DNA from: an uncultured Acidobacteriota bacterium
GTDB lineage: Bacteria > Acidobacteriota > Terriglobia > Bryobacterales > Bryobacteraceae
Reading direction: 5' to 3'
NCBI GenBank assembly: GCA_902825945.1
Contig: CADECY010000017.1
Location: forward strand, 1 to 64,000
Length of the DNA stretch: 64,000 nt
Within the stretch, counting starts at the first letter, position 1; every line of letters starts with the position of its first letter. The position numbers were made by a program, and so were the translations under genes. This document shows positions 1 to 64,000 of this stretch, in pieces. The notes beneath the pieces are model-generated. The model saw only the letters and a program-made list of their open reading frames with translations. It ran no database searches and was not told the origin of the DNA.

Positions 1-415
1 GACCCGACGAGCGTTTTAGCCTGAGCCGGAGCTTGAGGGAGAGATCAGCGAATAACTTGCCGTTCAGTTCGCGAATCAAGTCGCAGCCGCTCAGACGGAG
101 GGGGTCGAGGCCGAGCGCGCCGGGCTCGATAAACTGGATCACGGAACTGACTCGCTGCAAGCCATCGATGAGTTCGATCACCCCGTCGGATTGCTCCATG
201 ACGAAGATTTGTGGGATCGGAAGTTCTAGGAGAATGGACTCGATCAACCTCGAGCGCTGGTCGTTGGACCAGCGAAAGAGGCGTTGATATTCCGGCTGAA
301 TGATCAACTCCTTGGAGGAGTAGAGATTGACGATCTCTCCGAAACTCAGATCGAGTGCTTCCGTCCGCACCCCGCCAATCCTCGAGTCGATCGCTTCTTC
401 GATTGCCAGAGCCAT
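1..415 (-). CDS. DUF262 (GmrSD-type restriction) protein, N-terminal part, cut by window edge
   Basis: Read from the reverse strand, an open frame runs from an ATG at 415 to the window edge without a stop, giving the first 138 residues. An AAAGGTG ribosome site lies just upstream of the ATG. The protein contains PEYQR followed by RFRWSNDQRS-like spacing and an IDGLQR motif, the hallmark of the DUF262 N-terminal domain. This domain occurs in GmrSD-type modification-dependent restriction enzymes and related DNase/defence proteins, where the DGQQR-like motif is proposed to bind or hydrolyse nucleotide. The C-terminal HNH part that would decide whether this is a nuclease lies outside the window. 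The assignment to DUF262 is fairly sure; a defence role is inferred from the family. Confidence 0.8.
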   Translation of the reverse strand, partial: MALAIEEAIDSRIGGVRTEALDLSFGEIVNLYSSKELIIQPEYQRLFRWSNDQRSRLIESILLELPIPQIFVMEQSDGVIELIDGLQRVSSVIQFIEPGALGLDPLRLSGCDLIRELNGKLFADLSLKLRLRLKRSSG

Positions 416-644
416 GCGTTCACCTTTCTTCTCGATTATCGCGCAGGCAAGCGCCGGTGGCTGCTGGGCTCAACCGGCTGCCTATCAATGGATAATATGG
501 ATGGGTCTCGTCGATGTCGAAAGTCGTGGAACTGCGGCGGCTGACGGGGCGCGGACTCTCAGTCTGGCTCGTGGCGCCGAAACCCCGATGCCGACTCCAC
601 TCCTTCGAAGTGAGGCCGCGGAACCCCACTGAACGTCAACGGAA

Positions 645-1538
645 TCAACCCCGGAGATGGTTCTTGAAATGGTCGAGCGTCCGCTTCCAGGCCAACTTCG
701 CCGCCGCCTCGTCATAACGAGGCGTGGTGTCGTTGTGGAAGCCGTGATTGGCGCCCTCGTACATGTGCGCGGCGTAGCTCACATGATTCGCCTTCAACGC
801 CTCTTCGTAGGCGGGCCAGCCGCCATTGATGCGGGTATCGAGCGAAGCGTAGTGCAGCAGAATCGCAGCCTTGATTTTCGGAACGTCAGCCGCTTGCGGC
901 TGACTCCCGTAGAACGGAACCGCCGCGGCGAGATCGGCGCCCAGCCGGACGGCGAGCATGTTGCAGATGCCACCGCCAAAGCAGAATCCCACAGCGCCAA
1001 GCTTGCCCGAAGAATCCTTGCGTGCCTTCAGCCAACGGGCCGCGGCCACGAAGTCCTCGGCCATCTTGGCGCGATCCACTTTCGCGAAGAGCTTGCCACC
1101 CTGTTCGTTGTCACCCGGAAATCCGCCCACGCTCGTGAGCCCGTCCGGAGCAAACGCGATGAAGTTCTCGGTAGCCAAGCGGCGGGCGACATCCTCGATG
1201 TAGGGATTCAGTCCGCGATTCTCATGAACCACGAGCACCACCGGAAGCTTGCCCTTCGCCTTGGCGGGACGTGCAAGATAGCCCCTGATCGAGCCGTTGC
1301 CTTGCGGCGAATCGACAGTGGCGGCTTCGGTCTTGATGCGCTTGTCATCCTTGGGAACCTGCTGCGCCCAGGCATAGTTGGGCCGCAGCGCCTCGAGCAG
1401 GCCCGCCGCGGTGAGTCCACCCACGGCGAATTTCTTCGCGCCCTCGAGAAAGTCCCTGCGTTCGATGTCGCCATGGACGTAGAGGTCGAAAAGTGTCAGG
1501 AGTTCCTGCGGAAAATCGGCGGCGGTTTTGCGTTCCAT
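645..1538 (-). CDS. Dienelactone hydrolase family protein with Tat-like signal
   Basis: A 297-residue alpha/beta hydrolase of the carboxymethylenebutenolidase family. The N-terminus has an RRDFL twin-arginine-like motif followed by a hydrophobic stretch ending in AWAQ, so export by the Tat system is likely. The catalytic features are a VVHENRGL oxyanion strand, GFCFGGG carrying the nucleophile cysteine, and GANHGFHN carrying the histidine. The frame remains open further upstream to 1898, but the ATG at 1538 is preferred because AGAAGGGA sits upstream of it and because an upstream start would run through the divergent transporter gene. Family members hydrolyse dienelactones in chloroaromatic degradation, though many act on other esters and lactones, so the substrate here is unknown. 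It diverges from Oar-like transporter 1 with 84 bases between starts. Confidence 0.88.
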
Positions 1539-1622
1539 ACGAGTGGTCCCTTCTGGCGGAGGATAACACAGCACACCGGCCGGATCTTTGACTCCGCTCC
1601 GCGAATGTTGTATCAACGATCC

Positions 1623-4600
1623 ATGCAACGACTCGCTTTGTTGGCCGGCCCCTGCCTGATCGCGGCCGTGCTCTTCTCCCAGTCGATCACAGGCTCGATC
1701 GAAGGAGCGGTGAGCGATCCCACGGGCCTGCCCATGCAGAACATCTCCGTTCGTCTCACGCAGACCGCGACAGGAGCCGCGCGCGAAGCCTCTACAGGCG
1801 AGCGCGGCTCTTTCCTGTTCGGAAGCGTGCCTCCGGGCGAGTATTCGCTGCGGGTTTCCGCATCCGGGTTCAAGCAACTCGAGCGGCCGGGAATCCACTT
1901 GACGGCGTCGGAGAAACTCGCGGTCGGCACGTTGACGCTCGAGATCGGACAGACCACCGAACAGGTGGTCGTTCAGGACCAGATCGTGGCGGTGCAGACG
2001 GCGAGCGCCGAGCGGTCCGGCGTGCTGACGGGCGCGCAGGTGGAGAACATCGCAATCCGCGGACGCAATGTGATGAACCTGCTACGGCTGCTTCCGGGTG
2101 TCGTGGATCTGAGCGAGCCCGAAGCGATCTCGCGCAACTGGAACGTCAACGTGAACGGAATGCGCGCTTCCACCAACGCGGTCATGCTCGATGGCATGAC
2201 TGTCAACGCGATCGGCAACAACAACGTCAACACCGTGAGTATCAGTCTCGACGCGGTGGCGGAAGTGAAGGTACTGCTCAGCAACTATCAGGCCGAGTTC
2301 GGGCGCCTTTCCGGCGCGAACGTACAGATCATCACCAAGTCCGGCACGCGCGACTATCACGGCCTCGTTTCGTACTTCAAGCGGCATGAGCAATTCAACG
2401 CCAACAACTTTTTCAATAATTTCCTGGGCCAAGCCAAGCCTCGATACCGCTTCAATACCTGGAACTACAATGTGGGCGGGCCCGTGCCTGTTCCTGGGGG
2501 CTTCAACCGCAGGCGCGACAAGCTGTTCTTCTTCTGGTCACAGGAGTTCTGGCCGCTGATCGTCAATCAGCCGATCTCGCAGCGGACTTCGCCGACGGCC
2601 GCCGAGCGGGGCGGCGATTTCTCGCAGTCGCTCGACGTGAACAACCGGCTCATCGTCGTACGCGATCCGTCGACGCGGCAGCCCGTCCCGGGGAACCGGA
2701 TTCCCACGAGCCAGCTCGATCCGAACGGGCGCGCTCTGCTGAGCGTGTTTCCGCAACCGAACTTTTTCGACCGCACCGTTTCCGCGGGCCGCTACAACTA
2801 TGTCTTCCAGGGACAGAACCGGACGCCGCTCCGCACGCACACCGGCAAGGTGGACTTCAACGCGAATCCGCGAAACTCGATCGCGTTCAGCTTCACACTT
2901 TCTTCCGACATCAACGAAGGCGGGCTCGGACTGCCAGGAACGAACCGCCCCAACTGGGAGCAGATGATCCAGAGCGCATCACGCCCGGGCCGGATCGTCG
3001 TGGGTCGATACACGCGCGTCTTCAGCCCGGTGCTGCTCAACGAACTGAATATCGGATTCAGCAAGAGGCCCGAACTCGACTCGACACCGGATGCCGAGTT
3101 AAGGCGTAATCAGCGCGAGACGATCGGCTTCCGCGCGCCGCAGTTTTCGCCGGCGAGCAATCCGCTGGGAGTGATCCCGAACGCGACCTTCGCCGGAATT
3201 TCGCAGCCGCTCGATCTGCGCATCGAGGGCCGGTTTCCGCACAGCGCCTCGCACGACACGCTCAGCATCACGGACAACATCACGAAGTCGCTCTCCGGCC
3301 ACACTCTCAAGGCGGGCTTCTACTTCGACACGATCTGGCGCGGCTCCTACAATCCACTCAATTTCAACGGACTCTACGATTTCGGCACCAGCGCCAACAA
3401 TCCGCTCGACACGGCACATCCTTACGCCAACACGCTCTACGGAGTCTTCAACACTTACACTGAGGCGTCGGCGCGGCCCTATACCAACTACATCACCCGC
3501 AACATCGAATGGTTTGCGCAGGACACCTGGAAGGTGAACAGCCACCTGACGCTCGACTTCGGCATGCGCTTCCAGTGGATACCGCCGTTCGACGTTCGGA
3601 ACGACACGCTGAGCGCGTTCCTCGAATCCCGGTTCGATCGAGCGAAGGCTCCGCAACTAATCGGGCCAGCTTCGGTCAACGGCGCCCGAGTGGGCGTTCA
3701 TCCCGTGACGGGTGCGGTGTTTCCGGCGGCGGCGATCGGTGCGTTCGCGCCGGGAACCGGAGATCCGCTGAACGGGCTGGTGGTCGCGGAGCGCGATTCC
3801 ACGGTGATCCTCAACGATCGCGGTGTCCACTTCGCGCCGCGCATCGGCTTCGCATACGATCCATTTGGAACCGGCAAGACCGCGATCCGCGGCGGACTAG
3901 GGCTGTTCTACAACCGTGAGTCCGCCGGATTTCTGACGAACGCGCTCACCCAGGCGCCGCTCGTCGATTCGCCCACCGTGTTTTACGGCACATTCGCCAA
4001 TCTCGCGGGCGCGCGCGCACTGAGCTTCCCGCAGGATCTGACCGCGATCGATCCGGTGGCGAAGCTGCCCGGCGCCATCAACTACAGCCTCGCGGTGCAA
4101 CGCAACGTGGGGTTCAGCACGGTGCTGGATGTCGCCTACGTCGCCTCGCTCGGCCGGCACCTGCAGTGGCGCCGCAACCTGAACGCGATTCCGTTTGGGA
4201 CCAATTTCCGCCCGGAAAACGCGGACCCCGCCAATACACGCGTGCCGCTTCCGCAGAACTTCCTGCGGCCCTACGGGGGCTTCGGAAACATTCCGAATGT
4301 CGAGTTCGCTAGTTCCTCGAACTATCATTCGCTCCAGATCTCGGCGGACCGGCGCTTCTCGCGCGGACTTCAGTACGGAGTTGCCTACACGTGGTCGAAG
4401 TCGATGGACTACAACAGCGCGGAGGGCGAAGCGGTCAGCAACTTCGTGGCGCGCCGCGTTTGGAACTATGGTCCTTCGTCGTTCGACCGGATGCACGTGC
4501 TGCGGGTGAACTGGCTGTACGATCTCCCGAATCCGGGCGCGGTGCCGAAGGGGCTGCGGCACGCTCTCCACAACTGGCAGCTCTCCGGAATCTACGGCAT

Positions 4601-5045
4601 CACTTCCGGACAGCCGCTGGCGATCGGGCTTTCGACCACGACGCCGATCGATATCACGGGTTCGCCCACCGATGGCGCACGAGTCGTGTTGACGGGGAAT
4701 CCGAACCTGCCACGCGGCGACCGGACGTTCCGGCGCAACTTCGATACGAGCACGGTGCGGCTCCCGGCGGTGGGCACGATCGGCAACTCCGAGCGCTTCC
4801 CGATCCGCGGACCCTGGGCTGACAACTGGGACCTAACGCTGTTCAAGAACATCCCCATCCGAGAGCGGATGCGCGTGCAGTTCCGCTGGGAACTCTACAA
4901 CGCGCTGAACCACACGCAGTTCACAGCCGTCGACACCGGCGCGCGGTTCGACGCGCAGGGCAATCAAGCGAACGCGCGGTTGGGTGAGTTCACCGCCGCG
5001 CGGAACGCGCGAGTCATGCAGTTTGCGCTGCGGTTCTACTTCTGA
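1623..5045 (+). CDS. Oar-like TonB-dependent outer-membrane transporter 1
   Basis: About 1140 residues. A signal peptide ([10 protein letters not shown] to LFSQS) is followed by a carboxypeptidase-regulatory-like beta-sandwich ([12 protein letters not shown], then a [14 protein letters not shown] segment), a plug region with [15 protein letters not shown] and [15 protein letters not shown], and a long beta-barrel ending in the aromatic signature LRFYF. This is the Oar/SusC-like architecture that is greatly expanded in Solibacter-type Acidobacteriota and is taken to import large or complexed ligands using TonB energy. The frame is open from 657, but that upstream part antisenses the hydrolase gene; ATG 1605 (MLYQRS) and ATG 1623 are both possible, and 1623 gives the clean signal peptide. 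Substrate unknown. Confidence 0.88.
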
Positions 5046-5054
5046 TCGCGATTC

Positions 5055-5074
5055 GTCGAGCGCCGCAGCTCGAC
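5055..5074. terminator. Hairpin between convergent genes
   Basis: A perfect 7-bp stem (GTCGAGC, loop GCCGCA, GCTCGAC) lies in the 64-base gap between the 3' ends of Oar-like transporter 1 and the CPCC gene. There is no T-tract on either strand, so a bidirectional transcript end is plausible but not certain. Confidence 0.35.
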
Positions 5075-5109
5075 CAACAGAGAGGCTTCGACGCGGTGGC
5101 AGGCATCGA

Positions 5110-5670
5110 TCACGGGCGGTCGAATTGTTTCTTCATATTCGGCCATCCGAAGGTCCCTTCCGCGAACGCGGCGGCGGACCAAAGGTTCCTCACTTCACCG
5201 ATGGGCATGTCATCCATTTCGCTGACCACCCCGACGAATGTGAGGAGGCTCTCCTCGGCCGGTTCCCAGCTCAGTATTGGCCAGGAAAGCGCGGCAATCG
5301 CGTCACATCCTTCGAGCATCGGAATGTGGCCCGCCCTGACACTTCGCACCAAGCCGAGCAAGGCAACCCTCAAGGTGCGTTCCCTCATGGTTCGCAGTTC
5401 GGGATCGAGGCCTTGCAGCATTGGTGACGGCGGAACCTCTCCGTGACTCGGGCTCCGCACGTACTTGAGCGCATCGAGTTCCGACGCGCCGAATTCGACG
5501 AAGTTTCCCCGCGCTTCATCGAGGGCGACTCGATTGGCGCCGCCCGTGAAACCAGAGTCCTCGTTCTGAACCGGATCGTCCTCCCAGAAACAGACCGGGC
5601 AGATTTCGTAGCCGCCCGGATCGGAGAGCGTCAGGAATCCACAGCAGCGGCATGGATACGTTCTGGTCAC
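5110..5670 (-). CDS. CPCC-motif cysteine-rich domain protein
   Basis: A 186-residue cytoplasmic protein starting VTRTYPCRCCGF. The N-terminus has two cysteine clusters, CRCCGF and ICPVCFWEDD, the pattern of the CPCC family (PF14206 type), which probably bind a metal. The rest has no recognised domain. The GTG at 5670 shares bases with the TGA of the upstream permease-amidohydrolase gene (GTGA overlap), which supports this start and translational coupling. It is the last gene of the minus-strand run starting at 11688. Family function is unknown; it is often found singly as a small cargo gene. A longer reading to 5898 exists but lies inside the amidohydrolase gene. Confidence 0.72.
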   Translation of the reverse strand: MTRTYPCRCCGFLTLSDPGGYEICPVCFWEDDPVQNEDSGFTGGANRVALDEARGNFVEFGASELDALKYVRSPSHGEVPPSPMLQGLDPELRTMRERTLRVALLGLVRSVRAGHIPMLEGCDAIAALSWPILSWEPAEESLLTFVGVVSEMDDMPIGEVRNLWSAAAFAEGTFGWPNMKKQFDRP

Positions 5671-7856
5671 CGCTGGTCGAACAAATCCTGCCGGTCGATC
5701 CGCTCGCCTTTCAACAGCACCGATGAGATCCGCTCGGTCGCCGCGATGTCGGTGAGCGGATTTCCATCGACGATCAGCAGTGACGCCTCGTAGCCGGGCT
5801 TGATCATTCCGATCCGGTTCTCCGCGCCGATGATCTTCGCGGCGTTGGACGTCGCGGCCTGCAATGCGACGGAAGGCGGAACGCCCGCCTGAACCCAAAG
5901 CTGCAGTTCGCGGTGAATCGCCGGGCCGTGGAACGTCAGCGGATTCCCGGCGTCGGTCCCGGCTACGAGCTTGACTCCCGCTTGCCAGGCGCGCTTCAGG
6001 TTATCCAGTTGCTGCTCGACGTTCGCCGGATACGGGAACGCCGCTCCCTTTCCGCTTTCGATCACCGCGCGTGTTTGGCGCAGGAAATCGGGGCTCGGTG
6101 CTACTTGCTGCACGAGGCTGCGGGATAGCAGGTCCGTCTTGCGTTGCTGAAGGTGCGTCACCGCTTCCACCACGGAAAGTGCCGGATCGTAGGCGGCGCC
6201 CTGTTGCCTCATGAGGGCGAATAGTGAATCGGGGATCTTCTCGCGGGCCCCGTGCTCGATGGTCGAAGCTCCGGCGGCAGCCGCGTCGGCGATATCGGCG
6301 GCATCGCCCGTGTGCACGGCGAGCGGCAGCCCTTCCGCCTTCGCTTGCCGCGCGATCGCCGTGAAGATCGCACGATCCATTCTCTGGAACGGCATCCCCG
6401 CGAAGCCCGAATCGAGTACGGCCTTGATCGCCTGCGCGCCCTGCTTCTTCAACTCGCTCACCATTCTGGCCGCTTGCTCGGGCGACTCGGGCAAACGCAC
6501 GAACTCGCGATCGGCCTGCTCACGCACCTGAGGCGGCGCGTTCTTCAGGATCTCGGTGCCGTGTCCGCCACGCGCGGTGAACAGCGGACCCGCCGCGAAC
6601 AATTCGGCGCCCTGCCAGATTCCGCGATCCATGTCGCGCTTCAATGCCAGTGCGGCCGTCGTGAAGTCGCCTACCGAACGGACCGCGATCACACCGCAGA
6701 ACAATTGCGCGGCAAGCGAGCGGCGCTGGGTCTTGGCGAGATCGAACGGCGCACCGGATTCCATCGATCCGCCCGTGGCGCCGAGGTGGACATGCAGATC
6801 GATCAGGCCCGGCATGATCGTCTTGCCCGCGGCTTCGATGGCATCCGCCCGCAGCGATTCCGGACTCGGCGGGGTGTCCCTGTATACCGCCGCGATCTTG
6901 CCTTCCTTGATCAGAACCGCGCCGTTCGGAATTACCGTGCCGTCGCCCACGAAGATCATCGCGTTGCGAATCAGGCGGGTGTGGTTGCGGCGGACCTCGC
7001 GGTCGAGCTTGCGCGCCTCATAGATGTGATCCTTCGACCAAGCCTGATAAATACCGAGCACCAAAAACGGAGCGAGCACAGCAAGCACCCAAGCCTTGGC
7101 CTTGCGAGGTAGCTTCTCTTCCTTTTCCCACCGGAACAGCTTGGTGGCGACAAAGGTGCCCACGATGGCCGAAAGCACGAGACCCGCGACCGACTGCCAG
7201 TTGGCGGCAATGCCTTCCGACCGCAGCATCACGTGTTGAATGCCGGTATTGAGGTACGAAGCCGGCAGAAACTGCGAAACGATCTGCGCGCCCGAGGGCA
7301 GCATGCTAACCGGAATCGTGGCTCCGCTGAGGAACAACATCGGCATGTAGAGAATCTGGATGAGCACGTTGCTCTCTGCCGCCGAGTTCGCCACCGCGGC
7401 CACGATCAGGCCGATGGCACGGAAAGCCAAACAGGCGACTGTGACCAGCGCGAACAGCGAGAATGGGCGCTCCGGCAGCGGCATTCCGTGAAGGAAATGG
7501 CTGAGCAGAATGATCATGACCGCCGACGGCAGATAGAGCAGCCAGCCGGTGACCATCGATGCGACGAGCAGCGGCGCGGGCGAGATCGGCGTGACCTTGT
7601 ATCGGCGCAGAATTCCGGCCTCGCGTTCGACGACCGCGCGAATGCCCGCGCCGAAGAGTCCGCTGCCGAGGATACCGATCACGATCACCATCGGCACGAT
7701 GCGCAGCATCGCACCCGCGCCCGCGTTGCCATCGCCCATGAACTGGCCGAAGGCGAAGAAGAAGATCAGCGGGAAAACGTAGTTGAAGAACAGCACCGAT
7801 CGCTCGCGGAAGGCGAGCCGCAGATTCAACCGGATCAGCGCCAGATATGCGTTCAC
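5667..7856 (-). CDS. ABC-2 type permease fused to amidohydrolase
   Basis: A single 729-residue frame with two unrelated domains. Residues 1-245 form an ABC-2 export permease with six predicted membrane spans (about 21-40, 50-72, 95-118, 131-157, 163-185, 222-240) and the VVEREAGILRRYKVTPIS coupling segment. After a charged stretch (RWEKEEK) there is a seventh span near 255-272. Residues 290-729 form an imidazolonepropionase-like amidohydrolase with metal ligands H355 and H357 (LHVHLG), K478, H515 (AVHTGD), H535 (EHG) and D635 (GTDAG), all present, so the enzyme is probably active. An even-to-odd span count puts the enzyme domain in the periplasm if the permease has its usual cytoplasmic N-terminus. 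The gene starts one base after the ATPase stop. Substrate unknown. Confidence 0.88.
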   Translation of the reverse strand: MNAYLALIRLNLRLAFRERSVLFFNYVFPLIFFFAFGQFMGDGNAGAGAMLRIVPMVIVIGILGSGLFGAGIRAVVEREAGILRRYKVTPISPAPLLVASMVTGWLLYLPSAVMIILLSHFLHGMPLPERPFSLFALVTVACLAFRAIGLIVAAVANSAAESNVLIQILYMPMLFLSGATIPVSMLPSGAQIVSQFLPASYLNTGIQHVMLRSEGIAANWQSVAGLVLSAIVGTFVATKLFRWEKEEKLPRKAKAWVLAVLAPFLVLGIYQAWSKDHIYEARKLDREVRRNHTRLIRNAMIFVGDGTVIPNGAVLIKEGKIAAVYRDTPPSPESLRADAIEAAGKTIMPGLIDLHVHLGATGGSMESGAPFDLAKTQRRSLAAQLFCGVIAVRSVGDFTTAALALKRDMDRGIWQGAELFAAGPLFTARGGHGTEILKNAPPQVREQADREFVRLPESPEQAARMVSELKKQGAQAIKAVLDSGFAGMPFQRMDRAIFTAIARQAKAEGLPLAVHTGDAADIADAAAAGASTIEHGAREKIPDSLFALMRQQGAAYDPALSVVEAVTHLQQRKTDLLSRSLVQQVAPSPDFLRQTRAVIESGKGAAFPYPANVEQQLDNLKRAWQAGVKLVAGTDAGNPLTFHGPAIHRELQLWVQAGVPPSVALQAATSNAAKIIGAENRIGMIKPGYEASLLIVDGNPLTDIAATERISSVLLKGERIDRQDLFDQR

Positions 7857-7857
7857 G

Positions 7858-8775
7858 CTACTCGCGGAGCCTCCTTCCGGTGAGTTCGATGAAGACGTCT
7901 TCGAGCGTGGGCCGTTTCAGGTGGATATCTTCGAGCTCGACTCCGCACTGGTCGATCCATTTGACGAGATCGGCCAGCGTGCGAGCCGGTCGATCCGACG
8001 TGGCGACAATGGTCCGGCGGTCCTCGCTCAGCGAGATGCGTTCACAGGCAAAGTCCGGCACGTCCGGCAAGGGCGCGGCGGCTCTTACTTCCACGCGCGA
8101 ATGGCCGAGTGTCTGCGCCTGGATCTCGCGCGGAGTACCGAGCGCGATCACCTTGCCTTGGTCCACGATCGCCACGCGATCGCAGAGACGCTCGGCCTCC
8201 TCGATGTAGTGCGTGGTGATCAGGATCGTGCGCTTCTCCTCGCGCAGTTCCGTGATCAGCTTGTGGATCTCCAGCCGGACTTGCGGATCGAGGCCTGTCG
8301 TGGGCTCGTCGAGAAATACCAGTTGCGGCTCGTTGATCAGGGCGAGCGCCAGCGCGAGGCGCTGCTTCTGGCCGCCGGAAAGCGTGGAGTAGAACGCGTT
8401 GCGCTTGTCGGCGAGTTGGAGCCGCTTCAGTACCATCATCGAATCGACACGCCGCGTGTAGAATGACGCGAACAGATCAAGCGCTTCGATTACCGTGCAC
8501 TTGTCGGGCAGATTCGTGGCCTGCAGGCAGACGCCGATCCGGTCCTTGATGCGATTCACCGCCTGATCGGGATCGAAGCCCAGCACGCGGACTTCGCCCG
8601 ACGTGCGCTGACGGATACCTTCCAGAATCTCGATCGTCGTTGTCTTTCCGGCACCGTTTGGGCCGAGCAATCCGAAGACTTCGCCCTGCTGGACCTCGAA
8701 GTCGATGCCGCGCACCGCTTCGAGATCCCCGTAGTTCTTGCGGAGCCCGCGAACGAAGATCGCCGGATCGGCCAT
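7858..8775 (-). CDS. ABC transporter ATP-binding protein (ABC-2 type exporter)
   Basis: A 305-residue ATPase with Walker A GPNGAGKTT (residues 38-46), Q-loop region, signature LSGGQKQRL, and Walker B LVFLDEPTTGLDP. It resembles the CcmA/NodI/DrrA class that pairs with ABC-2 permeases. The C-terminal extension after about residue 215 is typical of drug and antibiotic exporters. The ATG at 8775 is chosen because it lies two bases after the stop of the cytochrome gene; the in-frame extension to 8865 runs inside that gene. It directly precedes the permease-amidohydrolase fusion, so the two almost certainly form one exporter. Confidence 0.92.
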   Translation of the reverse strand: MADPAIFVRGLRKNYGDLEAVRGIDFEVQQGEVFGLLGPNGAGKTTTIEILEGIRQRTSGEVRVLGFDPDQAVNRIKDRIGVCLQATNLPDKCTVIEALDLFASFYTRRVDSMMVLKRLQLADKRNAFYSTLSGGQKQRLALALALINEPQLVFLDEPTTGLDPQVRLEIHKLITELREEKRTILITTHYIEEAERLCDRVAIVDQGKVIALGTPREIQAQTLGHSRVEVRAAAPLPDVPDFACERISLSEDRRTIVATSDRPARTLADLVKWIDQCGVELEDIHLKRPTLEDVFIELTGRRLRE

Positions 8776-8777
8776 CG

Positions 8778-9515
8778 TCAGCGGCTGGCCATCCACTTCA
8801 GGTACGCGGCCACCGAGTCGAGATCGGCGTCTGTGTACTTGGTGACGGCTTTCGAATGCCGCCACTCGGCGCCGCTCGAAAAGCTGACCTCACCCTTGGC
8901 GAACGTGCGCAGCACGGGCAGCGGCAAGGCGAGATCGTAGACCACGGTTTCGTTCGGACGCTGTTCCACGAGGAGCGCCGAAAATGTTTCGGAGCCCGCT
9001 TTTGCGAGCCGCACCGCAGAAGGCTTTCCGTTGCGCAGCGTGTCGTGATCGAAGGCACTGCTCGACAGCAGGTTCGGCCCGATTGCGATTCCCATCTCGT
9101 CGAGCGCGTGGCAAGTGGAGCATCGGCCCTCTCCGCGCACGGCGTCGAAGAACAGTTGCTTGCCGCGCTTTGCGTCCGCCGGAATGGCCGGACCCGATTC
9201 TCCGGCGCTGCCGGCGAGTTTCGGGTCGAGCTTGCCACCGGAAATCTTCACCACGTAGGCGATCACCGCCTCGAGTTCGGAGGCGTTGAGGCGCTCCTTC
9301 CAGCCCGGCATGCCCGTGTTCGGAATACCGTCTCGCGTCACTTTCCATACGAACTGGTGTTCGTAGTTCCGCCCGAGCAGCTTCGGCGCGCGCCCGGCGG
9401 TTCCGCCCGAACCGTGGCAGTAGCCCACCGCGCAGCTCTTATTGAATACCGCCGGCCCCATGTCCTGGGCCAGAGCTGCTCCCATCGCGGCCATCAAACA
9501 AATGATCCGCTTCAT
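8778..9515 (-). CDS. Secreted di-heme-type cytochrome c with one CX4CH motif
   Basis: A 245-residue exported protein with a signal peptide (MKRIICLMAAMGAALAQ). Domain 1 has C28-AVGY-C33-H34, a CX4CH heme motif instead of CXXCH, followed by a GMPGW methionine that fits an axial ligand. Domain 2 has canonical C132-ST-C135-H136 with GPNL downstream. It lies one base after the quinoprotein dehydrogenase stop, so it is probably the electron acceptor of that enzyme, as in quinohemoprotein systems. The reading CAVGYCH is clear in the sequence; whether heme is attached to the first motif cannot be told from sequence. Confidence 0.85.
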   Translation of the reverse strand: MKRIICLMAAMGAALAQDMGPAVFNKSCAVGYCHGSGGTAGRAPKLLGRNYEHQFVWKVTRDGIPNTGMPGWKERLNASELEAVIAYVVKISGGKLDPKLAGSAGESGPAIPADAKRGKQLFFDAVRGEGRCSTCHALDEMGIAIGPNLLSSSAFDHDTLRNGKPSAVRLAKAGSETFSALLVEQRPNETVVYDLALPLPVLRTFAKGEVSFSSGAEWRHSKAVTKYTDADLDSVAAYLKWMASR

Positions 9516-9516
9516 G

Positions 9517-11160
9517 CTACTTGCCCTCCGGAAGCGCGAAGACCCACAGCGTGGAGCCGGAGCGAAACTTCTCCGCTTCTGGCCAAAGCTGCGTCATCAA
9601 CCCCGCGACGGCCGAGCCCCAGCCCGAGGGTGTGGCCAGGTATTGCTTGCCCTTGACCGAATAGGTGATCGAGCTGCCGCGATGTCCGGACCCGGTCTGC
9701 ACGTTCCACAGCTTCTTGCCGGACTTGGCGTCGAGCGCGAAGAAATAGCCCTCCGGATCGCCCGTGAACACCACGTCGCCCGCGGTGCTCAGCACAGAGG
9801 CGAGCAGCGGATACTTGGCGCGATAGCTCCACTTCTTCTGTCCAGTGACGGGATCGATCGCGTCGAGGTGGCTATACGCCTCTTCACCCTTCGGGTGTTT
9901 GGGAACGAAGGTGCCGCCGAAGAAGACCTTGCCTTCGCTCGGATCTTCCGGCTGCGAAACCACGTCTTCGCACCATTCGATGGCCGTTGTGTAGAGCAGC
10001 CCGGTGCGCGGCGAGAACGATGCCTGATTCCAGCTTCGTCCGCCGCCGATGGCTGGACAAATGAATGTAGACTCGCCGGCCTTGGGTTCATTCCGGCCGG
10101 TGAGATTGCCTTTCGCGTCGGTACCGGTGATCCAGTTGATGTGCTTCACGATTGGGTATCCGGAGACGAACTCACCGGTCGTCCGATCGTTCACGAACAC
10201 GTACCCGCCCTTGTTCACGTTGAGCAGGAGCTTGCGTTGCATGCCCTTCACCTGGAGGTCGAGCAGGATGTTTTCGTACGCCGTATCGAAGTCCCAAACG
10301 TCGTGCGGAACCTGCTGGAAGTGCCATTTCAACTGGCCGGAATCGGCGTCGAGCGCGACCACCGAGTCCGTGTAGAGGTTGTCACCCTTGCGCGATCCAC
10401 CATAGAAGTCCGCCGCGGGATTCCCGATCGACCAATAGACCAAGTTCAGATCGGCATCATAGGATCCGGTCATCCACGAAGACCCGCCGCCGTACTTCCA
10501 CGAATCGCCGGACCAGGAATCGTTGCCCTTCTCGCCGGGCGCGGGAATTGTCCAGAAGCGCCACGCCTGGCGTCCGGTCTTCGCGTCGAACGCGACGACG
10601 TATCCGCGATGCGCCGAATCGCCACCCGTGGTTCCCACCACCACCTTGTCCTTGACGATCAACGGTGCGCCGGTGATATTGCAGCCGCACTGATTCACGT
10701 CCTCGACATTGGTTTTCCAGAGTTCCTTGCCGGTCTTTTGATCGACGGCGACGACGTAGTTGTCGAGCGTTCCGATGTAGACGCGACCGTGTCCAACAGC
10801 CACGCCGCGATTGAACGTTCCATAAAAGACAGTGAAGCCCTTCGGAAGCTGGTAGGTGTACTTCCAAATCTCCTTGCCCGTCGCCGCGTCGAGCGCGAAG
10901 ATGTGATTCCGCGACGTGGAGACGTACATGACGCCATCCACGACGATGGGCGTCGCCTGGAATCCGCCCTCGTAGTCGCCGGTTTGGAACGCCCACGCCA
11001 CACCGAGCTTCGAGACGTTCTTGGCGTTGATCTGGTTGAGCGACGAGTACCGCCAGGAGCGCTGGGTGCCGCCATAGTGCGGCCAATCGGCCGATGTGGT
11101 TCCGTCATCGGCGGCGAACAACGCGGCAGCCGCCAGAAAGGTGATAGCCGGAGTCTTCAT
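9517..11160 (-). CDS. Quinoprotein (PQQ-dependent-type) alcohol dehydrogenase-like protein
   Basis: A 547-residue exported eight-bladed propeller with a signal peptide ending LFAADD and repeated AxDxxTGKxxW tryptophan-docking motifs. The active-site region reads HDVWDFD, giving the catalytic aspartate D290 and a second aspartate D292 two residues later. N247 (SIGNPA) matches the metal-ligand asparagine. Two features differ from methanol dehydrogenase: the vicinal cysteine pair is QCGCN (C158, C160), and the usual GAE metal glutamate position reads GGD (D181). I recall an acidobacterial quinoprotein family nicknamed acido-empty because carriers lack PQQ synthesis; this may be a member. It follows the DJ-1 gene by three bases and precedes the cytochrome by one. 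Confidence 0.87.
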   Translation of the reverse strand: MKTPAITFLAAAALFAADDGTTSADWPHYGGTQRSWRYSSLNQINAKNVSKLGVAWAFQTGDYEGGFQATPIVVDGVMYVSTSRNHIFALDAATGKEIWKYTYQLPKGFTVFYGTFNRGVAVGHGRVYIGTLDNYVVAVDQKTGKELWKTNVEDVNQCGCNITGAPLIVKDKVVVGTTGGDSAHRGYVVAFDAKTGRQAWRFWTIPAPGEKGNDSWSGDSWKYGGGSSWMTGSYDADLNLVYWSIGNPAADFYGGSRKGDNLYTDSVVALDADSGQLKWHFQQVPHDVWDFDTAYENILLDLQVKGMQRKLLLNVNKGGYVFVNDRTTGEFVSGYPIVKHINWITGTDAKGNLTGRNEPKAGESTFICPAIGGGRSWNQASFSPRTGLLYTTAIEWCEDVVSQPEDPSEGKVFFGGTFVPKHPKGEEAYSHLDAIDPVTGQKKWSYRAKYPLLASVLSTAGDVVFTGDPEGYFFALDAKSGKKLWNVQTGSGHRGSSITYSVKGKQYLATPSGWGSAVAGLMTQLWPEAEKFRSGSTLWVFALPEGK

Positions 11161-11163
11161 GCG

Positions 11164-11688
11164 TTACCTCGAAAGGACGTCCAAACAGGCCTTCATGAAC
11201 GCGGGCAGATCCTCGGGCTTGCGCGATGTGACGAGATTGCCGTCGACCACCACTTCCGCGTCGATCCATTCGGCGCCGGCGTTGACCATGTCGTCTTTGA
11301 TCGCGAAGAACGAGGTCGCCTTGCGGCCCGTCAGCATTCCATGCGCGGAACAGAGCATCCAGCCGGCGTGGCAGATCGCCGCGACAAGCTTGCCCTGCGC
11401 GTTGACATCGGCGACCAACTTCTTCGCGGCGGCGTGGCGCCGCATGTGATCGGGCGCGAATCCGCCCGGAATGATCATTCCCGCGAAATCGTCCGCCGAT
11501 ACTTGGTCGTACGACTTCTGCGCGGTACACGGATAGCCGAGCTTGCTCGTGTAGGTCTGACCGGCGGCGGCACCCACCGTGATCACTTCCGCCCCTGCCT
11601 CTTGCAGGCGATAGAGCGGATACCAGAGCTCCATCTCCTGATAGACGTTGTCGACCAAAATGGCCACTTTCTTGCCTGCGAGACTCAT
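11164..11688 (-). CDS. DJ-1/PfpI family protein
   Basis: A 174-residue flavodoxin-like protein. It has the family elements VAILVDNVYQEMEL with the acidic residue, IIPGGFAPDHMR, and AAICHAGWML with the nucleophilic-elbow cysteine followed by histidine. It has no signal peptide, so it is cytoplasmic. Relatives include PfpI/YhbO-type proteins that act as proteases, glyoxalases or deglycases under carbonyl stress. As first gene of the run that makes a quinoprotein dehydrogenase, an aldehyde-protection role is possible, but this is inference. The 45-base gap to the divergent FG-GAP gene holds the promoters of both. Confidence 0.9.
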   Translation of the reverse strand: MSLAGKKVAILVDNVYQEMELWYPLYRLQEAGAEVITVGAAAGQTYTSKLGYPCTAQKSYDQVSADDFAGMIIPGGFAPDHMRRHAAAKKLVADVNAQGKLVAAICHAGWMLCSAHGMLTGRKATSFFAIKDDMVNAGAEWIDAEVVVDGNLVTSRKPEDLPAFMKACLDVLSR

Positions 11689-11733
11689 AGCTCTCCATGA
11701 TAGCGCCGCGCCGGCTCGCTATACTGCGAGTTG

Positions 11734-13437
11734 ATGCGCCGCTGGATTCTCGCTGGAGTGGCTTTAGCCGCGTATGCATTCGCGCAAGGTGTTGCTTCGC
11801 GGTCGGTGAAGGCGACGCCCCGCGGAAAGCCTTCTGGCATCCCGTTTCTCGCCAAATTCACCGACATCGCCGCCTCCGCCGGACTCACGGCGCCGGTCAT
11901 ATACGGCCAGTCCGATCGCAAGACCTATATCGTCGAAACAATCGGCTGCGGCGTGGCGTTCCTCGATTTCGACAACGACGGCTGGCTCGACATTTTCCTG
12001 TTGAGTGGGACGCTTCTCGAAGGCGCGCCGAAGGAAGCGGCCAACCGGCTCTACCGCAACACGCGCGATGGCAAGTTCGTGGATGTGACGGACAAGGCCG
12101 GACTGCGTCACGCGGGATGGGCGAATTCGGTCACCGCTGCGGATTACGACAACGACGGCCATATCGATCTGTTCATCACCGAATTCGGCCGGAATTTCCT
12201 CTACCGAAACAACGGCGACAGCACGTTCACGGAAGTGACCGGAAAAGCAGGCCTGCTCGAAAAGGGCACGCGCTGGGGCGCGGGCGCGGCGTTCTTCGAC
12301 TACGACCGCGACGGCGATCTCGACCTGTTCATTTCTAACTACATCGCCTTCGACATGGCGCGCACGCCGAAGCCAGGCGAGGCAGGCAACTGCAACTGGA
12401 AGGGCGTACCGGTGAATTGCGGGCCACGCGGACTCCCGCCCGGCAAGCACTCGCTTTATCGCAACAACGCCAACGGTACGTTCACCGATGTGAGCGCGGC
12501 GTCAGGCATCGGCAAGATCGGCGGATCGTACGGGATGACGGTCACATCAGGCGACTTCGACAATGACGGCTGGGCCGACATCTATGTCGCGGCCGATTCG
12601 ACGCCGAGCTTCTTCTTCCGGAACAACCACAACGGCACGTTCACCGAGTCGGGCCTCGAACGCGGCGTGGCGCTCAACGAAGACGGAATGGAGCAGGCGG
12701 GCATGGGCCTCGGGAGCGGCGACTTCAATCTCGTTGGCCACCTCGACGTGTTCAAGACGCATTTCGCCGACGACACCAATATCCTGTACCGGAACGATGG
12801 CAAGGGCAATTTCGACGATGTGACGCTGGCGAGCGGACTCGGCGTTGAAACGCGCTTCATCGGCTGGGGCGCCGCGATCACCGATCTCGATAACGACGGG
12901 TTGCCCGATCTCTTCTACGTCACCGGCAACGTCTATCCGGAGATCGAGAAGACGCTCGCCTCGTATCCGTGGAAGACGCCGCGCGTGGTTTTTCGAAACC
13001 TCGGCGCGGGCAAGTTCGAGGAGTTGATCGACGACGCGGGTCCGGGAGTGGCGGCGCCACATTCCTCGCGCGGCGCGGCGTTCGGCGATTTCGATAACGA
13101 TGGCGATGTCGATGCCGTGATCGTGAACCTGGGCGAAGTGCCGTCATTGCTGCGGAACGATCTGAAGGCTCCCGGCCGGCACTGGCTGCAGTTCAAGGCG
13201 GAGGGCACCAAGTCGAACCGGAGCGCGATCGGCACGCGCGTCACCGTTCGCTACGGGGGCAAGGTCCAGGCGCAGGAAGTGGCGAGCCAGTCGAGCTTCT
13301 ACTCGGTGAACGATCCGAGGCTGCATTTTGGGCTCGGCACGGCGGAAGTGGCCGATGTCGAGATCCGGTGGCCGGATGGAACGGTGAAGAAGCTTGCCGG
13401 GGTGAAGGCGGATCAGGTATTGAAGGTGAAAGAGTAG
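11734..13437 (+). CDS. Secreted FG-GAP/VCBS repeat protein with ASPIC/UnbV domain
   Basis: A 567-residue exported protein with a signal peptide (MRRWILAGVALAAYAFAQ). It has several integrin-type FG-GAP repeats, each with a calcium-binding loop such as DFDNDGWLDIF, DYDNDGHIDLF, DYDRDGDLDLF and DFDNDGDVDAV. The C-terminal 70 residues (VTVRYGGKVQAQEV to VEIRWPDGTVKK) are the ASPIC/UnbV domain. These CRTAC1-like proteins form calcium-loaded seven-bladed propellers on the cell surface or outside and are abundant in Acidobacteriota and Planctomycetes; the ligand is unknown. The ATG at 11734 is used; a TTG directly before it is also in frame. The next gene begins seven bases after its stop. Confidence 0.9.
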   Translation: MRRWILAGVALAAYAFAQGVASRSVKATPRGKPSGIPFLAKFTDIAASAGLTAPVIYGQSDRKTYIVETIGCGVAFLDFDNDGWLDIFLLSGTLLEGAPKEAANRLYRNTRDGKFVDVTDKAGLRHAGWANSVTAADYDNDGHIDLFITEFGRNFLYRNNGDSTFTEVTGKAGLLEKGTRWGAGAAFFDYDRDGDLDLFISNYIAFDMARTPKPGEAGNCNWKGVPVNCGPRGLPPGKHSLYRNNANGTFTDVSAASGIGKIGGSYGMTVTSGDFDNDGWADIYVAADSTPSFFFRNNHNGTFTESGLERGVALNEDGMEQAGMGLGSGDFNLVGHLDVFKTHFADDTNILYRNDGKGNFDDVTLASGLGVETRFIGWGAAITDLDNDGLPDLFYVTGNVYPEIEKTLASYPWKTPRVVFRNLGAGKFEELIDDAGPGVAAPHSSRGAAFGDFDNDGDVDAVIVNLGEVPSLLRNDLKAPGRHWLQFKAEGTKSNRSAIGTRVTVRYGGKVQAQEVASQSSFYSVNDPRLHFGLGTAEVADVEIRWPDGTVKKLAGVKADQVLKVKE

Positions 13438-13443
13438 CTCCGG

Positions 13444-14072
13444 ATGCGCCCGATCCGATGGATCGCGATGCTCGCCGGCTCGATAGCGCTGGCGGCGGAG
13501 AGCGACGCCTGGGTTTCGGCGCACGTAATGGCGCCGGATGGTGCGATCATTCCGGCCGTCTCGGTGATCGCGCGGCGGTCCGATGGGCGTGTGTTCCGGC
13601 TGGAGCAACGCGATGTGGCGCCTGCGGGGTGCGACTGCCGGCCGGTGTCTACGAGTTCACGATGGCGCCAGTCGGCGGCTGGGTGCCGTTCCAGCGTGCG
13701 CGGGTCAGGCTGTCACCGGGCGAACGGGTGACGCTTCCGTTGATCACACATGAAGTGTCGATCATTTGCGACCTGGGCATCAGCCCCGCTTCGCCAGCCG
13801 TGCAGGCTCCCGTCCGCTACGAGGAATGGTTCGCGGACGGGAAGACTGCGATGATCGTCTTCGCCCGCAAGTGGGGAAACGAGTACACAGGGCATCCCGC
13901 GGTACTGACGTTCGATCGCGTGACCGTGGTCGCGGATTCGATCCGGGTTCTTCCGGACCAGCGCCACATCGAAGCGCGAGGGAACGTGTTCGTACATCGG
14001 GCAAACACGCTGATGGAATCCTCGGAGATCGATCTCGACCTATCCGCCCTGGCTCGGCAGCCGCCGCACTGA
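13444..14072 (+). pseudogene. Secreted regulatory-domain/OstA-like protein interrupted by one frameshift
   Basis: The first part starts at 13444 with a signal peptide (MRPIRWIAMLAGSIALAAE), followed by a carboxypeptidase-regulatory-like strand pattern. It then loses the frame, but the frame one base back continues with LPAGVYEFTM, VRLSPGERVTL and an OstA/LptA-like repeat (VVADSIRVLPDQRHIEARGN) up to 14072. Adding one G to the GGGG run at 13626-13629 would give DVAPAGVRLPAGVYEF, a seamless match to the domain pattern. So one base has been lost either in the genome or in the assembly; the roughly 209-residue product is otherwise intact. It follows the FG-GAP gene by six bases and is probably cotranscribed with it. 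Confidence 0.7.
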
Positions 14073-14134
14073 GTTAGACTCGACGGCGAGGAGCCCAGCC
14101 GCCAAGGCCGCCCCCTGACCGAACTCCAGCCGCG

Positions 14135-14689
14135 CTACTTCACATTCTCATGCGCATCCGGCTGGACCCGCGCCACCGCCTCCACCAGCCCCACTATGTC
14201 GCCCAGGCTGTTCCGCACTGGCGCCAGCGCCGAGACGATTCCCGGTTTGTCCTTCACCGTTACCCGCTGCCCGGATTCGAGCACCTTCTTCATAGGCGCG
14301 GGAAGCTCCTGATGCAGCGCGCCCCAAGGCCAGAACTGGCTCGTCTCGTTCACGCCGCGGATCACGATGTGGATCCGGTCCGCCTTGCCCGGAATCGGCA
14401 TCCACAGATTCACGTCGGCCGGAAACGGCGCGAGGCGGGCCAATCGGGCGAGCGTCTTCTTCGTCTGGATGAAGGGTTCGTGATTCACGTCGTAGTTGTC
14501 GGCGGAAAGCCAGCGGTCGCGCGGATTGGTATCGAGGATCGAGTCCATCGCGCGCTTCGTTACGATGCGCTGGCAGACGTCCCCATCGATCATCACTGTG
14601 GCGATCCGTGCGACGGAGTCGAGTTCGCGGTCCACCACGACGGGCGTCTGGGCCGCGCAGACCGCGGCGGTCAGCAATAGCCATCTCAT
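14135..14689 (-). CDS. Small secreted protein of unknown function
   Basis: A 184-residue protein with a signal peptide (MRWLLLTAAVCAAQ). No catalytic or cofactor motif was recognised. The C-terminal portion (PGIVSALAPVRNSLGDIVGL) resembles the last strands of Cache/PAS-like extracytoplasmic sensor domains, but the match is weak and there is no membrane anchor or output domain. The start at 14689 overlaps the stop of the upstream DUF4091-type gene (ATGA), so the two are translationally coupled and likely act together outside the cytoplasm. Longer in-frame starts to 14812 lie within that gene and remove the signal peptide. Confidence 0.7.
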   Translation of the reverse strand: MRWLLLTAAVCAAQTPVVVDRELDSVARIATVMIDGDVCQRIVTKRAMDSILDTNPRDRWLSADNYDVNHEPFIQTKKTLARLARLAPFPADVNLWMPIPGKADRIHIVIRGVNETSQFWPWGALHQELPAPMKKVLESGQRVTVKDKPGIVSALAPVRNSLGDIVGLVEAVARVQPDAHENVK

Positions 14690-16440
14690 CGCGATTTCTC
14701 CTCTGCTTTCCGCATCACGGCCTCTCGCACCCGATACCATGACGCAGCGTCCGCCTTCTTCCGGCGGGATTCGGCGGGCGCGAGCGCATCGTCGATTTCG
14801 TTGTTCGTCCACTCTTCCGGTGCTCGATCGGCGCGTTCAGGCCGCGGTGTCCACCAGTCCTCAGGCTTGCTTTCGTTGAATCGCTGCGAGATCTCCGCTT
14901 CGAGTCCGCCGAGCGATTTCGCCAGCGCGAGATCCTGGAGCGCGTTCCGCTGCAGTTTCAACCGAACGCTCGGAATGGGTGCCTCGATCCCGAACTTTTC
15001 GCCCGGATAAACGAGCGCGGTGCCGCCGCCATCGAACTGGAACCACGGATCGCGGCCGGCGCTCACGGTGAGCCAATGCACGAATCCATGGATGCCCCAG
15101 AGGAAGGTGCGCAGCGCGAGTCCGGTGATTTCGGCCGAGGGCTTGGACGCTTCGGGTGGACTGCCATACGACCAGACGATGTCGCCACGGTCGAGCACGC
15201 GCCGTACGGCATCGCGATTCCAGCTCAGCATCCCGCTCGAGCAGATCCAGAAATCGGTGACGCCGGCCAATTCCTGGAACTGCTGTTCCATCGCCCAACT
15301 GGCATCATTGCGGAAGACGAACCTCACGGGCGTATCCGCGGGTACGGCCTTGCGCATCAGGCGTGCGTATTCCTTGAAGTAGCGATTGTCGCCCAGAAAA
15401 CGCACCTCGTCTCCGTCCCACGGAAACGCCTTGTAGCGCTTCTTGTGGTTGAAGAAGAGCTCGAAGCGCGTGCGCGTCCAGCCCTTTTCGCGGAAGTGGC
15501 GCTCCATCGCGCTCACCACGTTGACGAACTCGGTTTCGTAGCCCGGCTCGCCCCACCAGAGAAAAGACGCCGGCCATTCGGGATTGATCGGCAGGTAGAC
15601 GAACGAGATCGGACCCGAGCCCAGGCGCGCTCCGCCGAACGCCGACCCGTCGAGCAGCGGACCATAGTGCCGGTCGAATAGATCCCAATCAGCGATCCGC
15701 TTGTCGCGGCCGGAGCCAGCGAGCGCGGGCGCGAATTCCGGCGCCACCTTTCCGCCATGGCCGTAGCCCAGTTGATGAAACACGCCGCGATGCTCGCGAA
15801 AGATCCGATGATAGGCGTGGATCAGTTGGAAAAACCTGTCGCTGGTATCCCACTTGGCTCCATACCGCGCGGCGAGCGCCGGATACTGCTCGCCGAGGAA
15901 AGAACTGCCGTAGGAGTTGTGATCCATCGTCACTGCGTCCTCGGCGGGGATCACAGCGGACAGTACCCGGACCATGACCGTCTTCGCTGCGGACTGCCCG
16001 CCGGCGCTCACGGTCACCGTGACGCGATACCCGCCCGGCCGAGTATCCGCCGGAATCCAGACGTCGATCCAGAACGCTTGGGCGGTTTGCCCGGGAATCC
16101 GATTGGCGGGCTCCGGCAGCGAAGACCGGTACGGCGCTTTCACCGGAATTAGCGCGTCGGGTACGTGGCCTTTGGTCGTTCGGCTCGAGTGGAACCACTC
16201 GCGGTAGAGGTCCACCGCCAGCGGACTCGCCACCGCGACTTCGTACGGCCCGGGCGAGTCCGTTTTCGCGACCGCGTGGAACGAGACGTATCCGCCTCGC
16301 GCCGCCGCGATCTCGGTGACTGGCTCTGGGCTTCCGCGATCCGGCTCCGCGATCGCCCCGAACGGATCGGGACGCCGGTGCTCGGGAAGCAGGTCGAGAA
16401 CGGGAAGAAGGAGCGCGAGCGGAAGCGCGCAGGCAAGCAT
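14686..16440 (-). CDS. DUF4091 / GH123-like secreted glycoside hydrolase candidate
   Basis: A 584-residue protein beginning with a short hydrophobic leader (MLACALPLALLLPVL). The first third is beta-rich (FWIDVWIPADTRPGGYRVTV), like the N-terminal domain of GH123. The remainder looks like a TIM barrel. The tail, with GDIVWSYG, LRTFLWGIHGFVHW, ALVYPGEKFGIEAPIPSVRL and LQDLALAK, fits the DUF4091 pattern in which the aromatic strands and the YPG...PSxRL segment are conserved. GH123 enzymes cleave beta-N-acetylgalactosaminides using a substrate-assisted mechanism; a specific DE catalytic pair was not assigned here. Coupled to the small secreted protein downstream. Glycan substrate unknown. Confidence 0.7.
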   Translation of the reverse strand: MLACALPLALLLPVLDLLPEHRRPDPFGAIAEPDRGSPEPVTEIAAARGGYVSFHAVAKTDSPGPYEVAVASPLAVDLYREWFHSSRTTKGHVPDALIPVKAPYRSSLPEPANRIPGQTAQAFWIDVWIPADTRPGGYRVTVTVSAGGQSAAKTVMVRVLSAVIPAEDAVTMDHNSYGSSFLGEQYPALAARYGAKWDTSDRFFQLIHAYHRIFREHRGVFHQLGYGHGGKVAPEFAPALAGSGRDKRIADWDLFDRHYGPLLDGSAFGGARLGSGPISFVYLPINPEWPASFLWWGEPGYETEFVNVVSAMERHFREKGWTRTRFELFFNHKKRYKAFPWDGDEVRFLGDNRYFKEYARLMRKAVPADTPVRFVFRNDASWAMEQQFQELAGVTDFWICSSGMLSWNRDAVRRVLDRGDIVWSYGSPPEASKPSAEITGLALRTFLWGIHGFVHWLTVSAGRDPWFQFDGGGTALVYPGEKFGIEAPIPSVRLKLQRNALQDLALAKSLGGLEAEISQRFNESKPEDWWTPRPERADRAPEEWTNNEIDDALAPAESRRKKADAASWYRVREAVMRKAEEKSR

Positions 16441-16515
16441 GAGTCCAGGGTATCGCCGATCGGATGACCAGCGCGAAATCGATCGAGGAACAGGCGCGGC
16501 TACGCGGCCGACTTT

Positions 16516-18771
16516 CTATTCGGCCAGCGCGCGAGTTCCGGAAACCGATCGGGTCCAGAACCCGGACGAATCGTTTCTCGAGCCAGAGGGCAAACGGAAC
16601 CGGGCGACCGAACCGCGCAATTGCGTCACGAGACTGGACAGTTCCTGAATCGAATTCGCGGCCGACTCGACACTGGTACCCGTGTAGCGGGTCACGTCCG
16701 AGATTCCGCCCATCGACTTGGCGATCGATTCCGAACTGACGCTTTGCTGACGGCACGACGCCAGGATCGATTCGACAACACCAGCCAGTTGCGTCGAGAC
16801 CCGTTCGATTTCCGAGAGGCGCGCCGAAGCTTCCAGGGCGACTTCCTCGCCGCTTTCCACCTGCCGTGTCGCGCCCTCGAGCGCTTCGTTCACCCGGCCC
16901 GTGGAGGCCTGAATGGACTTGTTGAGCGTGGCGACGCGGCGCGCGGCTTCCGAAGACCGCGACGCCAGTTCCTCGACCTGCTCGGCGACTACCGCGAATC
17001 CCTTTCCGGCTTCGCCGGCCACCGCCGCCTGAATCGACGCGTTGAGCGCGAGAATCGAGGTGCGTTTCGAAATGTCGGCGATCAACTGCGTGATCTCGCC
17101 GATCTGCAGCGAACTTTCGCCGAGTTCCTGCACGAATGAACCCATGTCCTGTACCTGCCGCCGGACGTCGCCCATGCCTCCGATCGTGAGCCGCACCGAC
17201 TGAACGCCGGCCTGCGCGTTCTTCAACGCCGCCTGCGCGATGTGCGCGGCCGTCGCCGCCTGCGATGTCACCTGGCGAACCGATTGGTTCATCTGATCCA
17301 CCGCCGTGGTGACGGTGACGATCTGTTCGGCCTGCGACAAACTGCCGGTGGCGAGATGGGCCGTGGCCTGTTCGGCGCGCGCCGCCGCGGCGTTCACCGC
17401 GGAAGTTGATTCCTGTACGCGATTGATCAGGCCGCGCAGTTCGACGAGCATGGCGTTGAAGGCGCGCGCGATCTCGCGTGTTGCCTCGCCGCTGGCGTCT
17501 GCTTCCTTGGTCAGGTCGCCTTTGGCCACCACCTCCATTTCCTCGAGCAGCTTGTGGATGTTGGCCTGGATCGTGTCGCGCTCCTCGCGCGACTGGATGA
17601 GGGCGATCGAATTGTCGAGCACCTGGTTCAGCGATCGGGCGAATGAGCCGAATTCGTCCCGGACCACTACTTCGGCCCGGGCGTCGAGGTCGCCCTCCCG
17701 AATGCGCGCGAACACCCCGCCCAGCGACTGCACCTGTTGGCGGATCGCGCCGGCGATCAGGTAGCCGAGCAGCAGCGCCAATCCGGTGAGCGTCAAGACC
17801 GCGAACAGTTCGAGATTTCGCTCGAACCGCAGTCTCTCGATCGAAGCGGCTAGTTCAGATTCGAGTGAACCGGCGAGAAGCGAATGCAGATTGCGGAACG
17901 TGTCAGTGGCCTGTGCGGCTTGCGCACGCAGTGCCCCCGCGTCCGCCCGGAAGGCGTCACGGCGCACCGCCGCGTCCTGCACCATTTCGAGGAGCCCATC
18001 GGCCGCGGCCACCGCCTGGCGGGCGGCGTTGCGGGCGGGGACATCCGCGCGCGCCATCTTCTCGGTCCGGATCAACTCCGCGCGCAGATCATCGACGGAG
18101 CCGCGAGCCTCCTGCGTCTGGCCCATCAACTGATCCCATTGTTCCTGCGAGGGCGAACCCTGCCGGGCGCACACCAGCGCGAAGGTGCCGAGACGGGCAA
18201 GGCGCTCGAGGCTGCCTGGGAGCGAGAAGACGAGTGAGCGGTCGATTCCGTTGGCGCCATTCTCCGCCGAGATCTCGGAACTGGCGCCCCGGCTGACTCG
18301 CCGGGTTACGTCGGCGATCTGCGCGAGCAGCAGCGCGTGCATGTCAGCCGACAGCGATGGATTGGAAGAGTTCCAGTTCGGTTTGACGGTCGAACTCCAC
18401 GATTCGGCCGCCTCGCTGAGCAATGCCTGTGTTCCGAAACGGTTGCCAGAGGCCTCTTGCGCGGCCAACGCCGCCTTCAAGGTCTGATCGGCTTCGAGAC
18501 CAGCCTGGCGGACCTGCGAGGTTCCGCCCATTCCGGTCAATGCCAGAACGGCGGCTTGGCCGTGGGCCGCCATCTTCAACTGCAGTTCGACCAGCGGCCG
18601 CAGGAATCGCAGCCCCTCGAGCCTTCGCAGGTAGGCCTCTTCCTGCACGTGTTGAGAGGCCACGAACATCGCGCCGAGTACCACCACCGGTACGATCAGC
18701 AATCCGGCCATCAGGCCGAGCTTCCGCGACAGCGGCAGGCGTCCGATCACTTCACTGAAACGGTTCAACAT
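16516..18771 (-). CDS. Methyl-accepting chemotaxis protein, PilJ-like
   Basis: A 751-residue membrane receptor. The first membrane span is near residues 16-40 (LMAGLLIVPVVVLGAMF). A helical periplasmic sensor of about 270 residues follows, then a second span (LFAVLTLTGLALLLGYLIAGAI), a HAMP domain, a second HAMP-like segment (VAKGDLTKEADASG), and a long coiled-coil signalling domain. The hairpin tip reads SILALNASIQAAVAGEAGKG then FAVVAEQVEELA; the NASIQAA/AGEAG version is typical of PilJ-type receptors that control type IV pili rather than flagella. No CheA or CheW is in the window. It is the last gene of a six-gene minus-strand set with 29 bases to the cupredoxin gene, suggesting it senses a ligand handled by those proteins. 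Confidence 0.88.
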   Translation of the reverse strand: MLNRFSEVIGRLPLSRKLGLMAGLLIVPVVVLGAMFVASQHVQEEAYLRRLEGLRFLRPLVELQLKMAAHGQAAVLALTGMGGTSQVRQAGLEADQTLKAALAAQEASGNRFGTQALLSEAAESWSSTVKPNWNSSNPSLSADMHALLLAQIADVTRRVSRGASSEISAENGANGIDRSLVFSLPGSLERLARLGTFALVCARQGSPSQEQWDQLMGQTQEARGSVDDLRAELIRTEKMARADVPARNAARQAVAAADGLLEMVQDAAVRRDAFRADAGALRAQAAQATDTFRNLHSLLAGSLESELAASIERLRFERNLELFAVLTLTGLALLLGYLIAGAIRQQVQSLGGVFARIREGDLDARAEVVVRDEFGSFARSLNQVLDNSIALIQSREERDTIQANIHKLLEEMEVVAKGDLTKEADASGEATREIARAFNAMLVELRGLINRVQESTSAVNAAAARAEQATAHLATGSLSQAEQIVTVTTAVDQMNQSVRQVTSQAATAAHIAQAALKNAQAGVQSVRLTIGGMGDVRRQVQDMGSFVQELGESSLQIGEITQLIADISKRTSILALNASIQAAVAGEAGKGFAVVAEQVEELASRSSEAARRVATLNKSIQASTGRVNEALEGATRQVESGEEVALEASARLSEIERVSTQLAGVVESILASCRQQSVSSESIAKSMGGISDVTRYTGTSVESAANSIQELSSLVTQLRGSVARFRLPSGSRNDSSGFWTRSVSGTRALAE

Positions 18772-18800
18772 GAGAACAGACCTCGAGCCGGCTTTCGCGG

Positions 18801-19124
18801 CTAGCGCTTGATGACGACCATCATCTTCATCTTCGGGTGAATGGCACAGCGCACCTCGACTTCACCCTCGGTCCAGAATGTGACTCCCGTGGAGCCCCCT
18901 GGACGCTGAACGTTGATATTGAACTCGTTCCCTTTGGTGGGCGAGTAGATATTGTGGGTGAAATCGTCGTGATTCTGGAAGATCACTTTGTCCCCGGGCC
19001 GGATCACCACCTTGTCTACCTGGAACTGCTTGTCTTTCTGAATGACGATGTAGCCGCGGCCCCAGGCGAGCGCGGCAACGATGCCGAGGCAGGCCGCGAT
19101 GAGGGCAATGCGTAGCTTGAACAT
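18801..19124 (-). CDS. Periplasmic cupredoxin (plastocyanin-like)
   Basis: A 107-residue protein with an N-terminal signal (MFKLRIALIAACLGIVAALA). The copper-site residues are all visible: the first histidine in FTHNIYS, then RCAIHPKM carrying Cys, His and Met in the order Cys-X2-His-X2-Met expected of a type 1 blue copper site. This type is often annotated as methylamine-utilisation plastocyanin-like. It lies 18 bases downstream of a di-heme peroxidase/MauG-like gene, so it is probably its electron partner in the periplasm. Confidence 0.87.
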   Translation of the reverse strand: MFKLRIALIAACLGIVAALAWGRGYIVIQKDKQFQVDKVVIRPGDKVIFQNHDDFTHNIYSPTKGNEFNINVQRPGGSTGVTFWTEGEVEVRCAIHPKMKMMVVIKR

Positions 19125-19142
19125 GTGAATACTCTCCGGGAA

Positions 19143-20162
19143 TCAGTTGGGCAAGACGGGTAGCGAAATCGGCTCGTCCGCGCCGGTTAGCGTCTTCATG
19201 AACTCCACCAGATCGCGCTTTTCCCGAGGCGTTAGGTCGAGCTTGCGCATCTCTTCGGCGAGGCTGGGCCGGTTCCGCCAGGGCCCTTTGTCGTAGTGCA
19301 CGATCACTTCCTCGAGCGACCGGACCGAACCGTCGTGGAAGTATGGCGCGCGCTGGGCGATGTTGCGCAACGTCGATGTCTTGAAGGCGAATTGCGCAGC
19401 TTCGATTTGCGGCAGCAGCTTGCCGCGCCCGCGATCATCGGTGTCGAAGCCGAGGTCGTGGAAGCTGTTGTCGGTAAAGTTCCAACCCGAATGGCACTTG
19501 CCGCAGAGCGCTTTCGTGTTGAAAAGGTCGAACCCGCGCATGGCGGATTCATTGATCGCCGAGTCATCGCCCATGACCCACTCGTCGAACGGCGCGATGC
19601 CGGAAACGACCGTCCGTTCGAAAGTCGCGATCGCCTTGCCGACGGTTTCTCCCGCGATCGGCTCGTTCGGATAGGCTCTGTCGAACAGCGGCTTGTAACC
19701 GGGAATCGCCGAGATCAACTGGATCGCCTTCTCGAGGGGCATGTTCATTTCGACGTCGGCCTGAATCGGGCCGAGCGCCTGTTCCTCGAGCGTCGCCGCG
19801 CGGCCGTCCCAGAAGAGTGAATCCGCCCATGCCATGTTGAGAATCGTGGGAGACCGGCGCTTCAGCGGCATTCCGGGCGCGCCAACGGATGTGGGCGCGG
19901 AATCACTCCAGGCAAACTGCGGACGGTGACAGGACGCGCACGAGATCTGCCCGGTAGCCGACAGCCGCGGATCGAAGAACAGCGTCTTCCCGAGTTCGGC
20001 GCGGGCTCGGGTGTACTTGTTGTTTTCCGGGAACGGAACCGTGGCTGGCCGCATGTACTCGGATTTGGCCTGCTCGCGATTGTATCCACCGCCCTCGCGG
20101 GCGGGCGGAGGCGCCGCGGCAAGCCCCAGCGCAAGGACAGAGATGAGCGATGCGTACTTCAT
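19143..20162 (-). CDS. Di-heme cytochrome c peroxidase / MauG family protein
   Basis: A 339-residue exported protein with a signal peptide ending LAAAPPPA. It has two CXXCH heme sites: C75-AS-C78-H79 (SCASCHRPQFAW) and C220-GK-C223-H224 (CGKCHSGWNF). SPTILNMAWADSLFWDGRA and STLRNIAQRAPYFHDGS are conserved CcpA/MauG segments. The family reduces hydrogen peroxide or carries out oxidative maturation of partner proteins; the sequence alone does not decide. It is followed by a cupredoxin gene, a common electron donor, and begins three bases after the TonB-like gene stop. Confidence 0.9.
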   Translation of the reverse strand: MKYASLISVLALGLAAAPPPAREGGGYNREQAKSEYMRPATVPFPENNKYTRARAELGKTLFFDPRLSATGQISCASCHRPQFAWSDSAPTSVGAPGMPLKRRSPTILNMAWADSLFWDGRAATLEEQALGPIQADVEMNMPLEKAIQLISAIPGYKPLFDRAYPNEPIAGETVGKAIATFERTVVSGIAPFDEWVMGDDSAINESAMRGFDLFNTKALCGKCHSGWNFTDNSFHDLGFDTDDRGRGKLLPQIEAAQFAFKTSTLRNIAQRAPYFHDGSVRSLEEVIVHYDKGPWRNRPSLAEEMRKLDLTPREKRDLVEFMKTLTGADEPISLPVLPN

Positions 20163-20165
20163 GGA

Positions 20166-21032
20166 TCAGTTCCTCGTGTCCGCGCGCGCCGGATCGAATT
20201 CTACGTTCACCTCGGTCAATACTTCGACGGCTTCCTCGTCGAGCAGCGTCGGCCGGTAGGCGTTCTGAAGAACGGCTTGCATCGCTGCGTCATGGAACAT
20301 GTCGTCTCCGCGCAGGACACGCGCGCGGCGGACCCGCCCGTCGCGGCCGATCAGTGCTTCGACCACGACTCGGCCCGGGATCCGCGCACGAAGCGCCATT
20401 TGCGGATACTCGATTTCACCTTTGCGAAGCAGTTTGCGGAGCTGTGTCGCCGCATCCACGCGAATCGGCTTGGGGCCGCGCTCGGCCGGCGCGTCGCCAG
20501 AGCGAACCGGAGCGGCCGTTGGCTCGGCTTCAGCCGGCTCCGGTGCGGGTTTTCCAGAGGGTTCGAAATCCAGCCGGCGGAGCGCCACCAGCGCCAGCAG
20601 GCTCTTGTCGCCGCCGGCTTCGAGGATCTGCGCCTCGAGCGGCGGATTGAGGTCGAAGCCCGCTCCGCGAGTCTTCAGCGCGGCGGTAGCGGTAGCGGGA
20701 CTCCCGTGGAATAGCTTCAGGATCAGTTCGATCGGAGCCAGCGGCCGGCCATCGCTGCGCACTCTGGCGCTGACGCGAGAGGCTCGCACCGCTTCGAGCA
20801 GTTCCGCGCTGGCTCCCTGCGATATGAGCGTCTTTTCGTCTGCTGGCGTCAGGGTAAATCCGGCGCCCGCGGATTTCACGATCGCGGCGAGTTCGGCGCT
20901 GCTCATTCCGCCGCGCTGCAGCGCGGAAGAAAGGGCTTCGCGGCTGATGGGCCTCGCCGCCTGGGCATCCCGGGGCAGCCCCAGCGCGAACGCGAGCACT
21001 GAGACGGGAAAGATTGCTTTTCGAAGAAACAT
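20166..21032 (-). CDS. Secreted protein with C-terminal TonB domain
   Basis: A 288-residue protein. A signal or anchor sequence at the N-terminus (FPVSVLAFALGLPRDAQA) is followed by two related alpha-helical repeats of about 45 residues (GAGFTLTPADEKTLISQGAS and GAGFDLNPPLEAQILEAGGD). A proline/alanine-rich linker then leads to a TonB C-terminal domain (YPQMALRARIPGRVVVEALI to MQAVLQNAYRPTL). The first hydrophobic segment ends in AQA, so the protein may be cleaved and released, which would be unusual for an energy transducer; no ExbB/ExbD genes are near. It may instead work as a periplasmic partner of the divergent TonB-dependent receptor or the porin. Confidence 0.78.
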   Translation of the reverse strand: MFLRKAIFPVSVLAFALGLPRDAQAARPISREALSSALQRGGMSSAELAAIVKSAGAGFTLTPADEKTLISQGASAELLEAVRASRVSARVRSDGRPLAPIELILKLFHGSPATATAALKTRGAGFDLNPPLEAQILEAGGDKSLLALVALRRLDFEPSGKPAPEPAEAEPTAAPVRSGDAPAERGPKPIRVDAATQLRKLLRKGEIEYPQMALRARIPGRVVVEALIGRDGRVRRARVLRGDDMFHDAAMQAVLQNAYRPTLLDEEAVEVLTEVNVEFDPARADTRN

Positions 21033-21041
21033 GCTCGCCTC

Positions 21042-21515
21042 CTAGTAGCGGTAGCCATCCTCGTCGGGCAGCTTGCCATCGATCCGAATGGCTTTGGCTC
21101 CAGCCACCGTCATGTCGGGCTCGCCCTCGAGTACGGTGATGGCGCCCGGTGTCTGTGTCAGGTACCGCAGAACGAGATCGGTGGTCGGCAGCAGGCGCGG
21201 CCGGACCAGTTCCTGGCCTTGATAGCGCTTCACGGTAAAGTAGTTGTCGTAGTCGTCGCGAGTCATCTTCAGAATGCGCTTGAGCGCATTCGTCATGGAC
21301 TTGTCGTCGGCGAATACCACCGAAACAGCCCGCCCGTTCGACCAGGAGGGGACTTCCCCGAGCAGCACGTCGCGCAACTGGCCCGAACTCATCTTGTTGA
21401 CGGGTGTCGAGCGGTTGGCGAATACGATCAGTTTTTGCGGCGCCGCGGTTTGACTGCCGGCCGGCGGAGGAGCCAGCACCATCAGTCCCGCGAAGAGAAT
21501 TGCGAAGGATTTCAT
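21042..21515 (-). CDS. Small PstS-like periplasmic substrate-binding protein
   Basis: A 157-residue exported protein with a signal peptide (MKSFAILFAGLMVLAPPPAGS). The body has the elements of the PBP-like domain seen in phosphate-binding PstS relatives: an early IVFANRSTPVNKMSSGQLRD segment, a serine/asparagine-rich NALKRIL helix, and a late GAITVLEG strand. At half the length of PstS it is one lobe plus a linker, a type often found without transporter permeases. The ATG at 21515 is used because longer frames run into the porin gene. It sits 14 bases after the porin stop and 9 bases before the TonB-like start. Confidence 0.75.
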   Translation of the reverse strand: MKSFAILFAGLMVLAPPPAGSQTAAPQKLIVFANRSTPVNKMSSGQLRDVLLGEVPSWSNGRAVSVVFADDKSMTNALKRILKMTRDDYDNYFTVKRYQGQELVRPRLLPTTDLVLRYLTQTPGAITVLEGEPDMTVAGAKAIRIDGKLPDEDGYRY

Positions 21516-21529
21516 TCCGGCTCCCGAGG

Positions 21530-23017
21530 TTAGAACGCGAACGCGAGTTGGACCTTGGCATGCGTTTCGGAAACGCCGTTGCGCCACAGCCGGTCGAACT
21601 GGAACTTGAGCGCGGAGAACGAAGACAGGTCGTAGAAGAATCCGCTCGAGACTTCGCGCCGGAGCCCCGCCTCCGAACCATAGGCCGAGCGGGCGATCGG
21701 GTTCGAAGCGGGAGCGTTGACCCAGTCGAACCGGACATAGGGCACGACCTTGCGGATGCGGTAGCCCACTTGGCTGTAAGCGCCCGAGATCGACGAGCGG
21801 CGGCCGAGCGGCCCCAGGGTTCCGGGGGACGCAACAGCCTTGTTGTCGACTGGCGACGCGAGGGCAGCGGCCGGGCCGGTTCCCACGAGTTGCTGATGGC
21901 GCAAATGGACGGCTTCGTTGATGATCTGCCAGTTCCGGCGCTGATAGACGACGTGGAACGACATGATCTTCTCGTTCCAGTCCGGCGCGTTGCCCGGACG
22001 AAGGCGATCGCGATAGATGCTTCCACCGATCTGGAGTCCGGCGATCTTGGCGGGCTTGATGGTCAGACCGAAGTTGGTTGCCTTGTTGGCGTCGGTGTCG
22101 TTGCCGGACTGCACCGTCGAGAATCCATTCGCGAATCCGCGGCCGTTGGATACTTCGAAGAAGTAGTTGATCGGCATTGACTCGGGCGACGGCAGCGCGC
22201 CGCTCACTTGCAGGCCGACTGCGCGTGAGGGCAGGATGCCCTCCTGGCCTTCCCAATGGGCGATATAGGGGCGCTCGGCCGTGGTCTCGAACCAGCTTCC
22301 GCGGTGGAAGGTCGAGTTGTAGTAGCTGAGGTTGGAGTGGAAACGGCCCATGTCGAAGCGGAGGTGGCGGTTGTGGGAATAGCGGAGCACCGCGCGCTCG
22401 AGGTCGAAGCCGTACTGATTCCCCACGCGTTCGAACAGCGCTTCCGCCAGGACGCTGACCTTGTCGTTCAGCTTGGAGGAGACGAACAGGTCGAACAGGC
22501 CGATGTTGAATCCGTTCTGGAATTCCTCACCCTGCTTCCGTCCTGCCTCGAACCCAGCGTCGGCGAAGATGCGCAGGTCGAGGCGGGGCAGCGCCACCAC
22601 GCTCGGCGCGCGGAGCAGAGTGTCTTCGCTCGACCGTGAGTCGTTATCTTCGACCACCTGCGGCGGCTGCTGCTTGGGTGCCGGTACGGGAGCTTCCTCC
22701 TCGACTACCGGCGCGCCCGGTTTGGCGGGTCTCACCGGCGCCTCTTCTTCCACAACGGGTGCTCCTGGCTTGACGGGCCGGACGGGCGCTTCCTCTTCGA
22801 CCACCGGGGCTCCGGGTTTCGGTGGCCGTCCGGGGGCTTCTTCCTCCACGACCGGTGCGGCTGACTTGGCCGGGGTCACAGGCGTTTCCTCTTCCACCAC
22901 AGGTGCGCGCTGGGGCTTGGGCGGCTCCGCTGGCACTTGTCCATAGAGTGCGGGAGCCATTAGGCCCACCATCGCCAGCCAGATCCAAGCGGTCTTCGTT
23001 CGCGGTTGATTCGCCAT
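21530..23017 (-). CDS. Outer-membrane porin with N-terminal 5 x 16-residue repeat
   Basis: A 495-residue protein with a signal peptide ending ALYGQ. Residues 38-117 are five tandem copies of a 16-residue unit of the form APVVEEEAPVRPAKPG, rich in proline and glutamate. From about residue 140 the sequence alternates as expected for a beta-barrel (RLDLRIFADAGFEAG, LLAEALFERVGNQYGFDLER, FDMGRFHSNLSYYNSTFH) and ends in LAFAF with a terminal phenylalanine. The barrel resembles phosphate-selective or general porins of the OprP/OprO superfamily, but the match is by pattern only. First gene of the minus-strand set, so the ligand it admits is probably what the PstS-like protein binds. Confidence 0.72.
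   Translation of the reverse strand: MANQPRTKTAWIWLAMVGLMAPALYGQVPAEPPKPQRAPVVEEETPVTPAKSAAPVVEEEAPGRPPKPGAPVVEEEAPVRPVKPGAPVVEEEAPVRPAKPGAPVVEEEAPVPAPKQQPPQVVEDNDSRSSEDTLLRAPSVVALPRLDLRIFADAGFEAGRKQGEEFQNGFNIGLFDLFVSSKLNDKVSVLAEALFERVGNQYGFDLERAVLRYSHNRHLRFDMGRFHSNLSYYNSTFHRGSWFETTAERPYIAHWEGQEGILPSRAVGLQVSGALPSPESMPINYFFEVSNGRGFANGFSTVQSGNDTDANKATNFGLTIKPAKIAGLQIGGSIYRDRLRPGNAPDWNEKIMSFHVVYQRRNWQIINEAVHLRHQQLVGTGPAAALASPVDNKAVASPGTLGPLGRRSSISGAYSQVGYRIRKVVPYVRFDWVNAPASNPIARSAYGSEAGLRREVSSGFFYDLSSFSALKFQFDRLWRNGVSETHAKVQLAFAF
22667..22906 (-). repeat. Five tandem 48-bp units within the porin gene
   Basis: The region encodes five copies of a 16-residue block beginning APVVEEE. Copies three and four differ at one residue (PV versus PA before KPG), and the outer copies are more diverged (ETPVTPAKSA first, APVPAPKQQ last). 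The graded similarity is what slipped-strand or unequal-crossover expansion produces. Confidence 0.85.
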
Positions 23018-23250
23018 GTAAATTCGATATCCTCATTCCCAGCCTGAGGGGCACACTTCGCCCACGGAGGGATGTCAAAGTGATAGGCCTATCCCTCTTT
23101 TTGTGAGCGGGACATGGCGCACAAGCGTATATCGGAATGCGTACTACGGAACTTTAGCGGGGGGTAGCCATGCAGTCCTACGGGTGAATCGCCGAAAGAT
23201 TCTCTAGCGGGTCGCCGTACTCGCGATTCTTTCTTCGGAGAAAACTACGA
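23018..23250. promoter_or_regulatory. Divergent regulatory region with palindrome GATAGGCCTATC
   Basis: This 233-base gap separates the divergent porin and TonB-receptor genes and must hold both promoters. It contains a perfect 12-base palindrome GATAGGCCTATC at 23082-23093, nested in a wider inverted repeat (AGGGAT at 23068-23073, ATCCCT at 23091-23096). A short hairpin (GAATC, GCCGAAA, GATTC) lies in the leader of the receptor gene near 23187-23203. No known riboswitch core was recognised. Confidence 0.4.
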
Positions 23251-25518
23251 ATGAAGCCGTCTCGCTATGTGATGACCCTGCTGGCCATGTCTGCCCTCAC
23301 CGGGTCTTCCCTGGCGCAATCGACCGGTGGGAGTGTCGTCGGAAAGATTACCGACCCCGCGGGCGCCATGATCCACGAAGCCCTGATCACACTGAAGAAT
23401 GTGGAAACGCAGGATATGCAGGAGGCCCAGCCCTACGTCGGCGGCCTGTACAAGATCACGGATGTGGCACCCGGCAGCTATGAAGTCTCCGTCCGGGCAT
23501 CCAATTTCCAACCTCTCACGCTGCCGCGGATCAAAGTAGACCTCGACCAGACCGTCCGCGCCGACGCTGTTTTGCAGCCTTTGACCCCGGCTCGACCGGG
23601 GCGCGAGGTCTCCCAAGGCGGCAGTCAGGACTCGAAGTCGCGCCGCCAGGCGATGTTCGAGGAACTTCCGGTGGTGGAGGCGGCGACGTTGCACGCCCAG
23701 ACACTCGCCGATGTTCCCGCTAACGTGAGTGTCATCACGGCCGCCGATATCCAGAGGTTTGGCTACCGCACGCTCGGCGAGGCGCTCTCCTATGTTCGCG
23801 GTTTCTACATGACGAACGACCGCATCTACAACTACGCGGGCGCGCGCGGCCTGAGCATCCCGGGTGACTACAACTCCCGTTTCAATGTCATGATCAACGG
23901 CCACCAGATGGCGGAGAACATCTACAACTCGAACGGATTCTTCGGCCAGGATTTCGGCCTCGACATGGATCTGGTGCAGCGCATCGAGATCGTGCGCGGA
24001 CCCTCTTCCGCCGTGTACGGATCGAACGGCGTTCTCACCACGATCAACATCGTGACGAAGGCGCCGGCCGACTTCGACAAGCTGCGGGTCTCGAGCGAAA
24101 CGGCGAGCTATAACGACGGAAAGATCTTGCTCTCGGGGGCCCGGAGTCTCGGAAAGGGCGTCAACCTGCTGTTTTCGGGGTCGGCCTTTCACGGCGGGGG
24201 GCGCAGTTTGCTCGTTCCCGGATACGGATTCACTTCGAACGCGGACTTGCAGCGTGGATACCACTCTTTCGCGCAGTTGACCGCCGGAGCCTGGAAGCTC
24301 ACCTCCTACTTCAACCAGCGAGAGAAGCAACCGCCCATCGGATGGGGCGACTCGATCTTCGACACCCGGGGAAACCGTGTCCGCGACGGGCGCAACTTCG
24401 TGGACCTCACTTACGGCAAGACGCTCGACGACGGATCGACCGTCCGTTGGCAGATCTTCTACGACAATTACCGGTACATGGACCGCTTCTACTTCGACAA
24501 CGAGGGCACCCCGGAGGATTCGCGGACCTATCAGTGGGGCGATTGGGTGGGTTCCCGCGCCTCCTACAGCGTTCCAGTGAATAAGGTGGGTGTGCTCTCG
24601 GTCGGCATCGACGGACGTTTCGAGATCCGTGCGCTTCACCAGTACGTGACGGCCACGCCAGTCTGGCAGGAGACGGCTCGTGTCTCGCGGCCAGACCGCT
24701 CGGGCGGCGCGTTTGCCCAGCAGGAAGTGGGCATCTCGGGCCGCACCAAGGCATACCTCGGCCTTCGTTACGACTCCTCGTACAACTTCGGCAACTTCGT
24801 GTCGCCGCAATTGGCCCTCGTCCACAAGCAGGACGAATCGACCACCTTCAAGTTCGTCTACGGGCGTCCCTTCCGGAACCCGAGTTCGTTCGAGCAGTAC
24901 TTCGAGGACGGGCAGCAGTATCTCGCCAGCAACGGTCTCCGGCAGGAGAGCGCCCAGGCGTTCGAAGGCTCGGTGGAGCGCAAGATCACCTCGAAGGTTT
25001 CGGCGATCGTCAACGGCTATCACTACCAGCTGAACAACCTGATCCAGGCCGCGTTCCTCGAGGATGTGGGACTACAGCAATATCAGAACACCGGTGCCTA
25101 CAAATCGACCGGTGTCGAGTTCGAAGTGGCGGCCCGAACGGGACGCTTTCTCGCCGATGCGAGCGTGGCGCTCCAGAAGGCGCGCGAAGCCAGTAGCAGC
25201 ATCTGGTTGAGCAACTCACCCCGCGCCATTGGCAAGGGCCGCCTTTCGACCCCTGTTTACAAGAACGTCCTCCACTTCGCAACCGGATTCCAGTACCTGA
25301 GCAAGAGAGCCACGCGGGACCGCGATTTCACACGCCCGGTCGCCCTGGTCGACGTCACGATGCACACGAACAAGCTCGCGAAGAACTTCGATCTGGTAGG
25401 CGGCATCCGCAACGCGGGCAACTATCGCTACGACGATCCGATCGATCTCGTACAGGGCCGCATGGCGCAGAACGGCCGTACGTTCTTCGTGAAGCTGATC
25501 TACCGGTTGGGCGAATAG
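23251..25518 (+). CDS. TonB-dependent receptor (FepA/BtuB-like) with regulatory-like N-terminal domain
   Basis: A 755-residue outer-membrane receptor. A signal peptide (ALTGSSLAQS) leads to a carboxypeptidase-regulatory-like domain (GSVVGKITDPAGAM, then APGSYEVSVRASNFQ), a plug domain (ADVPANVSVITAADIQRFGY, then QRIEIVRGPSSAVYGSNGVL) and a 22-strand-type barrel. It is shorter than the Oar-like proteins in the window and its plug is of the classical siderophore/cobalamin-receptor kind. The last residues, LIYRLGE, lack the terminal phenylalanine usual for Bam recognition. It diverges from the porin gene and is followed by an orphan ABC-type binding protein. Confidence 0.9.
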   Translation: MKPSRYVMTLLAMSALTGSSLAQSTGGSVVGKITDPAGAMIHEALITLKNVETQDMQEAQPYVGGLYKITDVAPGSYEVSVRASNFQPLTLPRIKVDLDQTVRADAVLQPLTPARPGREVSQGGSQDSKSRRQAMFEELPVVEAATLHAQTLADVPANVSVITAADIQRFGYRTLGEALSYVRGFYMTNDRIYNYAGARGLSIPGDYNSRFNVMINGHQMAENIYNSNGFFGQDFGLDMDLVQRIEIVRGPSSAVYGSNGVLTTINIVTKAPADFDKLRVSSETASYNDGKILLSGARSLGKGVNLLFSGSAFHGGGRSLLVPGYGFTSNADLQRGYHSFAQLTAGAWKLTSYFNQREKQPPIGWGDSIFDTRGNRVRDGRNFVDLTYGKTLDDGSTVRWQIFYDNYRYMDRFYFDNEGTPEDSRTYQWGDWVGSRASYSVPVNKVGVLSVGIDGRFEIRALHQYVTATPVWQETARVSRPDRSGGAFAQQEVGISGRTKAYLGLRYDSSYNFGNFVSPQLALVHKQDESTTFKFVYGRPFRNPSSFEQYFEDGQQYLASNGLRQESAQAFEGSVERKITSKVSAIVNGYHYQLNNLIQAAFLEDVGLQQYQNTGAYKSTGVEFEVAARTGRFLADASVALQKAREASSSIWLSNSPRAIGKGRLSTPVYKNVLHFATGFQYLSKRATRDRDFTRPVALVDVTMHTNKLAKNFDLVGGIRNAGNYRYDDPIDLVQGRMAQNGRTFFVKLIYRLGE

Positions 25519-25541
25519 TGACCCGGTCAGGAGAAGCGCTC

Positions 25542-26405
25542 ATGAGACTTCCATTGATCGGGATCTTGTTTGCGACGTTGGCGCCCGGCGCCAACGTCGA
25601 AGTGGGCCGGATCGTTGTCGTCACCGAAAAGGACGTCGAGGCCTATCGCGACGCCGTGACGGGGTTGAAGCAAGGGCTGGGCGACCTCGCCGGTTCCACC
25701 ACCGAAACTGCTCCAGAAGGTGTCGCCTCCGTCCTTGGAAAGGGACAGGTGAAGATGGTCGTCGCGATCGGAGCGGAAGCGAGGGCGGCGGTCGCCAAGG
25801 CAAATCCGAAGCTTCCTGTGATTTCCACCATGCTGACACTTGCCGACGTGTCGAGCGAACCGGCTCCGCTGGCTAAACCGGCTGGCGCCGTCTACCTTGA
25901 TGTCGATTTCGGCCAAGTCGTGCGGGAAGTCAACAAGCTGTTCCCGAGCCGGAAGCGGTTTGGCGTGATCGTTACCTCGCGCAAGGCCGGTCCCAACCGC
26001 TTTGCGTTGAGCAAGCTCGAGAAGGAGGGCTTTATGGTCCACGTAGCCGTGAGTCCCAACCGGGCCGGTCTGCTCGGCGCGTTGCATGAGCTCAAAGGCA
26101 AAGTGGATATGGTGATCTGCCTCCCGGAAACCGGGCTGTTCGACAGCCGTACGATCCCATCGCTCCTGCGTGTGTCGCTCGAAAACCAACTGCCCGTCGT
26201 CGGATTCTCGCAGAGCTTCGTGAAGGCCGGCGCGGTGGCTGGCGTCTTCCCGGACTATTCAGACGTCGGACAGCAAACCGCGGAACTCGTCCGCCGGGCG
26301 CTCGCCAAGCCGTCGGCCGACGCGGGCGAGGAGACTCCGCGCAAGGTCATGGCGGTGGCCAACCCCACTGTCCTCAAGCTCCTCGGATGGAAGCAGGGCG
26401 AGTAA
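25542..26405 (+). CDS. Orphan ABC-type substrate-binding protein (ABC_sub_bind family)
   Basis: A 287-residue exported protein starting MRLPLIGILFATLAPGANVE, with AGGAG eight bases before the ATG. An upstream GTG at 25518 would overlap the receptor stop but removes nothing and has no better ribosome site. The body has the two-lobed Rossmann pattern of the ABC_sub_bind family (VVAIGAEARAAV, FGVIVTSRKAGPNRF, VDMVICLPETGLFD, FSQSFVKAGAVAGVFPDYSD). No permease or ATPase accompanies it. In other bacteria such orphan proteins sit beside TonB-dependent receptors and sensors. Its last 32 bases overlap the 3' end of the convergent sulfatase gene. Confidence 0.85.
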   Translation: MRLPLIGILFATLAPGANVEVGRIVVVTEKDVEAYRDAVTGLKQGLGDLAGSTTETAPEGVASVLGKGQVKMVVAIGAEARAAVAKANPKLPVISTMLTLADVSSEPAPLAKPAGAVYLDVDFGQVVREVNKLFPSRKRFGVIVTSRKAGPNRFALSKLEKEGFMVHVAVSPNRAGLLGALHELKGKVDMVICLPETGLFDSRTIPSLLRVSLENQLPVVGFSQSFVKAGAVAGVFPDYSDVGQQTAELVRRALAKPSADAGEETPRKVMAVANPTVLKLLGWKQGE

Positions 26406-27633
26406 ACCAGCCATCGAGTTGATCTCGCAGCTTCCGCTGCCGGTCCGCGTGCGGCCCCGAGCGCGCTAAGTTTCGCATCTCGTGCGGATCACCGCGGAGA
26501 TCGTACAACTCCTCGTGGCCGCTGTGATCGTAGTAGCTGTACTTCCACTCGCGCGTCCGGATGGTCCGGATCGGATTCACCCACTTTTGCTTCGAGAAGT
26601 ACTCCAGCAGGACCCGGTCTGGAGACGGACCGCCCATCGCGAGGTCCCGTCCATCGACAGGCCCCGGCCACTCGGCACCCGCTAGCGAGGCGAGCGTTGG
26701 CGCAAGATCGGTCTGCCGCGCGAAATCGGAACGGTTTCCGCGCTTCATTCCCGGACCAGCGATCGTGAACGGAATCCGCAAGAGTTCGTCGTACATGAAC
26801 GGGCCCTTGTAGGGAAGCCCGTGTTCGCCCATCTGATCTCCATGATCGGTGGTGTAGGCCACCACCGTCTGATCGAGATCGCCCGCCGCGTCGAGCACGG
26901 TGCCAAGCAGTGCGTCGGTCTTCTCGACGAGACCGAGGTAGTAGGATCGGTACCGCAGCCAATCATCGGTGGTGAACTCGCGCGTGGCACGGCCTTGATC
27001 CTTGTCAATGAACTCGCGCTGTTCGGCGGGCTTGCCGGTCAGGTTCTCGAGTCCGGAACGCGGCGGGCGCACTCCGGGCCGGATCTCGACAGACTTCGGC
27101 GCACGGCCCCTCGGAATGTCGTAGACGTGGTGCGGATCGAACACCGACACCCAGCATAGCCACGGCTCATCGGACTTGCGCGAACGCATCCACTCCGCCG
27201 CCGCGCGCACTGTTTCCGGATCGTTCTCGCCGGAATGGAAGTGGCGGAAGCCACCCTTCTCGGGTCCGAGATGCCACTTGCCGAAGTATCCGGTCGAATA
27301 GCCGGCCCGAGTGAAGACGTCACCGATCGCGGGCGTGTCCGGGCGGAGCGCCTTGCCGAGCGAATTGCCGTCGATGTTGGTCATGACGCCGGCGCGATGT
27401 GGTTCGAGTCCGGTGATCAGCGACACGCGCGCTGGCGAGCACTGCGGCGTGTTGCAGTAGGCATGGGTGAAATTGGCTCCGCGCGAAAGAATGCGCCCGC
27501 GATGCGGCAGCCTCGCCGGACCCGGCAACAGCGCCGTTTCCTGGTCCGTCATGAACACGAGAACGTTCGGCCGGCGCGTTCCACGCGCCAGACCCGCCGA
27601 GGCGGCCGCGCCGAGGAACGCCCGCCGGTTCAC
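26374..27633 (-). CDS. Type I sulfatase (formylglycine-dependent), Tat-like signal
   Basis: A 419-residue sulfatase. The N-terminus MNRRAFLGAAASAGLA is a twin-arginine-type signal. The formylglycine site is C65-SPAR (CxPxR), so a cysteine-type sulfatase needing formylglycine-generating enzyme. Metal and active-site residues are visible in FMTDQE, GYFGKWHLG and TTDHGDQMGEHG. The start is GTG at 27633, sharing bases with the TGA of the upstream NHL gene. Likely substrates are sulfated polysaccharides, given the surrounding polymer-utilisation genes, but this is inference. The 3' end overlaps the plus-strand binding protein by 32 bases. Confidence 0.92.
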   Translation of the reverse strand: MNRRAFLGAAASAGLARGTRRPNVLVFMTDQETALLPGPARLPHRGRILSRGANFTHAYCNTPQCSPARVSLITGLEPHRAGVMTNIDGNSLGKALRPDTPAIGDVFTRAGYSTGYFGKWHLGPEKGGFRHFHSGENDPETVRAAAEWMRSRKSDEPWLCWVSVFDPHHVYDIPRGRAPKSVEIRPGVRPPRSGLENLTGKPAEQREFIDKDQGRATREFTTDDWLRYRSYYLGLVEKTDALLGTVLDAAGDLDQTVVAYTTDHGDQMGEHGLPYKGPFMYDELLRIPFTIAGPGMKRGNRSDFARQTDLAPTLASLAGAEWPGPVDGRDLAMGGPSPDRVLLEYFSKQKWVNPIRTIRTREWKYSYYDHSGHEELYDLRGDPHEMRNLARSGPHADRQRKLRDQLDGWFTRPASIRGA

Positions 27634-30395
27634 TGCGCTTCGTTCGGATTGGCGACCGGAATGGTGACGATGTTCGAGACGTAGACATCCTGCGCGATCG
27701 TCACCTGCGTTCGCGGATCGGTGGGAATGTCGGAGTTCAGCTCGAGGATGACTTCGTAGATACCGATCGCGCCCGGCTTCATGTTGGCCGAGAGGACGTT
27801 GGCCGTTTTGCCGCCCGCGAGTGACGACACGAATTCACGTGGGGTATTGTTCGAGTCGCCCCGAAAGGCGCGGCCGGTATCCTGCAACTGCCGCTGCTCA
27901 TCTGGGGTGACCAGGCCGAGTCCAGTAGCGTTCAGAATAATCGTCTGGCCAGGCAACGCCGGGTTCGCTTCCGTGATCGGACCCTCGTTGGCGCAGCAAA
28001 GCGCCGGCGTGGTGGCCGTCAGAATCACCTGTCCACCATCGTTGACTCGGCCTGAGTAGCGAAGGCCATCGCCTTCGGGTCCGCGCTTGCGTGCTCGAAG
28101 CCGGATACGGGTAAAGGCGGCGGCAGGCGAAGCCTGCACTTCCGGATCTTCGTTGATTTTCTCGATCAACCGGTCTCGAATCGTGGCGAGCGTATCGTCA
28201 GTCACGACGGTGTATTCGTATGCGCGGTCGGAGATGAACACGGTCGCTTTGTCCCCGGCTTGCACCGAACCATCGACCGAAACAGTGCCCGTCGCGAAGG
28301 CGCTGCCGTGGAACGCAATCGCGGGCCTCGGATCGGGAACGTTCTCGCCTTCCAACGCGAACACGCCTGGATTTTGTAGGATGATCGGGACGGAGACCGC
28401 GCTCGTAACCGAGATCGACCCATCAGCGCGCTGTGTTCGCACGAAGGCATTGAGGCTTTGTGAGTTCAGGATTTCGAAGGGCACCTGCGCGCGGATTTCC
28501 TGGGGCGAGACGCTGAACAAGGGCGCGCGCAAACCGTCGAAGTAGACCTGGACCCCACCCAGCGTCGTTGGCAGGACGGCCGCACCGGCCGGAGCCGAGG
28601 CGGTACCCTCGGAGAGATCGTCGCCGAAGATTGAAACAATCGTTCCGGGGGCGATCAGGGCGGCATCGCCGCCTCCAGCAAGCTTGGCGCCACTGGTGGT
28701 GGCCTGAATGGTAGCGCTTTCCGACGCCGATGCCGCGAGTTCGATGTCGTTGCCGGGCGCGCCCGCGATCTTCGCACTGAGGATGACCGCCAAGCGAGGC
28801 AGGTTCGGCGTCGCCAGCACGAGAGCATCGCCGCCGACCTCGGTCGTGTTGATCGCGTTGACAAGGGACTGAACCACCGTCTCGAACTTGTCGTCCTTCT
28901 TCTGCTTGTACTTGTATTCCTTCTTGTAGCTAAGCGCCTCGTTTTCGGAGTTGGGCAACGAGATCGTGATCGTGACCTCGTCATTCTCCTTGGGCGTTCC
29001 CGCAAAGCTCACCGAGCCAACCGCGAACACCGTTCGCGAGGCCGAATTACGCACCCCGGTATTCGGAACCTTCCGTTCTCCCAGCGTGAAGACCTGCACC
29101 CGGCGGTTGAAGGGATCGGAGGCATAGAGGTTCCGGCCATCCCACGCGAGTCCCAACGGAGTGCGGACCGCGCTCGACGCGGCCACGCCGCGGGGATCGG
29201 CGCTGTCGGAAATCAGGTTGAACGCAGGGGTGATCTGCCCGAGCACCGCGTCGGCCTTGGCGCCGCTCTGCGTAGGCAGGCGGTTGTAGACCAGGATGCG
29301 ATCGTTGCCGCCGTCGGCGATGAATAGGTAACGTCCATCGGAAAGCACGAAGCGCGGGAACTCCATCGTCGCTTCGCAGGACTGGGGAAAAAAGTCCGCG
29401 CCAGCGGCGTCCTTGCCGCTGGCGTCGCACAACTCCTTCGAATTGTTCGGTACGGCGGTGGTGAACGTCTTTTGTCCCAGCACGAGATCGGCTGGCTGCT
29501 GATTGCGAGAAGGAATCGAGTTCCACATCAGCACGCGATTGTGGCCGAGGTCGGCGACGAAAAACCGCTGGCCGTCGCTGGACACCGACACTGGCGTCAG
29601 CAGCGTGTTGTCCTTGGCGTCGAGTTCGGCCTTGGTCAGATCCACCTGGACGAAGGTCTCGAAGTTCGGCGCTCCCAGCACGACATCGGCGTTCTGATGA
29701 TTGTTGCGCGGGATCGAGTTCCAGATCAGCACGCGGTTGTTGTTGGTGTCGGCGACGAACAGGCGGCCATTCTGGATCCACACACCTTGCGGGCCGCGCA
29801 TGGAGTTCGCCGTGGGGATGTTGCCCCGGCCGTTGTTCACGAGATTGCGGGTGAAGTCAGGCTGGCCCAGCACGACATCGGCGGGCGTGTTGTTCGATTG
29901 CGGAATCGTGAACCAGATCAGTACGCGATTATTGTCGGTATCGGCGATAGCGAGAGCGGTACCGTCGGTGGCGATTCCCGTCGGGGTGCGCAGAGACTCG
30001 CGGGCGGGCGCGCGGAAGTCACCCTTGACGAAGTCGGTTTGGCCGAGGACGCTCGTGGCCTTCCCGCCGCAAACGTAGCAGATGCGGATGTCGTCCACTG
30101 TCTGCGGCCCCAACTCCGCCTCGGGCGCTGGCAATTGGCTCGACAGATTCCGGTAGACCATCACGCGGTGGTTCACCGGCGTGGCGCCGAGCTTGTTCGA
30201 ATCCACGACAAAAAGCGTGTCGTTCGCGTAGGCAATTCCGTGGGGGCCACCCAAGCGGTCTTGGGCGGTGCCGGGCTGCTGGGCCGTGAAATAAGGCTGG
30301 CCGATCATGAGGCGAGCAGCTTGTCCGGTGGTGAAAGTCAGCTCGGCCGGCCACACGGAAGTCGCGGCAAGTGTCAGAAAGGCAAGATACTTCAT
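27630..30395 (-). CDS. Secreted NHL-repeat protein with TIGR03437-type domain and two beta-rich inserts
   Basis: A 921-residue exported protein with signal MKYLAFLTLAATSVWPAE. The first half is an NHL-type propeller with repeats of the form ADVVLGQPDFTRN and DTNNNRVLIWNSIP. The middle carries the IPT/Ig-like TIGR03437 segment (LGGVQVYFDGLRAPLFSVSP, then IRAQVPFEIL), a Solibacter-type marker, and a closing segment (TVILNATGLGLV). Two related domains of about 100 residues are inserted before and after that segment, each with VSxxG, IxxxLxxxIN, RIRLRARKRGPEGDG or AVILSAKIAGAPGND. ATG 30395 gives the signal peptide; upstream in-frame starts do not. The function may be binding of an extracellular ligand; no catalytic motif seen. 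Confidence 0.82.
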   Translation of the reverse strand: MKYLAFLTLAATSVWPAELTFTTGQAARLMIGQPYFTAQQPGTAQDRLGGPHGIAYANDTLFVVDSNKLGATPVNHRVMVYRNLSSQLPAPEAELGPQTVDDIRICYVCGGKATSVLGQTDFVKGDFRAPARESLRTPTGIATDGTALAIADTDNNRVLIWFTIPQSNNTPADVVLGQPDFTRNLVNNGRGNIPTANSMRGPQGVWIQNGRLFVADTNNNRVLIWNSIPRNNHQNADVVLGAPNFETFVQVDLTKAELDAKDNTLLTPVSVSSDGQRFFVADLGHNRVLMWNSIPSRNQQPADLVLGQKTFTTAVPNNSKELCDASGKDAAGADFFPQSCEATMEFPRFVLSDGRYLFIADGGNDRILVYNRLPTQSGAKADAVLGQITPAFNLISDSADPRGVAASSAVRTPLGLAWDGRNLYASDPFNRRVQVFTLGERKVPNTGVRNSASRTVFAVGSVSFAGTPKENDEVTITISLPNSENEALSYKKEYKYKQKKDDKFETVVQSLVNAINTTEVGGDALVLATPNLPRLAVILSAKIAGAPGNDIELAASASESATIQATTSGAKLAGGGDAALIAPGTIVSIFGDDLSEGTASAPAGAAVLPTTLGGVQVYFDGLRAPLFSVSPQEIRAQVPFEILNSQSLNAFVRTQRADGSISVTSAVSVPIILQNPGVFALEGENVPDPRPAIAFHGSAFATGTVSVDGSVQAGDKATVFISDRAYEYTVVTDDTLATIRDRLIEKINEDPEVQASPAAAFTRIRLRARKRGPEGDGLRYSGRVNDGGQVILTATTPALCCANEGPITEANPALPGQTIILNATGLGLVTPDEQRQLQDTGRAFRGDSNNTPREFVSSLAGGKTANVLSANMKPGAIGIYEVILELNSDIPTDPRTQVTIAQDVYVSNIVTIPVANPNEAQ

Positions 30396-30536
30396 GTCTG
30401 AGCGAAGGTTTGGAGGGAAACGATCCTGAAGCGCCCGCGAAGAGAGGGCGGACAATCCTTAACAGTATACCAATGGTACCCGACGTGCCTTGGCATGCTA
30501 CGGTTTCAGGTGTGGCGGACCGCCACCCTGGAATTA

Positions 30537-31484
<948 letters not shown>

Positions 31485-31485
31485 C

Positions 31486-33552
31486 CTATCGAGCGGCGAA
31501 TCGCAATAGCGCAAGGTGCTGGCCTTTGGGCATTTCCACCATCCAGCGCCGCCCGAGGGCCTCGATATTCAATTGGACCGCCTGCCCATCGACCTCGGCT
31601 TCGCCCAGCGGCGGACGATCCAGGTAGGCGAAGGCGCGGGACGAGGACTGATAACCGATTTCCAGTACCGGCCCGTTTGCTTCGACCGATTGCAGCGTGC
31701 CCGCGAAGTCGAGTAGCCTCACCGCAGGGCCGGCGGCGCCTTGCTCGACGGCCCACGTCCCGGCTGGCAGCCACAAGTAGGATCCATCGGTGTACGGCCA
31801 AGGCTTCCCATTCACCGAGGCCGGTCCGTTCCACGGAATGCCGGTGAGAGCGCCGCAACGAATGCCGAGACGCGACCCGTTGACACCGCCCCGATCGAGT
31901 TGCTCCACGACAGCGGCGGACGCCGGCAGGAACGTCACGTCGGGCACGAGAATCGAGTTCTCGAAGTAGAGCGCAACCCGCGGGAACGACTTCGCCGCCG
32001 CATGTACCAGTTGGAAGAGTTCGACGCCGGTCTGCTGACGCGCGGGATAGACGTCCTGATAGCGCTCCACGACATTGATGTCGATCGCGAGCTTGTGCGG
32101 GCGCGGCGCGATCGGCTTGTACTTCGACGCGATATCGGGATACCGTTCGGACCCGAGGTGCCACAGGGTCGCGGGATCTTCGACCAGGAACGTGAAGTCG
32201 TGCCGGGTCGAGAGCGGAAGTAGCCGTGCCGCGTCGGCTCCGATGAGGTCGCGCATGTTGGTGTCGTACCGGTCATCGACATGCGTCAGCACGAGATCGA
32301 GGTGCGGCAGCCGCGAACGAAGCGCCGACAGTTCGCCGAGCCATTGCTCCTGCAACGACTTTGCCAGGCCTGCGCGATAGTCGAGGAACTTGCGGAGGAT
32401 CGTGATATCGGTCGCGGTCGCGGCTTGGTTTGGTTCGCTGAAAAGCGAATGCGGATCGATCCCATGAAGCTGCTCGAACTCGCGCCGCACGTTGTCGTTC
32501 ATCGGAGTGAATCGCGATGGATTCGCATAGCCCTCGAGCGATTCGAAGTAGAGCTCCGCCAAATTGACGCCGTCCCACGAGAAGCGGTCCATCATGCGCG
32601 CGAGCCCCTCCGAGACAGCCCGCGCGCAATCGGGATTGCGCAGGTTCATGAGACGGCGCCAATCGAGATGAGCATCCTGGAGCAGCGCCGTCTTCTCGCG
32701 CCACTCGGGATGATCGGCCCAGAACTTCTCCGACACGTGCGGCAACTCGATCCAGGAGTAGACGAGAATGCCCCGGCGATGGCAGGCCGCGATCAGGCGG
32801 CGCAGATAGTCGTCGCGGACCGGATCGGGTTCGAAATAGTGCCAAGCCGCGACGTGCAACGCGGCGATGCCCATCTCGCGCCAGCGGTTGGCGAAGTAAT
32901 CGAGATCCACGCGCAGACGATACGACGAATCGAAGAACGCCCACAGGTCCCTCGACCGGAGCGGCACGCGCAGCCCCATCGTTTCGAGGGCCTGTGGAAT
33001 GTACGGATATCGCTCATAGCCGGCCGTGCCGGGCTGCGAAGCAATCCAGAAAATCGAACCCGAGCCGTGCTCCACGCCCACGGCGAGCGGCGCGTTGGTC
33101 CACTTTTCGCGTGTGAACACGCGGGCATGGCCGGGTACCGTGAATACGCGTGTCTCGAGCGGCTTTTCCCAGACGAGCGGGAGTTTCGGATTGTGGGAAT
33201 CGACGATGCCGCGCACGGATACGGGCTTGGCATCCGAAGGCCGGATTCCGAACGATTTCGCGAGCGGAGAGTCTCCCTCGAGGATCAGGATCGAGCCCCG
33301 CTGCACGAGGTCACGGAAACGGTCGACCGCGCTCTGGTTCGCCGAGGCCGGAACCACGTACGCACAGGGATGCGCGGCGCAGGACGCTCCGCTGGCGCGT
33401 ATCAGTCCGATCGATTCGAGGATGTGCGGCCAAGCGCCCGGCTCGTCGGACGCGATCTGATAATGGTGAATCGCCGGACGCGCCGAAGGCTGGCCGGCGC
33501 GAGGCGCGGCCACCGCGAGCGCGGAGAGTGCGAAGATGCCGCTAGCGCGCAT
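31486..33552 (-). CDS. Secreted TIM-barrel glycoside-hydrolase-like protein
   Basis: A 688-residue protein with a short signal (MRASGIFALSALAVAAPRAG). Residues about 220-480 look like a TIM barrel of the GHL10/PgaB C-terminal type: FANRWREMGIAALHVAAWHY, AACHRRGILVYSWIELPH, RNPDCARAVSEGLARMMDRF, WDGVNLAELYFES, then HLDLVLTHVDDRYDTNMRDL. The acidic residues at strand ends (DGVNLAELYFE and THVDDRYD) are candidates for catalysis. N- and C-terminal parts are beta-rich and unassigned. Its start overlaps by 11 bases the stop of the TPR/barrel gene upstream, so the two products probably act together in the envelope. The closest known logic is PgaA-PgaB, but no synthase gene is in the window. Confidence 0.68.
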   Translation of the reverse strand: MRASGIFALSALAVAAPRAGQPSARPAIHHYQIASDEPGAWPHILESIGLIRASGASCAAHPCAYVVPASANQSAVDRFRDLVQRGSILILEGDSPLAKSFGIRPSDAKPVSVRGIVDSHNPKLPLVWEKPLETRVFTVPGHARVFTREKWTNAPLAVGVEHGSGSIFWIASQPGTAGYERYPYIPQALETMGLRVPLRSRDLWAFFDSSYRLRVDLDYFANRWREMGIAALHVAAWHYFEPDPVRDDYLRRLIAACHRRGILVYSWIELPHVSEKFWADHPEWREKTALLQDAHLDWRRLMNLRNPDCARAVSEGLARMMDRFSWDGVNLAELYFESLEGYANPSRFTPMNDNVRREFEQLHGIDPHSLFSEPNQAATATDITILRKFLDYRAGLAKSLQEQWLGELSALRSRLPHLDLVLTHVDDRYDTNMRDLIGADAARLLPLSTRHDFTFLVEDPATLWHLGSERYPDIASKYKPIAPRPHKLAIDINVVERYQDVYPARQQTGVELFQLVHAAAKSFPRVALYFENSILVPDVTFLPASAAVVEQLDRGGVNGSRLGIRCGALTGIPWNGPASVNGKPWPYTDGSYLWLPAGTWAVEQGAAGPAVRLLDFAGTLQSVEANGPVLEIGYQSSSRAFAYLDRPPLGEAEVDGQAVQLNIEALGRRWMVEMPKGQHLALLRFAAR

Positions 33553-35476
33553 ACCTGACTCCGGCGCGGAAATCCGTGTAGTTCGGGCGGCGCGGATTTC
33601 CGGCGTTCACCAGATGCGCGCCGCGCACGAGGTCCACCGAGAATTGCCGCCACTTCACGCCAGGCCCGGTTTCGGCGAAATTCGCCCAGTATTGGCGCGC
33701 GGTGTCGGCGGTTAGGTTGACGTTCCAGTAGATACGAAGATCGTCGGCGAGCACGCGCCCGAACTTGTTCTGGGTGTACAGCAGCCCCGCCTTGCCGAAT
33801 CGGGAGATGTAGACGAGGTCGTCGTGATGTTCGAAATAGTCGCGCCCTCCCTTCTTCATCGAGTAGGAGATCCCGGCGCGATAGTCGGACCGGATGCGGC
33901 CCGGCTGATCGTTCCGGCGGATGTAGCTGATCGCCGCGCCGGCTTCGGCCCAGGCGAACGCACCCTTGTAGGGGCGGCTCGCGATGCCCAGTGCCGGAAT
34001 CACCGCCGTTTCCGAAAGATAGTGCGAGTACGGCACGCGGACCTGTTGGCGCAAGTCGCCGATGAAGCGGATCGACATGTACGGGCGGATCGGCGATCCT
34101 GGCAGGTTCATCTCCAGCTTGCCTTGCGCATAGGCGAATACGTTCGCCCAGCGCGACGAGAAGAACGGAAGGGCCCAGAACGAAGCACGCAGCCGCGCGA
34201 ACTGGGGCGACAGATTCCGCCAGGAGCGCGTGGCTTCGGCGGCGATCTCCGGGTCCGGCGCATTGCGTGCGGCGGCGAACCATTCGAGCGCCGCCCGGTC
34301 GTTCTTCAACATGTTTTCGGCACGGGCCAGCTTGAGGATCACGTTGAAATCGCCTGGATCGTGCTCGTGCGCGATCGTGAGATAGCGGAGCGCGTCCTTG
34401 AGATATCCCGCGTCGAACGACTTGTCCGCCATCGCGAGGGCCTCGGCGAACAGATCGCGGCGCGACGCATCGGGGCGCCGCCGCAGGCGCTTCGGCAACT
34501 CGAGCGCCTCCAGCACGCGGTCGGTGAGGTCATCTTCGGCGCCCGCGTCGAGCACGCGTTGCAGGTGCGGCAGCGCATTCTCGCGGTCGCGCCGCTGCAA
34601 CTTCAGGAATCCGAGTTGGGCATGTGAGAGCAGATCGTCCTCTCGCCGCGCCACCACGGCTTCGAACTGCGTCTCCGCCTGCCGCTGTTCCTTCATTTCG
34701 AGAAGCAGGTAGGCGAGTTCACGGCGCAACTCGGCGTTGTTCGGATCCAGTTCCACGGCGAGCTTGAACTCGTAGACAAACGGGTATCGCGACGGCAGTA
34801 GCGCGCGGGCAGCCTCCGCCCAACGTGCCTGCCCCCCGCGAGACGCCGCCAGCAACGCCGCGACCGAGTGCTCCGTCCGGTCGAGGTGTTGATAAGCGCG
34901 TCCGAGGTCCAGCAGGATCTTGCGCTCCGTCTGCTTGATCCGCCAGGCTTCGGCCAGGTTCCGGGCGGCGAGCGCCCAGTCGTTCCGTTCCTCCGCCAGC
35001 CGTGCGAGTTCGCAGCGCGCGCTGTAGTTATCGGGCTCGCGTTCGACCACCTGGGTCCATCGCGCGATGCCCTCCGCCAACGGGCCGTCGATATTGCGGA
35101 ACGCCTGAATGGCGGTCATGCGCGCGGCCTCGGGCCCAGTGTTCCGGACGCGATCGAAAAGCAAGCGAGCCTCCCTCCGCTCGCCTGTTTCGTAAGCCAG
35201 GAACGCCTGCTCGAGCAGGCTGTCGAAATCGCGTGGATCGCGCCGCGCGGCTTCGGCGAAATGATCGCGAGCTGCGGTGGTATCGCCCGTCTTCAACAGG
35301 GTGTAGGCAAGATCCTTGCGGATGTCGTTGCGGTGCGGCGAGATCGCCAGGCCAGCGCGGAAGAGCGCAATGGCTGCGTCATAGTCGCGCGTGCGGAGCG
35401 CCGTATACGCCTGATCGAACGTTGCGTAGGCCGGGTCGGCGGCCGAAGACAGCAAAAGCGCCAGAACGGAAAACAT
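33542..35476 (-). CDS. TPR protein with C-terminal outer-membrane beta-barrel
   Basis: A 644-residue exported protein. After a signal (MFSVLALLLSSAADPAYA) come about ten TPR-like helix pairs (for example DYDAAIALFRAGLAISPHRN, NAELRRELAYLLLEMKEQRQ) to about residue 420. The last 190 residues alternate in polarity with many tyrosines and arginines (RPYMSIRFIGDLRQQVRVPY, GAFAWAEAGAAISYI, TDFRAGVRYAR) and resemble the C-terminal domain of NfrA-type phage-receptor/exopolysaccharide proteins. TPR plus barrel is the architecture of PgaA, PelB and BcsC exporters. Barrel length is short for a full 16-strand pore. Overlaps the next gene by 11 bases. Confidence 0.75.
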   Translation of the reverse strand: MFSVLALLLSSAADPAYATFDQAYTALRTRDYDAAIALFRAGLAISPHRNDIRKDLAYTLLKTGDTTAARDHFAEAARRDPRDFDSLLEQAFLAYETGERREARLLFDRVRNTGPEAARMTAIQAFRNIDGPLAEGIARWTQVVEREPDNYSARCELARLAEERNDWALAARNLAEAWRIKQTERKILLDLGRAYQHLDRTEHSVAALLAASRGGQARWAEAARALLPSRYPFVYEFKLAVELDPNNAELRRELAYLLLEMKEQRQAETQFEAVVARREDDLLSHAQLGFLKLQRRDRENALPHLQRVLDAGAEDDLTDRVLEALELPKRLRRRPDASRRDLFAEALAMADKSFDAGYLKDALRYLTIAHEHDPGDFNVILKLARAENMLKNDRAALEWFAAARNAPDPEIAAEATRSWRNLSPQFARLRASFWALPFFSSRWANVFAYAQGKLEMNLPGSPIRPYMSIRFIGDLRQQVRVPYSHYLSETAVIPALGIASRPYKGAFAWAEAGAAISYIRRNDQPGRIRSDYRAGISYSMKKGGRDYFEHHDDLVYISRFGKAGLLYTQNKFGRVLADDLRIYWNVNLTADTARQYWANFAETGPGVKWRQFSVDLVRGAHLVNAGNPRRPNYTDFRAGVRYAR

Positions 35477-35550
35477 TGGCTACATCTAAGTAGTAGGTTT
35501 CCAACCGGAAAATTCTCACTGTCACCCCAAATTTTTCTGTCGCACGCCCG

Positions 35551-36831
35551 TTAGACAATTCCGCGGAATATTTCGGACCCGGGGAATCGCAGCACGCCCC
35601 GCGCCTCGAGTTCGAGCAGCCGATTGTACTTGGCCAGGCGTTCCGAACGCGTCACCGAGCCCACCTTGATCTGGCCCATGCCGGAGGCCACGGCCAAGTC
35701 GGAGAGGAACGGATCCTCGGTATCGCCGGAGCGCGCCGAAACCACCGCCCGGAACCCGGCCTGACGAGCCATGTCCACGACGGCAAACGTCTCGGTGAGC
35801 GTGCCGATCTGGTTCATCTTCACGAGCACGGCGTTGCCCGCCCGTTCTTCGATCCCCCGGCGGACTCGGGCGGGATCGGTGGTGAAGAAGTCGTCGCCCA
35901 CCAGTTGCGCTCGTGTGCCGAGTCGCTCGGTGAGACCCTTCCAGCCGGACCAGTCGTCTTCGTGCAATCCATCCTCGATACTGATTACCGGATAGCGCGC
36001 CATCCAGCTTTCGAGGAGCCCGGTCATCTCTTCGGAGCCGAGCGCGCGGCCCTCGGTGGTCAAGTGATAGCGGCCGTCGCGGTGGAAATGAGACGATGCC
36101 ACGTCGATCGCGATCGCTACCTGATCGCGCGGGTGGAACCCCGCTGTTTCGATCGCTTCGGTGAGCAGCGCGAGCGCCTCCTCGTTTGACCGCAATGCCG
36201 GGCCCCATCCGCCCTCGTCCGCGACTCCTGTCAGCGTGTAGCCGCGGCGCTGAACCAGTTCACCCGCCGCCGTATGGATCGCCACCGCGGCATGCAGCGC
36301 TTCGGCACACGTGTCGAAACCATGCGGAATCGCGAGGAAATCCTGGAATTCGATGTTGTGCCCCGCGTGGAGTCCGCCGGAGAAGATGTTGATCATCGGT
36401 ACGGGCAATATCGCTGCCCGCCCCGCGCCGAGCGTCTTCCAGAGCGGCTCGCCGCGCGAGATCGACACCGCGCGGGCCACCGCGCACGAAACGCCGAGAA
36501 TCGCGTTCGCGCCGGCGCGGCTCTTGGACGCGGTTCCGTCAGCGGCGATCAGCCGGCCGTCGAGGTCCTTCTGGTCTTCCGCCGCGCATCCTGCGACAGA
36601 GGGAAGGAGCAGCGCACGCACGTTCGACACAGCCGCGCGAACGCCTCTTCCGCGATATCGTGCCGCGTCGCCATCGCGTAACTCCACGGCTTCGTGGCTG
36701 CCCGTCGAGGCTCCCGATGGAACCTGCGCCGTGGCGCGGACTCCGTTTGACAACTCGGCTTCCACTGCGAGCGTGGGGCGCCCGCGTGAATCGAGAATCT
36801 CGTAGGCGAACAGACCGTTAATGGTAAGCAT
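35551..36831 (-). CDS. eno: Divergent enolase (phosphopyruvate hydratase family)
   Basis: A 426-residue enolase-superfamily member close to the normal length. It retains DSRGRPT, PSGASTGSHEA, ADEGGWGP (general acid region), VISIEDGL, QLVGDDFF, VKMNQIGTLTET (catalytic lysine) and GQIKVGSVTRSERLAKYN. It departs from housekeeping enolases at the substrate loop: the SHRSGETED motif reads SARSGDTED, with alanine for the phosphate-contacting histidine, and the NGGxHA loop is SGGLHAGHN. So it may be a paralogue with weaker or altered activity. The start overlaps the stop of an APH-type kinase by 14 bases, an unusual partner for a glycolytic enzyme. The symbol reflects family, not proven function. 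Confidence 0.82.
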   Translation of the reverse strand: MLTINGLFAYEILDSRGRPTLAVEAELSNGVRATAQVPSGASTGSHEAVELRDGDAARYRGRGVRAAVSNVRALLLPSVAGCAAEDQKDLDGRLIAADGTASKSRAGANAILGVSCAVARAVSISRGEPLWKTLGAGRAAILPVPMINIFSGGLHAGHNIEFQDFLAIPHGFDTCAEALHAAVAIHTAAGELVQRRGYTLTGVADEGGWGPALRSNEEALALLTEAIETAGFHPRDQVAIAIDVASSHFHRDGRYHLTTEGRALGSEEMTGLLESWMARYPVISIEDGLHEDDWSGWKGLTERLGTRAQLVGDDFFTTDPARVRRGIEERAGNAVLVKMNQIGTLTETFAVVDMARQAGFRAVVSARSGDTEDPFLSDLAVASGMGQIKVGSVTRSERLAKYNRLLELEARGVLRFPGSEIFRGIV

Positions 36832-37777
36832 GGGTCAAGAGTGTTTCGATCGAAGACGGTGGCGCCGCGAGCCACTGGCGGGCCTGCTCGCGAACCGTCG
36901 CGCGGGCTTCAGCGGCCAGGTACTCGGCCGGGCTCTTTCCATCGACACGCGCCAGATGCAGGCACCCGAGGTGGAGGATCGCGGCGCTCTGATCCACGAA
37001 GGCGTGGACTTCGTTCCAGAAGGCCCGCGCCGCGGCGATGAGCCGGTCTCTCCATTGAGGCAAGTGCGCGGACTTGAGCAGGAGATGGTTGAGCAGAAAC
37101 GCTGCGTCGAATGCCGGATCGCCGTAGTGGATCACCTCGAAGTCAATCAAGGTGACCGAACCCGCGTGGACCAGCAGATTCTTCGGACTGAAGTCGCCGT
37201 GAACCAGTGCGAGCCTGCGCCGCGCGGCGGTGATCGCGGCATCGAATCGCGGCGCGAGATCGGGATGGCGCACGGCGGTGAAACGATAGTAGGGATCGAG
37301 GCGGAGCTGGTCGAAGCAGGTCTGGTCTCCGAAGTCTGTTATCCAGGCACCGTCCCCGCGGGTGGCGGCGATCATTCCCGCGAGAATCCGTCCGGCACCC
37401 GCGGCGATCTCGGAAGAGACCTCGCCCGCCAGCAGCAGCGACTTCCAATCGCGGGCATCGGGCAGAGCCGCCTCCATCGCATAGATGCAGTGATCGCGAT
37501 CTTCGAACACGATTGCGGGTATCGCGCCCTCTGGCAACAGCGGCGCGAGCGAGCGCATGGCTGCGGACTCGCGATGGATCCGCTCCCGGTTGGCGAACCA
37601 GTCCTCCTGAACGCGCAGCTTTCCGAGAGACTGCTTCAGCACCCATCGATGCCCGCCAGCCTCGGCAAGCAGCACCGTGTTCGAGACTCCGCCACCGAGC
37701 GCGGTGACGCGCCAGCCGCCGCCATTTCCGCGACTCTCGAGATACGCCGGAGCATTGTCCCTATTGAGATCGATCAA
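36818..37777 (-). CDS. APH-family small-molecule phosphotransferase
   Basis: A 319-residue kinase of the aminoglycoside/choline/methylthioribose phosphotransferase fold. Visible are the nucleotide lysine (HRWVLKQSLGKL), the catalytic loop LVHGDFSPKNLLV with Asp and Asn, and the metal motif IDFEVIHYGDPAFD. No signal peptide, so cytoplasmic. It likely phosphorylates a small hydroxylated metabolite; an antibiotic target is not indicated. It shares 14 bases with the enolase-like gene, which suggests a two-step pathway. It diverges from the ferredoxin gene with a 69-base gap containing an inverted repeat. Confidence 0.85.
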   Translation of the reverse strand: MIDLNRDNAPAYLESRGNGGGWRVTALGGGVSNTVLLAEAGGHRWVLKQSLGKLRVQEDWFANRERIHRESAAMRSLAPLLPEGAIPAIVFEDRDHCIYAMEAALPDARDWKSLLLAGEVSSEIAAGAGRILAGMIAATRGDGAWITDFGDQTCFDQLRLDPYYRFTAVRHPDLAPRFDAAITAARRRLALVHGDFSPKNLLVHAGSVTLIDFEVIHYGDPAFDAAFLLNHLLLKSAHLPQWRDRLIAAARAFWNEVHAFVDQSAAILHLGCLHLARVDGKSPAEYLAAEARATVREQARQWLAAPPSSIETLLTHAYH

Positions 37778-37798
37778 CCTTCCATGCTATACCTGAAA

Positions 37799-37812
37799 GT
37801 TCACTTTTGAAC
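37799..37812. promoter_or_regulatory. Inverted repeat in ferredoxin/kinase intergenic region
   Basis: A 14-base element GTTCA-CTTT-TGAAC lies between the divergent kinase and ferredoxin starts, about 35 bases before the ferredoxin ATG. It is a possible operator, for example for the ArsR-type regulator encoded after the ferredoxin. Confidence 0.35.
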
Positions 37813-37846
37813 GATCCTTCCGGATCATTGGAGCATCACGAACACT

Positions 37847-38107
37847 ATGGCCTACGTCATCGCGGAACCCTGCATCGGCACCAAGGATACGGCATGCGTC
37901 GACGCATGTCCGGTCGATTGCATTCATCCCAAACGTGACGAGGGCGGTTTTGCTGACGCGGATATGCTCTACATCGATCCGGTCGAGTGCATCGACTGTG
38001 GCGCTTGCGTGCCCGTGTGCCCGGTTTCGGCGATCTTCGCCCTCGACGATCTGCCGGAGAAGTGGTCGAGCTTCGCGCAGAAGAACGCGGCGCATTACGG
38101 CAAGTAG
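37847..38107 (+). CDS. fdxA: 7Fe ferredoxin
   Basis: An 86-residue soluble iron-sulfur protein. Eight cysteines are present at C9, C17, C21, C25 and C48, C51, C54, C58. The patterns CIGTKDTACVDACPVDCIHP and CIDCGACVPVCPV match FdxA-type ferredoxins that carry one 3Fe-4S and one 4Fe-4S cluster, with an acidic C-terminal tail. It carries electrons in the cytoplasm; its partner here is unknown. An ArsR-type regulator gene follows 43 bases downstream on the same strand. Confidence 0.92.
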   Translation: MAYVIAEPCIGTKDTACVDACPVDCIHPKRDEGGFADADMLYIDPVECIDCGACVPVCPVSAIFALDDLPEKWSSFAQKNAAHYGK

Positions 38108-38150
38108 CCCTTGCACCGGCCCCATGGCCGTTCTACACTCCGAACAATAG

Positions 38151-38516
38151 ATGCCTTCCCGAGCCGCAGCCAGCCGAGCCTTATCCGAGTTGTTCCGGGT
38201 ACTCAGCAATCCGCACCGGATTAGGATCGTCGAGCATCTCCGGTCGGGTGAGGTGGATGTCAACGGCCTGCAGGAAGCCACGGGGTTGACGCACTCCAAC
38301 GTGTCGCAGCACCTTGCGGTGCTGCGGGCTCACCGTCTCGTGCATGAACGGCGCGACGGGCGGCATGTCTTCTATCAGTTGTCGCAGCCGCAACTGGCGG
38401 ATTGGATCCTATCCGGCATCGAGTTCATCGGTGGCGACATCCGGAAGACTCCAGAGCTTCTCGCGGTGACCGAGGAGGCCCGGAACCTCTGGAAGGGGCC
38501 TCCGGCCAACGCGTGA
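38151..38516 (+). CDS. ArsR family transcriptional regulator
   Basis: A 121-residue winged-helix protein. The DNA-binding core is LFRVLSNPHRIRIVEHLRSG, then LQEATGLTHSNVSQHLAVLR and the wing HERRDGRHVFYQL. It lacks the metal-binding cysteine motif (ELCVCDL) of ArsR/SmtB metal sensors, so it probably senses something else or is constitutive. The C-terminal extension (about residues 85-121) is unassigned. Likely cotranscribed with the ferredoxin. It ends four bases before the end of convergent Oar-like transporter 2. Confidence 0.9.
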   Translation: MPSRAAASRALSELFRVLSNPHRIRIVEHLRSGEVDVNGLQEATGLTHSNVSQHLAVLRAHRLVHERRDGRHVFYQLSQPQLADWILSGIEFIGGDIRKTPELLAVTEEARNLWKGPPANA

Positions 38517-38520
38517 GGAT

Positions 38521-41500
38521 CTAGAAGAACAGCCGCAGTCCGAACTGGACTTGCAGCGGCGTACCCGATTGCGTGTTGTTGCGATCGTAGCTCCCGTCGG
38601 CAAGCTTCAGGCGCATGAACCGCGGGTCGACCGGCGCCACCTGGCCATTCGGCTGCAGTCCAGGACCGTAGACGCCGCCGGTGATGATGCTGCCGTTGGC
38701 GCCGCTGAACACGACATTGTCGAGGTTCATCAGGTTGAAGAACTCGGTCGAGAACTGGAGGCGACAACGCTCGGTCAGCCTGAAGTTCTTCATCACGCGG
38801 AGGTCGTTGTTGACGACACCGCGGTTACGGAACGAGTTGCGCTCGAGTGGAACTCCGGGAGCGGTAAAGGGCCGGTCGTTGTTGCCGAGTTCCTCGTTGG
38901 TGTCGGCGCCCGTCACCGGATTGATCACCTGACCGGAGCGGGCGCGCAGGCTGCCGCCGACCTCGAACCCGAGCGGCAGCGTATAGACCGCATAGCTCGT
39001 GTACTGATGGCGCAGATCGTTGCGGGAGTAGTTGTAGTCCGTTCGGAAATTGAACGGATCGGAGTAGTTGAAACCGGTGGCGTCGCGTTCGGTGTCGTCG
39101 TCGGAGAAGTTCTGCGAATAGGTGTAGTGCGCGCCGAAGACTAGCTTCTTCCCGCGATACTGCGCCGAGTAGGTCATCGCGCGGTACATCTGGCGGGCCG
39201 AACTTTCGCGGACGGTCAGTTGCCCCAGATTGCGCAGTGGACGAACGGCACCGGAGCGGAGCCCGTAGAACGGCCGCTGCGACTGATCGGTGGCGCGGAT
39301 AGTTGGCAACGGCAGGTTGTAGTCGCGATTGCGGCCGAGATTCACCGTGTTGACGTAGTTCAACTGGATGCCGGCGACGAAGTTGCGGAAGATCTCATGC
39401 TCGTATCCGAGTCCGGACTGGAAGGCTCGCGGATTGCGAAAGTCCGTGGGTGACGTGATGAGCGCGGCGCCGATGAATGGATCGCGCGCGGTGCCGCCCG
39501 CGGCGATCGCGGCGGCGCGCTGTACGACATCCACCGGAATGACGGGAAGCTTGTCGAGGGTCGACGCGTTCAGGTCGGCTCCGGCCTGCCGCAACAGAGA
39601 GAAAACCGACTGCGTCGCGGTGGGCGCCAGCAGGATCGAGACGTCTCCCGGAGGATTGCGGAAATTGTTCGCCGGGCCGGTGAACCACAGCAGCGGCGTT
39701 GAAGCGTAGAACATGCCCGCGTGGCCGCGGAGAACGGCCTTCGATCCGCCGAACGGCGTCAAGGCGAAGCCGAAACGGGGCATGAACTGCTTGGGAGAGT
39801 CCACGATCTTGGTGGGATCGAGCACCGCGCCATTCGGGAAGCGAACGCCTTTCACTTGATCGATCACGGTGGCATTGTTGGCCTCGGCGGCCGGGTTGTA
39901 CTGGCCCTCCCAACGGACGCCGAAGTCGAGCGTCAATTTGTTGTTGATGCGGACGCTGTCCTGCGCGAACATCGCCGCCTGCGTCATATTGACGTTCGCC
40001 GTGAGATTGCCGATCTGGCGGCTATAGGTGACGGTTGGGCTATCGAAGCGGTTCTGGTTCTGCGCGGGCCGCGCCGAGAGCACGGTGAGAATCTGATCGA
40101 CGTTGGAGCTGGCGATGCTGAATCCGCCGAACTGATTGAACCCGAATATCTGCGCCGCGGTCACGCGGCTGAAGTCGAGGCCCAGCTTGATCGTGTGCTT
40201 TCCCTTGATGATCGAAAGCCCATCGCTCAACTGGAAGCGTTTGTCGTCCTGCGTGGTGGGCAGGAAGTTGCGCGCCCCGAAAGTCCCGATCGGCGTCGCC
40301 GTTACCTGCGGCAATTCCGAGTTCGACAGCCGGGGACGCAACTCGTAGGTCACGCCCGCCTTGAGATCGTTCACCATCGAAGGCGAAATCAGATGCGTGT
40401 ACTGAGCAGTGCCCGTATGAGTGCGATCCTTCTCGATACCGTCGTTCGAGAAGGCGCGGTTGGTGAACGGATCGAGCGCGCCGCCGACCGACACGGCGTT
40501 GACCGCCTCGGCATCGCTGAAGTTGTAGCGCAGGGTCAGGCGGTGCCCGGCGGGGAGTTGGTAGTCCGCTCGGGTGGTGAACGCCATTCCGTCGTTGGAT
40601 TGCTGGAAGCTCCGTTGCTGGCCCTGGAAGAAGCTGAACGCCTCCTGAGTGGCAGGCGTGGGCGTGCGTCCGATCAACTGTGCAAACAACACGTTGCGTG
40701 GTTGCGCGGCATCCTGCCGTTCGAACGCGGCGAAGGCGAACAGCTTGTCGCGCTTGATGGGTCCGCCGAGCGCGCCGCCCCACTGATGCTGCGTTTCGAG
40801 CGAAGCGATCTTCTGCACGGGATCCTTCGCGCCCATTTCCTTGTGGCGGAGCTGATAGAACGTTTCGCCGTGGATCGCGTTCGTGCCGGACTTGGTGATC
40901 GTGTTCAGCACGCCACCGGTCGACCGGCCGTACTCGGCCGAATATCCGGTGGTGATCACCTGGAATTCCTGGATCGCGCTCTGCGGAATCGTGAAGATGT
41001 TGTTCGAACGCTCACCACCGCGGATGCCGCCGAAGAACGGCTGATTGTAGTCCGCGCCGTCGAGCATGATGTTGGCGTTGATGCCGCGCTGTCCGGCGAA
41101 GGAGAGCTGGCCGCGCGACGGGTCGATCTGAACCGTGGGCGTCAGCACCGCGAAATCCTGGAAGCGGCGGCCATTGATCGGGAGGTTGGTGATCGCGAGC
41201 GATTCGACAGTGGTCGAAGGTGCGGGCAACGCGACGTTGATCGGCGCGGCGCCGACTTCGACCGTGGTGGTGGTGCTGCCGACCTGCAGCGTGAGATTGA
41301 TGCCGATCGAGGCGCCGACGGTCAGCGTGACGCCCTCCGCCTTGGCGGGAGCAAAGCCCTGGCTTTCCGCCATGATGTTGTACTTGCCCGGATCGAGCTG
41401 CACGAAGCGATACTGGCCTGCTTCATTCGTGGAAGCCTCGCGGCTCAAACCCGTGTCTACGTTGTCGACTTTGACTTTCGCGTTCGGAACCACGGCCTGA

Positions 41501-41610
41501 TTGGCGTCGAAGACGGTCCCGGTGATCTGCCCTTTGTTGCCGTCAGCCTGCGGGTGGGCAGCCATGGCGGAAAGAAGACACAGCCCGATGAGGGCGGCGA
41601 AACGGTTCAT
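38521..41610 (-). CDS. Oar-like TonB-dependent outer-membrane transporter 2
   Basis: About 1029 residues. Signal MNRFAALIGLCLLSAMAAHP, regulatory-like domain (GQITGTVFDANQAVVPNAKV, then DPGKYNIMAESQGFAPA), plug (LPINGRRFQDFAVLTPTVQI, then GGVLNTITKSGTN) and a barrel ending GLRLFF. The plug carries the RRFQDFA variant rather than RNVxxLL. ATG 41610 has AGGAG at proper distance; an ATG at 41643 is in frame but has no ribosome site. It is divergent from the amidohydrolase-MFS-methyltransferase genes with 126 bases between starts, so the two transcripts could share regulation and substrate. Confidence 0.9.
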   Translation of the reverse strand: MNRFAALIGLCLLSAMAAHPQADGNKGQITGTVFDANQAVVPNAKVKVDNVDTGLSREASTNEAGQYRFVQLDPGKYNIMAESQGFAPAKAEGVTLTVGASIGINLTLQVGSTTTTVEVGAAPINVALPAPSTTVESLAITNLPINGRRFQDFAVLTPTVQIDPSRGQLSFAGQRGINANIMLDGADYNQPFFGGIRGGERSNNIFTIPQSAIQEFQVITTGYSAEYGRSTGGVLNTITKSGTNAIHGETFYQLRHKEMGAKDPVQKIASLETQHQWGGALGGPIKRDKLFAFAAFERQDAAQPRNVLFAQLIGRTPTPATQEAFSFFQGQQRSFQQSNDGMAFTTRADYQLPAGHRLTLRYNFSDAEAVNAVSVGGALDPFTNRAFSNDGIEKDRTHTGTAQYTHLISPSMVNDLKAGVTYELRPRLSNSELPQVTATPIGTFGARNFLPTTQDDKRFQLSDGLSIIKGKHTIKLGLDFSRVTAAQIFGFNQFGGFSIASSNVDQILTVLSARPAQNQNRFDSPTVTYSRQIGNLTANVNMTQAAMFAQDSVRINNKLTLDFGVRWEGQYNPAAEANNATVIDQVKGVRFPNGAVLDPTKIVDSPKQFMPRFGFALTPFGGSKAVLRGHAGMFYASTPLLWFTGPANNFRNPPGDVSILLAPTATQSVFSLLRQAGADLNASTLDKLPVIPVDVVQRAAAIAAGGTARDPFIGAALITSPTDFRNPRAFQSGLGYEHEIFRNFVAGIQLNYVNTVNLGRNRDYNLPLPTIRATDQSQRPFYGLRSGAVRPLRNLGQLTVRESSARQMYRAMTYSAQYRGKKLVFGAHYTYSQNFSDDDTERDATGFNYSDPFNFRTDYNYSRNDLRHQYTSYAVYTLPLGFEVGGSLRARSGQVINPVTGADTNEELGNNDRPFTAPGVPLERNSFRNRGVVNNDLRVMKNFRLTERCRLQFSTEFFNLMNLDNVVFSGANGSIITGGVYGPGLQPNGQVAPVDPRFMRLKLADGSYDRNNTQSGTPLQVQFGLRLFF

Positions 41611-41736
41611 GAATGACTCCTGAGCATTTTGGAACACGCACACAGTAGACTCACGCCTGTGCGCCGTGGGGGGAGGAATTAAATATCATGGTAATCCACC
41701 CGAATGAAGGGATGATGACAGCCAGGAGCCTCGAGA

Positions 41737-42582
41737 GTGATCGTTGACGTTCATAGCCACCTGTTCCGCTACCCGGAACACTTCACAGACCAGTTTCGCG
41801 ACCAGGCCAAACGGGCCCGTCGCGGAGTCGAGGTCGATCTGACGGTTCGATGGGAGGAGTACAAAGCCGGCGCGACGCTCTCTCAGAAAACCGTCGTTTT
41901 TGGCGGAAAAGCGAAGCTCTCGGGGCTTTGGGTCCCCGACAAGGACGTGGTGGCCTACGCGGCCCAACATCCCGATGAGTTGATTCCGTTTCTCTCGCTC
42001 GATCCCACCCAGCCCGGCTGGCAGGACGAAATGGTCGAAGGCCACCAGGAGCTGAAGATGCGCGGCATCAAGCTGCTGTCGATGTACGCCGGATTCCAGC
42101 CGAATGACCGCGCGCTCGACCATCTGTGGTGGTACGCCACCAAGCACGGGCTTCCGGTGTTGCTGCACACCGGGACCACCTTCGTCGCGCAGGCGCCACT
42201 GAAGTTCACGCTGCCCCGCCATCTCGACGACGTCGCCGCGCGCTGGCCCGATGTCAAGATCATCGCCGCCCATATCGGACATCCCTACGAAGGTGAATGC
42301 GTGGTGACGATTCGCAAGCATCCCAACGTCTACGCCGACTGTTCGGCGCTGCACTACCGCCCGTTCCAGCTCTATCATTCGCTGATGCTCGTCCAGGAAT
42401 ACGGTGTCTGGGACAAGATCCTGTTCGGCAGCGACTACCCGTTCACAACGGTCGATGCCTCGATCCACGGCATGCGGAAGCTGAACGATATGCTCGCCGG
42501 AACCGCCCTGCCCCGGCTCGACATGGACCAGATGGAGGCGATGTTCCATCGCGATTCGCTCGGCATTCTCGGGCTGAAATGA
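41737..42582 (+). CDS. Amidohydrolase (amidohydrolase_2 / TIM-barrel metal-dependent hydrolase)
   Basis: A 281-residue cytoplasmic enzyme starting with GTG preceded by CCAGGAG. Metal-site motifs are VDVHSHLF (H6 and H8), LLHTGTTF, IIAAHIGHP and FGSDYPF, the pattern of the PF04909 family, whose members include decarboxylases such as ACMSD and dihydroxybenzoate decarboxylases as well as lactonases. Reaction not predictable. Its TGA overlaps the ATG of the MFS transporter, so import and conversion of one compound are probably coupled. Confidence 0.87.
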   Translation: MIVDVHSHLFRYPEHFTDQFRDQAKRARRGVEVDLTVRWEEYKAGATLSQKTVVFGGKAKLSGLWVPDKDVVAYAAQHPDELIPFLSLDPTQPGWQDEMVEGHQELKMRGIKLLSMYAGFQPNDRALDHLWWYATKHGLPVLLHTGTTFVAQAPLKFTLPRHLDDVAARWPDVKIIAAHIGHPYEGECVVTIRKHPNVYADCSALHYRPFQLYHSLMLVQEYGVWDKILFGSDYPFTTVDASIHGMRKLNDMLAGTALPRLDMDQMEAMFHRDSLGILGLK

Positions 42583-43832
42583 GCAAAGCCGCGGCGCTGT
42601 TTCGCGAGAACAAGCAGGCGTGGATCATCGTTGCGTGCATGTGGGCCGCGTTCCTGCTCGCCTACACGGCGCGGCAGTCGGTCTCTTCCACCTTCGGAAT
42701 CCTGCGGAGCGAACTCGGCTTCACCGACCGGCAGCTCGGTTTGACCGGAACGGTGTTCCTGTGGACCTACGCGATCATGAACCCGATCGCGGGTCACATC
42801 GGCGACCGCGTGTCGCGTCCGCTGCTCCTCTGGTCGAGTCTGTTGCTGTGGTCCACCGCAACGCTTCTGATGGGACTCGCATGGGCGCCGTGGGTGCTGC
42901 TTGCCGGACGCGGAGCGCTGGCCGTCGCGCAAGGGCTCTACGCGCCAACGGCGGTCGCGTACATCTCGCAGATCCACTCCGGTGCGACGCGCGCCACCGC
43001 GATCACGGTTCACGGAACAGCGCAATACGCGGGCGTGATTCTGGGCGGCTGGTATGGCGGCATGGCCTCCGAGGCGTTCGGATTTCGCGGGATGTTCTTC
43101 TCGATCGCCGCGGTCACGCTGATCTACGCGGTGTTCCTTCGATGGATGCTCACTCATCGGGCTCCGGACACGGGTTCTGGCGCCCGGCGCGGCGAGGCGA
43201 AGTCTCCGTTGGGTGACATGTTCGGGACGCCGTCGTATCTGGCGATCTGCGTTGCGTTCGTCTCGGTGAACATCATGCTCTGGATCGTCTACACGTGGCT
43301 GCCCGATATCGTTCGAGAACGATATCGATTGAGCGCGGGCGCGGCTGGATTGAACGCTACGGCATTCGTGCAGATGGCGATGATCGTGGGCCTCATGACC
43401 GGCGCTCCGCTTGGCGATTGGGCCTCGCGCAAGTCGCCGAACGGGCGGATCTGGGTGATGGCGTTCGGACTCTTCATGAGCTCTCCGTTCATCTACCTGA
43501 TCGCGGCGAGCGGCTCGCTGTTCGAAATGAAGCTCGCCTCGATCGGCTACGGCTTATTCAAGGGGCTCTTCTCGGCGAACATTTGGGCGGCGTTGCTCGC
43601 GGTTTCGGCAAAGGATCGCAGCGCCTTCGCGGTCGGATTCTGCAATAGCCTGGGCGGACTCTTCGGCGGAGTCTCGTCGTATCTCGTCGGGTTGTTTCGC
43701 GGGCACTATCCGGTGGCCACGATGTTCGGCGCCGCCGCGTCAGTCGGCTGGTTCGCTACCCTGTTCTTGTTGTTCATCGCATGGCGGACCTACGAGCGGG
43801 ACTTGAAGCGATACCAGGAGCCGGCGGCTTGA
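42579..43832 (+). CDS. MFS transporter
   Basis: A 417-residue membrane protein with twelve predicted spans, from IIVACMWAAFLLAYTA to WFATLFLLFIAWRTY. Between spans two and three the loop GHIGDRVSRPLLL fits the MFS signature. It resembles the anion:cation symporter/hexuronate branch, which imports organic acids, but the substrate is not determinable. ATG 42579 overlaps the amidohydrolase stop (ATGA); a longer frame from 42297 is discarded because it lies inside that gene. Its stop overlaps the start of the methyltransferase. Confidence 0.88.
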   Translation: MSKAAALFRENKQAWIIVACMWAAFLLAYTARQSVSSTFGILRSELGFTDRQLGLTGTVFLWTYAIMNPIAGHIGDRVSRPLLLWSSLLLWSTATLLMGLAWAPWVLLAGRGALAVAQGLYAPTAVAYISQIHSGATRATAITVHGTAQYAGVILGGWYGGMASEAFGFRGMFFSIAAVTLIYAVFLRWMLTHRAPDTGSGARRGEAKSPLGDMFGTPSYLAICVAFVSVNIMLWIVYTWLPDIVRERYRLSAGAAGLNATAFVQMAMIVGLMTGAPLGDWASRKSPNGRIWVMAFGLFMSSPFIYLIAASGSLFEMKLASIGYGLFKGLFSANIWAALLAVSAKDRSAFAVGFCNSLGGLFGGVSSYLVGLFRGHYPVATMFGAAASVGWFATLFLLFIAWRTYERDLKRYQEPAA

Positions 43833-44929
43833 CGATCGACGAACTGGCGCGGCGCGCCGCGGAGTTCCAGGCGGTTCTCGACGAGGCCCGCGGCGGCGTC
43901 CCGGCTCCGGGCTTCGAGTGGTATCGCTACGACTCCCTCGGGAACTTTTTCACGCTCGACCGGCTGCTCACCGGCGAACGGCGCGAGTTGCTGAAACTGA
44001 CGGCGGATCTTCCGATTCTCGACATCGGGTGCGCGGACGGCGACATGGCGCTGTTCCTGGCATCGCTCGGGTTGACGGTCCACGCCATCGACAATCCCGG
44101 CACCAACTGCAACGGCATGGCGGGTGTCCGGTTGTCCAAGCAACTGCTCGCCGCGGAGACGCTCGAGATTTTCGAACGCGATATCGACGACGATCTGCGG
44201 CCCGCGCTTCCGAAATATGGCCTCGCGCTGCTGTTGGGCGTGCTCTATCACGTGAAAAATCCGATGCGCGTACTCGAGCGATTGTCGATGCACTCGCGAT
44301 ATCTGATCCTGAGCACACGCGTGGCCCGGCGCTCGCCGGACCATTCGGTGGATCTCTCGGGCCTGCCGGTCGCCTACCTGGTGGATGGGTCGGAGACCAA
44401 CGCCGATCCGACGAACTTCTGGATCTTCACCCGCCCCGGACTCGAACGTCTGCTCGCCCGCTGCGGTTGGCGCGTGGCCGATTGGCTCTCGGTGGGCAAC
44501 ACCACCGATTCCGATCCCGCCTCGGCCGGGGGCGACGAGCGAGCCTACGTGTTCGCCGAGAACGCCCGTACTCCAGTGATGCACGGCCGGATGCTCGAAG
44601 GCTGGTACGAGCAGGAAGGCTGGGAAACCTGGCGGTGGACGGCGCCGCGGTTCGTAGTGGAGTTCCCGCGTCCGGGTCGAGTAGTCAGTGTCAAACTCTA
44701 TGTTCCGGAATATCTCGGGGCCGTTGACCTGGCGGTTACCGCGAACGGTCAATCATTAACTCCCGGAAGCTTCTCCGGGCCCGGCCATCACGACTATGTC
44801 GCGGCGATTCCAGCCGGGGCGGGAGAGTCTCCCGTGCGCCTCGAATTTAGCGCCAGCCGCGGATTCCGGCCTGGAAACGGCGACGAGAGGGAGCTGGGCG
44901 TCGTCGTTGAGGAGATCCGGCTCAGCTGA
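43829..44929 (+). CDS. SAM-dependent methyltransferase with C-terminal beta-sandwich
   Basis: A roughly 366-residue protein from TTG 43829, whose TTGA overlap with the MFS stop and the upstream AGGAG make it the likeliest start; ATG 43781 would give 382 residues but overlaps the MFS gene by 52 bases. Motif I is LDIGCADGDMALFLASLG, motif II region HAIDNP, and LLLGVLYHVKNPMRVLERL is the post-catalytic helix. The last 110 residues (GWYEQEGWETWRWTAPR, then ELGVVVEEIRLS) are a beta-sandwich like those fused to bacterial glycosyltransferases and cell-surface enzymes, so the acceptor may be a glycan or lipid-linked sugar. Third gene of the amidohydrolase set. Confidence 0.83.
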   Translation: MTIDELARRAAEFQAVLDEARGGVPAPGFEWYRYDSLGNFFTLDRLLTGERRELLKLTADLPILDIGCADGDMALFLASLGLTVHAIDNPGTNCNGMAGVRLSKQLLAAETLEIFERDIDDDLRPALPKYGLALLLGVLYHVKNPMRVLERLSMHSRYLILSTRVARRSPDHSVDLSGLPVAYLVDGSETNADPTNFWIFTRPGLERLLARCGWRVADWLSVGNTTDSDPASAGGDERAYVFAENARTPVMHGRMLEGWYEQEGWETWRWTAPRFVVEFPRPGRVVSVKLYVPEYLGAVDLAVTANGQSLTPGSFSGPGHHDYVAAIPAGAGESPVRLEFSASRGFRPGNGDERELGVVVEEIRLS

Positions 44930-44935
44930 CCCGCC

Positions 44936-44941
44936 TATAAT
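44936..44941 (+). promoter_or_regulatory. TATAAT -10 box before Oar-like transporter 3
   Basis: A perfect TATAAT lies 34 bases before the transporter start. No good -35 hexamer is seen at 17 bases upstream, so an activator or an extended element may be needed. A strong ribosome site (AAGGTGGGGG) precedes the ATG. Confidence 0.45.
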
Positions 44942-44974
44942 GGACTCACAGGGTCCACTTCGAAAGGTGGGGGT

Positions 44975-47900
44975 ATGCTTCACAGCCCATACAAGATTAT
45001 TGCTTCAACGCTTTGTCTCGCGTTAGCCGCGTTTGCTCAGTCCGAACGCGGAACCATTTCCGGAACGGTCCGCGACCAGTCCGGAGCCATCGTTGTCGGC
45101 GCCAAGGTCACGGTGACCAACATCGCCAACAACTCAACCACTTCACTGTCCGCCAACGAGGCAGGCGACTTCATCGCGCCCAGCCTCCAGGTGGGCAACT
45201 ACAACGTGCGTGTCGAGAAGGACGGCTTCCGTCCCTCCGTCATCACCGGAATCAAAGTCGACGCGGCATCCGGCGTCCGGGCCGACGTGACGCTCGAAAT
45301 CGGAACCACGGCAACGGCGGTGGAAGTCGCCGCGGCATCGTTGCAGTTGGCTACCGAAAACGCCAAGACGAGTTCCACGGTCACCAACAAGATGGTGGAT
45401 GAACTGCCCCTGGTGGTCGGCGGAACCTTGCGTAGCCCATTCGATCTGGCCACGCTGACGCCAGAGGCCAAGCAGGTGGGCGGCGACAACGGCTTCATCC
45501 TGGGCGGTGGGCAGGCGGCCAGCTACGGCACCAACCTCGACGGTGTCTCCGCCAACACGACTCGCGCGCTCTCTCAAAGCTGGGTGGCGGTCAACGCCCC
45601 TTCGCTCGAGGCGGTGACCGAGTTCACCGTGGATACCAACGGCTTCAAGGCCGAGTATGGCCACGCCGGCGGCGGCGTCATGAACTTCGTATCGAAGAGC
45701 GGCACCAACACCTATCACGGCTCGGCGTACGAATTCCTGCGCAACAACGTGATGGATGCCAACAACTGGTTCAACAACCGCGCGGGCATCAAGCGACCGG
45801 TCTACAAGCAGCACGATTTCGGCGGCAGCTTCGGCGGCCCGGTCCACATCCCGAAACTCTATCAGGGCAAGGACAAGACGTTCTTCTTCGCGGCGTACGA
45901 AGCGTTTCGCAATCGGGCCGGCGCCACCGGATTCTCGGCCACGGTTCCCACCGCGGAAATGTATGACGGCGACTTCACCAATTGGGTGACCGCCGGCAGC
46001 GCCCGGGTTCCCATCTTCAATCCAGCCTCGCAGACGCGCAACCCCGACGGCACCTTCACGCGCACGCCGTTTCCGGGAAACCGGATTCCGCAATCGCAGT
46101 TCGACCCGGTTTCAGTAAAGGCCCTTTCGGCGTTCACGTCGGATGGCAAGCTGACGCCGAACAACGGCGCCGCGCCGGGCACGATCGCATACGCCCGCAA
46201 CAACTTCTTCGTGAGCCAGGGGTCGGAAGTGCGTCCGAACACCAAGTTCTCGATCAAGGGCGACCACGTGATCAACGAGCGGCACCGGATGTCGGGCTAC
46301 TACGGCTACAACCGCTCGTCGGTGATTCCGAGTTCGCTCGGGCCGGCCACTCTGCCCGGATTCTACAGCAACTACAACGACACGCAGCGCAACTCCGACG
46401 TATTCCGGATGAGCTGGGACTGGACGCTCAGCCCCACCAAGCTCAACCATTTCTACGCCGGCGGCAACAACTGGCGCGAGAATCACGATCCTCCGCAGGC
46501 CACGGTCAAGAGCGGCCTCGACTGGAAGGACAAGGTTTGCCTCGGCAACGTCCCCAATTGCGGCGAGAACCTGTTGAACCTCGACTTCGGCGACATCACC
46601 AGTTGGGGCGGGCGCGCCAACAACGGCAGCGAGAACACGATCTACGGCTTCAACGACGACTTCACGTGGGTGAAGGGCCGTCATACGCTCAAGTTCGGCG
46701 GCATGCACCAGCGCAGTCACTATAACGGTTTCGGACGCCAGTGCATCGCCGGTTGCGCCAGCTTCAACTTCCGGAACACGGGTATCGCCAACGGCAATGA
46801 TCCGAACCAGGGCGGCTCGTCGTTCGCCTCGTTCCTGCTCGGCTACGCCAGCGGCGGCTCGATCGACACGATCCGCTTCATCGGGCAGCAGTGGCCGTAT
46901 TGGGCAGGCTATGTTCAAGACGACTTCCGCGTCAATTCCAGGCTGACGATCAACTACGGCCTGCGCTGGGAAACCCAGATGCCGCCGGTCGGCCAGGAAG
47001 ACCGCTGGAGCGACTTTTCGCCCACGCGGCCCAATCCGCGCGCGGGCAACATCCCGGGCGCGCTCATCTATGCCGGCACCGGCGACGGCCGCGAAGGCAC
47101 ACGTACGCTCGCCGATTCGTGGTTCTGGGGCTTCGGCCCGAGGATCGGCGGCGCCTACCAATGGAATGAGAAGACCGTGGTCCGGGCCTCGGTGGGGCGT
47201 TCGTTCGGAGCTGTGACGACGGTCACCGGGTCCACGCACCAGCGCGGATTCACGCAGACCTACGGCGTGCCCGACAACGGCACCAATGGCGTGCTTCCGA
47301 ACATGATCCTGAAAGACGGCTTCCCGCAGTATCCGGTGCCGCCGTTCATCGATCCGTCGTTCGCCAACAAGGACAGCATCCCATGGTGGCAGGGCAAGGA
47401 GGCCACGCGCCTGCCGGAGACCCTGTTCTGGAACCTCTCGATGCAGCGCCAGTTCGGTTCGGCGACAATCGTCGAAACGAGCTACAACGCGAGCATCGGC
47501 ACGCACCTGCAATCACAGTTGCTCAACGTGAATCAGGTGGATCCGGCCAATCTGAGCCGCTACGGATTCGCGCTGATGAACAGTCTGGTGAACTCACCCG
47601 CCGCGGTGGCAGCCGGATTCAAGAGCCCGTATCCGAGCTTCACCACGGCCACCTGCCCCGCGCAGGATGCTTGCTGGGGTTCGGGGGCCACGGTGGGAAG
47701 AACGCTTCGTCCGTTCCCTCAGTACAACGGAGTCGATACCTATGGCGGCGGCGGCGATCACAGCGGGCACTCCTCCTATCACGCCGGAATGATCCGGCTG
47801 GAGCGCCGCGCCACCAACGGCATGACGGTCCAGACCTCCTACGTGTTCTCGAAGATCCTGACGGACTCCGACAGCTATTGGGGCAGCGGTACGGCGATGG

Positions 47901-48541
47901 ACCAATACAACCGGCGTCTCGAAAAGTCGATCGGCCAGTTCGACGTCACCCACAACTTCAAGTTCGCGGGGATTTACGAACTCCCGTTCGGCAAGGGCAA
48001 GGGGATGCTGAGCTCCGGCGCGGCCGCGCAGGCCTTCGGCGGATGGCGCGTAAGCGGAGTCGCGCTCTATTCGAGCGGCCAGCCGCTTCCTCTTGGAACC
48101 AGTGTCGGCACTCCGGCCGTCCTGTTCGCCGGCGGCAACCGTCCGCTGATTTCGGGCTACGACGGCTGGCGCGGCGCCACCGCGAGCGGTGATTTCAACC
48201 CCTCGGCCGATCGCTTCGTGCAGCCGGCGTCCTTCTTCCCCGCCCAGGTGGGCAACCAGTTCACCGGCACCACGCAGTACTTCGGCAACATGACCCGCTA
48301 CAACCCGAAGTTCCGCCAGTTCGCCAACCTGAGCGAGAACTTTTCAATCGCAAAGACCTTCCAGATCAGCGAGAAGTTCCGGCTCGATTTCCGGGCCGAA
48401 GCGTTCAATTTGTTCAACCGGCAGCGCTTCGGGACAGGTTCGCTCACTCTTCAGAGCGCGCAATTCGGCCAGTTGACGTCGAGCGGTGACTTGTTGAATT
48501 CACCGCGCCAGATGCAGATGGCGCTGAAGCTGTACTTCTAG
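44975..48541 (+). CDS. Oar-like TonB-dependent outer-membrane transporter 3
   Basis: 1188 residues, the longest of the set. Signal peptide to AAFAQSERG, regulatory-like domain (GTISGTVRDQSGAIVVGAKV, then NYNVRVEKDGFRPS), plug (LPLVVGGTLRSPFDLATLTP, then GGVMNFVSKSGTNTYHGSAY), and a barrel ending LKLYF. The plug lacks the LNNRNVY type loop and instead has the VGGTLRSPFD variant, a subgroup that recurs in Solibacter-like genomes. It starts 45 bases after the methyltransferase and ends at a strong terminator before the tandem transporter 4. Confidence 0.9.
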   Translation: MLHSPYKIIASTLCLALAAFAQSERGTISGTVRDQSGAIVVGAKVTVTNIANNSTTSLSANEAGDFIAPSLQVGNYNVRVEKDGFRPSVITGIKVDAASGVRADVTLEIGTTATAVEVAAASLQLATENAKTSSTVTNKMVDELPLVVGGTLRSPFDLATLTPEAKQVGGDNGFILGGGQAASYGTNLDGVSANTTRALSQSWVAVNAPSLEAVTEFTVDTNGFKAEYGHAGGGVMNFVSKSGTNTYHGSAYEFLRNNVMDANNWFNNRAGIKRPVYKQHDFGGSFGGPVHIPKLYQGKDKTFFFAAYEAFRNRAGATGFSATVPTAEMYDGDFTNWVTAGSARVPIFNPASQTRNPDGTFTRTPFPGNRIPQSQFDPVSVKALSAFTSDGKLTPNNGAAPGTIAYARNNFFVSQGSEVRPNTKFSIKGDHVINERHRMSGYYGYNRSSVIPSSLGPATLPGFYSNYNDTQRNSDVFRMSWDWTLSPTKLNHFYAGGNNWRENHDPPQATVKSGLDWKDKVCLGNVPNCGENLLNLDFGDITSWGGRANNGSENTIYGFNDDFTWVKGRHTLKFGGMHQRSHYNGFGRQCIAGCASFNFRNTGIANGNDPNQGGSSFASFLLGYASGGSIDTIRFIGQQWPYWAGYVQDDFRVNSRLTINYGLRWETQMPPVGQEDRWSDFSPTRPNPRAGNIPGALIYAGTGDGREGTRTLADSWFWGFGPRIGGAYQWNEKTVVRASVGRSFGAVTTVTGSTHQRGFTQTYGVPDNGTNGVLPNMILKDGFPQYPVPPFIDPSFANKDSIPWWQGKEATRLPETLFWNLSMQRQFGSATIVETSYNASIGTHLQSQLLNVNQVDPANLSRYGFALMNSLVNSPAAVAAGFKSPYPSFTTATCPAQDACWGSGATVGRTLRPFPQYNGVDTYGGGGDHSGHSSYHAGMIRLERRATNGMTVQTSYVFSKILTDSDSYWGSGTAMDQYNRRLEKSIGQFDVTHNFKFAGIYELPFGKGKGMLSSGAAAQAFGGWRVSGVALYSSGQPLPLGTSVGTPAVLFAGGNRPLISGYDGWRGATASGDFNPSADRFVQPASFFPAQVGNQFTGTTQYFGNMTRYNPKFRQFANLSENFSIAKTFQISEKFRLDFRAEAFNLFNRQRFGTGSLTLQSAQFGQLTSSGDLLNSPRQMQMALKLYF

Positions 48542-48558
48542 TTCGAGCGAAGAACGCA

Positions 48559-48606
48559 GCCCTCGCGATTCGGGAACGGAACCCCGTCCGCGAGGGCCTT
48601 TTTATT
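48559..48606 (+). terminator. Rho-independent terminator after Oar-like transporter 3
   Basis: Nine-base stem GCCCTCGCG paired with CGCGAGGGC at 48589-48597, followed by CTTTTTATT. It lies 18 bases after the stop. Confidence 0.9.
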
Positions 48607-48664
48607 GGTAATCACCTATTGTCAATTCTCGATAAAATGAGAATCTAATACCGTTTTTCGAGCC

Positions 48665-48694
48665 TTGACACCCCTCCGGGCCGGCGCCTAGAAT
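48665..48694 (+). promoter_or_regulatory. Sigma-70-type promoter of Oar-like transporter 4
   Basis: TTGACA at 48665-48670 and TAGAAT at 48689-48694 with an 18-base spacer, 58 bases before the ATG. This is the best housekeeping-type promoter in the window; a good ribosome site (GGGAGGGG) follows. Confidence 0.75.
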
Positions 48695-48752
48695 GGCTAA
48701 CAGTCTAACGGCTCGGTCTCGCTGTCGTTAGCGTACCCAGGGAGGGGTTTAC

Positions 48753-51700
48753 ATGTCGAAACTCCGCATCGGAGCTTTGCTGCTCTTGTCAGCAGCCATA
48801 CCCGCCACGATGGCTCAAACATCGAGGGCGCTCATCACAGGACTCGTCACCGACGGAACTGGCGCCGTCATCTCAGGCGTCAAGATCACCGTCACCGATA
48901 TCCAGAGAAACCAGGAGTACAAGACCGAGAGCAACACCTCGGGTCTGTACCGCATCATCGAATTGACGCCCGGCAGCTACCGCGTTACCGCCGAAGCCAC
49001 TGGCTTCCGGACCTACGTGCTCGAATCGCTTCCGCTCAACACGCAGCAGAACGCGACGCTCAACATCACACTCGAAATCGGCGCGCTGACCGAGCGCGTT
49101 CAAGTCACCGCCACCGGCCCGCTGCTCGAGGCGTCGAGTGCGACCCTCAGCTCGGTGGTCGAGAACAAGAAAATCATCGACCTTCCACTCAACAACCGGA
49201 ACGTCTACTCGCTGTTGCGGCTGGTGCCCGGCGTCACGCCGTCCACGCCGAACTCCGACAGTGACTTCTTCACCAGCACGATCCGCTTCTCGATCAACGG
49301 CGGAAAGGAATCGCTCAACGACATCCAGCTCGACGGTGTCACCGCCATGGTGCAGAGCGACATCAACGGCATCTACGGCGCGTCGGCTATCCCTTCGGTA
49401 GAAGGCATCCAGGAGTTCCGGGTGCAGACCAACTCCTACACCGCCGAGTACGGCCGCAGCGGCGGCGGACAGGTGACGATGCTCTCCAAGTCCGGCACCA
49501 ACGAGATCCACGGCAGCGTGTTCGAATTCCTCCGCAACAGCGCGATGGACTCGAAGAACTTCTTCCAGAACCGTTCGGGCGCGCGCAAGCCGTCGTTCCA
49601 GCAGCACCAGTATGGCGCGAGCGCCGGCGGTCCCATCCGGAAGGACAAGACGTTCGTGTTCGGACTCTACGAGCGGCGTCTGGTCAAGTCCGGTAGCTTC
49701 GGACTGTTCACCGTGCCAACCGCGCAGCAGTTGACCGGTGACTTCTCGGAAACCCGCAATGCCAATGGAACGCAGCGCCTCATCTTTGACCCGCTCACGA
49801 CGCGTGAAAACCCAGACGCGCCAGGTCGCTTCATCCGGACGCCGTTTACCGGCAACCGGATTCCCGCCGCGCGATTCGACCCGGTGGCGGTGAAAGCCAT
49901 GGCCCTTTACCCACAGGCGAACCAGGCGGGTAATCCCTTCACGAACCAGAACAATGTGGCCCTCCAGAACGTTCCGCGATCGCCCACCGACAAGTGGGAC
50001 TTCAAGGTCGACCACAATATCACCCAGAATCGCCGCTTCTTCGTCACCTACCACCGCTTCAAGCAGGACACCGCGGCACCGGATTGGTGGGGCAATGGCG
50101 CCGCGCCCAGTGACGGCATCATGTACTGGGGTTCGCACAACGGTGCTGTCGATTACACCGAGACCATCGGCAGTGGCACCATCCTGAATCTGCGCGGCGG
50201 CGTGAGCCGGTTCAACGCGTGGCGGCCGGCCTATACGTACGGCTTCGACTCCACGACGCTCGGACTGCCCCGGTCGCTGCAAGACGTGGCCCAGCGCTAC
50301 GGCGCGCCGCGCATCCCGCGTTTCGACATAACGGACATGACGTCGATCGGGCCCAATAATGGCTCCACCTACAAGAGCGACAACACCGCCTATTCGGCGG
50401 TCGGCTACCTCAACAAGATCGCCGGCCGGCATAGCTGGAAGTTCGGCGGCGAATGGCGAACGTTCACGCTCGGCTTCGCGCAGTTCGGCTCGTCGCCCGC
50501 GAACTTCTCGTTCACCCGCTTGATGACGCAGGGGCCGGATGCGCGCACCGCCACCAACGGCGACGGATTTGCTTCGTTCCTTCTCGGTACGGGCTCCGGC
50601 GGCACCGCGACCCACCGCATCAAGCCGGCTAATCTGAGCCGCTACTACGCCATGTACGCGCAAGACGACTTCAAGTTCAATTCGAAGCTGACCCTGAACA
50701 TCGGCTTGCGGTACGAGATCGAAGGCGCCACGACGGAGCGGTACGACCAGCAGACGGTCATGGATCCGTACATCAAGAATCCGCTCTCCGACCGCACGGG
50801 TCTGAACCTGCGCGGTGGATACCTGTTTGCGGGCACGGACCAGAGCCTCGGCCGCCGTGGCATCCGCGACAAGGAGCACAAGTTCAATCCGCGCATCGGC
50901 CTCGCCTATCAAATGGATTCGAAGACCGTGATCCGGACGGGCTACGGAATCTTCTACGGCGTACCGAAGTTCGCGGCCACCGATCGCTACACGGGTGCGC
51001 CTTACAACAGCGCCACTCCGTGGCAGAACTCACTCGATGGGATCACTCCCCTGGAATTCCTGCGCGATCCGTTCAAACAGGGCTTCGTGTTGCCGACCGC
51101 CCGCACACTGGGGTTGATGTCCGGCGTCGGATTCGCTTTGAACACGGCTTGGGCGACGGAGATGAAGACCCCGTATAACCAGCAGTGGAACTTCACTATC
51201 CAGCGTCAGTTGACCGCCAACACGATGATCGAGGGTGCCTACGCGGGCAACAAGGGCACACACAACGAGATCGTGCAAGGCGACCTCGGCCAGTTGCCGC
51301 CCGAACTGCTCAACGCCTCGAGCCGTGTGAACGATGTGGTGCCGAATCCGTTCTTCGGGCTAATCGACCCGGCCAGCCTAGTGGGCACCGCGACGGTGCA
51401 GCGCGGACGTCTCCTGCGCGGACAATATGCCCAGTTCACCAGTGTCGGACCCGGTGCTCCGGCGTGGGGCAACTCGAACTACCACGCGCTGCAGTCGCGT
51501 TTCGAACGCCGCTTCGGCGGCGGAACCAGCATCATGGTTTCCTACACTTGGTCGAAGTCGATCACGGATTCGTCCGACGGAATCTGGAACGACGGACAGG
51601 GCACGCTCCGCAACTGGTATTGCCGCCAGTGTGAACGCTCGCTCAGCACCTACGACGTCCCGCACCGCCTCGTCTACAACTTCAACTACGATCTTCCGTT

Positions 51701-52202
51701 CGGCAAGGGCAAAGCGATCGGATCCACGTGGGGCAAGGTGCCCAACATGTTGTTCGGTGGGTGGCAGACCAACGGCATCATGACCCTCAACTCGGGCCAG
51801 CCGTTGATCTTTAGCCAGACCACCAACAACAGCTTCTCGTTCGGCGGCCTGCAGCGGCCCGATTCCTCGGGCAGCGACGCTCAGATCTCCAACCGCTCGA
51901 TCGACCGCTGGTACGACACCTCGCAGTTCCGCATCGCGCGCGACTACACGTTCGGCACCATGAGCCGGACCCACTCCGTGCTCCGCAACGACTGGACTCG
52001 CAACCTCGATTTCTCGATGTTCAAGAACACGCAGATCAACGAGCGTTTCAATTTGCAGTTCCGCGCGGAAGCGTTCAACCTGACCAACACTCCGATCTTC
52101 AGCGCTCCCAACAACAACGTGGAAGCGGCGGCGTTCGGAACGATCACTGGCCAGTCGAACCCGCCGCGGCAGATCCAGATGGGTCTGAAGCTGCTGTTCT
52201 AG
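48753..52202 (+). CDS. Oar-like TonB-dependent outer-membrane transporter 4
   Basis: 1149 residues. Signal peptide to ATMAQTSRA, regulatory-like domain (ALITGLVTDGTGAVISGVKI, then PGSYRVTAEATGFRT), plug (IDLPLNNRNVYSLLRLVPGV, then GGGQVTMLSKSGTNEIHGS) and barrel ending QMGLKLLF. Tandem with transporter 3 but clearly different in the plug, so the pair probably differs in ligand. It has its own promoter and terminator. A decayed fragment similar to its 3' end lies just downstream. Confidence 0.92.
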   Translation: MSKLRIGALLLLSAAIPATMAQTSRALITGLVTDGTGAVISGVKITVTDIQRNQEYKTESNTSGLYRIIELTPGSYRVTAEATGFRTYVLESLPLNTQQNATLNITLEIGALTERVQVTATGPLLEASSATLSSVVENKKIIDLPLNNRNVYSLLRLVPGVTPSTPNSDSDFFTSTIRFSINGGKESLNDIQLDGVTAMVQSDINGIYGASAIPSVEGIQEFRVQTNSYTAEYGRSGGGQVTMLSKSGTNEIHGSVFEFLRNSAMDSKNFFQNRSGARKPSFQQHQYGASAGGPIRKDKTFVFGLYERRLVKSGSFGLFTVPTAQQLTGDFSETRNANGTQRLIFDPLTTRENPDAPGRFIRTPFTGNRIPAARFDPVAVKAMALYPQANQAGNPFTNQNNVALQNVPRSPTDKWDFKVDHNITQNRRFFVTYHRFKQDTAAPDWWGNGAAPSDGIMYWGSHNGAVDYTETIGSGTILNLRGGVSRFNAWRPAYTYGFDSTTLGLPRSLQDVAQRYGAPRIPRFDITDMTSIGPNNGSTYKSDNTAYSAVGYLNKIAGRHSWKFGGEWRTFTLGFAQFGSSPANFSFTRLMTQGPDARTATNGDGFASFLLGTGSGGTATHRIKPANLSRYYAMYAQDDFKFNSKLTLNIGLRYEIEGATTERYDQQTVMDPYIKNPLSDRTGLNLRGGYLFAGTDQSLGRRGIRDKEHKFNPRIGLAYQMDSKTVIRTGYGIFYGVPKFAATDRYTGAPYNSATPWQNSLDGITPLEFLRDPFKQGFVLPTARTLGLMSGVGFALNTAWATEMKTPYNQQWNFTIQRQLTANTMIEGAYAGNKGTHNEIVQGDLGQLPPELLNASSRVNDVVPNPFFGLIDPASLVGTATVQRGRLLRGQYAQFTSVGPGAPAWGNSNYHALQSRFERRFGGGTSIMVSYTWSKSITDSSDGIWNDGQGTLRNWYCRQCERSLSTYDVPHRLVYNFNYDLPFGKGKAIGSTWGKVPNMLFGGWQTNGIMTLNSGQPLIFSQTTNNSFSFGGLQRPDSSGSDAQISNRSIDRWYDTSQFRIARDYTFGTMSRTHSVLRNDWTRNLDFSMFKNTQINERFNLQFRAEAFNLTNTPIFSAPNNNVEAAAFGTITGQSNPPRQIQMGLKLLF

Positions 52203-52229
52203 TCTAGTTTTCAGTTCGTAACCGTTAGG

Positions 52230-52266
52230 GGCCGGTGGACGCATCCGATGCGCCACCGGCCTTTTT
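52230..52266 (+). terminator. Rho-independent terminator after Oar-like transporter 4
   Basis: Stem GGCCGGTG paired with CACCGGCC around an inner hairpin (GCATCCGATGC), ending at 52261 and followed by TTTTT, 28 bases after the stop. Confidence 0.9.
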
Positions 52267-52383
52267 CGCTTACCCACGCGATGCGCGGCAGAACTTGGCA
52301 AGACATCGAGGACATGCCCGAATCCCATGAGCGTAGCGTGGCAGGAACGCATGGCAGTCGTCGAATCCGGCGTCCCCTGGCTC

Positions 52384-52700
52384 ATCGATCACCGCGATCC
52401 GCAAACTCGCGTCGTCCACACTGGGCCGGACGGCAAATACCGCCTGATCGGTGTTTTCCGTCCGAGCGAAACAGCCGCCTCGCCGCCGCCACCGTCTGAT
52501 CGACATTCGGAGCGACATCGCGGGGTTCGCGTGGAATGGCAAACACGAGAGGGTCCGCGATGGGCGGTCATCGAGCGGCGCACCACTCTTGATGTTCGAG
52601 AACACGCAAGTCAACGAGCGCTTCGATCCGCATTTCCGGGCGAACGGGGCACGATCACCGGCCAAGCGAACCCCTGCGGCGATCCGGATGAGCCCGAGGT
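52384..52700 (+). pseudogene. Decayed Oar-like transporter remnant
   Basis: Two pieces of the Oar pattern survive out of frame with each other. At 52587-52640 the sequence GATGTTCGAGAACACGCAAG and following encodes LMFENTQVNERFDPHFRA, matching the MFKNTQINERFNLQFRAE segment near the end of transporter 4. After a jump, GGCACGATCACCGGCCAAGC at 52648-52700 matches the last 50 bases of that gene. At 52384-52464, a frame gives RDPQTRVVHTGPDGKYRLIG, resembling the N-terminal regulatory-like domain. The middle (over 3 kb in an intact gene) is missing. The C-terminal match is convincing; the N-terminal one is weaker. It fills most of the 520-base gene-free stretch 52203-52723; no other feature was seen there. 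Confidence 0.5.
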
Positions 52701-52723
52701 ATCCGTTGTGCCACGGGCCCTCA

Positions 52724-55144
52724 CTACTCCGCCAATTGCTTGCGCAGTTGCGCCAGTTGCTCCACCTGCGGACGGCCCAGTTGTTTTCGCTCGTCCAACG
52801 GTTGGAAGATCGTGACCGCTTGTCGCCAATACTCACGCGCCCGGGTCATGTCGCGGGCGCGCCACGCCTCGCCGAGAAACGCGTGCGACTCCGCCAGTTC
52901 CGCCTGTGCGCCGGCATTCGATTTGTCGGCCTCGGCGAGTTCGCGCCGCATCGCCAGCGCGCGTTCGAGATCGCGAACTCCCGCGTCGAATTGACCCATC
53001 GCGGCGCGGGCTTCGCCCATGCGAACGAGGCTCGCTGCGGCGAGGCTCTTCATTCTCCAGTCCGCCGGATCAGAGGCTGCCTGGCGCTCGCGGGTCCGGT
53101 AGGATTCCTCGAACTTCGCCAAGGCTTCCGGCCAACGTTTCTGCATACCGAGACTGATACCCGCTGAAAACAGCGCGCTCGAGACGAGGTCGAAGCGTTG
53201 GAGTCCGCGCGCTTCCGCTTCGGCGCGATCGAGTTGGGTGGCTGCTTCCGCGAAGCGTTGGGCCTGGGCAAGGCTGCCGCCGTAGCGCATCCGGCCGAGC
53301 GCGGCGGCGGCGCGATCTCCGGCCGTCGCGGCCGGATCGTTCGTGACGCGCTCGAGCAGGTTGAGCCCGACCAGGCGCACGCTCGCCGAGTTGGGCCAAT
53401 CGCCGAGCAGCGCATAGGTACTGCCGAGATCCTGATAGGCGGCCGCAAGCGCGCGGCGGTCGGCGAGCGTCGCGTCGGAACTGCCGGTGCGTTGCTCGAG
53501 GATCCGGCGTGCCTCGAGTCCATAGGAGAGCGCGTCCTGGTTCCTTCCCTGGATCTTCAACACGCCGGCCAGGCGGACGTTGGCGGAAGCGGCCAAGCGC
53601 TGCATCTCCGCGTCAACCGGATTCGAGGCGAGCAATCCTCGTGCGACTTCGAGCGCGCGCTCGTAGCTCCGTTGCGCATCGGCGGTGCGGCCCACGTTGG
53701 CGCCGCCCTGGCGGCCGAGTACGTCTCCCATCTTGAGATACGCCGCCGGCAGTTCACGCCGCACCGCTTCGTCGGCGGCTGATTCTGCGGCCAGTTTGTC
53801 GAGCGAAGCCAAACCGCGCTCGACGATCAGCTTTCGCGCACCCGTGGGGCCTTCCTTTTGCAGGATCTCATCCAGTTCGAACACGAACGCCCGCGCGAGC
53901 CCGTGCGCATTCTCATAGAGGCGCCGCGCATGGTCGCGCTCCTTGGCTGCCTCTCGCCAGCCCCAGGCTGACACGATGGCGCCGATTAGGACCGCCGCGG
54001 CGGTAGCCGACAGGCCCATCAGCAGGGGGCGATTCCGTTGTGCGAACTTCCGCAGCCGGTAGGCACGCGTGAGCGGACGCGCGAGCACGGGCTGGTGATC
54101 GAGGATCCGCTTGATGTCCGCGGCGAGCTGCTCGGCGGATTCGTAACGGAGCGGAGCCGCCGGGTCCATCGCTTTGCGGATGATGTTGTCCACGTCGCCG
54201 CGCAATTCCTCTTGCGTGATCGGAAATCCGGCGAGGGGAGTCACGGAACTCGCCAACGGAGGTTCGGACATCACCGTCTCGGCCGGGCGGCCGGTGCGGA
54301 ACGGGGCGGTTCCGGTCGCCAGTTCGAACAGCGTGCAGCCCAGCGAGTAGACGTCAGTGGCGGTGGTGACGTGGTGGCCCTGAATCTGTTCCGGGCTCGC
54401 GTAAGGAATCGAGAGCATCCTCAGTCCGGTCTGGGTCGTGTCACCGCGCACGTTGCCGGGCATCAGCATTTTCGAGATGCCGAAATCGAGAAGCTTGGGA
54501 ATCCCCTGCTGGTTCACCATTACGTTGCCGGGCTTCAGGTCACAGTGAATGATCAGGTTCTGGTGAGCATAGTGGACGGCGTCGCAGATCGGAAGGAAGA
54601 TGCGGAGGCGGTCCTCCAGGCCAAGGTTCCGCTCCCGGCACCAGACCATCAGCGCTTGGCCCTGAACGTACTCGGTGGCCAGATAGGGGCGCCCGTCTTC
54701 GGTGGCGCCGCCATCGAGCAGACGCACGATCGAAGGATGATTCAGATAGGCGAGCATCTGCCGTTCGAGCCGGAATCGCCGCGTGAAGAACGCGGAGTCG
54801 AGCCCGAGCGACAGGACCTTGATCGCGACTTCGGCTTGGTATTCGTCGTCGTCGCGGATCGCGTGATAGACGGTACCCATGCCTCCACGCCCGATCTCAC
54901 CCTGAATCGCGTAACGCCCGATCCGTTTCGGGGGCTGAGGCCGCAGGCCGGCGGCGGGCGGGAGTGGCTCGAGAAGACGCTCGGAGACGGTGTTCTCCCG
55001 CAGCAACTCCTCCACTTCGTACCGAATTCCGGTTCCGCCTTCCTGGCGCGCGAGGTTTTCGAGATAGGCGGCCCGCTCCGCCGGACCGAGTTCCAAACAG
55101 ATAGCCAGATGCTCGCGGACCTGGCTCCACGATTCCGGAGTCAT
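52724..55144 (-). CDS. Membrane Ser/Thr protein kinase with C-terminal TPR-like repeats
   Basis: An 806-residue protein. Residues 1-70 are a helical region common in acidobacterial kinases that follow ECF sigma genes. The kinase domain at about 78-345 has GRGGMGTVYH (glycine loop), AIKVL (K109), IIHCDLKPGNVMV (D202; cysteine replaces the arginine of HRD, as in many bacterial kinases) and DFGISK (D220). A membrane span near 378-400 (LLMGLSATAAAVLIGAIVSA) is followed by TPR-like helices outside the membrane. The ATG at 55144 overlaps the TGA of the sigma gene. Likely transmits a periplasmic signal to the sigma factor or to shared targets. Confidence 0.88.
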   Translation of the reverse strand: MTPESWSQVREHLAICLELGPAERAAYLENLARQEGGTGIRYEVEELLRENTVSERLLEPLPPAAGLRPQPPKRIGRYAIQGEIGRGGMGTVYHAIRDDDEYQAEVAIKVLSLGLDSAFFTRRFRLERQMLAYLNHPSIVRLLDGGATEDGRPYLATEYVQGQALMVWCRERNLGLEDRLRIFLPICDAVHYAHQNLIIHCDLKPGNVMVNQQGIPKLLDFGISKMLMPGNVRGDTTQTGLRMLSIPYASPEQIQGHHVTTATDVYSLGCTLFELATGTAPFRTGRPAETVMSEPPLASSVTPLAGFPITQEELRGDVDNIIRKAMDPAAPLRYESAEQLAADIKRILDHQPVLARPLTRAYRLRKFAQRNRPLLMGLSATAAAVLIGAIVSAWGWREAAKERDHARRLYENAHGLARAFVFELDEILQKEGPTGARKLIVERGLASLDKLAAESAADEAVRRELPAAYLKMGDVLGRQGGANVGRTADAQRSYERALEVARGLLASNPVDAEMQRLAASANVRLAGVLKIQGRNQDALSYGLEARRILEQRTGSSDATLADRRALAAAYQDLGSTYALLGDWPNSASVRLVGLNLLERVTNDPAATAGDRAAAALGRMRYGGSLAQAQRFAEAATQLDRAEAEARGLQRFDLVSSALFSAGISLGMQKRWPEALAKFEESYRTRERQAASDPADWRMKSLAAASLVRMGEARAAMGQFDAGVRDLERALAMRRELAEADKSNAGAQAELAESHAFLGEAWRARDMTRAREYWRQAVTIFQPLDERKQLGRPQVEQLAQLRKQLAE

Positions 55145-55752
55145 GTCGAAGCAGCGGCGGCGTTCTGTTTCAGATGGCGCGCGAGGAACAATCGAGCCGT
55201 CACCCAGTCTCGCTTGACGGTCGGAGCCGACAGGCCGAGCGCCTCGGCGGTCTCCTCGATCGTGAGTCCGGCGAAGTAGCGCATCTCGACCACGCGGCAT
55301 TGGCGCTCATCGAGTTTCGCCAGCGCGTCCAGAGCCTCGTCGAGGGCAATGAGGTCGTAGTTCTCGGACGTGTCGATGACGGCCAGATGGTCTTGCAGCT
55401 CGACCCGCATCGCCGGGCCGCCACGTTTGCCCGCGCGGCGTGAGCGGGCGTGGTCCACCAGGATTCGCCGCATCGCCTGCGCGGCCAGACCGAAAAAGTG
55501 TGCGCGCCCCTCCCATCCGTGGCCGTGCCCCAACATCTTCAGGTAGGCTTCGTGAACGAGCGCGGTGCTTTGGAGCGTGTGGTCGGAGCGTTCCCGCCGC
55601 AGAAACCCGGCGGCGATCTTGCGGAGTTCTCCGTAGACGAGCGGAAACAGCGTCTCGAGAGCTTGATCGTCGCCCTGCTTCCACTCGAGAAGCAGGCGTG
55701 TCAGATCGAGCGTCTGGGACTTTTCCGATTCCATATCGACACGGCCACGCAT
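55141..55752 (-). CDS. ECF-type sigma factor (acidobacterial TIGR02999-like)
   Basis: A 203-residue sigma factor. Region 2 is ALETLFPLVYGELRKIAAGF with LQSTALVHEAYLKML, and region 4 is LDERQCRVVEMRYFAGLTIE then LGLSAPTVKRDWVTARLFLA. This matches the large ECF group typical of Acidobacteriota and Planctomycetes that often pairs with a downstream Ser/Thr kinase, as here. ATG 55752 is kept because AGGAGG sits six bases ahead; ATG 55734 is an in-frame alternative. No anti-sigma factor is seen, so the kinase may regulate it. Confidence 0.92.
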   Translation of the reverse strand: MRGRVDMESEKSQTLDLTRLLLEWKQGDDQALETLFPLVYGELRKIAAGFLRRERSDHTLQSTALVHEAYLKMLGHGHGWEGRAHFFGLAAQAMRRILVDHARSRRAGKRGGPAMRVELQDHLAVIDTSENYDLIALDEALDALAKLDERQCRVVEMRYFAGLTIEETAEALGLSAPTVKRDWVTARLFLARHLKQNAAAAST

Positions 55753-55816
55753 CGCCGCGCCTCCTCGCGCTGGGTTTGTTCCATCATAACAAGGGTCGCT
55801 TCCGCCCTCGCCGTTG

Positions 55817-57166
55817 TTACAGGTTGACTTCCATCACTTCGTCGAAGATGTTCGGCGGAAGCTGGATTCCCAACTGGCGGAACCGGTCGAGGATCTTCGG
55901 CTGGTATCCGGTGGCCTTGAAGCGGCCCATCACTTTTCCGGCATCGTTGATGCCCATGCGCTCGAAATGGAAGACCTCGTTGATCTGCACGGCGTCGTCG
56001 TCGATTCCCGCCACCTCGGCGATCGAAGTGATCTTGCGCGTGCCGTCGGACAGACGCGCCACTTGGACCACCATCTTGATCGCGCTCGCCAACTGCTGCA
56101 CCACCACCCGTGTCGGCATCTCGAGATCGGCCATCAGGACCATTGCCTGCAAACGCGAGAAGGCATCCTTCGGCGTGTTGGCGTGCACGGTCGACATCGA
56201 CCCCTCCACGCCGGTGTTCATCGCCTGCAACATGTCGAGCGCTTCGGCGCCGCGGCACTCACCGATGATGATGCGGTCCGGGCGCATGCGGAGCGCCGTC
56301 CGAACGAGTACGCGCTGATTGATTCCGCCCTGCTTGTTGAGGTTGGGCGGGCGGGTTTCGAACTTGATCACGTGGCGCTGTTGGAGCTGGAGTTCGGCGG
56401 TGTCCTCGATCGTGATGATGCGCTCTTCTTCGGGAATGAACCGGGAAAGCGCGTTCAGCGTGGTGGTTTTGCCCGATCCGGTTCCGCCCGAGACGAGCAC
56501 GGTGGCTTTCGAGGAGACCGTGGCGGCGAGGAATCGCAGCATGCTGGTCATCAGCGTCTTGTTCGCGACCATCTCGTCCGACGTGATGACGTGACGTCCG
56601 AAACGGCGGATCGAAAGCGCCGGGCCGTCGAGCGCCAGCGGCGAGATGATCGCATTGACGCGGGAGCCGTCGAGCAAGCGCGCGTCGACGATCGGATTGG
56701 CTTCGTCCACCCGGCGGCCGACGAGCGATACGATCTTTTCGATAATGTGCAGCAGGTGGACGTTGTCGCGAAACCGGATCGGCGAGAGCGACAGCTTGCC
56801 TTGCCGCTCGATGTAGACCTTGTTGAAGCCGTTGACGAGAATGTCCGAAATACCAGGGTCCTTCAGCAGCGGCTCGAGAGGACCAAGGCCGAGAACTTCG
56901 TCGAGCACCTCTTCGACGATCTTGTTTTGCTCGCCCGTTGTCATCGGGATCCGTTCGGCTTCGAGCAGTTGTTCGACGACGCGGCCGATCTCCGAGCGGA
57001 TCCGCTCCTTCGGGATCGAAGAGACGCGCTCGAGGTTGATCACGCCGATCAGTTTCTTGTGAATCTCGGCCTTGAGCTCGAAATACCGGTCGGCGGATCG
57101 CGGCGCCTGCGCGGCCGGAGCCGCGGATCCCGGGCGAGGCGGCATCGGACGGTAGCTACTTCCCAT
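55817..57166 (-). CDS. cpaF: CpaF/TadA-type secretion ATPase
   Basis: A 449-residue secretion ATPase of the GspE/VirB11 superfamily, Tad branch. The N-terminal helical domain is followed by LGLGPLEPLLKDPGISDILV and NGFNKVYIERQG, the Walker A motif GGTGSGKT at 227-234, Asp box IITIEDTAEL, ECRGAEALDML Walker B region and the His box MSTVHANTP. These ATPases power Tad (Flp) pilus assembly. No other tad/cpa gene is in the window, so it may be the orphaned first or last gene of a locus elsewhere, or serve another system. A longer frame to 57883 overlaps the pentapeptide gene and is rejected. Confidence 0.92.
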   Translation of the reverse strand: MGSSYRPMPPRPGSAAPAAQAPRSADRYFELKAEIHKKLIGVINLERVSSIPKERIRSEIGRVVEQLLEAERIPMTTGEQNKIVEEVLDEVLGLGPLEPLLKDPGISDILVNGFNKVYIERQGKLSLSPIRFRDNVHLLHIIEKIVSLVGRRVDEANPIVDARLLDGSRVNAIISPLALDGPALSIRRFGRHVITSDEMVANKTLMTSMLRFLAATVSSKATVLVSGGTGSGKTTTLNALSRFIPEEERIITIEDTAELQLQQRHVIKFETRPPNLNKQGGINQRVLVRTALRMRPDRIIIGECRGAEALDMLQAMNTGVEGSMSTVHANTPKDAFSRLQAMVLMADLEMPTRVVVQQLASAIKMVVQVARLSDGTRKITSIAEVAGIDDDAVQINEVFHFERMGINDAGKVMGRFKATGYQPKILDRFRQLGIQLPPNIFDEVMEVNL

Positions 57167-57219
57167 AAAGAACGATTCTATCCGAGGTGGAAACCCTCCC
57201 CGCGCCGGAAAGACTCGGC

Positions 57220-57864
57220 TCAGCGGATCACGAGACCGAGCAGCCGCGCCAAGTCCATTGCCTGATCCGGACTCACGATCGCGCCGGAGACATCCGCCGC
57301 GTTGACCAAGATGCCATCGATCGAGGCTCCGCGCAGGTCGGCCCCGGTCAGTTTGGCGCCGCGTAGATCGGCCTTCGTCAGCGCGGTGCCGCTCCATTGC
57401 GACTCTTCGAGCCCGGTTCCGGCCAGATCGGCGTCGGTGAACCGGGAATCCCGGAACTCCCCACGGCGAATCGCGCCGTCGCGGAACTGCGCGTAGGCCC
57501 CTTCGCAGCGATCGAAGAGCGCGTCTTCCATCCGGCACTCGATCGCCTTGACACCGGTGAGCCGGCAGTCGATGAGCTCGACCCGAGTGGCTTCGAGTCC
57601 GCGCAAGACCGCGTTTGAAAGGTCGCAGCGGATCAGCCGCACGTCGCGCAGCTTGATCGACCGAAACACGGCGCCGGCGAAACAGACCGATTCGAAGATC
57701 GAGCGGCGGGCGGCGATGGAGAGCGTACGGCTGGAGTAATCGGAGCCCGAGACGAGCGAATCTTCGAGCGGCTGGCCATCCACGGGTTCGGCACGTTCCA
57801 GCTCTGCCCAATCGCCGGTCACATCGGCGGGCTCCCGCTTCGGAGCCGCCTTGCGAGGTTTCAC
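57220..57864 (-). CDS. Pentapeptide-repeat protein
   Basis: A 214-residue protein. From about residue 50 the sequence follows the A(D/N)LxX pattern of right-handed quadrilateral beta-helices, for example CDLSNAVLRGLEATRVELID, then SRFTDADLAGTGLEES and KADLRGAKLTGADLRGASID. The final helix (SPDQAMDLARLLGLVI) caps the helix. No signal peptide. Functions of this family range from gyrase protection (QnrB/MfpA-like) to unknown scaffolds; nothing here shows which. It lies 53 bases upstream of the CpaF gene. Confidence 0.88.
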   Translation of the reverse strand: MKPRKAAPKREPADVTGDWAELERAEPVDGQPLEDSLVSGSDYSSRTLSIAARRSIFESVCFAGAVFRSIKLRDVRLIRCDLSNAVLRGLEATRVELIDCRLTGVKAIECRMEDALFDRCEGAYAQFRDGAIRRGEFRDSRFTDADLAGTGLEESQWSGTALTKADLRGAKLTGADLRGASIDGILVNAADVSGAIVSPDQAMDLARLLGLVIR

Positions 57865-57913
57865 TTGTCCATCGTAGCGCCACGTCCCGTTTGCGTGGGC
57901 GGCGGAAGGGGAG

Positions 57914-59179
57914 TTACTGAATCAAACGGGCTTGTGGATTCTGGGAATACCAGCCGAACCAAAAAGCCCTGTGCGCGGGAACTCGCTTTCCGTCGATGAA
58001 AACTCGATTCGCGCCCGCGCGAGTTGTCTGAATCGTGAGAGAGACTCCCTCGTGCTCTACCTTGTATTCGGGTTTTCGCTGCAGCAGCCGCACCGCCACC
58101 GCAAGCGGGCTTTTGCCCGGAAGGCGGATGACGAGAACTTCGTCCTTGTTTCGCAAGCGCCGGTCCGATCTCGAGACCTCGAACATCAATTCGTCCGTGG
58201 CGAAGTAGTCCCGATAGGCAGCCCCTTCGGAATAGTCTCTTTGATGGCCGGTCTCGGGTGATAGCACCGAAGTCGCCGGGTGGGCGGATCGCCATTCACC
58301 CCAAGTCGTGGTAACGACCGGTTCGAGCGTGAGCCTCAACTCCTTGCCGGATAATGGCCCAATGACGGGCTGTCCTTGGAGCGTGGACCACAGCGATTTC
58401 GTCTCCTCGTCGAACATCAGCTTGCTCGACTCGTAGAGGAGGCCGCTGGTGCCGAGGGTGAACCGGCGGCCGTTTGCCTGGGTCCGGTACGGGATGACGG
58501 TCCCGCAAAGCGTGCAATAGACCACTGCGAGATCGATGCCGCCGACACGGTCGCGCGCCATCTCGTGCCAGGCGAGTATCCGCTTCGGGTATGCACGAGC
58601 CTCGCCCGCGATCTCGATTCCGAAGACGACGTTGGAATCCTTCAGGTACTTCGCCTCGGAAGCGGAAACCGTGGGCGGATTCACCAGTGGGGGAATGCCG
58701 TTCACCTTTACTCCGCCCCATTCGACCTGGTCCAACCGGATATTCGTCTGGACTCCCTCTGGAAAGAAGGCCGCCATTCGAGGATCGATCTTGGAATAGA
58801 TGAAGCCCTTGAACTGCGCGTAATCGGGGTGAGGATCGTAGGGAAGCGACCACGCCCAACGAGTCCAGGCCCGTGCGTCCTCGCCCAATCGTTTGCGTGT
58901 CTTCGACACGAGGAAATCGAAGATCCGCCCCTGAATGGCCCGCGCCGGCGACGGGACATCGGCAGGCTCGTTTCGCCGGACCTGCGCGAATAGACGGACA
59001 AGCTCGAGCAGCATGATCGCGTAAGAGTCGCGCCAGTTGGCTCCGACGGCGTCGAGCGCTTTTCTGGCCACCGCGTTGTCTGGATGGATGGCTTGTAGGA
59101 AAAGCCCGCTGGCGGCATGTTCCGTTTGGGAGTTGGCGAGCGCCGGGAAGAGTCTGAGCAGGGTGCGCCGGGAGATCAC
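57914..59179 (-). CDS. DUF3179 domain-containing protein
   Basis: A roughly 421-residue protein from GTG 59179 (VISRRTLLRLFPALANSQTE), chosen because it begins a Tat-like SRRTLLRLF signal; the start is not certain and the frame is open to 59296. The DUF3179 domain starts near residue 160 with AYPKRILAWHEMARDRVGGI, VVYCTLCGTVIPYR, SLWSTLQGQPVIGPL and TTTWGEWRSAHPATSVLS. The CTLCG motif suggests a metal or redox cysteine pair. Function unknown. It precedes the pentapeptide-repeat gene by 49 bases. Confidence 0.82.
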   Translation of the reverse strand: MISRRTLLRLFPALANSQTEHAASGLFLQAIHPDNAVARKALDAVGANWRDSYAIMLLELVRLFAQVRRNEPADVPSPARAIQGRIFDFLVSKTRKRLGEDARAWTRWAWSLPYDPHPDYAQFKGFIYSKIDPRMAAFFPEGVQTNIRLDQVEWGGVKVNGIPPLVNPPTVSASEAKYLKDSNVVFGIEIAGEARAYPKRILAWHEMARDRVGGIDLAVVYCTLCGTVIPYRTQANGRRFTLGTSGLLYESSKLMFDEETKSLWSTLQGQPVIGPLSGKELRLTLEPVVTTTWGEWRSAHPATSVLSPETGHQRDYSEGAAYRDYFATDELMFEVSRSDRRLRNKDEVLVIRLPGKSPLAVAVRLLQRKPEYKVEHEGVSLTIQTTRAGANRVFIDGKRVPAHRAFWFGWYSQNPQARLIQ

Positions 59180-59423
59180 TTTCGTAGGGTACTCCGGCGG
59201 CGATCGGTCTCGTCGCCTCCTTCCCCCGCCCAGGCGGACAGATACGCGAAGCCGCAGGGGCGCGAGAAGAAGCTCGTCTCCCGCATCGAGGAGCACGGCT
59301 GTCAGGTGACGTGCGTCGCGCAGTCCGCTGGGCCGGGTTGGGCCTACCTACCCGATCGGTGTCCGGACACGTGCGTGAACCCGAAGTCATCACAGCCGGA
59401 CTCCGCACCCAGACCGTGCGAGC

Positions 59424-59453
59424 AAAAGAAAAACCCGGCGCCGAAGCGCCGGG
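59424..59453 (-). terminator. Rho-independent terminator of Oar-like transporter 5
   Basis: On the reverse strand an eight-base stem CCCGGCGC and GCGCCGGG closes a TTCG tetraloop and is followed by TTTTTCTTTT, about 23 bases beyond the stop. The 240 bases between it and the DUF3179 start show no gene. Confidence 0.9.
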
Positions 59454-59475
59454 CTGTTCGGACACTGGCAGTGGA

Positions 59476-62400
59476 CTACCAGTTCAGATGCATGACCAAC
59501 TTGAGGAACCGCGGCAGGTTGCCCTGCGTGGGGCTCAATTGGCCGAAGCCGGGGTTTGTGACGTCCACCGACTGCATGTTGGGCAGAATCGGATGGTTCA
59601 GCATGTTGACCGCCTCGAAACGGAACTGCAGGCGCATCCGCTCGGTGATCGGGAAGATCTTCGAGAGTGACGCGTCCCAGTTTTCGTAGCCGGGGCGGCG
59701 CACGTCGCTGAAGCGCAGCGGGAAGGTGCGAAGCGTGAACGGTTCCTGCGTCGCTACCGGGCGTCCGTCCGCTCCGCGCCAGAGGGAGGTATTGAACCAG
59801 CGCGTGCGGGACTGCTCGCTGCCAGAAAGCTTGGCGCTGCCCGGCGAAACCTGCGGGGCATTCGGATAGTCCGAGACGAAGCCGCTCTGATAGGTGACAT
59901 CGTAGTTGAACTGCCAGCCACCGATGATGTGGTTCATCACCGAGTTGGCTCCGCTGGCGAACTTGCGTCCCTTGCCGAACGGCAGTTCGTAGATGCCGGC
60001 GACGACGAACTTCTGCGGAGCGTCGATGTTCTGATTGGATTCCTTCACCATCTTGACGTCCTTGTAGTTGGTCAGGTTGAAATCCTGCGCGTTGAGGATG
60101 CGGGTCTGCTCGAGGTTCTTGCCGATCGAATAGCTCGACAGGAAGCTCAGCCCGTGGCCCATGCGCTTGGTGACCTTCAACTGCACGCCATCGAAACGGT
60201 TCCGGCCCACCGGAACGTTGCCGACGCTTACGCCGTTGTATTGCGGATAGGCGAACGAGAGGATCTGGCGTTGGATGGTGGAGCCGTTGAGCGCGGCGTT
60301 GTTCGGGATCAGGCCGGCCATCGGGTTGGGGATCTGCGCGGTGTAGTAGGCCGTGTCGATCGCTCCAGCGGAAGTGCGGCGCCCGAGTTCGTTCGCCGGC
60401 AGGTAGTTCAGTCCAAAGCCCACGGGAAGCAGGCGGGTAACGTTGCCCGTGTAGCCCGCTTCCACTAGGAAACTGCCCGCGAACTCACGCTGGATGTCGA
60501 ACGAATACTGGTGGGAGTAGGGCAGTGACCGGTCGCGGAAGTTCGCCGGAATGCCTTCGCCGAGGAAGCTGACGGCCCCCAGGCTCGCGCCGACCGGATC
60601 GAGCAAGCGGCTGCCGGGCAGCCCGATGAAGGCATTGGCGATCGACAGGTTCGGGAGCGGCGTCAGTCCGTCGGTGCTGACCACGGCGCTGGTGGTCCGG
60701 CTGAATCCGTTGGTGAATCCCGTTTCGTCCTGGCCGAGGTAGTAGAGGCCGTAACCGCCACGCAGGACCCACTTGTCGCTCAGCTTGTAGGCGAGACCCA
60801 CGCGCGGCTGCCAGTTGTTCTTGTCATTGTTGAACGCGGCTCGCGATTGGCCGTCCTTGCCCGCGAATTGCGGAACACCCTTGAGGCTCAGGCCCTGAAC
60901 GCGGCTCGCAATCGGACTGGCGGCGTTGAAGTCGAGCCCCAGCAGGTTCCGGTCGAACCGCTCGTAGTTGTTCGTCTCCATGTCCCAACGAATGCCGATA
61001 TTGAGCGTCAGCCTCTGACTGATCTTCCAGTCGTCATGGAAAAAGCCAGCCCAGTAGTGGTGGCGATAAGAGGGATCGATGTTCTTCTGGACCTGCGCCG
61101 CGGCGGGGAAGCCGAGCAGCATCGAAGCGAGGCTATTCCCGGAAACCGCGTCGGCGCGATTGGCCTGGGCCTGCGTCCAAGTCCGATTGAACGAGTACTG
61201 GCCGGACGGGAATCCGCGGCCTGACTCATTCCGGTTATACCGGCGCCCTTCGCCGCCGAACTTCAGGAAGTGCTTTCCCATGACCTTGTTTGCATTCGGC
61301 TGCACGCTGTAGGTGTCCATCGCGCCGGGTCCGAACGCGTCGGAGCCGATCGACTGGTAATCCTGCAGGTCGAACCGCGGAAACTGGAAGCGGGTAAACT
61401 GGCCCACCAGATTCGAATCGAACCCGAGCCGCTTGGGATCGTAGCCCGCGCCGAGCGTACTGCCTCCGGCCTCTTCCCAGCGGCTCAAGCCGGTGCGAAG
61501 GTCGAACGTCATCGTGGGGCTGATGGTCGAGGTCCAGTTCATGACAATGTTGCGGCCGTTACGCAGCAACGGTGCGTTGCCCGTCGGCTCAGCCGGGTTG
61601 TCGAAACCGAATACGATGGCGCGGAATTCCTGGAACGGATTTTCGCCGTACCGGAAGAAGAACTTGTTCTTGTCGTTGAGTGAGAGATCCGTGCGGCCGG
61701 CAAACTGGTCGAAACTCGCCACCCAGCGAGAAGGATACGGATAGTTGTTAATGCGCGCAAACCCGTCTCCCGTTGTCCTGGGAAGCGGGTAAAGAGCGAG
61801 CACATTCTTGGCAACCGGATCGATCTGGCTTGCCGCCAACCGGTTACCCGGGAACGGAACCCTGCTGCCATCCGGACGCGTGGAACGCGGATCATGGATG
61901 ACCACCTGCTGGCCCTGCGCATTGAGCAGCGTCGAGAAATCACCGTTGCGCCATTCGGCAACCGGGAACGTTGCCACGCCAGGATCAGCCGAGCGCTGCC
62001 GCAGGCTTTCCCATGAAAGCATCCAGAACAGCCGGTTCCGGCCGTCGAACACCTTCGGAATATAGATCGGTCCCGAGGCCTGCGCGCCGAACTGATTGAT
62101 GTTGTTCGGTGGACGCTTGATCCCGGCGCGATTGAGCTCGGTCTGATTGGCGTTCATCTTGTCGTTCTGGAAATACTCGAACGCCGTACCGTGGAACTGA
62201 TTGCCGCCACCCTTGGTGACGATCGAGATCACGCCGCCGCCGGTGCGGCCATACTGCGCGTCGTAGGTGTTCTGATGGACCTTGAACTCCTCCACCGACT
62301 CCGTGGTCGGAACGCTGATGACGGTCCGGTTTCCACGGACGTTCGACAGGCCGTCCATGAGCACTTCGTTTTCGCGCTCGCGGCCACCCGAGATCGAGAT

Positions 62401-62946
62401 GCCAGTCGTGCCGGCGATATCGAATGAGCGCAGGTACCGCCAGGATCCGCTCTTGATGACGCCGGCCGACGCCCAGGCGACCTGGAACGGATTGCGGCCC
62501 TGCGTGGGAACGTTGGCGATCAACTCGTTGGCGATCACCTGGGATCGGCTCGCAGTCTCGGTCTGCAACTGCGAGACGGCGTCGCTAACGGTGACGCTCT
62601 GTGCGAGTTCTCCGATCTCGAGGGTGACGTCGATACGTGGCCGGTCGCCCGACTGCAACAGGATGTTTTCGCGCAGGAAGCGCTTGAAGCCCTGGTTTTC
62701 CACCGTCAGGCGGTAGGTTCCGGGGGCAAGAAATGGGGTGAGATAGGTGCCAGAGCTATTGCTCTCCGTGGCGGACGAGACGTTGCTGGCAACGTTGGTG
62801 GCTGTGATCCTGGCTCCGGGAACGGGCGACCCTGTCGGGTCGTTGACGTTGCCTGTGATCGATGCACGCACTTCTTGGGCGTGCGCCACCGGGGCAAGCG
62901 TCACTGCGCCAAGCAGAAACGCATGCCTTAGGGTAAGGCGATACAT
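59476..62946 (-). CDS. Oar-like TonB-dependent outer-membrane transporter 5
   Basis: 1156 residues. Signal MYRLTLRHAFLLGAVTLAPV to AHAQ, regulatory-like domain (RASITGNVNDPTGSPVPGAR, then APGTYRLTVENQGFKRF), plug (IANVPTQGRNPFQVAWASAG, then GGVISIVTKGGGNQFHG) and a barrel whose final residues are VMHLNW with a terminal tryptophan. The plug is of the PTQGRNPFQVA kind, distinct from the other four. ATG 62946 has GGAGCAAATCCC in front. A Kelch-repeat gene lies 100 bases upstream on the same strand. Confidence 0.92.
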   Translation of the reverse strand: MYRLTLRHAFLLGAVTLAPVAHAQEVRASITGNVNDPTGSPVPGARITATNVASNVSSATESNSSGTYLTPFLAPGTYRLTVENQGFKRFLRENILLQSGDRPRIDVTLEIGELAQSVTVSDAVSQLQTETASRSQVIANELIANVPTQGRNPFQVAWASAGVIKSGSWRYLRSFDIAGTTGISISGGRERENEVLMDGLSNVRGNRTVISVPTTESVEEFKVHQNTYDAQYGRTGGGVISIVTKGGGNQFHGTAFEYFQNDKMNANQTELNRAGIKRPPNNINQFGAQASGPIYIPKVFDGRNRLFWMLSWESLRQRSADPGVATFPVAEWRNGDFSTLLNAQGQQVVIHDPRSTRPDGSRVPFPGNRLAASQIDPVAKNVLALYPLPRTTGDGFARINNYPYPSRWVASFDQFAGRTDLSLNDKNKFFFRYGENPFQEFRAIVFGFDNPAEPTGNAPLLRNGRNIVMNWTSTISPTMTFDLRTGLSRWEEAGGSTLGAGYDPKRLGFDSNLVGQFTRFQFPRFDLQDYQSIGSDAFGPGAMDTYSVQPNANKVMGKHFLKFGGEGRRYNRNESGRGFPSGQYSFNRTWTQAQANRADAVSGNSLASMLLGFPAAAQVQKNIDPSYRHHYWAGFFHDDWKISQRLTLNIGIRWDMETNNYERFDRNLLGLDFNAASPIASRVQGLSLKGVPQFAGKDGQSRAAFNNDKNNWQPRVGLAYKLSDKWVLRGGYGLYYLGQDETGFTNGFSRTTSAVVSTDGLTPLPNLSIANAFIGLPGSRLLDPVGASLGAVSFLGEGIPANFRDRSLPYSHQYSFDIQREFAGSFLVEAGYTGNVTRLLPVGFGLNYLPANELGRRTSAGAIDTAYYTAQIPNPMAGLIPNNAALNGSTIQRQILSFAYPQYNGVSVGNVPVGRNRFDGVQLKVTKRMGHGLSFLSSYSIGKNLEQTRILNAQDFNLTNYKDVKMVKESNQNIDAPQKFVVAGIYELPFGKGRKFASGANSVMNHIIGGWQFNYDVTYQSGFVSDYPNAPQVSPGSAKLSGSEQSRTRWFNTSLWRGADGRPVATQEPFTLRTFPLRFSDVRRPGYENWDASLSKIFPITERMRLQFRFEAVNMLNHPILPNMQSVDVTNPGFGQLSPTQGNLPRFLKLVMHLNW

Positions 62947-63046
62947 GGGATTTGCTCCAAAGCGAGAAAATACTGACGTCGGGACCAGTATAGGAAGTCG
63001 TTTCGCCGCGCGTCAAACCATACCCTGGGCCCGGTCGCCCCGCCAC

Positions 63047-64000
63047 TCAGCGGCAATCCATCGACGGGCGATAGACCTGATGGAGGGTGCTTCCGCTGCT
63101 TCCGCCGATCGAAATGCCGCCACCCGGCAGATAGATCAGTCCGTTCGTGAACACGGCTCCCGTGACGCCGTGGACTGGAATGGGCATCGGCTCGAGGTGA
63201 GTCCACCCATCGGTCCGCGGATCGTAGACATCGTGATCCGGGAAGACGCCGCTCGGGACCTCGCTATTGCCCTCCCCGCCGAAGACGTGAATACAGCCGC
63301 GCGCTTCCAGCGCGTTTACGCCGCCGCGCGGACGCGGCATGGCGGCGCCCGAGGTCCAGGTGCGGGAGATGGTATCGAAGATCTCGATGCGATCGGTCCG
63401 TTCGCTTTCGAATCCGGCTCCAAAGCGGCCGCCCACGACGTAGATATTGGTCCCCACGGCCACGGCTCCGAGGTGATTCCTCTGTGTGGGCATGTCGGGA
63501 AGTACCGTCCAGGAATTGGCGGCCGGATCGTAGACCGCGAAGTCGGACCCGCGGGGAGGCCGTCCACCCGCGACATAGATCTTGCCATCCACCACCGCCG
63601 CCGCGCCTCCGCCGCGAGCTGTCGGCATCGGAGCGCGGGCGGTCCAGGTGGCCGGTCCAGGATCGTACTCGTAGACCGTATTCTCGAACGGACCCGCGCC
63701 TCCCGCGTCACGCTGACCCCCGATCACATAAATCCGGCCATTCACGCTTACCGACATCGTGTGGTTGAGGGCGACCGGCAGCGGCGTGGTCAGGCTCCAG
63801 GTGGCTGAGACCGGATCGTAGACCTGCACGGTTCGAACCGAGATCCGGCTCGATGGATATCCGCCGAGCACGTAGATCTTGCCATCCAGTTCGGCGACCG
63901 ACATCTCCGAATTGGCTTCGGGCAACTCTGGCCGGCGGCCCCATTGGCCAGCGGCCGGGGCGGACAAGATCGGAATCGTGACGCGATTGGCGGCGGCTCC
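63047..64000 (-). CDS. Kelch-repeat protein, C-terminal part, cut by window edge
   Basis: An open frame runs from the window end to the stop at 63047, giving 317 residues. At least five Kelch repeats are visible, with KIYVLGGYPSS, RIYVIGGQRD, KIYVAGGRPPRG, NIYVVGGRFGAG and CIHVFGGEGNSEVPSG, each followed by a VYDPxxxxW segment. This makes a five- or six-bladed beta-propeller. The first in-window residues (GAAANRVTIPILSAPAAGQW) show that the gene continues upstream of the window, where a signal peptide would lie. It probably acts outside the cytoplasm as a binding protein. Confidence 0.87.
   Translation of the reverse strand, partial: GAAANRVTIPILSAPAAGQWGRRPELPEANSEMSVAELDGKIYVLGGYPSSRISVRTVQVYDPVSATWSLTTPLPVALNHTMSVSVNGRIYVIGGQRDAGGAGPFENTVYEYDPGPATWTARAPMPTARGGGAAAVVDGKIYVAGGRPPRGSDFAVYDPAANSWTVLPDMPTQRNHLGAVAVGTNIYVVGGRFGAGFESERTDRIEIFDTISRTWTSGAAMPRPRGGVNALEARGCIHVFGGEGNSEVPSGVFPDHDVYDPRTDGWTHLEPMPIPVHGVTGAVFTNGLIYLPGGGISIGGSSGSTLHQVYRPSMDCR

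Follow-up and report, generated by a model that had tools for sequence, protein, structure and literature searches.

A conserved ABC-2 permease-amidohydrolase fusion in Bryobacteraceae and the recurrent loss of its metal site

The gene run and the fusion protein

The window, i.e. the whole 64,000-nucleotide stretch analysed here, comes from an uncultured acidobacterium of the family Bryobacteraceae (GCA_902825945.1, contig CADECY010000017.1, positions 1 to 64,000). It carries on its minus strand a run of five genes separated by gaps of just 1-3 nt. These are, in order: a DJ-1/PfpI-family protein (11164..11688), which is the conserved first gene of the run; a PQQ-dependent dehydrogenase of the methanol/ethanol family (9517..11160); a cytochrome c (8778..9515); a DrrA-like ABC ATPase (7858..8775, Pfam ABC_tran), whose probable ATG start at 8775 was read from a frame that is open to 8865; and a gene for a 729-residue protein (5667..7856) in which an ABC-2 permease is fused to a seventh hydrophobic span and an amidohydrolase. 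The identical five-gene order is found in seven other genomes, and a shorter PfpI-ATPase-fusion arrangement, without the PQQ-dependent dehydrogenase and the cytochrome c, occurs at about 45 loci.

Several other features of this neighbourhood can be recorded. The PQQ protein scores 428 bits with the 'acido-empty-quinoprotein group A' model, under the cut-off of 650; this family is interesting in itself. A cysteine-rich CPCC protein (5110-5670, minus strand) has its start within the fusion gene's stop codon (GTGA overlap) and may be co-transcribed with it; it is absent from the recurring neighbours at the other loci. On the plus strand, 657-5045 encodes a TonB-dependent-type outer membrane protein with a carboxypeptidase-regulatory-like domain, and this frame overlaps a dienelactone hydrolase on the opposite strand, so that its listed start is too early.

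The fusion gene is a single open frame with a GTG start and no internal stops. It is preceded by an AGGAGG motif (7875-7870) lying within the 3' end of the ATPase gene, and 1 nt separates it from the TAG stop of the latter (7860-7858). Pfam models recover both halves of the product, namely ABC2_membrane at residues 4-210 (PF01061, E 3e-21) and Amidohydro_1 at residues 346-718 (E 9e-30). An initial annotation of this DNA had described one frame with a six-span permease, a charged RWEKEEK segment, a seventh span and a complete amidohydrolase, and all of these elements are recovered by the open reading frame, the Pfam matches, the hydrophobicity peaks and structure prediction. It had also proposed folding the 729 residues with AlphaFold and looking for two-domain homologues next to an ATPase. 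The former, with an alignment of 56 sequences from the own locus as input, yielded a confident model (pLDDT 91.1, pTM 0.88) with the helices of the permease extending to residue 239, span seven at 251-274 and a linker helix at 276-290 (6987..7031), followed by a beta-sandwich and a barrel; the latter recovered such homologues, with the neighbouring ATPase, across the family and in deeper fusions of other Acidobacteriota.

The permease half (residues 1-245, 7122..7856) shows six hydrophobic peaks ahead of span seven and, in accordance with its ABC2_membrane match, belongs to the six-span ABC-2 type. It scores 49 bits with the NCBIfam drrB model, below the curated cut-off of 223, and is therefore termed DrrB-like and not classed as DrrB. 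The fold was compared through a same-genus orthologue, L079, residues 1-253 of which match the transmembrane domain of ABCH-9C (8yzp) with Z 22.5 and rmsd 2.9 over 243 aligned residues.

The enzyme half (residues 294-729, 5670..6977) is a cog1228-type amidohydrolase, with an HxH, K, H, H, D site on a (beta/alpha)8 barrel accompanied by a beta-sandwich. The six ligands named in the initial annotation are all at the positions given there and align with the conserved residues of the solved cog1228-type enzymes 3mtw and 2qs8: H355 and H357 of the HxH motif (6786..6794), the metal-bridging lysine K478 (6423..6425), H515 (6312..6314), H535 (6252..6254) and the catalytic or metal-binding D635 (5952..5954). 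The best structural matches are likewise cog1228-type, with three tied at the top: 9kov (Z 45.1, rmsd 2.7, 371 aligned), the Xaa-Pro dipeptidase 2qs8 (Z 44.9, rmsd 2.6, 390 aligned) and the Arg/Lys carboxypeptidase 3mtw (Z 44.1, rmsd 2.9, 391 aligned); structural kinship extends to ochratoxin-degrading amidohydrolases (Z 42). With 2qs8, Cc2672 (3mtw), the prolidase 3n2c and the ochratoxinases the domain shares the whole fold, all metal ligands and 25-29% identity over ~390 residues, but these enzymes are free-standing and none of them is attached to a transporter. The Xaa-Pro dipeptidase model NF051886 gives 176.6 bits, under its curated equivalog cut-off of 500. Going by kinship, the likely chemistry of the intact form is the hydrolysis of an amide beside a carboxylate, the arrangement of N-acyl amino acids or of Xaa-Pro and Xaa-Arg dipeptides.

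Span seven and the placement of the enzyme

The seventh hydrophobic helix (residues 251-274, 7035..7106) appears both in the AlphaFold model and as a hydrophobicity peak centred at ~257-266, after the RWEKEEK segment, and contains an invariant proline and an invariant glycine. Its hydrophobic segment is retained in all members and also in unfused relatives, of which L158, L165 and L167 terminate in it; the span therefore predates or outlives the fusion, and an origin of the span together with the fusion is ruled out. Permeases that stop after span seven are rare members, represented by L158, L165 and L156, the last of which adds a short unrelated tail. L165 belongs to a different family (f8), so that lateral transfer or loss is possible. 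Inspection of the translated frames downstream of the unfused permeases L156, L158, L165 and L167 revealed no free amidohydrolase genes. In two related permeases with span seven, L168 and L169, the place of the amidohydrolase is taken by a long tail rich in Pro, Ala and Thr, together with an unassigned C-terminal region.

The distribution of charges in the permease (net +3.2 at the N-terminus, +2.9 in loop 2-3 and +2.0 in loop 6-7, with the remaining loops about zero or negative) fits a cytoplasmic N-terminus and six spans, so that span seven would put the enzyme outside. Over the 40 residues that follow span seven the net charge, at a family mean of +3.8, is likewise positive; hence, with positive charge on both flanks, the positive-inside rule alone does not settle the orientation of this span. 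Further indications come from the relatives of the enzyme, the nearest free-standing ones of which bear signal peptides, a lipobox or an N-terminal anchor. In the deep fusion L166 a CIA30 domain lies C-terminal to the same enzyme, and secreted free-standing amidohydrolases with a CIA30 tail are present in the phylum. Such amidohydrolase-CIA30 proteins of Acidobacteriota, e.g. L183, L184 and L186, are the nearest free-standing relatives of L166 and share its CIA30 tail, but possess a signal peptide or anchor in place of the permease. To these may be added the Pro/Ala/Thr-rich tail after the same span in L168 and L169, and the depletion of cysteine in the enzyme domain (0.16-0.22% vs 0.9% in the ATPase). 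Taken together, these sequence features indicate that the amidohydrolase probably sits outside the inner membrane. The initial proposal that an extra span moves the enzyme to the periplasm is thus supported as to the outer location, by the charges, the secreted relatives, the CIA30 domain and the low cysteine content; it does not hold as to the span being an innovation of the fusion, for L158, L165 and L167 have it too. Some secreted enzymes of the amidohydrolase superfamily are known to cleave amides extracellularly, e.g. the bile salt hydrolases of Bilophila (PMC13081902, preprint).

Distribution of the fusion and loss of the metal site

A whole-genome search found the permease with span seven in 159 of the family's 237 genomes. 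Among those examined it is nearly always fused, and in most of the carriers listed the match to the full-length fusion protein runs from end to end. The 95 fused proteins of the family that were read, a sample enriched for short frames, have the ATPase gene directly upstream in every case but one (L164). Deeper fusions with the same ATPase neighbour are present in other Acidobacteriota (L166/L180, in two genomes, L181 and L187), and these all retain the six ligands. As the in-frame fusion recurs throughout the family, including genomes assembled into one to three contigs, it is neither a chance frame nor an assembly error: the fusion is real, conserved and located beside its ATPase.

In the enzyme-domain tree the fused forms group together, with SH-aLRT support of 100 for the family group and 91 once L181 and L166 are included, which is compatible with one old origin of the fusion, L181 being a long branch. 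The permease tree has the unfused L167 as sister to L166, and so loss or a second fusion are both possible. No plasmid record reaches 80% coverage of the query, and among the matches listed the best align with the enzyme half only. In the open-access papers searched we came across no ABC-2 permease joined to an amidohydrolase, an absence that is weak evidence in itself.

Orthologues of the window protein differ in the state of the metal site. Forty-one of the 95 family members have all six ligands and 51 are without at least one, so that an intact site is far from universal among them; of the remaining three, two run off the end of a contig and one is split. The deficiency is usually extensive, with four to six ligands missing in 44 of the 51. 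Because short frames were fetched on purpose, 51/95 overstates the share of losses; in a sample that takes about one genome from each genus, 11 of 19 are intact and 8 of 19 ligand-deficient (L042 is excluded from this count, its genome being outside that first sample). The split member, L111 (G076:C25, ~2998-4400, reverse strand), has its fusion frame broken in the barrel, with the rest of the enzyme (466-728) in another frame, owing to a sequencing error or a recent frameshift in a clade that is otherwise intact.

In most losses the barrel centre (about residues 425-555) has been cut out in frame, while the degenerate members retain the beta-sandwich and the C-terminal motifs HGP..HREL..LWV.AG and VDGNPL.DI.ATERIS. 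Losses are also seen in genomes of one to three contigs (L151, L157, L115, L119), and an alignment-free motif check concurs for the great majority, which argues against the missing ligands being an alignment error. Mapping on the permease tree gives 19 changes among the fused rows on the best tree and at least 12 independent ones on strongly supported branches; we read these as losses because the rebuilding of a lost metal site is very unlikely. Across the remnant, dN/dS is ~0-0.3 in close degenerate pairs, within the range of intact pairs, as estimated by a simple counting method with saturation in some pairs. For the degenerate same-genus L079 the AlphaFold model has a pLDDT of 89.6 and matches 2p9b with Z 27.5 and rmsd 2.6 over 253 aligned residues. 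Given the open frames, conserved ends and low dN/dS, the degenerate copies are not pseudogenes. A link between the PfpI neighbour and ligand loss was also considered, and the overall association vanishes once relatedness is allowed for (median p 0.69).

The site is lost so often that hydrolysis cannot be required for whatever keeps the fusion, and loss in a sizeable share of genera, with a shrunken remnant still under selection, suggests that the attached domain serves the pump beyond catalysis. Hydrolysis during export, as initially proposed, can hence not be the whole function, given the many members in which metal site and barrel centre are gone and the remnant nevertheless stays in frame under purifying selection.

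A model for the exporter and parallels with known systems

The reading that we favour, at a probability of roughly 0.55, is that the ATPase (7858-8775) and the permease (5667-7856) form a two-component ABC exporter, with the cog1228-type amidohydrolase tethered by span seven on the periplasmic face, where it would process cargo when intact and have a non-catalytic binding or structural role when degenerate. ABC-2 permeases function as dimers, and two permease halves would therefore each hold one amidohydrolase domain above the exit. The intact domain would probably cleave an amide in or near the exported compound; its degenerate counterpart would probably bind or shape the cargo, or hold the dimer. 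Gene order would place such an exporter in a pathway with periplasmic alcohol oxidation.

Other accounts of the same data have to be considered. The domain could be mainly structural, stabilizing the permease dimer or capping its exit, with activity a left-over that is decaying by drift: in line with this, ligands have been lost and the barrel centre excised repeatedly and independently, while both ends of the domain, N- and C-terminal, persist under selection. However, a pure left-over should decay everywhere, and the intact lineages thus count against such decay, as the six ligands are kept across a large divergence in about half of the lineages (41/95) and in the deep fusions L166, L180, L181 and L187. 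We accordingly regard the structural account as rather unlikely. It is also conceivable that span seven is not inserted in the membrane and that the amidohydrolase acts in the cytoplasm on cargo prior to export. The positive stretch that follows the span and the invariant proline and glycine in its helix could be cited for this, but we hold it improbable in view of the hydrophobic segment kept in all members and unfused relatives, the secretion of the free-standing enzymes, the CIA30 partner and the Pro/Ala/Thr-rich tail that follow the same span in other relatives, and the depletion of cysteine in the enzyme domain.

The relationship to DrrAB-type ABC-2 exporters (PF01061, TIGR01247/TIGR01188) bears on a further account. 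As in those systems, an ATPase and a six-span permease are encoded as separate genes of one operon, and the sequence match spans the whole permease; unlike them, the window permease is extended by a seventh span and an enzyme, and the two components fall below the curated drrB and drrA cut-offs. This likeness, along with the structural kinship to ochratoxin-degrading amidohydrolases, would suit self-protection or detoxification, in which the pump expels an amide-containing toxic natural product that the outer enzyme inactivates. We see very little chance of this, since the system is present in most genomes of the family, beside the same housekeeping-like genes and not in biosynthetic clusters.

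For the favoured model of an exporter with an outer enzyme that is catalytic in some members only, the C39 domain offers a precedent: a peptidase in peptidase exporters, it has turned in toxin exporters into a non-functional C39-like domain that substrate recruitment requires (PMC6363468). In the C39 exporters and HlyB, as here, a hydrolase domain is fused to an exporter, has lost its catalytic residue in some cases and is kept, here presumably, for cargo handling (PMC6363468). However, C39 is a cysteine protease located N-terminally in type I exporters, whereas in the window protein, which lacks an N-terminal C39 fold on a type I ABC exporter, the enzyme is a metal amidohydrolase attached C-terminally to an ABC-2 permease and probably exposed on the outer side; the parallel is a likeness in the mode of working as judged by analogy, not one of membership. 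We would tentatively propose, though at slightly less than even odds, that these proteins represent a previously undescribed class of ABC-2 exporters in which, on a dozen occasions or more, an extracytoplasmic amidohydrolase has been reduced to a shortened, non-catalytic domain for cargo binding or gating, a natural series from enzyme to accessory that is parallel to but independent of the passage from C39 to C39-like domains.

If this is true, a large and poorly understood family of Acidobacteriota conserves an exporter that bears its own outer enzyme. Close relatives with and without the catalytic site, such as the window protein and L079 of the same genus, make it testable what a transporter gains from a fused enzyme after catalysis has been lost. 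The main interest of the system would lie in this repeated conversion of a fused enzyme into a non-catalytic domain.
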